The notes under the pieces are model-generated. The model saw nothing but the letters and a program-made list of their open reading frames with translations, was not told the DNA's origin and did no database searches. Positions 1 through 42,807 of a DNA stretch of 42,807 bases are shown here, one piece after another. The translations under genes were made by a program, and so were the position numbers. Position 1 is the stretch's first letter; every line of letters starts with the position of its first letter. This DNA comes from a virus. The DNA lies in the IMG/VR virus record IMGVR_UViG_3300030430_000378, positions 1-42,807 of that record. The stretch is one strand, 5' to 3'.

Positions 1-399
1 GCCAGAACCAAGTTCTGCAATAACTGCAAAGACACGAACCTTACCATCGAAAGTTGCAGTATTAGCAATCAAGTCGATAGTATCGGCAACAGTATACAGC
101 TTTGCTGTGCCTGCTGCGTTATTGATTTCGTGGCCTGCTGCTGTGCCATCTAGAGCAGCAACGTACAAATCATCGTCAGTATCGTCACCTAAGTCAAGAA
201 CTGGAGAACCAGTTGATGCTACAGTGAGAACCTCCACACCTGCCATAAGAACAAGTGTGTTAGCCTTCATCTCAAATACTTCTACTGAGTCAGAAGTAGT
301 TAAGCTAGTTGAAGAGAAGTCCAGAACAACTTCGATGATTTGAGGCTTGATGCCCAGTGGGACACCAGCGACAGCACCAGTTACAGTATAAGTAGCCAT
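1..399 (-). CDS. Hypothetical virion protein downstream of capsid gene (partial)
   Basis: An open frame starts at the ATG at 399-397 and runs without a stop to the window edge, so at least 133 residues are present and the C-terminus is missing. A good ribosome site (GGGAG) lies just before the start, and the gene follows the major capsid gene by about 15 bases. The visible protein is rich in Thr, Val, Ala and Asp with alternating hydrophobic residues, suggesting a beta-rich fold, and has an Asp cluster (GDDTDDD) near residue 70. Position directly after the capsid gene fits a head decoration or head-completion protein, but I recognise no family, so the role is inferred from context only. Confidence 0.8.
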   Translation of the reverse strand, partial: MATYTVTGAVAGVPLGIKPQIIEVVLDFSSTSLTTSDSVEVFEMKANTLVLMAGVEVLTVASTGSPVLDLGDDTDDDLYVAALDGTAAGHEINNAAGTAKLYTVADTIDLIANTATFDGKVRVFAVIAELGSG

Positions 400-414
400 T
401 ACTAAGTCTCCCTA

Positions 415-1353
415 TTAGTCAGTCTTAACGACACCTTGAACGATAGCTTCTGGGCGAATGACCTTACGACCAAACACATGAAGTCCACGAACAATGTCGC
501 TAAAAGTTTCGGTTGAACGTACAACTTCAGTCTTCGCGATATGCGAAGCAGTTGCAGTTGAGGACATATGTCCAGCAAGAACTACAAAGTCGTTCGTAGT
601 ATCTTGTGAGTTAATAGTCACAACGTCAGTTCCTGAGTTGTTCAGGGCAGTAGACTTGTAACAGTTAAAGCCAGCAATATTGCCAGCCATTACAAGACCG
701 TTGCGGAGAGGCGTAGTGCCATCACCAGTTACCTGAACCTCTGCGAACTTAGCACCAGCTTTGAACGCATTTTCATAGAAAATCGGAGGTGCTACAAACC
801 AGCGGTTCTCTTCTGGAACAGTCTGGTCGTCAAGGATACGAGCCATAGTCATCAGCAAGTTTACAGCAGCATCTTCGTTACCACTACCAGTGATATCGAT
901 AGGTGCGCCAGCAGTACCAACAGAAGTGCCAGTATTGCCTGCACCGTCTGCCATTGCTTGCAGAATATTGGCATCATACTTACGCTTCAGCGAGTATGCA
1001 CCCGATGAAGTAGCAAGAGCCTCGAAGTTAACATGAGACTGACGCTCTTCAATATCGTCAATCTTAAACGCAAATGCGTTTGCTTGGTCAACAACCATAG
1101 TAATCTGGTCATCTGCCAAGTCCTGCGGGTTTACCACAGAACCACGGGCGTATGAGGATACAGTGATTGTTGGCTCTTTAATGATACGTACAGTATCGCC
1201 AAAGTTTTCAATTTCGCCAGCGTAGTCGGTATTCGTAATATCTTCTGCAACCGAAGCACGACGGAAGAACTTGAGAACTTTTTGGCTAAAAATTTCCGGG
1301 GTAAAGTTCCCGGAAGGCAGGTTATTATGACCTGATGCGCTATTAAAAGCCAT
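415..1353 (-). CDS. Major capsid protein
   Basis: A 312-residue protein directly after a scaffold-like gene and in the portal-scaffold-capsid order typical of podophages. The N-terminus (MAFNSASGHNNLPSG) is followed by a region about fibre-like loops and capsid strands: VLKFFRRASVAEDITN near residue 30, a GDTVRI turn near 55, and a VDQANAFAFKIDDIEE segment near 90, a pattern common in P22/HK97-fold major capsid proteins of marine phages. Length is normal for that group. The start has a strong ribosome site (AAGGAAGGG). The subunits would assemble the icosahedral shell around the scaffold. Identification is from pattern and position; no search was possible. Confidence 0.88.
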   Translation of the reverse strand: MAFNSASGHNNLPSGNFTPEIFSQKVLKFFRRASVAEDITNTDYAGEIENFGDTVRIIKEPTITVSSYARGSVVNPQDLADDQITMVVDQANAFAFKIDDIEERQSHVNFEALATSSGAYSLKRKYDANILQAMADGAGNTGTSVGTAGAPIDITGSGNEDAAVNLLMTMARILDDQTVPEENRWFVAPPIFYENAFKAGAKFAEVQVTGDGTTPLRNGLVMAGNIAGFNCYKSTALNNSGTDVVTINSQDTTNDFVVLAGHMSSTATASHIAKTEVVRSTETFSDIVRGLHVFGRKVIRPEAIVQGVVKTD

Positions 1354-1376
1354 TGTTCAATCCCTTCCTTTGAGGA

Positions 1377-2279
1377 TTAAGAGTTAAAGTCGATTCGCCC
1401 TTCAGCCCTTGCAGAGTCAATCTCGCTCTCTAGCTTTTCGAACTCCCAAGGTTTCATCTTGGCGATTTGCGAAGCCTTGAAGACCTTCTTACCCGCGTTG
1501 GGGTCAGTAGCTACTTCTTTAGTGGCAGGTGTAGTAACAGCTTCTGCTGCACCTTCCTGACGCTTAGACTTCTTTGGTTTATTAAGACCAACATCGGCCT
1601 TATAAAGGTCCACAACACGAGCTGCCCATCTTGCATCGGTATTGTTTTTGTAAATACCATCTGAAAGAGTTTGTGGCTGCTCTTCGAGCCAACCCAAGAA
1701 CTGGTCTGTGGTCTTGAGTTCATCAAAGTCTGGGTGTAACCGTAAGAGTTCCTCGTAGGCTTTCTCTTTTTCTAGGTTCTTTTCCCGTTCTTTAATTGTG
1801 CCAATCTCGTCACGGAGTTTCGATACTTGCGACTCTGTTTGCATAGAAGCAACAGTTTGAACCACTTCGAATACATCAGGGTAACGTTCTTTGAACTCGT
1901 TTAGTTCTTCTTGAGTTCGCGGTGGTGTAACACCCCTTGGCATTTCAACAGCGCGGCTATTCATAGTATCTCGAAGACTCGCGATTTCTTCTTTGAACTC
2001 TGTTACCTTGCTATCGTAGTGTTTCTTTAGGTCGTCGTATCTTTTCTTGTAATCGTGTTCCGCTTCCTTTGTTTCCTTTTGCGGAACGAAACTATCACTT
2101 TCCTGAGTAGCCGCTTCTTGTTCAACGGGGTCAGTTGTTTCTTCGGATGCTTCTACTTGTTCGTCTTCTTCATCCTTGTAAACTTCGTCGCGATACTTTC
2201 CACGATACAGTTCTTTGTTGTTAGTAACTCCGAAAGAGTCGTTTGGTTTATTGGCTCTGTGGCCTTTTGCTTTTGCCAT
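1377..2279 (-). CDS. Capsid scaffolding protein
   Basis: A 300-residue, highly charged protein lying immediately upstream of the major capsid gene. The N-terminal third is acidic (runs such as EEDEQVEASEETTDP); residues about 75-110 and 150-180 are heptad-like Lys/Glu-rich segments likely to form coiled coils (KKRYDDLKKHYDSKVTEF; LRDEIGTIKEREKNLEKE). The C-terminal 60 residues carry a basic/acidic helix (SQIAKMKPWEFEKLESEID) that would suit capsid binding, as C-terminal helices do in known scaffolds. Low complexity, helical charge pattern and position support scaffold. A ribosome site (GAGG) is 7-8 bases before ATG. Confidence 0.82.
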   Translation of the reverse strand: MAKAKGHRANKPNDSFGVTNNKELYRGKYRDEVYKDEEDEQVEASEETTDPVEQEAATQESDSFVPQKETKEAEHDYKKRYDDLKKHYDSKVTEFKEEIASLRDTMNSRAVEMPRGVTPPRTQEELNEFKERYPDVFEVVQTVASMQTESQVSKLRDEIGTIKEREKNLEKEKAYEELLRLHPDFDELKTTDQFLGWLEEQPQTLSDGIYKNNTDARWAARVVDLYKADVGLNKPKKSKRQEGAAEAVTTPATKEVATDPNAGKKVFKASQIAKMKPWEFEKLESEIDSARAEGRIDFNS

Positions 2280-2300
2280 TTGGTTTACCTCATGATGCGG

Positions 2301-2361
2301 GGCTACTTGGCTTGTAGGTAGCCGCTTCGGTTACGTCAGGGCCGCTGTGCGGGTAGCTGAC
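2301..2361 (-). promoter_or_regulatory. Paired RNA hairpins between virion gene and scaffold gene
   Basis: The 81-base gap upstream of the scaffold gene contains two inverted repeats. One pairs 2301-2306 (GGCTAC) with 2318-2323 (GTAGCC). The other is a two-part stem: 2335-2339 (GTCAG) with 2357-2361 (CTGAC), enclosing CCGC-TGT-GCGG at 2342-2352, and it ends on the stop codon of the 936-residue gene. Neither is followed by a U-run, so they do not look like intrinsic terminators. They could be RNA processing or stabilising elements that raise scaffold and capsid expression over the upstream genes; this role is inference. Confidence 0.4.
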
Positions 2362-5171
2362 TAATTCTGTCTAGCCTCATCAAGAACTTTCTCTTCTTGG
2401 CGTTCGGGTGTCGCCTCTTGAGGTCTATCAGCTATTCTTTTTTCATACGCCTTAGTAACGGCGTTTTCCATAAGTAATTGATTTGTTCGCGTAGCTAATT
2501 CTTTTAATTGTTCGCGTGATAATTCTGGGTCTAATAAAAACTGCATACGACGTTTAGGATTTTTAGGACTATTATCTATGACACCTGCACTTTTAATAAA
2601 GTTGCTTTGTTGGTCATCAGTCATAAAATTAAAGTTTCTTTTTATAAGAGCTGTTAAGCCAGACTCATCTAAACCCCCCCTGTTTACCAAAGCCTGTCCG
2701 GTTACAGAGTAAATATATGCGTGTTGTGATGTTGTTCCTGTACGGCGTTTTTCTTTGTTTTGCCTTGTTTGAGAAGTTCCTAGCTCACTACCAGCTTTTA
2801 AAAATGCTTCCAACTCTGATAGTTGGCCTTTTAAAATAGCTTCAAATTCAGCATCGTTCTCTAATCTCTGTGCGCCTCTGTGCATTAACTCGTGAGCAAA
2901 TACGTGACTTTGTGCGCGAGGTGTTGCAAAACCTTCTGTCAGCTTAGATGTAGCCCCAACATAAACTTTATCTGAATACGGTTGATACATACCCCCAGCA
3001 CCGTAAGATTTTAATATAAAATCCTCTTCTGTTTCTGTCTGATTAGATAAATTAATATCTCTTAAACCAGCGCGAAGAAGATTATTCCAATCGTATTGGT
3101 TTAAAAGGTCGAACCCTGCTTCCATGTCCCCAAAGGCTATGTTAGCTCTATCTACGTTTCTTTGAGTCTTTCTAGCTTGTCTTTCTGCAGCTAATTCTTT
3201 ATTGAGACTGTCTGTGTCCCCAAAAATATCTTCAACATTTAATTCTAAATCTGCTTGCATACTATCATGAGCATGTACTTCACCACCAACATGATATCCT
3301 GCACTTAGAAACCCACCCTGCGCTGCTTCTTGCAGACGCTCTTTGGTTTCTGGCTTACCACGATTATTAATTTTGTTGAGTCTGTCGTAGCCGATGATTT
3401 TAGCGAGGTACGGTGCAACCGTTACTTCACCACGAGAGATGGCTACATCTATTAGTTTAGTAGAGTTTTCTGGATTGTCAATAGTAATACCGCGTCTAAC
3501 TGCTTCTTTTTGTGCATCGTTCAGCATTTTCTTGATGTCTTGCTCTCCCGCGAACTCTACTGCGGCAGCGTTAATAACGAACGCACCTTCTGGCAGTTGT
3601 GTTTCTACGTTATCTGCAACAGTCTGTTCTTCGGGTACTTGGCTAGGCGGACGGTCAACAAAGCCAGACCCCATCCCTGCAGCCATCGCACCGCCTGCTG
3701 CCATGCCGACTGTTCCACCTTGAGCCATGTATGCGTCATCGTCATCTACATCAAAACTGTAATCACCAAAGCTACTACTAGTACCAAACGCAGACTCTGC
3801 ACTACCTGTTGAGAAACTAGGTCCACCCTCATCGCTAGAGTCACTATAAAAGTCTCCAGCTAAACGCTGCTGTCCAGCTTCAATATTACGTTGTCTTTGT
3901 TTTTCAGCCTCCGCAGCCTGACGTTGCCTATCAGCTTCCGCAGCCTTTGCTGCATCTATGTTTCCTTTAACAGTACCCTTACCAGCACGAGCGTCCATAA
4001 TAGCTTGTTTTGCAACATCAGGAGTTACACCGTACTGGTCTGCTAGTTTGTTAATTCCACTTTCAGGACCAGCCGCGCTGGTAGTTTGATAGCGTGTGCT
4101 ATAGTATCTACCATTTGGAGTGTAGTACCCATCCTTACCAGCAAAAGCACCTCCGATGTCTTCTACCTTTACATTTTTATCTCGACCGAAGAAGTCTTTT
4201 CCTTTCTTTTGGTCAAAACTATAGGTATCTACAATGTAACCTTCGTTAAAAGCCTCTATGTTTTTAGCTTGTTCAAAAGTTAATCCCCCCATATCAAAAT
4301 AAGTCTTAGCTCCTCTAGCTCGAAGTAATTTCCTACCTCCACCTAGCTTTGCAGAGTAACCTCTGTCGCCTATAGTACCGGAACTATGAGCAGATTTAAT
4401 ATCATTCATAATATCAAATGCACGAGACATTCTAGCATCATACAACACACTTAAAGGACCGGATGGTCGACGCGAAGGGTCTCCAAACTCGTCTAGCTGG
4501 TCTGTGCCACCAATAACGCTGCCTATTACACTTCCGGGGAGACCGCCAAGACTACTGAAAAGACCCGCAAGAGCCTTTGGTGCGCCTTTTTGAATACGTT
4601 CTTTTATTCCTGCAAGACCTTCTTCACGCAACTCAGCAAACTCTCCAGAAAGAGTCTGCGGCGCATCTTTAACAGCCTGTACACCTTCCCTAGCTTCCTG
4701 ACCAAGCGCACTAAAATCTATACCCTTAAAATCACCCTTCATTAAAGGTTCGTAAATTTTTTCGACAAGATTTACTCGGTCCATCTTTCCTGACTTTTCA
4801 AGATAATCAGAATACGAACTAAACTCTGAAGCACCAGTTTCTTGATAGCCAAATTTAGGTTGGAACCCATCCTTTTTTGCATCGAAATTATACGTGTTGG
4901 TATCGCCTATAATTCCTATCAAGTCTGTCTCAGGGCCACTAGCCTCATCTTTTGTAACATCGATATCTTGACCAACCTCTGGTGCGCTAGTTTCGATGCC
5001 AGACTCTTCTGCTAGGTCAGGAAGACCCAAGAACTCTCTTTGAAAATTAACATTACGAGACGCATATTCATCAGCCGTAAGAGCTTTCTGGCCTGTATAC
5101 TCAAACCCACCAGTATCGGTAGGGTCGAAGCCCAAGCGTGGTCCCGTCCCAATGTCAATTCTATCAGCCAT
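2361..5171 (-). CDS. Large virion protein with HExxH metallopeptidase-like motif
   Basis: A 936-residue protein between portal and scaffold genes. Residues 1-400 are soluble and Gly/Ser-rich with a hydrophobic glycine-rich patch near 200-225. Residues about 410-440 form an Ala/Gln/Arg coiled coil (AAKAAEADRQRQAAEAEKQR). A segment near 530-560 (LPEGAFVINAAAVEFAG) resembles a motif recurring in marine phage virion proteins. At residues 760-764 is HELMH in the context HVFAHELMHRGAQRLE, an HExxH zinc-protease signature, with Glu residues about 10-20 positions downstream that could be a third ligand. The start overlaps the previous small gene by 8 bases. It may be an ejected internal protein or a head-maturation protease; which is unknown. 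The coding call is firm, function tentative. Confidence 0.85.
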   Translation of the reverse strand: MADRIDIGTGPRLGFDPTDTGGFEYTGQKALTADEYASRNVNFQREFLGLPDLAEESGIETSAPEVGQDIDVTKDEASGPETDLIGIIGDTNTYNFDAKKDGFQPKFGYQETGASEFSSYSDYLEKSGKMDRVNLVEKIYEPLMKGDFKGIDFSALGQEAREGVQAVKDAPQTLSGEFAELREEGLAGIKERIQKGAPKALAGLFSSLGGLPGSVIGSVIGGTDQLDEFGDPSRRPSGPLSVLYDARMSRAFDIMNDIKSAHSSGTIGDRGYSAKLGGGRKLLRARGAKTYFDMGGLTFEQAKNIEAFNEGYIVDTYSFDQKKGKDFFGRDKNVKVEDIGGAFAGKDGYYTPNGRYYSTRYQTTSAAGPESGINKLADQYGVTPDVAKQAIMDARAGKGTVKGNIDAAKAAEADRQRQAAEAEKQRQRNIEAGQQRLAGDFYSDSSDEGGPSFSTGSAESAFGTSSSFGDYSFDVDDDDAYMAQGGTVGMAAGGAMAAGMGSGFVDRPPSQVPEEQTVADNVETQLPEGAFVINAAAVEFAGEQDIKKMLNDAQKEAVRRGITIDNPENSTKLIDVAISRGEVTVAPYLAKIIGYDRLNKINNRGKPETKERLQEAAQGGFLSAGYHVGGEVHAHDSMQADLELNVEDIFGDTDSLNKELAAERQARKTQRNVDRANIAFGDMEAGFDLLNQYDWNNLLRAGLRDINLSNQTETEEDFILKSYGAGGMYQPYSDKVYVGATSKLTEGFATPRAQSHVFAHELMHRGAQRLENDAEFEAILKGQLSELEAFLKAGSELGTSQTRQNKEKRRTGTTSQHAYIYSVTGQALVNRGGLDESGLTALIKRNFNFMTDDQQSNFIKSAGVIDNSPKNPKRRMQFLLDPELSREQLKELATRTNQLLMENAVTKAYEKRIADRPQEATPERQEEKVLDEARQN

Positions 5172-5385
5172 TTTTAACTATTGCCTCGTAATTACTCTTC
5201 AACTTGAGGAGCATTTCCACTAAAGCCAGCTTCCCCTGCACTTGGCGCAGTTCCGACTCCGATTGTGCCGTTACCACGGCCCGAATCATCGACTCCCGGA
5301 CTTCCTGCAGGTACTCCTCCATCAGGGGCCATTCCTTGTTGTTCACCAGCGGGGCCAGCTTCTGCGCTTGCTGCTTGTTGAGCAT
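5164..5385 (-). CDS. Small helical protein overprinted on the portal gene 3' end
   Basis: A 73-residue frame whose first 194 bases lie inside the end of the portal gene in another frame. The product is a coherent amphipathic helical protein (KEWPLMEEYLQEVRESM; ELRQVQGKLALVEMLLKL) resembling short conserved proteins I have seen beside portal genes in other phages. In the same bases the portal encodes a low-complexity Gly/Pro/Ser tail, so this frame, not the portal tail, carries the structured sequence. Its stop overlaps the start of the next gene by 8 bases (ATGGCTGA), consistent with translational coupling. The ribosome site is weak. Role unknown, possibly a portal or packaging partner. Confidence 0.68.
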   Translation of the reverse strand: MLNKQQAQKLAPLVNNKEWPLMEEYLQEVRESMIRAVVTAQSESELRQVQGKLALVEMLLKLKSNYEAIVKNG

Positions 5386-7309
5386 TTGCCATCATCCCTT
5401 GTAACATTTTCGCGTAGAGTTGTGCTTCGTTGGCATCATTCACCAGACTATCGGGGTCGATGTCTTGTGATATTGCCAACTCCCTCATCAGGTTTGGTAT
5501 CTTAACGAACGGAGCCAGCATCGGGTTCGATACTGTCTGCAATAAGGTTGTTAAACGCTGACTGCGAACTTCTTTTTGCATGACAGCCGCCACACCCCTT
5601 GGTTTTATTTCTAAATCGCCTATTATGTCCGGGGCATCGTCGTTAAATTGCATGTTCCATTGGAAATACGCTTCTCCTAATGGCTTTAGCAACATGTCAT
5701 CTATGTTCTTCACAACTGTCTTCATAGACAGCCCTGCAGACCCCATTAACATAGATAAACCTGCTGCGGTGCGTCCTGTGCCAGTAACGCCTGTCTGACC
5801 GTGCATAATCGACGGGATACCTGTTTCCTCATCAGCCAACTGTCGACTAATCTGATACATCTGAAGATTCTCACCAGCAGTGTTAGGAAACTTCAGGCCG
5901 TTGATTGCTGTGCCAGTAACACCTGACTGACGACGGAATATTTTGCCGGGGAAGATGTCCATGTTCTGACCCGGAACGAGGCTTGCCTCATCCACGTCAA
6001 ACACAAGGTTACCTGCCAACGCAAGATTATCGATTGCCATCCGAACGTGACCGTTCATCAACTTCTGTGCATCTTCCATATTCTCAGCAACACCAACACC
6101 CCACAACTGGTATGGGTTGACTTCATATGGGAAAACCTGATAAGGAATACGGGCTGGAGTGAAGGGGTTTAAGACACAGCGCAGAATCATGTTTCCACAA
6201 ACCCAGACGTTAACCTGAAGTTCGTCAAACTCTGACATCATGTCTGCTTCTTCGAAACCTGCTTCTTTTGCAAGTTTAGAATCTAAAACACCCCAATACT
6301 CTAAAACCTCATAGCGACTTTCAGAAACATAAGGCTCAGTCTCATCCTCACGAATAGTGTCTTCATAATACTTGTCCTCGTAATTAGGACCTTTTGCTAA
6401 ACACTCTTCGATAGCTTCCGCAATAAAATGTGGGCGTTTAATTAATCCTCGAAGTTGTTGACGATTCATTCTGTGACGCTCTATAACGTACTCACAGTCA
6501 TTTATGCTTGTAGCTGATGGGTCAGGGTGAAAGTCCCATGAAGACACCATCTCAATTCTAGGTACAACCTTTTCGTACGGCTGGTATTCTCGTTCGCCGT
6601 CCTCGTTGCGGCCCCACTGGTGGACACGCTTGTAAAAATTAAAAGGTCCCTTGACAATACCTGTGCCAAGAAGGGACGCTTCAAAAATAGCATTACGAAA
6701 TACGTTTACTGCGTTGGTATCAAGAAGCTGGTCATGGATAACCTTTTCCATGTTCATCGCTGCAATTTGTGCTGGACTAATTTGTGGTTCGCCCATCTTT
6801 GCAGGTCCTTCAGCAAGAGGCAACTGCCCGTACTCGCCCTGAAGACCGCCAAGGAAGTTCTTAGCTGGTTCTGCACCTAATGCCCCCGGCAACATCTCCC
6901 GTCCGTCACCAGCAAAACCATAAGGGTCTTGCATCTGGTCGAGAGGTGTCTCCATATGAGCAAACTCCGCAATCCCTTCTGGGACCGGAGTGTGTTGCAC
7001 AACCAACGGAAACTTCTTGTTGGCAAAAAGAATATCTACAATCTGACCATACGCTGCCAGAACTTTTGTCTTGGTAATCCTGACGAATACCTTAGACCGT
7101 TCTGAGTCACGGTAAGCTGTTGTAGAATCATATATGCCTCGAAAATTCTTGTAAGCCTGTAACCAACGTTGTTCATAAATGTAACGTCCGTTTTCTGCTT
7201 CTTCAAATTTTTCTTTTACATAGCCGTACAAACCCGGAAAAGAATCTTCAGGGTTGACTATAGGGACAGCAGTATCATCTTCAGGTTGAAGGAAATTATC
7301 TTCTGACAT
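5192..7309 (-). CDS. Portal (head-tail connector) protein
   Basis: A 705-residue protein in the terminase-portal-scaffold-capsid order. Supporting segments include an N-terminal helix-rich region (RYIYEQRWLQAYKNFRGIY), the central SWDFHPDPSA motif and following IERHRMNRQQL, and a YQVFPYEVNPYQLWGVGVAE stretch, all of the kind found in podophage portals of about 700 residues; a later region (GTGRTAAGLSMLMGSAG) precedes the crown helices. It forms the dodecameric ring at the packaging vertex and docks the terminase. The last roughly 65 residues are a Gly/Pro/Ser-rich disordered tail that shares DNA with the 73-residue gene. The start lies 3 bases after the preceding stop and lacks a clear ribosome site, suggesting coupling. 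Confidence 0.88.
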   Translation of the reverse strand: MSEDNFLQPEDDTAVPIVNPEDSFPGLYGYVKEKFEEAENGRYIYEQRWLQAYKNFRGIYDSTTAYRDSERSKVFVRITKTKVLAAYGQIVDILFANKKFPLVVQHTPVPEGIAEFAHMETPLDQMQDPYGFAGDGREMLPGALGAEPAKNFLGGLQGEYGQLPLAEGPAKMGEPQISPAQIAAMNMEKVIHDQLLDTNAVNVFRNAIFEASLLGTGIVKGPFNFYKRVHQWGRNEDGEREYQPYEKVVPRIEMVSSWDFHPDPSATSINDCEYVIERHRMNRQQLRGLIKRPHFIAEAIEECLAKGPNYEDKYYEDTIREDETEPYVSESRYEVLEYWGVLDSKLAKEAGFEEADMMSEFDELQVNVWVCGNMILRCVLNPFTPARIPYQVFPYEVNPYQLWGVGVAENMEDAQKLMNGHVRMAIDNLALAGNLVFDVDEASLVPGQNMDIFPGKIFRRQSGVTGTAINGLKFPNTAGENLQMYQISRQLADEETGIPSIMHGQTGVTGTGRTAAGLSMLMGSAGLSMKTVVKNIDDMLLKPLGEAYFQWNMQFNDDAPDIIGDLEIKPRGVAAVMQKEVRSQRLTTLLQTVSNPMLAPFVKIPNLMRELAISQDIDPDSLVNDANEAQLYAKMLQGMMANAQQAASAEAGPAGEQQGMAPDGGVPAGSPGVDDSGRGNGTIGVGTAPSAGEAGFSGNAPQVEE

Positions 7310-7312
7310 ATC

Positions 7313-7525
7313 TTAGTAATCGCGTTCTTCAGCCATTTTCATTACGGCAGGGTCTATCGCACCCTTAGTTGCAACTTTTGGCATGTCCTCAGTTAAAGCA
7401 CCTTGAGCAGTCTTGGTGTCAAACTCTAAACCTTCACGGTAAAGCTGGTCTGCACCCATCTGGTCATCCACGGATGTTTTGTCTGAGTTCATGATGTAAG
7501 ATGCACCGAAATTTAAATTCGACAT
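7313..7525 (-). CDS. Small hypothetical protein before portal
   Basis: A 70-residue protein of unknown function between the recombinase-like gene and the portal. The ATG at 7525 is chosen because GGGAG stands six bases before it; an ATG two codons upstream would have no spacing. The sequence is polar, with a predicted short helix at the C-terminus (PAVMKMAEERDY), and shows no cysteine cluster or membrane segment. Close spacing on both sides (12 and 3 bases) puts it in the head operon. Confidence 0.7.
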   Translation of the reverse strand: MSNLNFGASYIMNSDKTSVDDQMGADQLYREGLEFDTKTAQGALTEDMPKVATKGAIDPAVMKMAEERDY

Positions 7526-7537
7526 TTTCATCTCCCG

Positions 7538-9352
7538 TTATCTAGATAAGAAGCCTTGGTCTTGATTGACAGGAGCGGCTTCGGGTCCCCTATCAATATT
7601 TACAAAGCCAGTATCGCGCATGGCTTCTTGTTCTGCGTCTGCTAAAAGTTCAGGTCTATTTTGTGTAAACTGAGGGTTTTTACGTTCTTCTTCAGTTAGG
7701 GTCTGGATGGCTGTTTGCTTTGGTTCCATCGCCATAGAAGCTGCGGCTGCTACTGCTACTGGTGCTTTAACTGCTAATAATGCACCTTCAATAGCCATAT
7801 CACGAGCGGCGGCGGCTGGCTCTGTTATCATGTAACGTGCTGCCTCAAGACCAATGGCTCCTGCAACTATTTTTGCACCTTTTCCTAAAATCGCATCCGC
7901 CATGCCCTTCGCATCAAAACCTTTACTATCTAAACTTGCTTTTGTTTCAGGGTTAGAAACATACTCAGGTTCTTTAGACGTAGGTTTTTCGGGAGGCATA
8001 TTTTCTTGTGCCGTTCTCCTTGCTGCCTCGGCTTCTAATAATTGTGTTTCCATTTGCGTCTTAGAAAGTTTTATATAAGTATCGGATGCTGAAGGGTCTA
8101 CATCTATAGAAACTGAAGCTATGTTTTTATCTGAAAAAGAAACTCCTTGAGATTTTTGCTGAACTATATCTTGAAAGTGAACAGGAAGTTTTGAAACTCC
8201 TTCTGCGCTGACTGCATATCTCTGTGTGTACGGAGACAACTGCGTAACACCTACATCAGAAAGAAATTGACCATGAGTTAGTGTAAACTTACCATCGGGA
8301 CCTTTTGTTCTGTTTCCTTCTGTAAGAAGAACATACGGTTCAAAGGCTTTAGCGTTAGCCTCTTCAATAGCACCTGATTGGTCTATAACAGCTTGGTACT
8401 TCTGAACGTTTCCTGCTGGAGGTCTCCAAGTAAGAGCTTTACGAACTAAGTCGTCGTCATTATAACCCTTCGCGCTTAACGAAGTTTCCATAACACGCCG
8501 AAAATCGTAAGCAGTAAAAGGCTGTTTAACGTACTCGCCTGTGCTTTCTTGTAAATATTCTATTTGAGGAATAGCCGAAGTTTTTAAAGCATCTCCTATA
8601 GTTTTATCCAAGGATGACGGCTTTTCAAAAACAAGACCGGATGTCTTATCCCCTATTATAGATTTTATGATGTCTCTTTGTGCCGTAGGTAGATAGCCGA
8701 TTTTTACATTAGTGCTTTTTTTACCGGGCTTTGCATCTGTTTTTAACTCTAGTCCCTTGACCAAGCCTGTATTAAAATCAATGTTCTCTATTTTTAAAGC
8801 TTTAAAGTCTGAGGGTCTGTAACCACCCATCATCATCAAGAGCATACGACCCCCTGCAGGGCGAGTCTTGGGGTCTGCCATCAAGCTAGCAGCTACACGC
8901 TTAGACTCTGTGTACACTTCTTGCGGAAACTGCAGAGGAATAAGTCTGCTTACATCTGTTGAAAATCCTGCGTTTAGATATGCAGCTTCACCCACAGAGC
9001 TTTTTAACATGGTGCGGAACGGGTTAGTTGTTCCTTGAGCAGTAACCCCCACCTCAGCAAGAATTGACTTAAAGTCTCCTATGAAGCCGTTTATAGAGTT
9101 AGTGCTTCCTTTTTCTATTATAGAATTAAATAGCTGCTTACCAGCGGGAGTTTCTTCAGTGATGTCACCTAAAGTTATGCCCGAAGCCCCTAGCTCATTT
9201 AATACCTGTGTTCTGGTTGCTTTTACTTTATCTGATATATCTGTTCTGTTATTGATGATATCCACAAGGTTAGAATCACGAAGAGCATCCCCTCGTGATT
9301 TACCTTCTGCTGTAATCTGACTGATAAAGTCTCTGCTAAAATCTACTGCCAT
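7538..9352 (-). CDS. Tyrosine-recombinase-like protein with C-terminal hydrophobic extension, in the virion cassette
   Basis: A 604-residue protein starting directly after the large terminase stop. Residues about 145-325 match the tyrosine recombinase layout: box I Arg179 in MMMGGYRPSDFKAL followed by KIENIDF; a Lys-rich beta-turn near 205-212; box II at 282-285 as YDFR, with Tyr where His is usual and Arg285 kept; Trp309 and nucleophile candidate Tyr319 in VQKYQ. The spacing Arg285-Trp309-Tyr319 resembles Cre (Arg292, Trp315, Tyr324). Residues 1-130 could be a core-binding domain. Beyond residue 350 is an unrelated extension with an Ala-rich hydrophobic stretch (about 475-540). Placement between terminase and portal is odd for an integrase; it may be a virion-borne or repurposed recombinase. 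Confidence 0.7.
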   Translation of the reverse strand: MAVDFSRDFISQITAEGKSRGDALRDSNLVDIINNRTDISDKVKATRTQVLNELGASGITLGDITEETPAGKQLFNSIIEKGSTNSINGFIGDFKSILAEVGVTAQGTTNPFRTMLKSSVGEAAYLNAGFSTDVSRLIPLQFPQEVYTESKRVAASLMADPKTRPAGGRMLLMMMGGYRPSDFKALKIENIDFNTGLVKGLELKTDAKPGKKSTNVKIGYLPTAQRDIIKSIIGDKTSGLVFEKPSSLDKTIGDALKTSAIPQIEYLQESTGEYVKQPFTAYDFRRVMETSLSAKGYNDDDLVRKALTWRPPAGNVQKYQAVIDQSGAIEEANAKAFEPYVLLTEGNRTKGPDGKFTLTHGQFLSDVGVTQLSPYTQRYAVSAEGVSKLPVHFQDIVQQKSQGVSFSDKNIASVSIDVDPSASDTYIKLSKTQMETQLLEAEAARRTAQENMPPEKPTSKEPEYVSNPETKASLDSKGFDAKGMADAILGKGAKIVAGAIGLEAARYMITEPAAAARDMAIEGALLAVKAPVAVAAAASMAMEPKQTAIQTLTEEERKNPQFTQNRPELLADAEQEAMRDTGFVNIDRGPEAAPVNQDQGFLSR

Positions 9353-11056
9353 CTAGTATCCGAATGTCCCGTCAAAAGGTTGGAACGCCTGTTCTTTTAT
9401 GCCTTGCAAAGTTTTGTGAATTGATGTATAACCGGAAGTGCGAGTCATAACCATATAACGGAGTGCATCATATGCGTGGTCTTCAGCTTTGGTATCTACA
9501 TCTTCACTGTTTGTTTTCGACAGTGGTATTCCCGACAGTTGCGCTGTGGTGTGCTTACATGTCGAGAAGATGCGTAAACGTGGTTCTTTGGTGTACGGGT
9601 CATCTGCCAATCTTCTGTGCAGTTCCATCTTGCCTTGAAGTCGGTTACGGTCAGATGGTGTCCAACGTACCCCCGCCCTCATCATAGTTTCTGCAATAGA
9701 TGGGCCGAATCCTGTCTTGTTCCAGCATGAGGCATCTAACACGTTATAGTGGGGAAGAGGGTCAAGTTCTTCCATTTGTAGTATTTTATCAGCCAACTGC
9801 TCTGCTGTCAAGTGCTTGGCATATAGCTCACGATAGACCCAGATGTTGTTATCCCAATCGATTGCACCCCACAGAACACAAGATGGTGAAGCATAGCCAT
9901 AGTCAGCGGCTCGTATACGGGGCCAGTTGTACGGCATCTCAAACGGTTCGACCACATGCCTTGCCCGTGAAAACTCAGGAAAGGCTGCGCCTTCCGCTAC
10001 GTCCCAATCTCCGTCCAATAACCTACGGCGTTCAACATCTGGCAACGAACGCAGCATAGCTTCGTACTGCCCATCTGCCATTAAGTATGGGTTGTCCGTC
10101 AGTCTTGCGGGGACGAACTTCCTGTAGAAGAGGGGCTTGCCTGCTTTTGTCGGATGTGTGTCAGGCCAAAGAAACGCTTTACCCGTCTCCGGGTCACTCG
10201 CCGCAAAAGCTTTGTTGGGTTCCGACGGGTCAATATACATTTTCTTAACCCACCAGCCACCAACGCCACCGGGGTTGGCAGTACAGCGCATACATAAGGT
10301 CTGCTGTAATTCTGAGTCTGTAGAGCGAAGGCGCGAACGCAGGTAATCCCAAACATAGCTACTCGGATATTGTGTTATTTCATCAACGCCTATCCAGTTG
10401 AAAGCCTGACCTTGGAAACGGGTCACGTCTTTGTCCCTGTCTAGGTATGTAAACCACATGGTTGCTCCAGAAGGAAAGACCCATGTTGATTTAGATTCTC
10501 TATAGATTGCGCCGGGAAACGCTTTGGGGTAAAGCTGTTTAGCTTTGTCGATAAGCTCAGTTAATTCGTCCAGAGTCCTGCGGAGAAGTAGACCACGGTG
10601 ATTAGGATTGTGACAATACCTGAGAGGGTCAGCAAGCAAGGCAAAGCTTTTTCCGCCCCCTGCTGCACCGCCATACAATACGTCCTGCTCTGGGGCAGAC
10701 AGAAACTCTTCTTGAGGACCTTCATTAGGTTGGAATATAACTGGTGTATCATCTATTAACTCTTGTACGGTTGCCGGGAGATTCGCAACGTCGTTGCCAT
10801 CCACGACCCGCGAACCTGTGCCGTTAAGCGCACCCTCCACCTTCTTCGCACTTTTCTTTAGTTTACGTGCGTAGCTGGCTTTGTCCTGCGCTTTCTTCTG
10901 GTGTTTTTCTTTTGCTTTTTCAGCCTTGCGAACACGAGCTTGTAAGGCTCTTCTTGCACGTTCGGCACGAGATAGGTTATATCGAGCCTTTGGTGCGTTA
11001 GGGTCCTTCTTGGGCCTACCGCGTTTTTTCGGCTGAGGGTCCTGATTTTCTTCCAC
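9353..11056 (-). CDS. terL: Terminase large subunit
   Basis: A 567-residue DNA-packaging ATPase/nuclease. The ATPase domain has a Walker A GGAAGGGKS at 129-137 and Walker B WIGVDE at 221-226, with TANPGG as the likely coupling motif near 260. The nuclease domain shows conserved acidic sites in RAADYG, NVLDASCW and a terminal DAYDALRYM. It would cut concatemers and pump DNA through the portal. The N-terminal 75 residues are an unusual very basic Lys/Arg/Ala extension beginning with an AT-hook-like KRGRPKK (11-17). The start is GTG, 6 bases after the previous stop; no upstream ATG exists in frame. Confidence 0.95.
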   Translation of the reverse strand: MEENQDPQPKKRGRPKKDPNAPKARYNLSRAERARRALQARVRKAEKAKEKHQKKAQDKASYARKLKKSAKKVEGALNGTGSRVVDGNDVANLPATVQELIDDTPVIFQPNEGPQEEFLSAPEQDVLYGGAAGGGKSFALLADPLRYCHNPNHRGLLLRRTLDELTELIDKAKQLYPKAFPGAIYRESKSTWVFPSGATMWFTYLDRDKDVTRFQGQAFNWIGVDEITQYPSSYVWDYLRSRLRSTDSELQQTLCMRCTANPGGVGGWWVKKMYIDPSEPNKAFAASDPETGKAFLWPDTHPTKAGKPLFYRKFVPARLTDNPYLMADGQYEAMLRSLPDVERRRLLDGDWDVAEGAAFPEFSRARHVVEPFEMPYNWPRIRAADYGYASPSCVLWGAIDWDNNIWVYRELYAKHLTAEQLADKILQMEELDPLPHYNVLDASCWNKTGFGPSIAETMMRAGVRWTPSDRNRLQGKMELHRRLADDPYTKEPRLRIFSTCKHTTAQLSGIPLSKTNSEDVDTKAEDHAYDALRYMVMTRTSGYTSIHKTLQGIKEQAFQPFDGTFGY

Positions 11057-11062
11057 GATGTA

Positions 11063-11284
11063 TCAGTCTGCCCCTCGCATGGCTTTTCTTCCACGAGAAT
11101 CTTTAAGAGGGGTTGGCTTAAACTTCTTTTCTTCTAAAGCCTTGGGGTTAAAAGGCAAGGGTTTTGGGAACATTTTTTTTCTAAACTCTTCTCTTTCTTT
11201 AGGAGACATGTTCTTCATCTCCTCCAGTGCTTTAGCCAGTTCAGGACTAATATCTGTGGTCATTGGTTTAGGTTTTTTAGCCAT
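11063..11284 (-). CDS. Small charged hypothetical protein between terminase subunits
   Basis: A 73-residue Lys/Glu/Pro-rich protein, overlapping the end of the small terminase by 8 bases and ending 6 bases before the large terminase start. The central part (LAKALEEMKNMSPKEREEF) should be helical; the C-terminal half is basic and proline-rich. No known family recognised. Position suggests a packaging-associated role, but this is inference. Confidence 0.72.
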   Translation of the reverse strand: MAKKPKPMTTDISPELAKALEEMKNMSPKEREEFRKKMFPKPLPFNPKALEEKKFKPTPLKDSRGRKAMRGAD

Positions 11285-11675
11285 CGATTACTACTTCCTT
11301 CTTTGGTGGCAGTAATACGACACCGTGGACTGCCTGTACATTGTGATTCATTGTTTCTTGCTTACCAAGGCCAACTCTATTCAAGATTGCTTCTGCTGCA
11401 CGTAGCTTTAAGTCGTCCCCACGCTCAATAACTGGCGTGTCAACTAACTCTACCATCTTGTTAGCCGCTTTGAGGGAGTTCCCGGCCAACACAGCCCGTG
11501 TTCTTTCGACGATTTCTTCTGCGAGGGTGTCGCGTAGCCACGTAACAGACCCACGGGCGTACCCTGCAACCTCTGCTGCTTGGTTGAAGTTGCCGTTAGA
11601 CTCGAAAAGAGCTGTCAAGAAGTTTTCTTGCTTCTCAGACAACTGCTTTTTCTTAGCTTGTTGTACTAAATTCAT
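11277..11675 (-). CDS. terS: Terminase small subunit
   Basis: A 132-residue protein, first gene of the head operon and separated from the large terminase by one small gene. Residues about 10-50 form a helix-turn-helix candidate of the small-terminase type (LSEKQENFLTALFESNG, then AAEVAGYARGSVTWLRD), followed by long helices (ANKMVELVDTPVIERGDDLKLRAAEAILNRVGL) that resemble the oligomerisation segment. It would recognise phage DNA at packaging initiation. AAGG lies 9 bases before the ATG. The likely promoter is about 110 bases upstream. Confidence 0.82.
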   Translation of the reverse strand: MNLVQQAKKKQLSEKQENFLTALFESNGNFNQAAEVAGYARGSVTWLRDTLAEEIVERTRAVLAGNSLKAANKMVELVDTPVIERGDDLKLRAAEAILNRVGLGKQETMNHNVQAVHGVVLLPPKKEVVIDG

Positions 11676-11791
11676 TAGATTTGCCTTGATTAGGTGCTGG
11701 GTAGCGTTCTGTCACTCGGTTTCTGCCTGTTTCGTAAAGGAACTAGCGTAATAGGTGAGGCGAACCAGCGTTTTGCAACCCCAGCAACCTC

Positions 11792-11820
11792 ATTATGGTA
11801 ATAATATGGTGTATTGTCAA
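11792..11820 (-). promoter_or_regulatory. Leftward sigma70-type promoter for the head operon
   Basis: On the minus strand a perfect -35 TTGACA (complement of 11815-11820) is followed by a 17-base spacer and a -10 CATAAT (complement of 11792-11797). Transcription should start near 11785 and reach the small terminase after about 110 bases. It is the best promoter match in the window and points to use of host RNA polymerase. Confidence 0.75.
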
Positions 11821-11871
11821 CTGTTTTACCTGATAATTACAAAAAAAATTACGCGAAGTGCATTTTTGGGG

Positions 11872-11900
11872 TTGACGGATGCGATATCCGTTGTCATACT
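11872..11900 (+). promoter_or_regulatory. Rightward sigma70-type promoter for a short RNA
   Basis: TTGACG (11872-11877), a 17-base spacer and CATACT (11895-11900) form a good promoter pointing right, away from the head operon promoter. The next genes to the right lie on the other strand, so the only visible product is a short RNA ending at the terminator at 11961-11987. The spacer contains the imperfect inverted repeat GGAT...ATCC, a possible protein-binding site. Confidence 0.62.
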
Positions 11901-11906
11901 AGGCGT

Positions 11907-11987
11907 ACCACCCGCCGGGTAAACCCCCCATACCCTGCTGCGCTACCTTACACGTTCGTCGGGACCCCTTGTTGGGTCCCTTTTTTT
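11907..11987 (+). ncRNA. Candidate small RNA, about 80 nt, antisense to the late leader
   Basis: The sequence between a good promoter (11872-11900) and a perfect intrinsic terminator (11961-11987) predicts an RNA of about 80 bases. It holds a small hairpin (ACCC-GCC-GGGT near 11909-11919), a C-rich single-stranded stretch, and the terminator hairpin. No plausible open reading frame with a ribosome site is inside. Any leftward transcript crossing this region would be complementary to it. Family unknown. Confidence 0.5.
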
Positions 11988-12026
11988 GTGCCTTGAGGGG
12001 TTACCCTACACGTTTGCCGGGAAACC
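11949..12026. repeat. Imperfect direct repeat flanking the terminator
   Basis: TACACGTTCGTCGGGACCCC at 11949-11968 and TACACGTTTGCCGGGAAACC at 12007-12026 match at 16 of 20 positions. The first copy includes the left arm of the rightward terminator hairpin. The pair could be a duplicated protein-binding or packaging site, or a remnant of local duplication. Confidence 0.45.
11961..11987 (+). terminator. Rho-independent terminator, rightward
   Basis: A seven-base-pair perfect stem, GGGACCC (11961-11967) with GGGTCCC (11974-11980), loop of six, followed at once by seven T residues (11981-11987). It works in the rightward direction only, since there is no T-run on the other strand. Confidence 0.88.
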
Positions 12027-12367
12027 CATACTAAAAACCCTAAAAATACAAAAAACATGTCGTGATTGCATAGCAAATGCAGGGGGTCCCCAGTGGCCCA
12101 TGCGCACGGGTGTAAAGAAAATCTTTATTTGTTACTTGTAACAGCCAAGGTTTACCTTCCCGACAAACTAGCCCCAGCAACACCGCACCGCATCCCCAAA
12201 CAATAACGCCCGCGCACGCCCGCCCGCGTCCGCGTTTTGTCATTTGTCATATTGTTAACCCCAGTGGTTGATTATCACGTTCATTATAACATGCTCACAG
12301 GGGCAAACATCCCGCACCGTAAACCCAGCAAATACAACGGCTACACTATTATTCTGGTTAACCGCAT
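11988..12367. other. Gene-poor control region
   Basis: About 380 bases without a convincing gene. It contains the second copy of a 20-base repeat (12007-12026), an A-rich stretch, a strikingly GC-rich patch (about 12205-12235, repeated GCCCGC), a doubled TTTGTCAT-like motif (12236-12250), and an extended -10 element on the minus strand at 12283-12291. A 67-codon minus frame at 12040-12243 with a hydrophobic N-terminal stretch lies downstream of that -10 but has no ribosome site and unusual composition, so I do not call it a gene. Confidence 0.5.
12283..12291 (-). promoter_or_regulatory. Extended -10 promoter candidate, leftward
   Basis: The minus strand reads TGTTATAAT here: a consensus TATAAT with the TGn extension. 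No good -35 is present at 16-18 bases. Start would be near 12276, after the leftward terminator at 12368-12395, so it could give a second, longer-leader transcript into the head operon, overlapping the antisense small RNA. Weak because AT-rich DNA yields such matches by chance. Confidence 0.35.
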
Positions 12368-12395
12368 AAAAAAAGCCCCACCGGATAGGCGGGGC
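12368..12395 (-). terminator. Rho-independent terminator, leftward
   Basis: Read on the minus strand, an eight-position stem (12395-12388 with 12382-12375, one mismatch) with a five-base loop is followed by seven U residues (A-run at 12368-12374). It closes the leftward unit that ends with the gene at 12461-12688 and isolates it from the head operon control region. Confidence 0.85.
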
Positions 12396-12460
12396 AAGTT
12401 TCGCGGGAGGAATGGGGTTAGCCTAGAATAATCCAAGCCGTTATAAGATAGGTCGCAATC

Positions 12461-12688
12461 TCAAGCCACGTCATTAGTCGTAGCCTTGACATCTGCAAGT
12501 GTCTTTACCTTTTTTTCGAACGAATACTGGGTCACACCCATATTCTCAAGCATGGTGTCCAGCACTGCAACCTGCTTGCCGATAACATGGTTAAGCATCG
12601 CAATAGCCTGTAAATCTTCATAGGGCACTACAGCAAACTCTTCTGCGGTTTCTTTATCGACGTTGTAGTTAAAAGCTGATTTCTTCAT
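12461..12688 (-). CDS. Small hypothetical protein
   Basis: A 75-residue protein, last gene of its leftward unit. It has a strong ribosome site (AAAGGA, 8 bases before ATG). The middle (YEDLQAIAMLNHVIGKQVAVLDTMLENMG) should be helical; overall acidic. No cysteine cluster, signal peptide or membrane segment. Function not recognised. Confidence 0.7.
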   Translation of the reverse strand: MKKSAFNYNVDKETAEEFAVVPYEDLQAIAMLNHVIGKQVAVLDTMLENMGVTQYSFEKKVKTLADVKATTNDVA

Positions 12689-12711
12689 TGGTTTTTCCTT
12701 TCAAGATTGGC

Positions 12712-12734
12712 GGGGATTGCAGCAGCGCAACCCC
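12712..12734 (-). promoter_or_regulatory. Intergenic RNA hairpin
   Basis: GGGG-a-TTGC pairs with GCAA-CCCC around a six-base loop: eight pairs with one bulged base. It sits in the 60-base gap between two small genes and has no U-run on either strand, so it is more likely an mRNA stability or processing element than a terminator. Confidence 0.4.
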
Positions 12735-12748
12735 CTGATAGTTTTCTT

Positions 12749-13009
12749 TTAGACTAAATCAACAGATAATGTCAACTTATCCCTGAAAACATTTTGGATA
12801 CGTTCTTCCAGATGATTGTCGCACCAGTTCTCTATGTACTGGTCAATTTCACTGTCCAGATGATTTGTAATCATATCTTCAACATCGCTTTCGGTGACAG
12901 TCTCGTGTTCATTTGAAATGACGTTCTTAATTTCCTGCTGGATAACTTCCCGCAAGCTATGTAAGGCTTTAGCTTCCTTATCGGTAAGAGTAATTGTACA
13001 ACCGTCCAT
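12749..13009 (-). CDS. Small acidic hypothetical protein
   Basis: An 86-residue, Glu/Asp-rich, mostly helical protein beginning two bases after the stop of the winged-helix candidate gene, so the two are probably coupled. It contains two cysteines (residues 4 and about 63) but no paired metal site. Acidic helical proteins of this size in early phage regions are often host-protein inhibitors or DNA mimics, but nothing in the sequence proves that here. Family not recognised. Confidence 0.65.
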   Translation of the reverse strand: MDGCTITLTDKEAKALHSLREVIQQEIKNVISNEHETVTESDVEDMITNHLDSEIDQYIENWCDNHLEERIQNVFRDKLTLSVDLV

Positions 13010-13011
13010 GA

Positions 13012-13425
13012 TTACGCCCCCAACTTATACTTACGCTTTTTGCGTCCAGTGGTAATCGTCTGCACGTTATACCCAGCGTTGCGAATTGCCTCAATATGCT
13101 TATGAACGGCCATCTTCGACTTAACATCAGTCTTACGCAAGATAGTGTCCAAGGTGACAGGATAAGGCCGAGCAACAAGCACATTTAGAACCTGTTTTGT
13201 TTTTGGGTCAAGTAATCTAGACCCCCCGACTACTGGCTTATTCCTTGCTGGCTTTTCATCTTTAAAGACATATTCCAGCAAACGTTTAGCCGCTTCTTCC
13301 TGTTCTTTCCGGTCTTCTGCAAAACCCCGCAAAGCTTCATTAAGATAAGTCCGGGCTTTAGGCGGGGAATAAACCCATGCAAGGCCGATATTCTCAACAA
13401 TAGTATTTCTGGTTTTCTCTTTCAT
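13012..13425 (-). CDS. Winged-helix-like DNA-binding protein candidate
   Basis: A 137-residue basic protein. The C-terminal half reads as a winged helix: a first helix (DPKTKQVLNVLVARPYPV), a helix-turn-helix candidate (TLDTILRKTDVKSKMAVHKHIEAIRNAGY) and a basic wing (ITTGRKKRKYKLG). The N-terminal half is helical and charged. Likely a phage transcription regulator acting on an early promoter, though its target is unknown. AAAGGA precedes the ATG by 9 bases. Confidence 0.65.
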   Translation of the reverse strand: MKEKTRNTIVENIGLAWVYSPPKARTYLNEALRGFAEDRKEQEEAAKRLLEYVFKDEKPARNKPVVGGSRLLDPKTKQVLNVLVARPYPVTLDTILRKTDVKSKMAVHKHIEAIRNAGYNVQTITTGRKKRKYKLGA

Positions 13426-13443
13426 CGCTTTAATTCCTTTCGT

Positions 13444-13527
13444 TCAGTTGGCAATGAATACAGCATAGATAATCAAACATAAGAACACAACTGTAATTGT
13501 CCTATAGATAACGTAAAGGGCTTCCAT
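13444..13527 (-). CDS. 27-residue single-span membrane microprotein
   Basis: A 27-codon frame: MEALYVIYRTITVVF followed by LCLIIYAVFIAN. After an 8-residue polar start with one Arg it is one continuous hydrophobic helix, long enough to cross a membrane. Its ATG overlaps the TAA stop of the DUF932 gene by one base (TAATG), the same coupling used throughout this genome, and it fills an otherwise empty gap. Function unknown; single-span phage microproteins may modulate host membrane proteins, exclude superinfection or aid lysis. Confidence 0.55.
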   Translation of the reverse strand: MEALYVIYRTITVVFLCLIIYAVFIAN

Positions 13528-14531
13528 TAAGCGGCCACCCCTTCCAATACCTGCCAAGGCTCAGAGGTCAAAACATCCCGCACCATGTCCGCACGTTTCC
13601 GTTGAGCGTCATGTTGTTTCTGCTTTTCCCTGCCTTTCTCAAGCGTATGCGTTGACCAGTGTGTTAAGGCATTATAACCCGCCCACATGGTCTCACCCAG
13701 TTCTTTTGCCTCTTCCTCAAACTGGTCACCCAGATAGTTTAACAGGCTCTTATTAACGGGCTGTTCTTCCCCGTCACTGGGTCTCGCTTTACGTTTGCAG
13801 ATTGTCTCAGATAACACGTCAATAAACTGCCTAGAGGACAAGCCGAGGCTCGCCCATCTGTCCATCTGTTCCCGCTGATTTTGGAACATATCCAGAGATA
13901 GGACGGCTTTACCTGTCAATGCTGACGTGTCCAGATTGCGGGTATGTCGGCGTTTCTGGTGATACGCTTTCTCACCCCCGAACACTAGCGTATTACGGCA
14001 CAGGTCACGATAAGCCCCGCTGAACACTTGGAATGACCAAGACATATCAATGCTGTTAAACACGTCCAGACGAGGAACGACACTATCTGAACCCTGACGG
14101 CTTCGAACGTCTGCTTTCAAGTCTTCGAAGTAGATAGTCCGATGGGCTTTCTTACCCGCTTCAAATAGCCTATCAACTACCCGCAACCGTCCACCCAGTG
14201 GGCTATCGGCAAGCTGTTGAGCCTGCACTTTCATCATATCTTGATGAGGAACAAGCTGATAGGTTTTAGGAATAGGCCGCATATCGACAAGCTGGCCAGT
14301 GGCTTTGTTCAATACAGCGTGGTAGTTGTCAATCTTGGTCGGCTCAACTACTTGCTGGATAGTGTCACCATACGGGGTTTTATCTTCCCAGTATGTTTGC
14401 GCCTCGATTGGCACTCGCTCAAACACTGCCCTATCAGTAAACAAGGACAAGTCGAACGGGTCGCTATGGTCGTATTGGATGCCGTCCCGAATATCTGACA
14501 GGCGGCTATTGTTTGGTACTAAATCAAGCAT
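13527..14531 (-). CDS. DUF932 family phage/plasmid-like protein
   Basis: A 334-residue protein resembling the DUF932 / phage-plasmid-like (TIGR03299) family: the YHAVLNKATGQLV segment followed by TYQLVPHQDM, the FNSIDMSWSFQVFSG region with an adjacent YRDLCRNTLVFG, and a C-terminal block GYNALTHWSTHTL are characteristic. The family is common in phages and plasmids and its biochemical role is unknown; length is typical. The frame is preceded by AAAGGC 8 bases before ATG and by a 214-base gene-free leader. Family call is by remembered pattern. Confidence 0.75.
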   Translation of the reverse strand: MLDLVPNNSRLSDIRDGIQYDHSDPFDLSLFTDRAVFERVPIEAQTYWEDKTPYGDTIQQVVEPTKIDNYHAVLNKATGQLVDMRPIPKTYQLVPHQDMMKVQAQQLADSPLGGRLRVVDRLFEAGKKAHRTIYFEDLKADVRSRQGSDSVVPRLDVFNSIDMSWSFQVFSGAYRDLCRNTLVFGGEKAYHQKRRHTRNLDTSALTGKAVLSLDMFQNQREQMDRWASLGLSSRQFIDVLSETICKRKARPSDGEEQPVNKSLLNYLGDQFEEEAKELGETMWAGYNALTHWSTHTLEKGREKQKQHDAQRKRADMVRDVLTSEPWQVLEGVAA

Positions 14532-14745
14532 AAATCATGCCTTTCTGTTGTTGGTTTATTTATGGGGAGAGCCCCCGCCCTGATTCTAAGGCACAATTCG
14601 CCCAGAAAGTAAAGCTATTTTTTTGCTGGCAATTCGCCCCGCCTCGCGAAAATTGCCTGATATATCCAGACCAGTAGCAGATAAAGGAAACAAAAATTCT
14701 GCCCTTGTGATATATCCCCAAAGAAAAGTTGGCGTGGCAAATTTG
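14532..14745. repeat. Gene-free leader with two pairs of 10-bp direct repeats
   Basis: A 214-base gap between the Gp88-like gene and the DUF932 gene. It contains CAATTCGCCC twice (14594-14603, 14630-14639) and TGATATATCC twice (14658-14667, 14708-14717, exactly 50 bases apart). A weak leftward promoter may lie near the repeats: minus-strand TTACTT, an 18-base spacer and TAGAAT (around 14584-14612). The repeats look like regulator or initiator binding sites rather than coding sequence. Confidence 0.4.
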
Positions 14746-15435
14746 TCAATGTGTCATAAATAAAACTTGCCTATCAGTTGCCGCCCAACATAGCGCACAG
14801 TTCGCACAGTTGGCAACATCGCCCGTCTGTTCTGGACAAATAAAAGAATGGCCTGATTTTGGCTGTTGGCGTTCAGTGCTATTAGCTGAAAAAATGTAAT
14901 CTAAATTATTGCTGAACCGGACAGAAAAGCGATTGCCAAAACGTTGACGAGTTTTTTCGATACGCTGACCTATTTTGCTTTCTCTTGTTCTGCCTGTATA
15001 TCCCCACACTGCCAAGTTGTCATATTCACTCAGCCACCATGCCCACAGATTGACATATCCTGTGGAATAAAAATCACCCAAAACATGCAGACGGATGATG
15101 ACACCTTTATAAGTGGCACACAGTTCCGCTATCTCTTCATTTAATTTGGCTTCGAGTGCTGGCCCGTGTTCAATACGATGAGCAAAACGCATATTATTTC
15201 CGTAACAGTTATCCCAGTGGTAGCACTCACGGGGACACGTTGCCCGTTCTTCAAGCGTAAGTGTAAAGATAACATAGCCTTTAAACTTGCCTTTCTTAAC
15301 AACGGGCAATTTCCCCTTATCAGCTATCTTGTTATTATTAGATAGTTTAAGCGCACCAGTTTTTAATTCTGCAATCGACCGCTTAGCGTTCGGATACATA
15401 GTTACTGCTGGCTTGTTTATATCTGCTTTTCTCAT
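14746..15435 (-). CDS. Gp88-family Cys-rich protein
   Basis: A 229-residue protein with the pattern of phage Gene product 88 (Pfam Gp88) proteins: a first cysteine group CPRECYHWDNC (Cys67, 71, 77), a central block RLHVLGDFYSTGYVNLW, a WGYTGR segment, and a C-terminal cysteine cluster (CANCALCW near residue 215). The cysteines suggest a metal or Fe-S centre. The biochemical role of the family is not established as far as I know. AAAGGA stands 10 bases before ATG. It is in a cluster of small Cys-rich proteins. Confidence 0.75.
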   Translation of the reverse strand: MRKADINKPAVTMYPNAKRSIAELKTGALKLSNNNKIADKGKLPVVKKGKFKGYVIFTLTLEERATCPRECYHWDNCYGNNMRFAHRIEHGPALEAKLNEEIAELCATYKGVIIRLHVLGDFYSTGYVNLWAWWLSEYDNLAVWGYTGRTRESKIGQRIEKTRQRFGNRFSVRFSNNLDYIFSANSTERQQPKSGHSFICPEQTGDVANCANCALCWAATDRQVLFMTH

Positions 15436-15478
15436 TTGTTATGTTTCCTTTTCTGTTGGTAAAAAAACAAAATCAGAT

Positions 15479-15661
15479 TTATGCAGTCCTGTCAAGTACC
15501 TTCTGTTTTTGCAAATAACAAACAGCGCAGTAAGTATTGAACGCATCCCAAACATCAGCCTTCGCACCGCACCCACAAAAATACTCCTGTTTAGTAGGAT
15601 GATTGCGTGGCGAGTTTGTCATGTTTAGCGTGACTGATTTGTCACGTTCAGCGTTTGTCAT
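15479..15661 (-). CDS. Small zinc-knuckle-like protein
   Basis: A 60-residue protein starting four bases after the previous stop. It has CGC (residues 29-31) and CAVC (about 45-48), four cysteines spaced like a zinc ribbon (C-x-C...C-x2-C). The N-terminal 25 residues are polar; an alternative internal start (MTNSPRN) would leave the zinc site intact. Function unknown. Confidence 0.6.
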   Translation of the reverse strand: MTNAERDKSVTLNMTNSPRNHPTKQEYFCGCGAKADVWDAFNTYCAVCYLQKQKVLDRTA

Positions 15662-15664
15662 TTG

Positions 15665-15904
15665 TCAGCAAACGTCCTTCCCTTGACAGTCTTTAGGATA
15701 ACACTGAGCAATCATAGCGTAATATGGATTTTTGCTGTATCTTGTCCAGCGTTTGTCATCAGCTAATTTCTCGCACTCTCTCTGTGTCATAGGCATTTCT
15801 AGTATCATTTGATTGCCTATGTACTCCCAGCCCTCGTTGAACTCCCCTTCAAGGTAGTATGTGGTATTTGCCCACATACTAATTACAAGCATAAATTCTT
15901 TCAT
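15665..15904 (-). CDS. Small protein with conserved Trp/Cys pattern, possibly exported
   Basis: A 79-residue protein starting at the ATG that overlaps the previous stop (ATGA); GGAG is 8 bases before it, which rules out the longer frame. MKEFMLVISMW gives a short hydrophobic N-terminus that could act as a weak signal sequence. The body (WEYIGNQMILEMPMTQRECEKL, YYAMIAQCYPKDC) resembles small phage proteins seen in other marine podophages. Cysteines at four C-terminal positions would suit disulfides outside the cytoplasm. Function unknown. Confidence 0.66.
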   Translation of the reverse strand: MKEFMLVISMWANTTYYLEGEFNEGWEYIGNQMILEMPMTQRECEKLADDKRWTRYSKNPYYAMIAQCYPKDCQGKDVC

Positions 15905-16104
15905 TGGTACTTGCTCCACTTTTCATGCCATGCTTCGTTTAGTATCTCGTCATATTCTTGGTCGCTGTAATGTGTCATCATATCACGAAACCGTTTCATC
16001 TCGTGTGCAAATTGAGCGAACATTTCACACGAACCAGCCCAGTAGTCAGCCTTTTCGTACCACTGGCTTTCAAGTGCCATCGCCATTTCTTTAACTCTGC
16101 CCAT
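15901..16104 (-). CDS. Small helical hypothetical protein
   Basis: A 67-residue protein rich in Trp, Met, Glu and Lys, predicted helical (ADYWAGSCEMFAQFAHEM). It overlaps the gene upstream by 14 bases and the gene downstream by 4 (ATGA), and has an AAGGA-type ribosome site. No family recognised. Confidence 0.62.
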   Translation of the reverse strand: MGRVKEMAMALESQWYEKADYWAGSCEMFAQFAHEMKRFRDMMTHYSDQEYDEILNEAWHEKWSKYQ

Positions 16105-16246
16105 CTGTCTCTTTCCTTCTTAGTTTTCTCTTCCCGTCCTGCCACCACTTAATTCTTTCTTTGATGGCTTGCTCTTCACAAAGGCCGCATAAATGTATCA
16201 ATCTGTCTCGTTCATCATACGAACAGTCTTTACATTTACTCGTCAT
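16091..16246 (-). CDS. Small zinc-knuckle-like protein
   Basis: A 51-residue protein starting at the ATG within the end of the preceding gene, with AGGA at five bases spacing. It contains CKDC near the N-terminus and CGLC about 17 residues later, a C-x2-C pair arrangement for a small zinc ribbon, then a basic helix (RIKWWQDGKRKLRRKE) that could bind nucleic acid. Function unknown. Confidence 0.62.
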   Translation of the reverse strand: MTSKCKDCSYDERDRLIHLCGLCEEQAIKERIKWWQDGKRKLRRKETDGQS

Positions 16247-16391
16247 CCTCTTCCTCTTCCCTTTCTGAATCTGCAATCATGTGGTCGTAATCACAGTTGC
16301 GGCAAAATCCACCGCTGTCATAACTGTAATGCTTCAAGCGGTTATAATCCTCATGGTAGTAACCGCATCGTAAACAAGTTAAGCCGTCCAT
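16236..16391 (-). CDS. Small zinc-ribbon protein with acidic tail
   Basis: A 51-residue protein; ATG at 16391 chosen because AAAGGA precedes it by 7-8 bases. CLRC near residue 6 and CRNC about 23 residues later make a two-knuckle zinc ribbon; the C-terminus is strongly acidic (SEREEEEDDE). First gene after the promoter at 16424-16452. It may bind a host protein or nucleic acid; the function is not known. Confidence 0.64.
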   Translation of the reverse strand: MDGLTCLRCGYYHEDYNRLKHYSYDSGGFCRNCDYDHMIADSEREEEEDDE

Positions 16392-16423
16392 CTTGTTGTC
16401 CTTTCTATTTAACAGTCTCATTA

Positions 16424-16452
16424 CCCATACAGGTAACTATCGAACGTGTCAA
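16424..16452 (-). promoter_or_regulatory. Leftward sigma70-type promoter
   Basis: On the minus strand TTGACA (complement of 16447-16452), a 17-base spacer and TATGGG (complement of 16424-16429), just downstream of a terminator. Start would be near 16417, about 25 bases before the 51-residue zinc-ribbon gene. The -35 is perfect, the -10 weak, similar to the TATGAG of the replication operon promoter. Confidence 0.55.
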
Positions 16453-16456
16453 GCAC

Positions 16457-16491
16457 AAAAGAAAACGGGGCAATCCCGAAGGACAACCCCG
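16457..16491 (-). terminator. Rho-independent terminator with UUCG loop, leftward
   Basis: Read leftward, CGGGG and CCCCG arms (16491-16487, 16470-16466) extend through partly wobble-paired bases to GTCC-TTCG-GGAT, closing on a UUCG tetraloop, and are followed by TTTTCTTTT. It ends the first leftward unit after the gene at 16523-16771. Confidence 0.85.
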
Positions 16492-16522
16492 CTTCCCAAC
16501 CAACAGAAAGGACACCCCACGT

Positions 16523-16771
16523 CTACGCAACTTCGTAGGGTGTACTCAGTTTTAACACGTAACCAGTGTTAGTGTCAAGCCATTTCTTTGCTTGGCGTTG
16601 AGAATTTGTCACATGAACCGTGACCCACTTTGTCAGGTCGACAGCTTCACCCTGCTTAACAAGTTCGCGGCTTGTCTCACCCAGCCTTACCATACTAGCT
16701 GGCGTGAGGACTTGCCATTTCCCGTCAAACTCTCGTTCGACTATCTCAGCCTTCAGTTCCCGTCTTTTCAT
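16523..16771 (-). CDS. Small basic hypothetical protein
   Basis: An 82-residue protein. The ATG at 16771 is preferred: AGAGG lies six bases before it, inside the alternative upstream ATG codons. Sequence is a mix of beta-like and charged residues (KWQVLTPASMVRLGET, KWVTVHVTNSQRQAKKWL), basic overall. It overlaps the end of the RHH gene by 26 bases and is followed by a terminator. No family recognised. Confidence 0.62.
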   Translation of the reverse strand: MKRRELKAEIVEREFDGKWQVLTPASMVRLGETSRELVKQGEAVDLTKWVTVHVTNSQRQAKKWLDTNTGYVLKLSTPYEVA

Positions 16772-16961
16772 CTTCATCCTCTTGTTCAATTACGTGGATG
16801 TACAGGTCAACAGCATCCCGTATTAGGTCAGCAACACTGACTTGTTCTAGCTCAGTCTTTGCTCTTTCGTGTGCCATCTTTGCCAGTTTGTCCCACTGTT
16901 CTATCGGAAACAGTAGATTGTAACACTTTGTCGGTACATTCAGTTTGTTTGGTCTGGGCAT
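16746..16961 (-). CDS. Ribbon-helix-helix-type DNA-binding protein candidate (possible early repressor)
   Basis: A 71-residue protein starting at an ATG preceded by GAGGAAGATA. Its layout fits an RHH regulator: a short strand (TKCYNLLFPI), helix A (EQWDKLAKMAHERAKTE), a turn, and helix B (VSVADLIRDAVDLYIHVI), then an acidic tail. RHH proteins bind DNA as dimers to short palindromes and often control their own promoter; the palindrome at 17123-17136 lies in this gene's own promoter region. The fold is inferred from pattern only. Confidence 0.6.
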   Translation of the reverse strand: MPRPNKLNVPTKCYNLLFPIEQWDKLAKMAHERAKTELEQVSVADLIRDAVDLYIHVIEQEDEDEKTGTEG

Positions 16962-17085
16962 TATCTTCCTCTTGCCATTCACTAACCCAATCGTAAGTTT
17001 CGTCCACGCCTCGTTTGCTAGGAACAACTCGCGTTCTATAAGAAGGGTTACGTATATGTTTAGCTATAGGGTTTCTTTTTTTCAT
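16852..17085 (-). CDS. Small basic protein, first gene of the leftward unit, overlapping the RHH gene
   Basis: A 77-residue frame. The ATG at 17085 starts a short basic protein (MKKRNPIAKHIRNPSYRTRV) of a kind often seen in phage early regions. The C-terminal 37 residues are read from the same DNA as the start of the RHH gene, a 110-base overlap that is long for this genome. Either both products are made, or the C-terminal part is an extended read into the next gene after loss of a stop. The N-terminal half is well supported, the rest less so. Confidence 0.55.
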   Translation of the reverse strand: MKKRNPIAKHIRNPSYRTRVVPSKRGVDETYDWVSEWQEEDNAQTKQTECTDKVLQSTVSDRTVGQTGKDGTRKSKD

Positions 17086-17122
17086 AGTAATATATAATAA
17101 GTAAATATTATAGGATTCCCTG

Positions 17123-17136
17123 AAGGGTGTACCCTT
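17123..17136. promoter_or_regulatory. Palindromic operator candidate
   Basis: AAGGGTGTACCCTT: six-base arms AAGGGT and ACCCTT around a two-base centre. It directly abuts the leftward -10 element and covers the expected start point, so a bound dimer would block leftward transcription. The two-base centre is too short for an RNA hairpin. The RHH-type protein encoded by the same unit is the obvious candidate ligand. Confidence 0.5.
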
Positions 17137-17164
17137 AAATAGCACGAATAAAAATTATCGTCAA
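17136..17164 (-). promoter_or_regulatory. Leftward promoter of the early unit
   Basis: On the minus strand TTGACG (complement of 17159-17164), a 17-base spacer, and TATTTA (complement of 17136-17141). The -35 is good, the -10 weak. It would drive the genes at 17085-16523. Its -35 lies 13 bases from the -35 of the rightward replication promoter, so the two polymerase sites are back to back and may compete. Confidence 0.5.
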
Positions 17165-17177
17165 CAATAAAAGTTGC

Positions 17178-17206
17178 TTGACAGCGTTTTTAGTTTGTCA
17201 TATGAG
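17178..17206 (+). promoter_or_regulatory. Rightward promoter of the replication operon
   Basis: TTGACA (17178-17183), a 17-base spacer, and TATGAG (17201-17206). Expected transcription start at about 17213 coincides with the ATG of the primase gene, so that mRNA may be leaderless; no ribosome site is visible before that ATG. Confidence 0.6.
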
Positions 17207-17212
17207 TAACTC

Positions 17213-18010
17213 ATGACTACTTGGGTAAAAGACTTTGTAACATCCTTACCTCTGCAACCAAACGGGCGGATGCGTATGGACTGCCCTGTTTGTGGAAAGA
17301 AAAACACTTTTAGTGTAGGAGAAAAGAATGGCGAACGCTTATATCATTGCTTCCATGCTGACTGTACTACTTCTGGTCGTACAGGCTTCAGGTTAACTAA
17401 AGATGTAACAACGCATCCTATGTTATTGAAAAGAAACAACAAGAGTGACGATGCTGTCACGTACTGTGCTACTTTTGAAATGCCAAATACGTTCGTTCCG
17501 ATAACCCGTAGCCAAGAATCAGTGGACTATCTCAAACGAGTACACGCTTATGATGCCTATCTAGATGGTCGGGTAGACTTGCGGTTCGATTTCCAACGTA
17601 ATCGAATTGTCTACCTCATTACGGATGGTAAACGTGTGGTCGATGCGGCAGGCCGAACATTAACCAATGAGAAACCGAAGTGGTGGAGATATGGAAAGTC
17701 AGGTAATCCTTTCGTTTGCGGCAGCGGACGTGTCGGTATTCTTGTCGAAGATTGTGCTAGTGCTTGCTGTGTATCTTCTGTTTTTTCGGGGGTAGCATTG
17801 CTCGGAACAAACTTACTTGACACACACATTAAAGTATTGCAGAAATACGACAAGGTATTTGTAGCTCTTGATAAGGATGCTACTCAAAAAGCCTTAGAAA
17901 TTGTAAGAAAATTACAAAGTATTGTGCCGACTAACATGATGATTTTAAATCAAGACATAAAGGACATGGATGATGCAACAAGAGAGCGAGTCCTCTCAAA
18001 GTACGCTTGA
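17213..18010 (+). CDS. DNA primase with zinc-binding and TOPRIM domains
   Basis: A 265-residue primase, first gene of the replication operon. Zinc-binding residues are CPVC (Cys24, Cys27) with HCFHADC (Cys46, Cys51). The TOPRIM fold shows the Glu motif in VGILVEDCASA (Glu179) and the Asp pair in VFVALDKDAT (Asp220, Asp222). It is like the primase half of T7 gp4, but the helicase is a separate gene. It synthesises lagging-strand RNA primers at the fork. The helicase gene starts 41 bases before its end. The start is leaderless-like, at the predicted transcription start. Confidence 0.9.
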   Translation: MTTWVKDFVTSLPLQPNGRMRMDCPVCGKKNTFSVGEKNGERLYHCFHADCTTSGRTGFRLTKDVTTHPMLLKRNNKSDDAVTYCATFEMPNTFVPITRSQESVDYLKRVHAYDAYLDGRVDLRFDFQRNRIVYLITDGKRVVDAAGRTLTNEKPKWWRYGKSGNPFVCGSGRVGILVEDCASACCVSSVFSGVALLGTNLLDTHIKVLQKYDKVFVALDKDATQKALEIVRKLQSIVPTNMMILNQDIKDMDDATRERVLSKYA

Positions 18011-19211
18011 ACATCAGGTGTTGGGCTTCATGCTCAACCACGAGTTCTACGGTAAGGTAAAAAACATTGTCACTAAAGACATGTTCACAGGACGAGATGC
18101 AACAATCTTCGACGTGATTACCTACGGTCACAAGGAATATGGTGTCGATATGCACCCTAGTCAGGTGGCGGCACTGGTCAGTGACCGGAACCCTGCTATG
18201 CCGTCTAGCGCAGTACACGAGATATATGGTATATTAGACAAGCTATCCACGAACATATCAGAAGAGATGGCCCTCGAACAGGATGTGGTTAAAAACTTCT
18301 GGGTAAGAGATAGGGCAAGACAAATTGGTGAGAAAGCGATTGCCATCTTCACTGGCGAATCAGAACACTTTGGCGAACTCAAGACGCTTATCGACATGGT
18401 TGAAGATGGGCGAATGACAGATAGGACAACTTATAGTGAAATGGACAAAAACTTTACACAACTAGTGCAAGAAGAAACAGGTGACCCTGACTTTCCCTTT
18501 GGTTGGGATTTGTTGTCAGAGCATTTGTCAGGCATGGACAGGGGTAACCTTGGTATTATCTTCGCTCGTCCAGAGGTAGGTAAGACAACGTTCTGTTCTT
18601 TTCTTGCCGCGAACTACATTCGACAGAAGCACAAGGTAGTCTATTGGGCAAACGAGGAACCTGCTGAAAAGATTAAGTTACGTATCATTCAATCGTTTTT
18701 TGAACGCACACGACAACAGATGATAGAGGAACAGCACACATTACAACAACGCTATGATGAGGAGATAGCACCTTATCTCATTGTTATGGACTCTGTAGGC
18801 ACATCTATGGAAGAACTAAACGAGTACGCCCAGTTAAATGAACCAGACGTTATGTTCTGTGACCAGCTTGACAAGTTTAGGGTCGCTGGTGATTTTAACC
18901 GTGGAGATGAACGTTTGAAGGAAACCTATGTAGTTGCGCGGGAAGTTGCTAAACGTAACAAACTTCTGATATGGTCAGTATCACAAGCTAGTTTTGAAGC
19001 GCATGACAGACAGTTTATTGATTATGCTATGTTAGATAACTCTAGGACGGGTAAGGCTGGTGAAGCAGATGTTATTATTGGCATCGGCAAAACTGGCACA
19101 TCTGAAGAAGAAAACACAGCACGGCATATATGTATTTCAAAAAACAAAATAAACGGATGGCATGGTATGTTCACTAGTCATATTGACGTGCAAACTGGTG
19201 TATACTATTAA
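17970..19211 (+). CDS. Replicative DNA helicase (DnaB-type)
   Basis: A 413-residue helicase overlapping the primase by 41 bases, with AAGGA just before the start. The N-terminal 100 residues (LEHQVLGFMLNHEFYGKV...) resemble the DnaB N-domain. The RecA-like core has Walker A ARPEVGKTT at 199-207, a VVYWANEEP motif, Walker B VMFCDQLD near 294-301, and a SVSQAS motif (H3). It unwinds DNA at the fork as a hexamer, with the separately encoded primase. Length is a little short of E. coli DnaB (471). Confidence 0.93.
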   Translation: MMQQESESSQSTLEHQVLGFMLNHEFYGKVKNIVTKDMFTGRDATIFDVITYGHKEYGVDMHPSQVAALVSDRNPAMPSSAVHEIYGILDKLSTNISEEMALEQDVVKNFWVRDRARQIGEKAIAIFTGESEHFGELKTLIDMVEDGRMTDRTTYSEMDKNFTQLVQEETGDPDFPFGWDLLSEHLSGMDRGNLGIIFARPEVGKTTFCSFLAANYIRQKHKVVYWANEEPAEKIKLRIIQSFFERTRQQMIEEQHTLQQRYDEEIAPYLIVMDSVGTSMEELNEYAQLNEPDVMFCDQLDKFRVAGDFNRGDERLKETYVVAREVAKRNKLLIWSVSQASFEAHDRQFIDYAMLDNSRTGKAGEADVIIGIGKTGTSEEENTARHICISKNKINGWHGMFTSHIDVQTGVYY

Positions 19212-19453
19212 TGACAACACCCAGACCTAAAGAGGCAACATGGGCAACAGCGAAACTGTACAGAGTAGATTTGTATAACGTTAAGTGGCCTCGTTCTGGT
19301 ACACGTTTAGTTTGGGCTATTGTAGGTAGAAAATGGGTGCGAATCTGTGTTCCTACTGAGTGGATTAAGTTTCGCATGAGAAGAGATGAATGGGATAGTA
19401 TTCCGCATGAATTGTTTGTAAAGGAAGAGACTGATGAGAGTCTTGACGTTTGA
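19211..19453 (+). CDS. Small basic hypothetical protein in replication operon
   Basis: An 80-residue protein whose ATG overlaps the helicase stop (TAATG) and whose end overlaps the exonuclease start by 20 bases. Rich in Trp, Arg and Lys (TWATAKLYRVDLYNVKW, RICVPTEWIKFRMRRDEW), so it may bind nucleic acid or the replisome. No family recognised. Confidence 0.7.
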   Translation: MTTPRPKEATWATAKLYRVDLYNVKWPRSGTRLVWAIVGRKWVRICVPTEWIKFRMRRDEWDSIPHELFVKEETDESLDV

Positions 19454-20012
19454 CGTAGAAACTACCCACAAGGAGAAACCCAATGGTTCATCTACACCCC
19501 TGCCGTACTTCGGTAACACACTTGTCTCTGTGGGCTACAAGTGGCTGGGCATTGAACAGGTACACTACCTTTGCTTTGACCACAGCACCCAGCAACCTAG
19601 CAAGGATGGCTTCAATATATTTCAAGATGCCTTGAACCTTGCTGATGTAGTTGTAGGTCACAACATTAAATTTGATTTATCGTGGATACGCGAGTGCAAC
19701 TTCAAGTATGAGGGACATGTGTATGATACGATGGTTGCTGAGTACATTCTTGCTAAAGCTAGACGTTGGCCTCTTAGCCTTGCCGCTGTTGCCGAGAAGT
19801 ACGGCGGCACACAAAAAGAGAAAGACTTGATTAGCCCTTACTTTAAAGATGGCAAAACATTCTTTGACATCCCGTGGAGTATTATAGTAGAATATGGGAT
19901 TGCAGATGTAATAGCTACAGAAGAAGTAGCATTAGAACAACTCAAAGCCTTTGGCTCATCGTTTGAGGAATTATTTAATGACCCTGATACCAACATTGAG
20001 GTTGTCGCTTGA
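19434..20012 (+). CDS. 3'-5' exonuclease domain of family A DNA polymerase, separate polypeptide
   Basis: A 192-residue DEDDy exonuclease: ExoI motif FDVET (Asp7, Glu9), ExoII GHNIKFDLSW (Asp81), ExoIII EYGIADVIAT with Tyr154-x3-Asp158. It corresponds to the proofreading domain that normally heads PolA. Here it ends in TGA at 20010-20012, one base before the ATG of the polymerase gene in the next frame, so exonuclease and polymerase should be two polypeptides that associate. AAGGAAGAG precedes the ATG. It probably proofreads for the polymerase, but could act alone. Confidence 0.88.
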   Translation: MRVLTFDVETTHKEKPNGSSTPLPYFGNTLVSVGYKWLGIEQVHYLCFDHSTQQPSKDGFNIFQDALNLADVVVGHNIKFDLSWIRECNFKYEGHVYDTMVAEYILAKARRWPLSLAAVAEKYGGTQKEKDLISPYFKDGKTFFDIPWSIIVEYGIADVIATEEVALEQLKAFGSSFEELFNDPDTNIEVVA

Positions 20013-20013
20013 G

Positions 20014-21510
20014 ATGACAAACGTTCTTGCTCACATTGAGCAGAACGGCATCAAGATAAACAAAACAACTCTAGCTGAGATTCGTGAAGAGTACGAACAA
20101 GAACTATTTCAGTTAGAACGTAGACTAAACGAACTAGCTGCATATGTTATGGGGGATACCCCTGTTAATCTTGATAGTCCAGACGATAGGTCTATGCTGA
20201 TGTACTCTTGCAAAGTCGTTGATAAGAAGACTTGGGCTAACATATTTAACCTTGGTCATGAAATCCGCGGTGCAACCAAGAAACCCAAGATGCGTAAACG
20301 TATGTCTCGTGCAGAGTTTAAGAGGTACGTAATGCGAGAGACTGACGTGATTTACAAAACTATAGGTTCACAGTGTTCGAACTGTAATGGAAAAGGTAGA
20401 TACAACCCTTTAAGAAAGGATGGAAGCATTGGAAAAGCTGTTAGGATATGTCGAACGTGTTCGGGTAAAGGTGTGGTTTATGAGAGTACAGGTGAGGTTG
20501 CAGGTTTTAAGATGGTTCCTCGTGACGTATTTGATGTTGCGGCGGGTGGTTTTAAGACTGACAAGGAGACGTTAGAGGATATGTCACTATCTTTGCGAGG
20601 TGATGCTCGTGAGTTCGCACAATCTTACATACGATACTCTGCCCTGCGAACTTACCTGCGTTCCTTTGTTGAGGGTATGGAAAACAACATGGATAGCAAT
20701 GGCTTCATCCACACAGAGTTTATGCAATGTGTGACAGCGACAGGCCGTTTGTCGTCTCGTAATCCAAACTTCCAGAACATGCCTCGTGGTTCTACTTTTG
20801 CAATTCGCAGGGCAGTAGAAAGCAGGTTTGAAGGTGGGCAGATACTAGAGGGTGACTACAGTCAACTAGAGTTCAGGGTTGCTGGCTATCTTGCTGACGA
20901 TGACGGCATCCTGACAGACGTAGAAGCTGGCACAGACGTTCATAGTTATACAGCTAGTGTAATTGGTTGCACGAGACAAGAAGCGAAAGCACACACATTT
21001 AAACCGTTATATGGTGGTGTTAGTGGTACAGATGACCAGCAAAGATATTACAGAGCGTTCAAAGAAAAGTATCGTGGCGTTACAGAGTGGCACAAGTCTC
21101 TGCAGAAAGATGCAGTGACAAAGAAAGAGATTACCTTACCGTCAGGCAGACAGTATGCTTTCCCAGATGCTAGGTGGACTGAATGGGGTACGGCTACCAA
21201 TCGCACAGCTATTTGTAACTATCCTGTGCAAGGGTTTGCCACCGCAGACCTTTTGCCTATGGCTCTTGTCAAACTACATCACGATATGAAGGATATGCAG
21301 TCGGTCATCTGCAACACAGTACACGATTCGATTGTGATTGATGTGTATCCCGGCGAAGAAGACCAGTGTGTTCAGGTGATGTCCAACGCCATGTTGTGTT
21401 TGCCACAGGAGACAAAACGTAGGTATAACAAAGAGTACAGTATGCCCGTAGGAATAGAATTAAAAATAGGAAAAAACTGGCTTGACTTACACGCCGTGTT
21501 TGAAGTATAA
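20014..21510 (+). CDS. polA: Family A DNA polymerase domain with DnaJ-like zinc insertion in the thumb
   Basis: A 498-residue polymerase. Polymerase motifs: TATGRLSSRNPNFQNMP (241-257), motif A DYSQLEFR (Asp281), motif B R321-K325-F329-Y333 (RQEAKAHTFKPLYGG), motif C VHDS (Asp438). Phe329 is at the E. coli 762 position. Between the thumb motifs VNLDSP (51-56) and TDKETLEDM is an insertion with two CxxCxGxG knuckles, Cys121, 124, 146, 149, like the DnaJ zinc domain. That places it at the thumb tip, which in PolA contacts DNA. The insertion is the feature described for HMO-2011. Start is one base after the exonuclease stop, so reinitiation is likely. Confidence 0.93.
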   Translation: MTNVLAHIEQNGIKINKTTLAEIREEYEQELFQLERRLNELAAYVMGDTPVNLDSPDDRSMLMYSCKVVDKKTWANIFNLGHEIRGATKKPKMRKRMSRAEFKRYVMRETDVIYKTIGSQCSNCNGKGRYNPLRKDGSIGKAVRICRTCSGKGVVYESTGEVAGFKMVPRDVFDVAAGGFKTDKETLEDMSLSLRGDAREFAQSYIRYSALRTYLRSFVEGMENNMDSNGFIHTEFMQCVTATGRLSSRNPNFQNMPRGSTFAIRRAVESRFEGGQILEGDYSQLEFRVAGYLADDDGILTDVEAGTDVHSYTASVIGCTRQEAKAHTFKPLYGGVSGTDDQQRYYRAFKEKYRGVTEWHKSLQKDAVTKKEITLPSGRQYAFPDARWTEWGTATNRTAICNYPVQGFATADLLPMALVKLHHDMKDMQSVICNTVHDSIVIDVYPGEEDQCVQVMSNAMLCLPQETKRRYNKEYSMPVGIELKIGKNWLDLHAVFEV

Positions 21511-21546
21511 TCAATTTACGTTAACTTTAACCCAGTGGAGAATAGC

Positions 21547-22383
21547 ATGGGTAATTTAGAAATAGTAGAGAATGAATTTGCAGTAAGTATATCGGATGAT
21601 AAAGATGCGTTGCTGGCTGCGTTAGGTCAGGACGGTGTGGCTGAGTCTAAACAAGCTGGTCCTGCAACTTTGCGTATTAACTATGATGCTGATACTGAAG
21701 AGGGGCATACGTTAAAACGTGGGACGTGGAAGATTTGGAACGGTTCAGAAAACGTATACTCTGATACTGTAGTTATTAATCCTATGGCTCGTACTTACCA
21801 ATACTCTATCTTTGACCAAGAAGAAGGGCAGATTATTTGTCGCTCTATGCAGCGTAGAAAAATGACTGACCGCTTTGAGGATGATAGAGGCGGAGTTAAA
21901 TGCGGTAGACTGACTCGTAAAGAAGAAGAGGACCTCGATGAGGATGACCCTCGTTTGCTTTTGAGTAAGTCTGTAACGTGTAACCTGATTATTTACGGAC
22001 AGCTTGATATGGCTAACGCTGTTAATGCCGCAGGTGAAGCTTCTCCGGTGAAGGACCTACCTTTTGCAAGTTATTTTAAACGTTCGGGATTCCGCCCAAT
22101 GAACGACTTTATTAAGCAAAAGCTGGGTAACTCCATCCCGTTACCGACTGCGTTAATAGAAATAAAAACTAAGCGTATGTCCAATGGTGGGGTAACCTAC
22201 TGGGTTCCTCAACCCTCTTTAGTGAAGGAAGTCTCGTTGACTCCAGAGCGTAAGGAGTTATGCCAAAAGTTTTTAGATACTATCGCTGCATCTAATAACA
22301 TGCTCATGAGCGATTATAAAGAAGCCCAAAAGCAAATGATGCCTGATGAGGATATCGACCTAGCTAATCGGTTAGCGGGATGA
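21547..22383 (+). CDS. Acidic replication-operon protein, ssDNA-binding protein candidate
   Basis: A 278-residue protein between polymerase and Cas4-like nuclease. The ATG at 21547 follows GGAG by six bases; an upstream GTG would lack a ribosome site. The N-terminal half has beta-like segments (TLRINYDADTEEG, KIWNGSENVYSDT, TYQYSIFDQEEGQIICRS), and there are several acidic runs including residues 125-135. Position, acid content and beta content fit a single-stranded DNA-binding protein, for which no other candidate is visible, but no OB motif can be confirmed. Stop overlaps the next start (ATGA). Confidence 0.72.
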   Translation: MGNLEIVENEFAVSISDDKDALLAALGQDGVAESKQAGPATLRINYDADTEEGHTLKRGTWKIWNGSENVYSDTVVINPMARTYQYSIFDQEEGQIICRSMQRRKMTDRFEDDRGGVKCGRLTRKEEEDLDEDDPRLLLSKSVTCNLIIYGQLDMANAVNAAGEASPVKDLPFASYFKRSGFRPMNDFIKQKLGNSIPLPTALIEIKTKRMSNGGVTYWVPQPSLVKEVSLTPERKELCQKFLDTIAASNNMLMSDYKEAQKQMMPDEDIDLANRLAG

Positions 22384-23267
22384 TAGCCCTTCTGGAAGTA
22401 CAGGACTTCCTAAAAAAAGCAGGACGGGGAGAGATTGACTCTTCCCGTTTTGACGACCTGATAGAGCAGTTTGGGGAAGACTGTAAAAACTCTTTGCGAA
22501 AGCAGTTATCATCTCGTGGTGGTTACCGTATTCGTATGTCAGGTCTAGGCCGCCCACTCTGTCAGCAGAAGATGGAACAACAGGGTCATGTCCAAGATGT
22601 TGCGTATAATGATATTATGCGTTTCCTCATGGGAGACCTTGTTGAGGCCATTGCTGTGTTCGTTATGAAAGCGGCAGGAGTGAACGTTGTCGATACCCAA
22701 CGTGAGTGTAATCTAAAATTAGGTGACACAGATATTAAGGGTACTTTAGATATTATTTTAAATGACGGTCAAGATAAAGTTTGGGACGTTAAGTCGACTA
22801 GTCCGTGGTCTTTCGATAACAAGTTTTCGAACCGTGGGGGGTATGAAGTAATCAAAGAGGATGACCCTTTTGGTTACATCATGCAGGGTTTTCTATATTC
22901 GGAATCACAAGACATGCCGTTTGGTGGTTGGATAGCAATTAACAAATCATCTGGCGAATGGGATTTTGTCGAAGCACCTGCAGACCAAGAAGAGGACCGT
23001 AAAACGTACATTGCTGACGCTAGGAGCCGCGTAGAGAGCCTTCTTAAAGATAATAAGTTTAAGATACCTTTTGAGGCTGTTGACGAATCCTACACCGTTA
23101 AAGGCGAGAAAATTTACACAGGTAATAAGTTTATGCCTAAGACCTGTACGTTCTGTTCATTTAAAGAAATTTGCTGGAAGAACGCAGAGTATCATGATAA
23201 AGTTACATCTAAAGCAAAGTTCCCGCCAAAAGCTTGGTATGTTAAGTTAGTTAAACGGAAGATGTAA
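22380..23267 (+). CDS. Cas4/RecB-like exonuclease with Fe-S cysteines
   Basis: A 295-residue PD-(D/E)XK nuclease. Visible motifs: helix motif MRFLMGDLVEA (80-90), GTLDII (Asp124), WDVKST (Asp136, Lys138), QGFLYS (Gln169). Four cysteines, Cys61, Cys256, Cys259 and Cys265 (C...CTFCSFKEIC), have the spacing of the Fe-S staple in AddB and Cas4. It likely degrades or processes DNA ends in replication or recombination; no CRISPR genes are near, so adaptation is not suggested. Start overlaps the previous stop (ATGA). Confidence 0.85.
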   Translation: MIALLEVQDFLKKAGRGEIDSSRFDDLIEQFGEDCKNSLRKQLSSRGGYRIRMSGLGRPLCQQKMEQQGHVQDVAYNDIMRFLMGDLVEAIAVFVMKAAGVNVVDTQRECNLKLGDTDIKGTLDIILNDGQDKVWDVKSTSPWSFDNKFSNRGGYEVIKEDDPFGYIMQGFLYSESQDMPFGGWIAINKSSGEWDFVEAPADQEEDRKTYIADARSRVESLLKDNKFKIPFEAVDESYTVKGEKIYTGNKFMPKTCTFCSFKEICWKNAEYHDKVTSKAKFPPKAWYVKLVKRKM

Positions 23268-23659
23268 TGCCCGTTCTCTACACAGATACCTATCCGTTGA
23301 AGCTGTTACAGCTTAATCCGATGTTGAGGTGTGTGTATGTAGAGTCCCACGAGGAAAAGGGGGGAGACCCTGCTACTGTGCAAGTTCGCGGTTTAGAAAA
23401 TTCCTTGCCTCTTACTCTTCGCAATAACTATTCTGAAAGCGGTTATTTGTTGCCAAATACCGAAGCGCGAGACATACCATTAATAGAAAATCAAATTCAA
23501 CATATATCATATAAATTAAGGATGGGTGTAACCATATGTCTTCCGACACTCAAGTTAAGCGAAGAGTTAAATTACCTAGAAAAGCATACCCCAAAAGTAG
23601 AACAATATCTATTAAAAAGGCTACAAATGATAAAGGACGGGTTTCCCCTGCAAGAATAA
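23267..23659 (+). CDS. Hypothetical protein in recombination cluster
   Basis: A 130-residue protein between the Cas4-like nuclease and endonuclease I, with start overlapping the previous stop (TAATG). N-terminal beta-like (KLLQLNPMLRCVYVESHEE), C-terminal helical (EELNYLEKHTPKVEQYLLKRLQ). No family recognised; context suggests recombination or DNA repair, unproven. Confidence 0.72.
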   Translation: MPVLYTDTYPLKLLQLNPMLRCVYVESHEEKGGDPATVQVRGLENSLPLTLRNNYSESGYLLPNTEARDIPLIENQIQHISYKLRMGVTICLPTLKLSEELNYLEKHTPKVEQYLLKRLQMIKDGFPLQE

Positions 23660-24030
23660 TGAGAAACACTAGATATAGGTCTATGTTTGAAATCAACATA
23701 GCAAAGGCTCTTGCTGAAAGAGGTATCACTTTTGAATACGAGTCAAAGAAACTTACGTATATACCCAAGCCCCGTAACTACACCCCTGATTTTTATATAC
23801 CACACAATCAGTTGTATATTGAAGCAAAGGGGCATTTAGATAAGGGAGACCGTGTAAAGATGCTGCTTATAAAGCAACAACATCCCGACCTTGATATACG
23901 ATTTGTATTCTTAAATGCAAAAAATAAAATTTATAGGGGTAGTAAGACTACTTATGCTGCTTGGGCAACTAAACATGGATTTGTGTGGGCAGAGAAAGCA
24001 ATCCCAGAGGAGTGGCTGAAAGATGAGTGA
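23659..24030 (+). CDS. T7-type endonuclease I (Holliday junction resolvase)
   Basis: A 123-residue endonuclease with all T7 gp3 catalytic positions: Glu11 (FEINIAKAL), Asp44 (YTPDFYIP), Glu55 and Lys57 (IEAKGHL), then LLIKQQHPDLDIRFVF, KIYRGSKTTYAAW, HGFVWAEKAIPEEW. It cuts four-way junctions in replication concatemers and recombining DNA. The start at 23659 uses the TAATG overlap typical of this operon. The frame is open upstream to an ATG at 23536, giving a 41-residue basic extension overlapping the previous gene by 124 bases; that start has only a weak, distant ribosome site. Confidence 0.9.
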   Translation: MRNTRYRSMFEINIAKALAERGITFEYESKKLTYIPKPRNYTPDFYIPHNQLYIEAKGHLDKGDRVKMLLIKQQHPDLDIRFVFLNAKNKIYRGSKTTYAAWATKHGFVWAEKAIPEEWLKDE

Positions 24031-24376
24031 TGACATAATTTCAAATGTAGAAAAAGCTAGTCTATTGCCTAATAGATATTATTTAATCCTAAACTATGAA
24101 GATGAAGATTCATTTTCTATGACGGCGTACGACACAACAAAGGGAAACGTCATCGACATGGAGAGTGTCCCTGCAGGAATGGTTATCTTGTCAGGCATGA
24201 TAGAAATGATGGAAAATGATTTTGACCGGATTTGGGATGCAGGTATGGCTAGACTAAGTTTCGTAGCTATGGCACACTCTTTTAAACCCGATACTAAAGA
24301 AGCAGAAGATGCTATAGATAAAGTTATTAAACGAGAAGATAATATCGTAAAGGTAAACTTTGGAGAGACGCAGTGA
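24023..24376 (+). CDS. Hypothetical protein
   Basis: A 117-residue acidic protein overlapping the endonuclease gene by 8 bases. N-terminal half beta-like (NRYYLILNYEDEDSFSMTAY), then a helical Met-rich segment (MVILSGMIEMMENDF). A similar architecture occurs in small phage DNA-metabolism proteins, but I cannot assign a family. It may be a partner of the replication machinery. Confidence 0.72.
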   Translation: MSDDIISNVEKASLLPNRYYLILNYEDEDSFSMTAYDTTKGNVIDMESVPAGMVILSGMIEMMENDFDRIWDAGMARLSFVAMAHSFKPDTKEAEDAIDKVIKREDNIVKVNFGETQ

Positions 24377-24660
24377 CAAGCTACATGAACATAATGAAAG
24401 AGATAGAAGAAAACGAACAGGCAGGAAAGGAAGCATACGCTAATGTTAACATGGTCGACAATCCACCACACTACAATCAGGCAGGTATCGAGTGCCTTGA
24501 TGCAATCGAAGCGGCGACAGGTGAAGGCTATGAGTTCTACCTCCAAGGAAACATACTCAAATACCTCTGGCGATACAGGTACAAAAACGGACTTGAAGAC
24601 CTTAAAAAAGCAGAGTTCTATCTCAAAAGACTAATTGAAGTAGAAAAGGAAAAAATCTAA
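24373..24660 (+). CDS. DUF3310-family protein
   Basis: A 95-residue protein with the DUF3310 pattern: NPPHYNQAGIECLDAIEA followed by GNILKYLWRYRYKNGLEDLKKA. This family is common in phages and sometimes annotated as nucleotide kinase, without proof I know of. Start is a GTG overlapping the previous stop (GTGA); GGAG is seven bases before it. An ATG 12 bases in (24385) is possible but has a poorer distance. Confidence 0.82.
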   Translation: MTSYMNIMKEIEENEQAGKEAYANVNMVDNPPHYNQAGIECLDAIEAATGEGYEFYLQGNILKYLWRYRYKNGLEDLKKAEFYLKRLIEVEKEKI

Positions 24661-26588
24661 TGAACAACATGTTACCCACACCATATCAGCAATTCATTCA
24701 CAAATCACGATATGCTCGTTGGATTGAAGATGAAGGACGCAGAGAAGATTGGCACGAGACCGTATATCGTTACACAAACTTTATGGCAAATCATATTAAA
24801 GATAAGCACGATTTTGATATATCAAAGAAAGACCTTTCTGAGATACACGATGCTATTTTAGGTTTAGAAGTTATGCCAAGCATGAGGGCAATGATGACAT
24901 GTGGCCCTGCGTTAGAGCGAGATAATGTTTGTGGGTACAACTGTTCGTACATTCCTGTAGATAGTCCACGTTCATTTGATGAGTGCATGTACATTCTTAT
25001 GTGTGGCACAGGTGTTGGGTTTTCTGTCGAGCGTAGTAACGTTGATAAAATGCCTGTTATTAGTGATGCAATGAACGAATCTGAGACTGTCATTAAAGTA
25101 GCAGATAGTAAGCCGGGATGGGCAAAAGCGTATAGAGAATTGATTGCACTCTTATACGCAGGACAGATACCTACATGGGATGTATCAGAAGTTCGTGCAT
25201 CTGGCGAACGTTTGAAGGTTATGGGAGGGAGAGCCTCTGGTCCACAGCCTCTTGTAGATTTGTTCACATTTACTGTAGAGGTGTTTAAGAAAGCAGCAGG
25301 ACGTAGATTATTTCCTATTGAGTGTCATGATTTGATGTGTAAGGTAGGAGAGATTGTTGTTGTAGGTGGGGTAAGACGTTCTGCTCTTATCAGTCTCAGT
25401 AACTTAAACGATGACCAGATGCGCCACGCCAAGGCAGGACAGTGGTGGGAAAATGAAGGGCAGAGAGCCTTAGCTAACAACTCTGTTGCCTACAAAGGCA
25501 AGCCAGAGATGGGTACATTCATGCGGGAGTGGCTTGCGTTGTACGATAGTAAATCTGGTGAACGAGGTATCTTTAATCGTGAAGCTGCAGACAAACAAGT
25601 TGCACGTAATGGCAGACGAGAGACAGGACATCCGTGGGGTACAAACCCATGTAGTGAGATTATTTTACGTCCATATCAATTTTGTAACCTCTCTGAGGTC
25701 GTCGTGAGGGCTAGTGATACCCTCGATGACTTACTGAGGAAGACGAGAATTGCTACTATTGTGGGTACAATACAGTCTACGCTAACGGATTTTAAGTATT
25801 TGAGAAACGTATGGAAAAAGAACACAGAGGAAGAAAGATTGTTAGGTGTGTCCTTAACTGGTATCATGGACCATCCCGTTCTGTCAAAAAACGTAGACAG
25901 CAAACGCTGGTTGGAAAAGATGAAAGAAGAAGCGGTAAGGACGAATCACAAGTATGCAAAAATGCTTGGAATCCCTCAGTCGGCTGCAATCACTTGTGTA
26001 AAGCCGTCGGGTACTGTGTCACAACTCGTGGACGCAGCTAGTGGTATTCACGCTCGTCACAATGATTACTACATTCGAACTGTTCGTGGGGGCAACTCTG
26101 ACCCTCTTACTCAGTTTATGAAGGAGTCTGGGATATACAACGAACCAGATGTCATGAAGCCAGATACGACAACCGTATTTAGCTTTGCCATGCAGTCCCC
26201 ATTAGGGGCTGTTCTTCGCACTGACACCACAGCAATAGAGCAACTTGAACTGTGGAAAACGTATGCGCTGTATTGGTGCGAACACAAACCATCTGTAACT
26301 ATTTCTGTAAAAGAACACGAGTGGATGGAAGTTGGTGCTTGGGTGTACGAGAACTTCGATGTTGCATCAGGTGTCTCGTTCCTGCCTCATAGTGAGCATA
26401 CATATCAACAGGCTCCATATCAAGATATAGAACGTGAAGACTATTTAGAATGGCAACAAGCGTACAATCATGTTACTCTTGATTGGGACAAACTAACTGA
26501 GTTTGAGAAAGAGGACACTACAACAGGTTCGCGGGAGTTAGCCTGTACTGCAGATACCTGTGAAGTTGTAGATTTGAGTGCCGCATGA
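24660..26588 (+). CDS. nrdJ: Adenosylcobalamin-dependent (class II) ribonucleotide reductase
   Basis: A 642-residue reductase making deoxyribonucleotides for phage replication. Motifs: GYNCSYIPVDSP and CGTGVGFSVERSN (near 100-125), active-site NPCSEI with Cys331 and Glu333, FCNLSEVVV, the SGTVSQLVDAASGIHAR phosphate-loop region, and a C-terminal CTADTC cysteine pair for re-reduction by thioredoxin-type partners. No small subunit gene follows, as expected for class II. Somewhat shorter than L. leichmannii reductase (~739). It needs host B12. The start overlaps the previous stop (TAATG). Monomeric-type assignment is inferred from length. Confidence 0.92.
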   Translation: MNNMLPTPYQQFIHKSRYARWIEDEGRREDWHETVYRYTNFMANHIKDKHDFDISKKDLSEIHDAILGLEVMPSMRAMMTCGPALERDNVCGYNCSYIPVDSPRSFDECMYILMCGTGVGFSVERSNVDKMPVISDAMNESETVIKVADSKPGWAKAYRELIALLYAGQIPTWDVSEVRASGERLKVMGGRASGPQPLVDLFTFTVEVFKKAAGRRLFPIECHDLMCKVGEIVVVGGVRRSALISLSNLNDDQMRHAKAGQWWENEGQRALANNSVAYKGKPEMGTFMREWLALYDSKSGERGIFNREAADKQVARNGRRETGHPWGTNPCSEIILRPYQFCNLSEVVVRASDTLDDLLRKTRIATIVGTIQSTLTDFKYLRNVWKKNTEEERLLGVSLTGIMDHPVLSKNVDSKRWLEKMKEEAVRTNHKYAKMLGIPQSAAITCVKPSGTVSQLVDAASGIHARHNDYYIRTVRGGNSDPLTQFMKESGIYNEPDVMKPDTTTVFSFAMQSPLGAVLRTDTTAIEQLELWKTYALYWCEHKPSVTISVKEHEWMEVGAWVYENFDVASGVSFLPHSEHTYQQAPYQDIEREDYLEWQQAYNHVTLDWDKLTEFEKEDTTTGSRELACTADTCEVVDLSAA

Positions 26589-26881
26589 TGAGTAAGTTTA
26601 TATACGACAGTTGGAACGCGGTTATGAATAGTGAGCATAACCCATTACGTAACATACCAGATACAAATACCAGACATCTTGTTATGCAACTTCTTGCATG
26701 GATGTGGTGCATTATCTTCTCAATGTATGTTGGGTCTATTACTGTGTTTGGTGTAAGTGCGCTGTTGCACAGTATACTTATAGCTGGTATAGTAGTAACT
26801 GTAGCTACGTTCGAGGTTGCACGTAAAAGACCCCAATACTTTGGGGGTCTTGGTAGAGGTTCAGGGGGAGAACATGAGTAG
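26585..26881 (+). CDS. Two-span membrane protein
   Basis: A 98-residue protein with two hydrophobic segments, about 34-55 (VMQLLAWMWCIIFSMYVGSI) and 60-78 (ALLHSILIAGIVVTVATF), preceded by HNPLRNIPDTNTRH. Similar small membrane proteins occur in marine phages and their role is unknown; a holin-like role is possible because no endolysin or other holin candidate is seen, but the position in the replication operon is not typical. Start overlaps the reductase stop (ATGA). Confidence 0.75.
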   Translation: MMSKFIYDSWNAVMNSEHNPLRNIPDTNTRHLVMQLLAWMWCIIFSMYVGSITVFGVSALLHSILIAGIVVTVATFEVARKRPQYFGGLGRGSGGEHE

Positions 26882-27002
26882 GCCAGAATGGGAACGCATG
26901 TCTGATGATGGCATGAACAAATTTTTAAAGGTATGTGTTACTGCACTATTTTTGTATGGGGGGTATGAAGTAGTTCTTGCTTTAATAGGTAAGTTCTCAT
27001 GA
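26874..27002 (+). CDS. Single-span membrane microprotein
   Basis: A 42-residue protein starting at an ATG preceded by GGGGGAG. Polar N-terminus (MSRPEWERMSDDGMNK) then a hydrophobic helix (FLKVCVTALFLYGGYEVVLA) likely to cross the membrane once. It overlaps the two-span gene by 8 bases and the nuclease-like gene by 4, so these two membrane proteins are made together. Function unknown. Confidence 0.68.
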   Translation: MSRPEWERMSDDGMNKFLKVCVTALFLYGGYEVVLALIGKFS

Positions 27003-27418
27003 CCATAGAACCTCGCGTAGCAGACCGTAAGAAGTTTGACCTAGATTTACAGTACGGAAAGGTACGTGAGAAGCGTGTTGCTGACATGCTGCAGGATAAG
27101 AAGATAGAGGTAAAATCAGAGCGAGACATGTGGGTTCGAACTGGTAACATAGCCATAGAGTACGAGTGCTATGGCAAGCCTAGCGGTATCAATGCAACTA
27201 AGTCCGACTACTGGTTTCACAACCTCTGCATTGGGGACGAGACTTTTGCAACGCTCGTGTTCGATGTCCCTTCTCTCAAACGTATTATAGACAACCTAGA
27301 CGAAAAACGCACCGTATCCGGGGGGGATAACGGTGCGGCTCGTATGTACTTACTCAGCCTTCAGAAACTGTTTTCCACCGATGTATTTAAGGCTTACAAA
27401 GATGGCAAAGAAAGTTAA
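26999..27418 (+). CDS. PD-(D/E)XK-like nuclease candidate
   Basis: A 139-residue protein with acidic FDLDLQYG (14-18 region) near a helix, IEVKSERD (Glu37, Lys39), and TGNIAIEYECYGKPSGI then TKSDYWFHNL. These elements resemble phage proteins in the PD-(D/E)XK superfamily; the D-x...E-x-K order is present. The substrate is unknown. ATGA overlap with the microprotein gene. Confidence 0.7.
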   Translation: MTIEPRVADRKKFDLDLQYGKVREKRVADMLQDKKIEVKSERDMWVRTGNIAIEYECYGKPSGINATKSDYWFHNLCIGDETFATLVFDVPSLKRIIDNLDEKRTVSGGDNGAARMYLLSLQKLFSTDVFKAYKDGKES

Positions 27419-27623
27419 AGCTGAGTTATTTAATTTGACATGTGTAATGAACACTGATGGGCATATCGAACTAGACTATCAGGCGATAGACCCAGAAGAG
27501 TTTGTAAAGACAATGGAACGTGGGTTTCCAGAGTATGAGGGGACGTTTAAGGTTGCTAGTCTCGTTCGTTACTTACGAGAGATAGGAGATGACGTGATGG
27601 CAAACTCTAGCCGTTACGTTTAG
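27402..27623 (+). CDS. Small hypothetical protein, last gene of the replication operon
   Basis: A 73-residue acidic protein. The ATG at 27402 (MAKKVKAELFNLTCVMN) is used because the longer frame would overlap the preceding gene by 86 bases and its N-terminus is not protein-like. No clear ribosome site; overlap of 17 bases with the preceding gene suggests coupling. Its stop lies inside the minus-strand gene 27607-27894 (tail-to-tail overlap of 17 bases). Function not known. Confidence 0.66.
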   Translation: MAKKVKAELFNLTCVMNTDGHIELDYQAIDPEEFVKTMERGFPEYEGTFKVASLVRYLREIGDDVMANSSRYV

Positions 27624-27894
27624 TTTTAGTCGCCCCAGCAATCTTGTCAGCGTATGTAATCTTATCACGAGGCGGGGCTAATGCTGCGAACTCTTTGTTC
27701 TTACCGCCCATAGCCATCTTAGGCATACCCATAGCAGGTTCAACGTTTTTAGACTTACGTTCTTCACGGGGCATCTGTTGACCAGATACTCTTCTTGCAG
27801 ACATCTGATTTGCAGTGCCGCCATACATCATTGGTTTACGAACCATAGAACCGTAGGCATACGCCTTACGGATTTTGTTCTTCTTGTTCATCAT
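27607..27894 (-). CDS. Small basic Gly/Met-rich virion-region protein
   Basis: A 95-residue Lys/Met/Gly-rich protein, last gene of the late block. AGGAG precedes the ATG by six bases; it overlaps the 1589-residue gene by 29 bases. The N-terminal half is basic and probably unfolded; the C-terminus (KEFAALAPPRDKITYADKIAGA) is a motif I associate with small marine podophage proteins. Probably a virion accessory protein, unproven. Confidence 0.72.
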   Translation of the reverse strand: MMNKKNKIRKAYAYGSMVRKPMMYGGTANQMSARRVSGQQMPREERKSKNVEPAMGMPKMAMGGKNKEFAALAPPRDKITYADKIAGATKTKRNG

Positions 27895-30800
27895 CTGTTA
27901 CTCCTACTGCGTCATTTAAGAATGATGTTATTTCTTCTCGCTGACCTTTTGCTACTACTTGAGTTGCAGCAAACTGTAGCACTAAAGTTTCGAATGTATT
28001 CATATCGCCGGGACGTACTCTTTCTGGGAAATACATCATCTTTTCCATGATTTTAGCTGCTTCTTTGTTTTGCAGCATTAGAAGAAAAGAGTCCGAGTCA
28101 GCTTTCTTTAATATTCTAACAGCTAATTCAGACGCTATATACGTCGGGCTAACCATTTCTCGTGCTATGTTATATGCACGGCTGAGAACTTCATTTGCGT
28201 TCATACCTCTAGCTGATGCGTCTGCTGCAAGGTTCATTGCTTGTTTAGTAGAGATATAAGTTGTAATCATTTCTAGATGTTTAACATGAGCTTCATCTAT
28301 GCCAACTTTGTTAAGATTACGTATTATGCTAGGGTCTTGAAGTGCTTCTATTAAGCCAAGAGTATTTGTAAACTCTTTAATAACAGCATTTTCACCGCCA
28401 GCTTCTAGTACAAGCTCCTGATATTTAGCTGTTTTCTTTAACTGTGTTGCCCTGTAACCCCCTTTTTCTTTTAATGCACCATACACCATCTTGTATGCAG
28501 CTTCATCAAAAAGAGCATTTAAATCTTTACCTTGAAGTGCGGGGTCATTTGCTAACTGTCGAACAAAAGTTCTTTTAACTTCTGACACATCACCGTTACC
28601 CTGAATGTACTTTTCAAAAAATTCAAGGTTACTTTGTAAGCCCGTCAGTTGATATATAGAACGCATAGATGCTTCTTCTAAACCCTTACCTACCCTAGCG
28701 TCGTTGCTTACCTTTTTAAGAAGCGTTTTAAACTCAGCAACAGCCTTCAAACCTTGTTGATGATATTTTTCCCCTTCGCCTATAACCTTAACAATATCCT
28801 GCTCTTCGGCAATCATTCCAGCAACATCAATAATAGCTCGTGTAGTCTCCTCTCCCCCAACTTTAACATTTATTTGCAAAGGTTGTTCTGTTATACTATC
28901 CAGTTCTTCTAAAAGCGTTGTTGTAAAAGACTCCCTTTGAACAGGCATACGTGTACCCGGTTGAGGTAATTGACCCAATACTTTGTTTGCCCATGAAGAG
29001 TATACGACTTCTTCAGTAAGCTGACGCAAGGTTTCAAAAACCTCTTTACCTTGCTCGGTGTCCAAATCTATATATAGTTGTCCGTTATCTCCTATATGCG
29101 TTCCAAACGCTTGCTCGAGACCTGCCATATGATTTTTAAGTTTGTTAGTATCTAAAGAACTTCTAGCACCACCCTTTAAGATTCCACCAATATGTTCTCC
29201 TGCTTTAGCTAAAATGCTGTAGGGGTCTTCGTTCCGATACATACCAACAAACGGACCAGAGTCTAAATCTACCTTTTCGCCCACTTTTGATGTTTTTAGC
29301 TTCTGCATCAGGCTTCCGGGTCTAAGTGGGTCTTTAGAAGATTGATAAATTTCACGGACAGCTAAAAGCTGTTCAAAACCTTCTGGGTCACTTTGTTCCA
29401 TCAATTCATCTATAGTATCTTTTGCACTGGCATATTGAGCAGCAACCGCGTCATTGGTGACTTTAAAACTGTAATCTCGAAATGCTCTGCGAAGTTCTTC
29501 GGCTTCTTCTATTGTTGCTTTGCTAAATACGTTTACCTTTCCAAATTTGTGTAAAAACACACCAAACCGAATTGGGTCTTCCTCTGCTAAGTTGTTAGCT
29601 TTTGCTACAAAAGCAGCCTGTTCACTCTCAGGTAATGTCTTTTTGGCAGAATCTATAATCTCAGATAAAGCATCCTCACCTATGTCCATTAAAGTTCGTC
29701 TAACCATGCTATCAAACATTTTCATAGCACGTTTGCCAAGATGACCAGAAAAGAAAGTTGCTTCTGGTCCAAAAAACCTCATTATATCCTTTTCATCAGA
29801 TATACGTATCATATCTTCGACAAACTTAGTAATGTCGATTGTAGGTTGATTACTTCCACGGGAAGAAACAAACGCTCTAAAATCACGATACGCTTCATCT
29901 CCTATGTCAGCTAAGAAAGAATACTGAGCTTCTAGAATAGCTTCTGCTGCACGAGCCGTTGCTTGTTGATGAGCAACTTTATCGTCACGCATAGATTTTA
30001 CCTGAGAAAGTCTATTTTGAAAGTTGTCAAACACTCGTGCTTTCTTTTTAGAAATAAAGTCTATTTGTTCAGCTTTTTCTACAACCTCCTGTCCACGTTG
30101 CTGCCCTACTGTTGGCATAGGACCTACACCATCTTCAGGAATCTTCTGAGAAATGTTTATCTTTTTTTGTAATTCTCTCTGTATCTGTATTGCATCTGCT
30201 ACAAAGTTTTCAGGAATCTGCATAGTTGAATCACCAGTTATAGCGTCCAACATAATGTTTATCTGATTGTCAAGAGCGTTATATTCTAGCTCTAGCTGTG
30301 CTTTAATGTTATCCAAACCTTTAGTAGCAGTTTGAACTAATTTTCTCATCTCTTCTTTTGAGTTAGGATTTGCATAGGTTCTAATGTAATTATCAAAGTT
30401 ATTTATAGCTGCTTGTGCGCGAAGAGATTGTGCTTGAATATCTTCCATCTGGTCATAAACAGTTCTAAATCCAGCCTTTCTAATTGTTTTAGATGTTAAT
30501 CCTTGAGATGACTGTTTGTACATCCCAATAAGTGGGGCCATTCCTGTCAACTCTGCAAACGAAGCATCAAAAAGTCTACGAGCTTCTTCTTGCTTATCTT
30601 GAGGGAATGATTTTATAATGTCTTCTTGTAATTGTAAATGTTGCTGAACTATACGCTTCATTTCTGCACGTTGCTCAGGGTTCATTTTCTCAAGCTCTTT
30701 AAACGCACGATTCATAGCTTTACGTGTTTTGAAGCTGGCATCTATGTTGTTAATACGCAGATAATCGTCTACAGTAGTATCCATCTGCATAATCTTAGCC

Positions 30801-32635
30801 ATAGTAGCAGGAACCATGCTACGCATACCCGTAGTGTGAACAAATCCTTTACCAAGCTTTCCTATAAATCTACCTGTAGGACTTATAACAACAGGGTTTG
30901 CAACCATCCCAAGAACCATACCAGATAGTTCGCCCATCTCTCTACTTCCTGTAAAACCAGCTAATAGTTGGCTTCCAGTGAAAGCAGCACCTGCCAATAC
31001 TAAGTCATCTTTTACAACTTCTACTGTATAGGGACTTAATGCAGCACTGATAGCATTTCTTGCAGCTTGTCTTTTTAGGTTCTTTGCTTCAGACTCTAGA
31101 GCGTCTGCTTCCTTTTTTAGAGAAGCATGTAATGTTAAATCCCCTCTTTCTAACGCTGCGTCTGCTTCTTTACGAACACTAGGAATACGTTCGTTTAAAG
31201 CTTTGGCTCTATTTTTTGCTCGTTCAGTTTGAGAACGCAGTTGCTTATTAAGTAAGCCAATCTGAAACAGATTGTCATCTATTTTTCTCATCTTTGTTTC
31301 TGTATTGACCCACGCTGCTGTCCCAGACAACCGCACATCTTTTGGAACATTATAAACCTGACGAAACTTTATCATGTCAGTTACCATATCACGAGCAGCA
31401 CCTGATTTGCTCATAGCAGGAGCAGTTCCAGTAAGTACAAATTCAGAACCTATAACACCTGCCTGCCATAAAGCAGGTAACTCTGTAAAGGCAAACTCTA
31501 TAAGGTCGTATGCACCTTGTTCATCAACAAATTCACGTTTTATTAAATCTCCGGTAATTCCCTCTTCCATTGTAAGACGTTGATGCTCGGCTTCAGTAAT
31601 AGTTCCTTCTTCTAATTCCTTATCAAAACGTTTATGAATTTCTCCATTCAACCACATAGCTGCGGTAGGTCCGGGTAAGTATTCATCTATGGTTTCTAAA
31701 TATCTTTTTGTGTTGGCCTCTCGTTCTTCAGCATCTGCAGCCCACTCATCCCAAAAAGGTGTACCCTTTTTAAGAGAACGCCCCAATGACCTACCAAATC
31801 CTTCAACCATTTCGTTGCCTATTTGAGGCAGTGTTACAAACCCGCGACCACTTTCAGCAAGTCTATTAGCTAAACTCATACCAAAGCTACCAGTTGGAAG
31901 CTGGTCAATAAATACCTGACGAACTGCTACATCAACCTGAGAGTCCCCAGTGTTCACATAACCCTTTTCTTTTATATAATTGTTCAGGTTAATCCTGCTT
32001 GTAGCATAGTCAACAGTATCTTCATAAGAATAGGGGTCTTGTATTCGTGCGTTGTTTACTTTAGAACGAGTAGGGTCTGTATATCCGATAACAGGTTCTT
32101 CAGCAGGTTTGTCTTTTGTTACTGACTCAGCAATAGCAGCATGACCCCGCATAGTTCCCTGCAACATAGTTGACGAACGTATTGCATCAAGTTGTTCAGG
32201 AATATAGGTCTGTGTTCCCTGTGGGGTTTCAAACGATACGGGATTACCAGACTCAAGCTGTTTGATAGCATCGTCATAAGAAAGAGAGGGTTTCTGCTGA
32301 ATTTCAATCTCTTTCTCGATATCAGATTGCAGAGACTTAAACTGAGCCTTTACCTTTGGTAACACCTTGATAGATTTTCCACCAACTGTAGCAAGTTTAT
32401 CCCCTGTTTTTACAACTTGTAATTCAGAAGGAACATTTGCTTCAGGTCGAGGTTGTATCCGTACAGGAGCGATTTCTACACGAGGTATGCCTTTTTCATC
32501 AGTAGGAGCTTGCTCTATAGTTTCCTCTGTTTTAGGCAAAGCAAGTTCACCAGCGTCTATCTCTTTTTGGACGCTAAATGTTTCTAGCTGCTCTTCTTCG
32601 TCGTCTACAATCACAGGCTTTTGTTGTTCTGCCAT
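27866..32635 (-). CDS. Very large internal virion protein
   Basis: A 1589-residue protein, the largest in the window. N-terminal 150 residues are disordered and acidic/Pro-rich; most of the rest is helical with long coiled-coil segments (RAKNRAKALNERIPSVRKEA; LHASLKKEADALESEAKNLK). A hydrophobic zone near residues 540-620 (VLAGAAFTGSQLLAGFTG) could contact a membrane. Size, helix content and order next to another internal protein parallel the ejected core proteins of T7-like phages (gp15/gp16). I see no lysozyme or transglycosylase motif. Start overlaps the upstream stop by one base (TAATG). Confidence 0.83.
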   Translation of the reverse strand: MAEQQKPVIVDDEEEQLETFSVQKEIDAGELALPKTEETIEQAPTDEKGIPRVEIAPVRIQPRPEANVPSELQVVKTGDKLATVGGKSIKVLPKVKAQFKSLQSDIEKEIEIQQKPSLSYDDAIKQLESGNPVSFETPQGTQTYIPEQLDAIRSSTMLQGTMRGHAAIAESVTKDKPAEEPVIGYTDPTRSKVNNARIQDPYSYEDTVDYATSRINLNNYIKEKGYVNTGDSQVDVAVRQVFIDQLPTGSFGMSLANRLAESGRGFVTLPQIGNEMVEGFGRSLGRSLKKGTPFWDEWAADAEEREANTKRYLETIDEYLPGPTAAMWLNGEIHKRFDKELEEGTITEAEHQRLTMEEGITGDLIKREFVDEQGAYDLIEFAFTELPALWQAGVIGSEFVLTGTAPAMSKSGAARDMVTDMIKFRQVYNVPKDVRLSGTAAWVNTETKMRKIDDNLFQIGLLNKQLRSQTERAKNRAKALNERIPSVRKEADAALERGDLTLHASLKKEADALESEAKNLKRQAARNAISAALSPYTVEVVKDDLVLAGAAFTGSQLLAGFTGSREMGELSGMVLGMVANPVVISPTGRFIGKLGKGFVHTTGMRSMVPATMAKIMQMDTTVDDYLRINNIDASFKTRKAMNRAFKELEKMNPEQRAEMKRIVQQHLQLQEDIIKSFPQDKQEEARRLFDASFAELTGMAPLIGMYKQSSQGLTSKTIRKAGFRTVYDQMEDIQAQSLRAQAAINNFDNYIRTYANPNSKEEMRKLVQTATKGLDNIKAQLELEYNALDNQINIMLDAITGDSTMQIPENFVADAIQIQRELQKKINISQKIPEDGVGPMPTVGQQRGQEVVEKAEQIDFISKKKARVFDNFQNRLSQVKSMRDDKVAHQQATARAAEAILEAQYSFLADIGDEAYRDFRAFVSSRGSNQPTIDITKFVEDMIRISDEKDIMRFFGPEATFFSGHLGKRAMKMFDSMVRRTLMDIGEDALSEIIDSAKKTLPESEQAAFVAKANNLAEEDPIRFGVFLHKFGKVNVFSKATIEEAEELRRAFRDYSFKVTNDAVAAQYASAKDTIDELMEQSDPEGFEQLLAVREIYQSSKDPLRPGSLMQKLKTSKVGEKVDLDSGPFVGMYRNEDPYSILAKAGEHIGGILKGGARSSLDTNKLKNHMAGLEQAFGTHIGDNGQLYIDLDTEQGKEVFETLRQLTEEVVYSSWANKVLGQLPQPGTRMPVQRESFTTTLLEELDSITEQPLQINVKVGGEETTRAIIDVAGMIAEEQDIVKVIGEGEKYHQQGLKAVAEFKTLLKKVSNDARVGKGLEEASMRSIYQLTGLQSNLEFFEKYIQGNGDVSEVKRTFVRQLANDPALQGKDLNALFDEAAYKMVYGALKEKGGYRATQLKKTAKYQELVLEAGGENAVIKEFTNTLGLIEALQDPSIIRNLNKVGIDEAHVKHLEMITTYISTKQAMNLAADASARGMNANEVLSRAYNIAREMVSPTYIASELAVRILKKADSDSFLLMLQNKEAAKIMEKMMYFPERVRPGDMNTFETLVLQFAATQVVAKGQREEITSFLNDAVGVTDDEQEEQNP

Positions 32636-34665
32636 TAGTTAGTTCCTGCTTTAGGTGTACCGTCGGGATTTACTTGAACACCTTGTTTATTAAATACTTT
32701 ACCAGTTTTTTGTTCAATATATAAAGTTTGGTTTCCAATCGCATAGCTAGAAAAACCTTGTGCAGGTTCATCGGAGTCTGGATTAACAGTTACTTGTGGT
32801 GGTGGAGCTTGTTGCGGCTGCTGTGCTTCATTTATCCTTCCACCAGCAGTTCGTATACCAGCCATTCTGCGACGATGCTGAATAGCTTTGACAACCATGC
32901 GGTCTGCTTCTATAAATCTCATATCTTCGGCAGTTAGTGTTTCTTTATTAATAATGTCGAATGTAAACTGCATATCTTCAGCTTTTTGAACAAATTCCTG
33001 ACGAACTCTTTTTAATGCCGCAAGTCTTCCTTCACGAGTATCTAAGCTACCCTTATCACCTAACCTTGCAAGTTGCATTTCAAAGTCTTGGTTTGACAAA
33101 CGACCTGATGGGTCTACTGCACGAGCCATTCTAGCTGCTAGTGCAATTTTTATAGAATCCATAACAGATATCTTTTCACTGGTTGTGTAACCTAAAACTT
33201 TCATAGCAGTGGCTTGTAGCTGACCTACTGTTGTTGCTGTACCATCTTCATTTGTGGCTAAGTTAGTTGTTAAATTAGGAAATCTTTCTGCACTGCTAGG
33301 GCTTGTAAATAAATCTCCTATTTGTTGTACTTGTGATACAGCACCAATGCCTATCCTCATCAATCTATCAGCAAGACCCGTTAAATTATAATCTTCTTGT
33401 AGATTAATTAACTCACCCATCATTTGAGCAGCTTCATCTGTAGCCATTTTTTGGTCAGAAAATCCTACAACATCGTACTTTTTCTCTTGTAAAAACTTGC
33501 TGCCGTTTTTTCCCTTTGCTACGTGGCTTGGAGTGCCGGGGTTTATGTCTTCTATTTTCATGGTGGTGTAGATAGCACGACGCATCGCACCTCTATCTTC
33601 ACCTAATATGATACCGTTTCTTTGAACTTCTCCACCCCCAATTTCAGTTAAGATACTGACAACCTGATTCATAGAGGCTGGTAAAGTTGCTCCCTGTAAC
33701 TTGCCAAGGTTGCTTACACCTGCTTTATGAAGTCTAGCCCCATATCCTAAGTCAATCAAATTTTGAGTTGTATCATCTGTTAAGTTAGAATATGATATGT
33801 AATCTAAATTCATAGCCATGTGATTAGCATCGTCAAAACCTAAGTGTCTTGCTAAAGTATCCACACCCTGTTTTAATTCACCGCTTATATCTGTGTTTCC
33901 AGAATCAGCAGGGTATATAAATTCTGCAAGCGTATCATATTTAACAGCGTTGGCTGAACCATCTGCTGTATAACTAACTAAGTGTGTATCGGATAATTCT
34001 TCAACCGGAACTATCTCGTTAGAAACACCCGTGATTCCCCCCGGTTTCATTATTTTGTCAGGAGTTTCTCTAAATTGAACGCTGCCTATAACCCCTGTGT
34101 CTCTCATCGCTTTAAGAAAAGCTTCATCACCTTCTCTGTAGTCTTTAAAAACATCTTTTATAAACTCGCCATCACCACTATAGCTAAATTTAGCATGATG
34201 AAAGTTATTAACTGCAGCGCGAGTGCTAGCTACAGCGTTAGTAAAACCTTTAACCTCTGCACTATCTTTTCCATATTGCTCTACTAGGTCATTATAGTAA
34301 TTAGGGTTGTTTATTAAAAACGTATCAAACAGTTCGAGCGTTTTAAAAGACTCGTCTGCCTTACTTAAATTTAATGCAAAAGGTAATCTTTTAGAACCTA
34401 TCTGATGGGTGTTATCTATGTCAGCTATAATGTTACCAATACTATTAACATCAAAAGCATCACCAAACGCACGTTTACCTAAATTTATCATAAACGCACT
34501 TTTAGGGTCAAAGCCAGCCTCAACAGCATCAAAGAATTGAGTACCAGCAGTTGCTGCTAGTTCTGCTTCTTGCTCTTGTTTAGCAAGTTCTTCTGCTTTT
34601 TTTTCTTTCTGTGCGTCAATGGTTCCCTGTAGGAAGCCAGTGGCAAGTGCTATACCAATTCCCAT
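32635..34665 (-). CDS. Internal virion protein
   Basis: A 676-residue mainly helical protein. The first 20 residues (MGIGIALATGFLQGTIDAQK) are a glycine-rich amphipathic segment, followed by Lys/Glu coiled coil. The central and C-terminal parts are mixed; the last 50 residues are Gln/Pro-rich. It pairs with the 1589-residue protein by overlapping coupling (TAATG), a usual arrangement for ejected inner core proteins. No enzyme motif found. Confidence 0.8.
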   Translation of the reverse strand: MGIGIALATGFLQGTIDAQKEKKAEELAKQEQEAELAATAGTQFFDAVEAGFDPKSAFMINLGKRAFGDAFDVNSIGNIIADIDNTHQIGSKRLPFALNLSKADESFKTLELFDTFLINNPNYYNDLVEQYGKDSAEVKGFTNAVASTRAAVNNFHHAKFSYSGDGEFIKDVFKDYREGDEAFLKAMRDTGVIGSVQFRETPDKIMKPGGITGVSNEIVPVEELSDTHLVSYTADGSANAVKYDTLAEFIYPADSGNTDISGELKQGVDTLARHLGFDDANHMAMNLDYISYSNLTDDTTQNLIDLGYGARLHKAGVSNLGKLQGATLPASMNQVVSILTEIGGGEVQRNGIILGEDRGAMRRAIYTTMKIEDINPGTPSHVAKGKNGSKFLQEKKYDVVGFSDQKMATDEAAQMMGELINLQEDYNLTGLADRLMRIGIGAVSQVQQIGDLFTSPSSAERFPNLTTNLATNEDGTATTVGQLQATAMKVLGYTTSEKISVMDSIKIALAARMARAVDPSGRLSNQDFEMQLARLGDKGSLDTREGRLAALKRVRQEFVQKAEDMQFTFDIINKETLTAEDMRFIEADRMVVKAIQHRRRMAGIRTAGGRINEAQQPQQAPPPQVTVNPDSDEPAQGFSSYAIGNQTLYIEQKTGKVFNKQGVQVNPDGTPKAGTN

Positions 34666-35183
34666 TACTCTTCCTTCTCTCGTCCCATAGTCATGAAGTT
34701 AGGCTCTTGTGGTGTGTTGCCAGCACGAATAGAAGCGTTGACATTTTCACGAATATAGGAGAACATCTGCGGATTATTGTCCTTCATCATGCGGAAGAAT
34801 GTCTCATCATCCATCTCGCCCTTTTCTAAAACATCGTCATTTTCAAATAAACGATATGGTATGCCCTCTTCTTCAGCCATGTCCGCTATTACTATACCGA
34901 GAGGTCCTTTGATTAACAATCCTACATCTGGCGTATACTTACCATCTCGAAACCCTTGAAACAGCATACCTTCTACAAGCACCTCTACAGACACACCAAC
35001 CATGAGCAATTTAAATAACTCTTGTTTTGTCTTAGGCTGCATAATGCTTTCAATAGCCCGGTCTAATGCTTCATCCGGGTCAGCCATTTCAGCAGGACGG
35101 CCCCAAGGCCACTTGCTATTGTCTTCTGTTAAGGAATGACCGGGTGGTGCTACATTAAATTGGTCGTAATATCGCTCTTCCAC
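34665..35183 (-). CDS. Conserved phage protein with PPGHSL motif
   Basis: A 172-residue protein beginning with a GTG (GGAG six bases before it). It has PPGHSLTEDNSKWPWGRPAE at residues 13-32 followed by DPDEALDRAI and helical segments. This N-terminal pattern recurs in small virion-cluster proteins of marine phages; its role is unknown to me. It sits between the coiled-coil virion protein genes and is likely packaged or an assembly factor. Confidence 0.74.
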   Translation of the reverse strand: MEERYYDQFNVAPPGHSLTEDNSKWPWGRPAEMADPDEALDRAIESIMQPKTKQELFKLLMVGVSVEVLVEGMLFQGFRDGKYTPDVGLLIKGPLGIVIADMAEEEGIPYRLFENDDVLEKGEMDDETFFRMMKDNNPQMFSYIRENVNASIRAGNTPQEPNFMTMGREKEE

Positions 35184-35192
35184 AGGGGTCTC

Positions 35193-35672
35193 CTACGTTA
35201 TAACTTTGGCTTTTGTTGTGCGTGTGATAGTCGTTTTGCCGGGACTTACCGGGGCTTTTCGTCGCGTGGTCGGACGAACAGTCATGCTTGCCGTCATTCT
35301 TTCTAGGTTCTTTTCAAAATTCATCTGACGCATACGGCGAGTGACCGCATCTTGATAGATACGATTAGTGGGTCTATATCCTACGTTTCCAGCCCCAACC
35401 TTGCCTTGTTGTCTATATCTACTAACAGCTTTAAAAGTTGGAACATCAGGCGTTGTAAACATAGGTTTTTGGTCGCTATCCTGCATACCTACGTACACCT
35501 GTGCGCCTTTCTTGGCTAATCCTAAAGCCGTATCTAAGAAGCCCCCTGTTTTACTTTTACCTGTTATATCCATTTCACCCAAAGTTCCTACGCCATACGG
35601 GTCATCCCCACCAGTGAGAAACGTCCTTGCTATGTCAAACGTCTTAGTTACAGCTTTAAAAAAATCAAACAT
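35193..35672 (-). CDS. Hypothetical virion-cluster protein
   Basis: A 159-residue basic protein, hydrophobic-amphipathic at the N-terminus (MFDFFKAVTKTFDIARTFLT) with an Arg/Thr/Lys-rich C-terminal tail. GAGG lies close before ATG. No family recognised. The gene is embedded among virion genes. Confidence 0.7.
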   Translation of the reverse strand: MFDFFKAVTKTFDIARTFLTGGDDPYGVGTLGEMDITGKSKTGGFLDTALGLAKKGAQVYVGMQDSDQKPMFTTPDVPTFKAVSRYRQQGKVGAGNVGYRPTNRIYQDAVTRRMRQMNFEKNLERMTASMTVRPTTRRKAPVSPGKTTITRTTKAKVIT

Positions 35673-35680
35673 ACTTACCT

Positions 35681-37261
35681 CTATAAATTAGCTGTCCATC
35701 TTGCAAGCCAGTTTCCAATACCTGATGCAAGAGCGTCCTTTTGCTGCTTATTGTATAGTGCTTCAGAGTTTGCAAAATTCATAGCGTTCAGACCCATATC
35801 ATGTTCACGAGCTAATGCGTTCTCACTCTTTTGAAAGTTCCATGAAGCGTTGTCGCGATACATCATCCATAAATTATTTAAAGCGTTCTGATTTGCGTTG
35901 TACTCATTCTGCACGTTGATACGGTTCGTTTCGTTTTGTAGTGCTGTATTCGCTGTGTTAACTTCTCGTCTCCAGACGGCGTTTGATTGGTCGACTGCGA
36001 ACTGCATTTGTGCGTTGAACTTATCCCGCGAATCTCGCAGGGTAGCTGCAAATTGTGTCATCGAGTTTTCTTCAGACGTGTTAAACTGCTGCATAGATGC
36101 GTTGCGGTTTGCATTGGTTGTCTCAACCTGTGCGCCTAACTCAGCAAAGAACTCTTCTACCTGCAACTCGTTCTTGGCGTTAAACTGCTGACGGGCGTTC
36201 TCTTCTGCTGTATCTTTGAATAGACCTTGCAATAGCCCTTGATAGGTTAATGTATCACTTTTCTGTTGATTATCAAGGTTCTTGAGGTCGATAGACAGGA
36301 ACGCCTGTGCATTAGTAACCTCTGCTTTGAGACGTGCATTGAGGTTTGCAGTGTCCATCGCAGCGACTGTTGCGGCATTACGCAGGGCTGTCTGCTGCTT
36401 ATTGTTCAGGTTGGTTAGCTGGATAGCTGCGTACTTGTTCGCATCTTGTGCAGCAATCTGAACCCCCGACTCCATCAGGGCTGTAGTGATAGCTGCTGCG
36501 GCCATTGACGATGCGCCAAGGCCGCGCTGCTGCATGACAGCATTTACTTTTCGAACTGCTGGAGATGCCCAAGGTGGCATTGGACCACCCGACTGAAGCG
36601 AACTCATCAGTTGCCCAAGCTGGTACTGAACAGTTGCTTGAGGGTCGAGGGTGTCGGTTTGTGCTGTAGCTAAAGCTCCTGCGGATAACTGGCCTTGAAT
36701 GTTTGTCGGGTCGACGTAAGGGCCTGTAGGGGTTAGTTGCGCGGCTTGTGCGCCACCTAACTGCTGGAGTTGGGGTATGTTTTCTGCTGTGGTAGCAATC
36801 TGACCTACGCTTGCTGCAGGAGCTTGAGGAACGGTGGTGGTTATGCCTGTCAACGGAGCTTGAGTAACTTTTGTCGTAGGTGCAGTTCCTAGCTGACCGG
36901 ATTTTGCTCCTAGCAACTCATCTTGTTCAATTTTTTGTTTAGTTGTTTCAGCAGCAGGGAGGCCAGCACCTGCAAAGGTCCCAACTTCGGTTTCTAATTC
37001 TTGGTCAGTTGTTATTGTTTTAGCCATAGTAGTGTTTCCCTGTGAAATACCCAGAAGTGATGGGTTCTGCTGCAGTTTGTCAAAACCTGCTGGCAATCCA
37101 ATTACGGGGCCACCCGGCAACCCTGCTTGGATACCACCTTGACCACCACCGGGGCTTATGCCTAACTGTGACGTTGGCGTGTATCCTACAAGTCCAGATT
37201 GTGTATTTAAACGTAGTATCTGTCCACCTGTCTGCATCTTAACCACGCCATCTTTAGCCAT
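35681..37261 (-). CDS. Coiled-coil virion protein
   Basis: A 526-residue protein. The first 220 residues are Gly/Gln/Thr/Pro-rich and probably unfolded. From about residue 250 the sequence is Asn/Gln/Ala-rich with helical heptad patterns (QLTNLNNKQQTALRNAATVA; TNRINVQNEYNANQNALNN), with the motif RGLGASSMAAAAITTALMES near 250. It resembles internal or tail-associated proteins of marine podophages. Probably a packaged structural protein; exact place unknown. Confidence 0.77.
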   Translation of the reverse strand: MAKDGVVKMQTGGQILRLNTQSGLVGYTPTSQLGISPGGGQGGIQAGLPGGPVIGLPAGFDKLQQNPSLLGISQGNTTMAKTITTDQELETEVGTFAGAGLPAAETTKQKIEQDELLGAKSGQLGTAPTTKVTQAPLTGITTTVPQAPAASVGQIATTAENIPQLQQLGGAQAAQLTPTGPYVDPTNIQGQLSAGALATAQTDTLDPQATVQYQLGQLMSSLQSGGPMPPWASPAVRKVNAVMQQRGLGASSMAAAAITTALMESGVQIAAQDANKYAAIQLTNLNNKQQTALRNAATVAAMDTANLNARLKAEVTNAQAFLSIDLKNLDNQQKSDTLTYQGLLQGLFKDTAEENARQQFNAKNELQVEEFFAELGAQVETTNANRNASMQQFNTSEENSMTQFAATLRDSRDKFNAQMQFAVDQSNAVWRREVNTANTALQNETNRINVQNEYNANQNALNNLWMMYRDNASWNFQKSENALAREHDMGLNAMNFANSEALYNKQQKDALASGIGNWLARWTANL

Positions 37262-37267
37262 TATAAT

Positions 37268-37450
37268 TTAATCTGCATCCTGTATTGTGTTACCTTCAGC
37301 TACCCACTCAAGGATTGCTGCGTAGTCTGTGTTGGCTGGGTCTAGGGGAACGCTTACTCCAACGCCATTAATAGTGCAGGAAACCATACTATTCTCACCG
37401 TCTATACCAGCTATATATTTTGCATTTTGTATAGTTTTTGGTTCAGTCAT
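37268..37450 (-). CDS. Small conserved tail-region protein
   Basis: A 60-residue protein immediately after the adhesin (adjacent TAA-ATG). Beta-like N-terminal half and the end YAAILEWVAEGNTIQ, a short motif common in small proteins next to tail-fibre genes of marine phages. Possible fibre accessory protein; function not established. Confidence 0.7.
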   Translation of the reverse strand: MTEPKTIQNAKYIAGIDGENSMVSCTINGVGVSVPLDPANTDYAAILEWVAEGNTIQDAD

Positions 37451-38497
37451 TTATAACTCCGCTGATGCCTCTAAATTAGCCTGATTTATGTGTGAGGTAT
37501 GTCCAGATGACCCTCCAGAAGCATCAATAGGACAATTAAAACCGTCATTAAACCCATAATTAGCAGACTGACCAGTTGCAGTTGCACCACTACTAGCATT
37601 TCTTACGTTATAATCTGTTACAGTTGGAGCGGCTCTCATTTGAGGAGCTAGCTGAACATAAACGCTTGTGCTTCCTGTGTAAGCGTGAAAACCACCATAG
37701 TAGGTATTGCCAAGTAATTTTTGATAATAACGTCTGCATCTATGCAACTCATCCCCAATAGACCGATGCTCAAATGGCGTGGCCTGTTCGCCTACTTCAA
37801 GCTGAATGCCAGTTATAAGCCATTCGTTATCAGTGCTATCAGATAAGTTTACTTGGCTTGAAGAAACTAAATTTGCTGTAGTTTGTGATGCCCATGTTGA
37901 GTTCATTGTGCCGCTTGTATAATTTGAACCTGCAGCAAGATACCATCTTATTTGATATGAATAAGCATTATCATTGTCTAATGCACCTGTAGTATCACCA
38001 TCAATTACAATTATTTTTCTTTCCCATGTATTTGCAGAATCTATCGTATATGTTTTTGATATACTACGACTGTTATCATTATCTCTAATAGAAGCTGTAT
38101 ATGTTCCTGTTTTATTTGATTTTACATAAAAAGACAAAGTGTGTTTCTTTGCAGAAGATGTTCCCTTTTTCAAAACTTGTAAATTTTGACCCTCTATTCT
38201 TTGTTGAAAAAATACAGCATGGTCAGCAGCAACAGAAGTATCCGCTGTCGTGCAATCAATTTTTGTTGAAAAACCAAATTCATCAGGTGTGGTTGTAGAT
38301 TGTGCTATTGTGTATGTTCCAGCATTTGTTACACCAAACTGAAATCTATCTACAGTGTTATATGCTGTGCCTGATGTTATGCCTGTTGTACTCGTACCCC
38401 TTTGAGCAACCTGCATTGCACCATTGATAATCAGATTCCTGTTTGACAGGGCTGTTTGCGAACCTATCAGTGCGGCTAGTTCTGCTGCTTTACTCAT
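37451..38497 (-). CDS. Tail fibre / receptor-binding protein
   Basis: A 348-residue protein with RNLIINGAMQVAQRGT at residues 20-35, the conserved beginning of many phage carbohydrate-binding tail fibre domains, then beta-sandwich repeats (HTLSFYVKSNKTGTYTASI) and a GIQLEVGEQATPFEHRS closing motif. The C-terminal 100 residues are Gly/Ser/Asn-rich. It should contact the host surface. Start overlaps the previous stop (ATGA). Confidence 0.83.
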   Translation of the reverse strand: MSKAAELAALIGSQTALSNRNLIINGAMQVAQRGTSTTGITSGTAYNTVDRFQFGVTNAGTYTIAQSTTTPDEFGFSTKIDCTTADTSVAADHAVFFQQRIEGQNLQVLKKGTSSAKKHTLSFYVKSNKTGTYTASIRDNDNSRSISKTYTIDSANTWERKIIVIDGDTTGALDNDNAYSYQIRWYLAAGSNYTSGTMNSTWASQTTANLVSSSQVNLSDSTDNEWLITGIQLEVGEQATPFEHRSIGDELHRCRRYYQKLLGNTYYGGFHAYTGSTSVYVQLAPQMRAAPTVTDYNVRNASSGATATGQSANYGFNDGFNCPIDASGGSSGHTSHINQANLEASAEL

Positions 38498-38871
38498 GCT
38501 AGGTCTCCGTGTGTTGTTCCAGACAAGCCGCTAGAATCTGCTTGGTTAGTATATGTTGATTCCTGAAAACACGAGAATTTTACTATTGAAGCCGTATTTC
38601 CAGTTGTAATAATTCTCCTATTGGTTGACGTATGAATAGCATGAACATTTGCGTAATTAGCATCAGAGTGAGCATTCGTTAGGGTGGCGTTTGTTAACCC
38701 TGTACCACCGTCTGCAAGACTAGAAACATTAAAACTGTCAGCTATATCGTGTGTGCCATCTTGGTCACAGTTAAGAAACATTTTTGCAGTGCCATTGCTA
38801 ACCGTACTCATGGCAACAGAGTTGTTACCGCTGGCATCCTTCAGGGTGTTTACTCTTAGTTCGCTTGCCAT
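38494..38871 (-). CDS. Tail fibre array member 1 (GDLA family)
   Basis: A 125-residue beta-rich protein: LRVNTLKDASGNNSVA start, DSFNVSSLADGGTGLTN core, and THGDLA end. The same pattern occurs in five other genes of this block. Coupled to the adhesin gene downstream (ATGA) and to the next array member upstream (one-base TAATG overlap). Probably an adhesin or fibre subunit. Confidence 0.78.
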   Translation of the reverse strand: MASELRVNTLKDASGNNSVAMSTVSNGTAKMFLNCDQDGTHDIADSFNVSSLADGGTGLTNATLTNAHSDANYANVHAIHTSTNRRIITTGNTASIVKFSCFQESTYTNQADSSGLSGTTHGDLA

Positions 38872-39260
38872 TATGCTAAATCCCCTGCTATAACTGCCGC
38901 ATTATTACCGTCTGTAAAAGCACCAGAACTGTTGACTGTAGAGGCTCTATAGGCTGTTGTGCTTGCTGCGTAGCCCTGATAAATATAATTACTTTGCGAA
39001 CTTGAAATTACGGGATAGTCAGCATTATTCATAGCGTTGGTAAGTGTAAATTCTGCTATACCTGTTGCATAATCTACATACCCAGCAACATTAAAGGTGT
39101 CTCCTTGTATAGCCCCAGCAGAGTGATTGCCGCCTTCAACAAAAGATTTTATTAATCCCTGCTGTAACTGCATAGTTGCAGAGCCACCCTCGCTGGTAAT
39201 CGTAATGTTGCCAGCCGCTGTGTTACCTCTTAGGTCATCTACTTTAAGTATGCTTGCCAT
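38871..39260 (-). CDS. Tail fibre array member 2 (GDLA family)
   Basis: A 129-residue protein. The start at 39260 (MASILKVDDLRG) overlaps the previous stop by one base. Core elements DTFNVAGYVDYATGIAEFT and LTNAMNNADYPV match the family's DSFN...TGDYT...TNxMSxANY pattern; ends in GDLA. Diverged in the middle from member 1. Confidence 0.75.
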   Translation of the reverse strand: MASILKVDDLRGNTAAGNITITSEGGSATMQLQQGLIKSFVEGGNHSAGAIQGDTFNVAGYVDYATGIAEFTLTNAMNNADYPVISSSQSNYIYQGYAASTTAYRASTVNSSGAFTDGNNAAVIAGDLA

Positions 39261-39703
39261 TATGCTAAATCCCCTATAGCTGATAGCCATGCCTTACTTA
39301 CGTCAGTTGCACCACCGTCACTACCCGCTGTTGAACCATATGCAGTTGCAAACTGTATTGACCCAGCAGAAAGAGGGTCAATGTCAGAACTACTACCAAC
39401 TCCCACGGTTATGTTTGTAAATGCTCTTGTTGCACCAGAAATAGCATTTGCTCCATCACCAGCACTATTGTACAAACCTAATAAAATGCATCTGTCATGT
39501 TGGCTTGAAAATGCGTTAGTCTTGGATATTGTCCCTTCGCCCGTGGCTTCATCTGTATAGCTACTTGCGTTCAAAGACCCCTCAATAGCATTGTTTACAG
39601 TGTCCATAGAAACCCAAAACTTACTAGCTTCCTGCTTTGTCAACGTAGCAGCAGACGTGCCATCCTTTGCCGCAATGGTATCTACATTCAGTACACTGGT
39701 CAT
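39260..39703 (-). CDS. Tail fibre array member 3 (GDLA family)
   Basis: A 147-residue protein starting at 39703 (ATGA overlap with the tail-fibre gene upstream). N-terminus SVLNVDTIAAKDGTSAATL, then KFWVSMDTVNNAIEGSLN where other members have AKxWVNFNG; ends AIGDLA. A longer variable middle than its relatives. Confidence 0.75.
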   Translation of the reverse strand: MTSVLNVDTIAAKDGTSAATLTKQEASKFWVSMDTVNNAIEGSLNASSYTDEATGEGTISKTNAFSSQHDRCILLGLYNSAGDGANAISGATRAFTNITVGVGSSSDIDPLSAGSIQFATAYGSTAGSDGGATDVSKAWLSAIGDLA

Positions 39704-40158
39704 ACGATGCTCCAATACCCGTTAACAGTCACGGTAGCAGACTGTGTGATTGGCCCTGCACTCACGCCATTCTCATCAGAGTCAATGGTAATGTCTGCGC
39801 TGATGGTCTGACCGTTCAAACGGATGATGCTGTTGTTGCCCTTGAATGGGTAGCGAGTGTCACTCTCCGTCTTGGTGTACGAGTTCGCAATGCTGAACGC
39901 ATCGTAGACTACCATCTCAACTACGTCATTCAGGGATGCCCCTGTCACCAGCACAACGGTTGTGCCTGTTGTAGCAGTGTAGTCTGTACCCGGCTTAAGT
40001 AACACACCATTCTGATATACGTCTAGGTACAAGCTATCTGTGTAGGTCAGTGTCTTACTGTCTGCGTCACTACCGCTGAAGCTAGTCTGACCAGCAGTTG
40101 CTTGATAGACAAAGCGGTTGCGAACACCGAACTCTGGGGATTTACCTATATATGGCAT
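39700..40158 (-). CDS. Tail fibre protein
   Basis: A 152-residue protein with GVRNRFVYQATAGQTSFSG near the start and YLDVYQNGVLLKPGTDYT, TTVVLVTGASLNDVVEMV, blocks I know from many marine phage tail fibre proteins. It is shorter than most such proteins and ends in TVNGYWSIV. ATGA overlap to the next gene. It would be a shaft or tip part of the fibre. Confidence 0.82.
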   Translation of the reverse strand: MPYIGKSPEFGVRNRFVYQATAGQTSFSGSDADSKTLTYTDSLYLDVYQNGVLLKPGTDYTATTGTTVVLVTGASLNDVVEMVVYDAFSIANSYTKTESDTRYPFKGNNSIIRLNGQTISADITIDSDENGVSAGPITQSATVTVNGYWSIV

Positions 40159-40162
40159 CTGA

Positions 40163-40684
40163 TTACCCTGCTATCTCTGTTGCAACAATAGTAGATATGG
40201 TGCGCTCATGTCCTGAATTATCTGAATCTGTTGCAGTTCTGTTTAAAGAAAATGTTCCATTGCTTAATTCCATCATTGCACCTTTATATGTTATTTGGCT
40301 TGTACTTGATGGCGTGTCAAAATAGTTTATCCAAGCAACAGCAGGAGTGGAAAGATTGTCATCAGCAGTGTAGTTTGTCGCACCCATTCCAATCGCTTCA
40401 GTTCTACTGCCAGCCGTTGGCGCAACTAAAAGTGTGCTATCTCTATAAAAACCAAAATAACACATATGGTCATCAGCAGCACTGTGTTCCCAAGCACCTA
40501 TAAATAATTGTAACATAATTATACTAGATGTTGATGTAGGAGTAATGTTAACCGTTAAATCTGTTATTACATTCCAAACATTATTGGTTGTGCTAATGGT
40601 ATTAGTGCCAGTAAACTGAGTACGTTGCACTTGAATAACACCACCAGAGGCATACGCTCCTGCTCTTATTTTAGTTAATGGCAT
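40163..40684 (-). CDS. Tail fibre-associated protein
   Basis: A 173-residue beta-rich protein (GVIQVQRTQFTGTNTIST; VNITPTSTSSIIMLQLF) with a middle like fibre domains that describe a lectin fold. A GGAG site lies eight bases before ATG. It belongs to a fibre-tip family common in marine metagenomic phages. It does not end in GDLA, so it is not part of the paralogous array. Confidence 0.74.
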   Translation of the reverse strand: MPLTKIRAGAYASGGVIQVQRTQFTGTNTISTTNNVWNVITDLTVNITPTSTSSIIMLQLFIGAWEHSAADDHMCYFGFYRDSTLLVAPTAGSRTEAIGMGATNYTADDNLSTPAVAWINYFDTPSSTSQITYKGAMMELSNGTFSLNRTATDSDNSGHERTISTIVATEIAG

Positions 40685-40716
40685 CTACCTACTCCAAATA
40701 GGGGAAGCCCCACGCA

Positions 40717-41088
40717 TTATGCGTAAGGGCTATCACCAAGTACACTCGTATCCCAAGCTGCCTTTAGCTTTGCGATTGTATCTGCGTTAGTAATTGCAGA
40801 TGCTGCTGGGGCATCACGAAGGGCTTTCTTCTTATTTACAGAAGCAGTTTTTGCGTCTGCATCATCAGCTTCAAGTGCCTTCATGTACACCACGTCTTCT
40901 GCTTCAAGCAGAGGCGCACGAACTTCACGGATTTTGTCCTTGAAGATTACTTTGGCTGCGTCCATATCTTCTGATATGACTTTGCCACTCAATGACCATG
41001 CACCACGAAAGTGACGGTCAGAAGGAACGGTAGCTGTAGAAGCATCAATCTGATTTCCGTCCTTGTCTACGATGTATGTTGTTGCCAT
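40717..41088 (-). CDS. Tail-fibre region protein, possible assembly factor
   Basis: A 123-residue helical, Ala/Lys/Asp-rich protein. RDKIREVRAPLL-type helix (KDKIREVRAPLLEAEDVVYM) and NKKKALRDAPAA correspond to a small family often found next to phage fibre genes. Good ribosome site (AAGGAG). Probable fibre chaperone or accessory protein; not proven. Confidence 0.73.
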   Translation of the reverse strand: MATTYIVDKDGNQIDASTATVPSDRHFRGAWSLSGKVISEDMDAAKVIFKDKIREVRAPLLEAEDVVYMKALEADDADAKTASVNKKKALRDAPAASAITNADTIAKLKAAWDTSVLGDSPYA

Positions 41089-41101
41089 TAGGTTTCTCCT
41101 T

Positions 41102-41575
41102 TTAGGCTGCTAAATCAGTGACGGTTAGTTCTTCAGTTATCTTCCAAGCATTGCGCCACTCTCTAGTGCTTGGTAACTGTTCTTTGCGGCAAATAACCAT
41201 CTTGGGTTTGTTGCCTGTATTCCATTCCCGCCAAACGTGCTGGGGGCAGTCTTTCATAATCAGATACTCAATCGCCTGTTCTTCTGTCATGGCTTCCATT
41301 GGTTCTGTGTTGTGCAACAGATAGCCACGAGTATGTTTCTTGAAGTCGGGCTGCGCTTCGTCTTTGGCAAGTTCCCAATACACCCAGACCGGGGGTAGGA
41401 TACCACCCTGCATAGCTGCTGCCATCCAATTAGGGTCTGGTACAAGTATCTTAGCACACTCGTCAATACTGTCTTCGTAGACTACACGGTACTCTGACTG
41501 ATAGCCTTCTAAGTTTTCTTTTGCCCAGCACAGTCTATCCCACAAGTGTGTGCCTTGAAACTCTGGTGTGTCCAT
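41102..41575 (-). CDS. Tail-region hypothetical protein
   Basis: A 157-residue Trp-rich protein starting with EFQGTHLWDRLCWAKENLEG, followed by GILPPVWVYWELAKDEAQP and MEAMTEEQAIEYLIMKDC. It overlaps the previous GDLA gene by one base (TAATG). A homologous-looking form appears beside fibre genes in other marine phages; role unknown. Confidence 0.72.
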   Translation of the reverse strand: MDTPEFQGTHLWDRLCWAKENLEGYQSEYRVVYEDSIDECAKILVPDPNWMAAAMQGGILPPVWVYWELAKDEAQPDFKKHTRGYLLHNTEPMEAMTEEQAIEYLIMKDCPQHVWREWNTGNKPKMVICRKEQLPSTREWRNAWKITEELTVTDLAA

Positions 41576-41937
41576 TATGCGAGGTCTCCATGTGCTGACT
41601 GTGCAAGTATAGTTGTGTCTGAGTTTCCACTTCCACCTACGGTAAATGCTTGAAATCTGATACTTGATGTGTTTCCTGTTGAACTATAGTAAGTATTATT
41701 TCTTCCACTCGTCATGTTTGCGGCAGGTTCATCAGAAAAAGAATTAGTTAAATTTACCGTGTAATCTCCAGTGCCATTATCTGTTAAAGAAGAAACATTA
41801 AAACTTGTTCTTATTGCTATAGTGCCACTGCCATTAAAATTAACCCAAGTCTTCGCACTACCATTCACAACGTACTGTGTATCAAGCGACCCTGCAGTGC
41901 TGTGTTCTAGTTGGTCTGCTACAATCTTTCCAGCCAT
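41575..41937 (-). CDS. Tail fibre array member 4 (GDLA family)
   Basis: A 120-residue protein closest to the array consensus: NGSAKTWVNFNGSGTIAIRT, then SFNVSSLTDNGTGDYTVNLT, then SAHGDLA. The first two blocks are a widespread marine phage fibre motif. One-base overlap couplings at both ends (TAATG). Confidence 0.78.
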   Translation of the reverse strand: MAGKIVADQLEHSTAGSLDTQYVVNGSAKTWVNFNGSGTIAIRTSFNVSSLTDNGTGDYTVNLTNSFSDEPAANMTSGRNNTYYSSTGNTSSIRFQAFTVGGSGNSDTTILAQSAHGDLA

Positions 41938-42317
41938 TATGCTAAGTCTCCGTGTGTAGAACTACCAGTTTGCGTTGTATCTTGCAATGAGCCACCCGTA
42001 TCTCTTATTCTTTGATAATGAGAGTTACTACCACTGCCAAATACTTCTCCAATTCCGTATGACCCATTTGAACACAAGTAAACAGATATGGCGTTGCCTG
42101 ATACATTATTAGTGTAAATTACTTGAAAGTTTCCAGTTCCGTGGTCTGTGACGCTACTTACATTCCATGATTGTTGGTTGATATTATTAGTAAGGTCATA
42201 ATAAATACCTACTACTGCTAAACCATCTTGCAACTTCATGGTTACAGAACCTTCAGTGACCGTTACATCCCCAGCAGTGCTTACGCCAGTGAGTTTGTTT
42301 GTTAGTATCTCACTCAT
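41937..42317 (-). CDS. Tail fibre array member 5 (GDLA family)
   Basis: A 126-residue protein: ILTNKLTGVSTAGDVTVTEG start like member 2, SWNVSSVTDHGTGNFQVIYT core, and STHGDLA end. It shares the family core with a diverged C-terminal third, where surface-exposed loops would be. Confidence 0.77.
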   Translation of the reverse strand: MSEILTNKLTGVSTAGDVTVTEGSVTMKLQDGLAVVGIYYDLTNNINQQSWNVSSVTDHGTGNFQVIYTNNVSGNAISVYLCSNGSYGIGEVFGSGSNSHYQRIRDTGGSLQDTTQTGSSTHGDLA

Positions 42318-42703
42318 GCTAGGTCTCCATGCACCGTAGAAAGGCCAATACCAGCGTCTATATAAACAGTGTGTGCGTCAGCATCTAAATAAAAGTTATT
42401 AAAGACGTAATTGCTTGTTGTGATTTGGTCTGGATTTTGTATTCTAGCGTCAGTACTTGCCGCAGCAGGGTCTCTTCCACCTCCACAGTCAGGAGCATAA
42501 TTTGCGTTGCTCATGTTATTAGTAAAAGCGAAAGTGTAATCTCCTGCCCCATTATCTGTTGCAGTAGAATTATTAAAACTGTCAAGTAAGGTTGGCACAC
42601 TTGACCCTACAAATCTATTCCAAGCCTTTGCTGCGTGTTGCTTTGTCAGCGTAGCCGCACCGCCACTGGTGTTCTGAATTGTATCTGCTTTCAACGTACT
42701 CAT
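42314..42703 (-). CDS. Tail fibre array member 6 (GDLA family)
   Basis: A 129-residue protein: STLKADTIQNTSGGAATLTK start, KAWNRFVGSSVPTLLDSFNN, TDNGAGDYTFAFTNNMSNAN, and VHGDLA end. Its start overlaps the stop of the partial fibre gene upstream (ATGA). Confidence 0.77.
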   Translation of the reverse strand: MSTLKADTIQNTSGGAATLTKQHAAKAWNRFVGSSVPTLLDSFNNSTATDNGAGDYTFAFTNNMSNANYAPDCGGGRDPAAASTDARIQNPDQITTSNYVFNNFYLDADAHTVYIDAGIGLSTVHGDLA

Positions 42704-42807
42704 AGCGTCACCAATGTACCACCAGACTCAACGGTGAGTGTTACACCGCTGGCTACTGTGAGTGGCCCTGTTACGTTAGCGTTCTCTGTTGCCAGAATGG
42801 TTGTGTT
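42700..42807 (-). CDS. Tail fibre protein, C-terminal fragment (partial)
   Basis: The last 35 codons of a gene entering from the right edge, ending in TGA at 42702-42700. The sequence NVTGPLTVASGVTLTVESGG is the repetitive beta C-terminus typical of marine phage tail fibre or tailspike proteins. The N-terminal part lies outside the window. Confidence 0.7.
   Translation of the reverse strand, partial: NTTILATENANVTGPLTVASGVTLTVESGGTLVTL

Follow-up and report, generated by a model that had tools for sequence, protein, structure and literature searches.

What is a protein that resembles a tyrosine recombinase doing among the head genes of a marine phage, between the large terminase subunit and the portal protein? 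The window, i.e., the whole stretch of DNA analysed here, is a 42.8-kb virus record (42,807 nt) and represents an incomplete genome of an HMO-2011-type marine podovirus, compared with about 55 kb for HMO-2011 itself. Its DNA polymerase carries the partial DnaJ insert typical of these phages (PMC9038755). They are described as a dominant group of viruses in the sea, and those of their lineages in which no integrase is known have been taken to be probably lytic (PMC9038755). The forward frame of 7538..9352 is riddled with stop codons, and the open reading frame runs on the minus strand from 9352 to 7538. Its placement in the late operon, proposed in the original prediction, is confirmed by the terminase and portal genes on either side (11056..9353 and 7309..5192), a 72-aa ORF separating the recombinase from the portal:

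9353..11056, minus strand, terminase large subunit gene (terL), by Pfam and PHROG
7538..9352, minus strand, recombinase gene of the terL-portal slot, 604 aa, starting directly after the terL stop codon
7313..7531, minus strand, 72-aa ORF bordering the portal side of the slot, with homologues in 100 loci, empty slots included
5192..7309, minus strand, portal protein gene, SU10 type

Several other regions of the window deserve mention in their own right. The gene directly after the portal (2361-5171, minus strand, 936 aa) has an HELMH motif resembling those of zinc metalloproteases, as well as an internal GGFLS. Its counterparts in relatives are also of large size and vary in their C-terminal part, and a second exchangeable slot may thus flank the portal. 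A row of small tail-fibre-like ORFs (38494-42703, minus strand), most of them ending in the same ...GDLA terminal peptide, looks like a tandem paralogue array with a common C-terminus. A Gp88 homologue (PF17338) lies at 14746-15435 on the minus strand, and three 27-nt imperfect direct repeats around AGCGTTTGTCAT occupy positions 15612-15759, upstream of the replication genes and with no clear gene.

Fold and active site of the slot protein

The proposed tyrosine recombinase fold was borne out by structure prediction and fold search. At the level of sequence profiles, the PF00589 match of the window protein (residues 170-321, E 3.4e-4) reaches 20.9 bits and stays below the curated cut-off of 27.1, which is exceeded by three members from the same slot of related phages (L072, L090 and L095), while the PHROG_1 "integrase" match spans residues 59-345 (E 6.9e-6). 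The AlphaFold2 model, based on 13 homologues, has pLDDT values mostly of 70-90 for residues 1-450 and is disordered from about 452 to 604. The leading Foldseek matches in the PDB are tyrosine recombinases throughout, with XerA first (4.9e-4), followed by Tn1549 Int, an archaeal Xer and Cre, and the named leading matches in BFVD are integrases. Alignments of about 330 columns to residues 82-397 of Tn1549 Int cover both the core-binding-like and the catalytic domain. The low TM-scores presumably reflect the long tail in the model and two domains that are free to rotate, and no rival fold competes. It is highly likely, in our judgement, that the gene encodes a real recombinase. The domains and key positions of the protein are as follows:

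8933..9352, minus strand, N-terminal core-binding-like helical domain, residues 1-140 (AlphaFold2 helices, pLDDT mostly 80-90)
8318..8932, minus strand, catalytic domain, residues 141-345 (PF00589 at 170-321; dN/dS 0.06 against L003)
8816..8818, minus strand, R179, catalytic Arg I, Arg in 62/63 slot recombinases
8741..8743, minus strand, K204, beta-hairpin Lys, invariant in 13 closer relatives and Lys in 34/63 overall
8507..8509, minus strand, Y282, HxxR His position, in a column of Y/S/K/T/A/E/G with His in only 3 of the aligned proteins
8498..8500, minus strand, R285, catalytic Arg II (YDFR, 282-285), Arg in 62/62 aligned
8423..8425, minus strand, R310, box III (His/Trp) position, with R in 37, H in 24 and K in 1 of 62 slot recombinases
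8396..8398, minus strand, Y319, nucleophile position, Tyr in 62/62 aligned

The original prediction had read a Cre-type catalytic set from Arg179, Arg285, Trp309 and Tyr319. Both arginines and the tyrosine are present and conserved among relatives as listed above, but Trp309 does not stand as the equivalent of the Cre tryptophan, its column holding W, L or G. The spacing of 9 between His/Trp III and the tyrosine is known for XerD, lambda Int and Cre; since members with a classical MGH or LGH box III align their histidine to R310, which lies at that spacing from Y319, the box III residue is R310, one position further on. This residue, together with R179, K204, R285 and Y319, is invariant in the 13 closer relatives. 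The window protein thus lacks two residues that are usual, though not universal, in the superfamily: the HxxR histidine (Tyr282) and the box III His/Trp (Arg310). Among the HMM-aligned members that histidine is found only in L090, L136 and L095, and also, by eye, in L072. The loss of the histidine in nearly all members and the box III arginine in many make activity less than certain. The loss does not exclude it, as the working integrase of phage CRP-3 (PMC6918029) has an HxxR box reading RDLR (MDLR in HMO-2011), likewise without the histidine. Judged from its sequence, the slot recombinase is most likely catalytically competent.

These same substitutions, together with the position among head genes, would be accommodated if the recombinase fold had been turned into a head protein that serves structurally or binds DNA without catalysing, and a structural use had indeed been raised in the original prediction. 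A purely structural role is nevertheless very improbable: the tyrosine and both arginines are near invariant amid strong, even extreme, divergence elsewhere, L072, L090 and L095 are canonical enough to pass the Pfam cut-off, and a catalytic-domain dN/dS near 0.06 places the core under strong constraint.

Another candidate suggested by the HxxR position found no support. Telomere resolvases of the ResT and TelK type have Tyr or Lys at this site, as does the window protein with its Tyr; the slot protein has no family match to them, and the (incomplete) window contains no inverted repeat with arms of at least 14 bp within 60 bp. The search for recombination sites through inverted repeats likewise gave nothing convincing.

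Conservation of the slot and exchange of its core

IMG/VR contigs for the survey of relatives were fetched via TerL and portal only, so that the survey was blind to the content of the slot. Of the 41 contigs whose portal shares 65% identity or more with that of the window, 39 have a recombinase between TerL and portal. By portal identity, the slot holds a recombinase in 22/22 contigs at 75% or more, in 17/19 at 65-75%, in 11/32 at 55-65% and in 0/19 below 55%. All readable contexts have the order TerL-recombinase-portal (40 in full and 12 truncated where the contig stops, with none found elsewhere). At every recombinase locus, the start of the gene lies between -1 and +5 nt from the terL stop codon; this spacing makes translational coupling to the large terminase the most likely arrangement, and late expression is very probable.

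Recognition of the family required some care. The 76 different slot proteins at first seemed unrelated, and a slot with random cargo was considered; this idea was abandoned once an iterated HMM found a recombinase core in 63 of them. As E-values of an iterated HMM are not independent, the assignment rests on direct PF00589 matches (31/69 at E<=0.1) and on the invariant catalytic columns. Searches of annotated phage records matched neither the window protein nor the slot protein L022, and for L095 they returned only ordinary integrases; these records contained no cultured phage that carries the gene. Overall, there is good support for a tyrosine recombinase that occurs throughout the clade, belongs to the late operon and has an exchangeable core.

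Not every relative carries it. In other contigs, at about 62-66% portal identity, the slot is empty, TerL being followed by, in most cases, a homologue of the 72-aa ORF and then by the portal, and some relatives have another large protein in its place. In two cultured rhizobial phages these are a FAD-oxidoreductase-like protein (RHph_N3_19; L016 3935-6484) and, along with other genes, a GDSL-hydrolase-like protein (phiM6; L017 5222-6829). Four further non-recombinase slot proteins, at 63-65% portal identity, have no convincing family match (L074 6748-7716, L076 828-1796, L080 5714-6811 and L128 2961-3977), the first two sharing a GGKVYS..RKPKF C-terminus.

Close relatives reveal how the recombinase itself changes. 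L012 is 98.4% identical to the window in TerL and 96.7% in the portal, yet its core gives no BLAST alignment to that of the window protein while the tail remains 70% identical; in L027 the corresponding values are 96.3% and 96.2%, with a core only 27% identical. The first 167 residues of L012 and L027 are 85% identical to each other. Such differences between otherwise nearly identical loci indicate that the core has been exchanged inside one ORF. The L012 core has no Pfam match, and its leading Foldseek matches, with weak E-values from a low-confidence model, are all recombinases. Between the window and L001, dS is 0.007 for the catalytic domain, 0.176 for TerL and 0.66 for the tail, so that core and tail evidently move separately.

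This exchange bears on the possibility that the protein works late inside the cell, on phage DNA that has already been replicated, for instance by resolving concatemers or dimers or by assisting the terminase in choosing or completing a cut. DNA work during packaging would account for the position of the gene and accords with its coupling to terL. A packaging cofactor, however, should co-evolve with TerL and portal, and here cores are swapped between phages with 96-98% identical TerL; moreover, relatives with an empty slot manage with the small ORF only. We consider such a role improbable.

The C-terminal part of the protein evolves under a different regime. The extension of about 258 residues with an Ala-rich stretch, noted in the original prediction, is present, and it includes two features:

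7541..8002, minus strand, disordered, fast-changing tail, residues 451-604, ending in GFLSR (pLDDT mostly 22-36)
7727..7783, minus strand, hydrophobic Ala-rich stretch, residues 524-542 (19-residue Kyte-Doolittle value 1.78)

Membrane attachment, which the hydrophobic stretch had suggested, was rejected: just 6 of 64 relatives have a C-terminal segment that reaches 1.6 on the Kyte-Doolittle scale, most relatives are modestly hydrophobic, and the stretch is thus not kept at membrane level. The tail, which is mosaic, has a dN/dS of 0.4-0.6 against L001 and L003. What many tails share is their very end: in 36 of the 63 slot recombinases, the final 15 residues include [SGN]F[LIV] (0.8 expected from shuffling; 23 of 47 after dereplication), bearing in mind that the motif is short, that related tails are not independent and that some 40% of tails do not have it. 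An end of this type, when Ala too is accepted as its first residue, is found in 2.7% of other ORFs from the same loci, and several of the few non-recombinase carriers are the gene directly after the portal. BLAST comparison of slot proteins with post-portal proteins gave weak matches only. The shared tail end has the appearance that a putative docking peptide would be expected to have.

The slot protein shares with known tyrosine recombinases (PF00589, PHROG_1; XerA/XerD, Tn1549 Int, Cre) the core-binding and catalytic fold, Arg I, Arg II and the tyrosine, as well as, in closer relatives, the beta-hairpin lysine, and it departs from the usual members in having Tyr for the HxxR histidine, Arg at His/Trp III, a long disordered tail, a location in the packaging operon and a core exchanged within the ORF.

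Lysogeny or a possible delivery with the particle

The most familiar role for such an enzyme would be that of an ordinary lysogeny integrase that has moved to the late operon, its core swaps reflecting changes of attachment site, as between lambdoid phages. The fold and catalytic residues are in keeping with this, and integrase swapping among close relatives is normal for temperate phages, which the core exchange would fit. No second integrase was detected with PF00589 in 22 related records, some of them near-complete in length, although a very divergent one could be missed, because the same model misses several divergent slot genes. Furthermore, the HMO-2011-type group includes a proven integrator, CRP-3, which inserts at a tRNA-Met (PMC6918029). 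The claim that Phe at polymerase position 762 is at odds with lysogeny fails for the same reason: CRP-3 and HMO-2011 both have Phe at this position, which is therefore no argument against lysogeny in this group.

Against a lysogeny role stands the genetic context. Some HMO-2011-type subgroups have an integrase gene before the replication genes (PMC6918029, PMC9038755); that integrase, located ahead of the primase, is absent from the window and has no detectable relation to the slot gene. The integrases of HMO-2011 and CRP-3 are tyrosine recombinases of the same phage group and, like the slot protein, lack the HxxR histidine, but they differ in their position before the primase, in their length of about 290-360 aa and in having a histidine in a GH box III. 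Beside the slot gene no intergenic attP is apparent, the genes abutting one another, and no tRNA or tRNA fragment was found; nor was a repressor or an excisionase recognisable among the ORFs scanned, the latter in agreement with the original prediction. GTDB genome contigs, in which marine hosts are under-sampled, yielded no relative of the slot gene and no integrated prophage carrying it, and the portal relatives found there were without it. We regard a relocated lysogeny integrase as unlikely.

The swapping of the core while the ends stay put rather suggests a protein that may ship in the particle instead of serving to hide the phage in the host chromosome. A recombinase made late and possibly packaged is the best-supported reading of these comparisons, and carriage in the virion, for which the chances appear about even, fits best by analogy, as the slot position matches those of known portal-adjacent virion proteins. 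These include the SPP1 gp7/MuF family (PMC5576092), whose MuF members beside the portal carry exchangeable effector domains and have been proposed to be delivered with DNA (PMC5576092), and 80alpha gp44, an ejected protein encoded beside the portal, for which a part in circularising the incoming genome has been proposed (PMC7290940). The MuF polymorphic toxins of temperate phages share with the slot gene a portal-adjacent location and the combination of a constant part with an exchangeable effector (PMC5576092); the slot, however, lies on the other side of the portal, towards TerL, and its variable part is nearly always a recombinase. No MuF domain appeared among Pfam matches (E<=0.1) of the window protein or of 69 slot proteins. 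In the case of 80alpha gp44, the likeness is that of head-operon genes near the portal, and the difference is that gp44 is a non-specific end-binding protein, not a recombinase, encoded between the portal and the scaffold and capsid genes. Trace Cre peptides have been detected in P1 virions and were set aside by the authors (PMC9024508).

How a particle-borne recombinase might work can be outlined conditionally. The core-binding and catalytic domains would form the exchangeable unit, flanked by ends that are retained or reshuffled independently: on the N-terminal side an optional module of some 140 aa, and on the other the disordered tail, often with its terminal [SGN]F[LIV] peptide. These ends could dock the protein to portal, scaffold or capsid, so that it would enter the head and be ejected with the DNA. 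Once delivered, it would cut and rejoin DNA through the usual Arg-Arg-Tyr phosphotyrosine chemistry, its target being either a resident element or the incoming genome, which it could circularise, resolve from dimers or integrate. Swapping the core would change the target site and leave delivery unchanged. Taken as a whole, the explanation that the gene encodes a recombinase which is produced late, is competent for catalysis, has an exchangeable core and may be carried by the virion falls slightly short of an even chance. More tentative is the full head-delivered system, in which docking ends load an interchangeable core and a phage without an orthodox integrase rearranges its own, host or competitor DNA at entry and retargets by core swap. 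That the enzyme acts, specifically, on the genome of its own phage upon entry seems rather doubtful.

If the packaging operon of an entire subclade indeed encodes a recombinase that is conserved and looks functional, the assignment of a lytic life-style to these phages needs to be revisited. Retained ends combined with a swapped catalytic core would amount to a natural modular system that delivers a recombinase into bacteria. The locus also makes testable the question of whether a site-specific recombinase travels inside the particles of any tailed phage.
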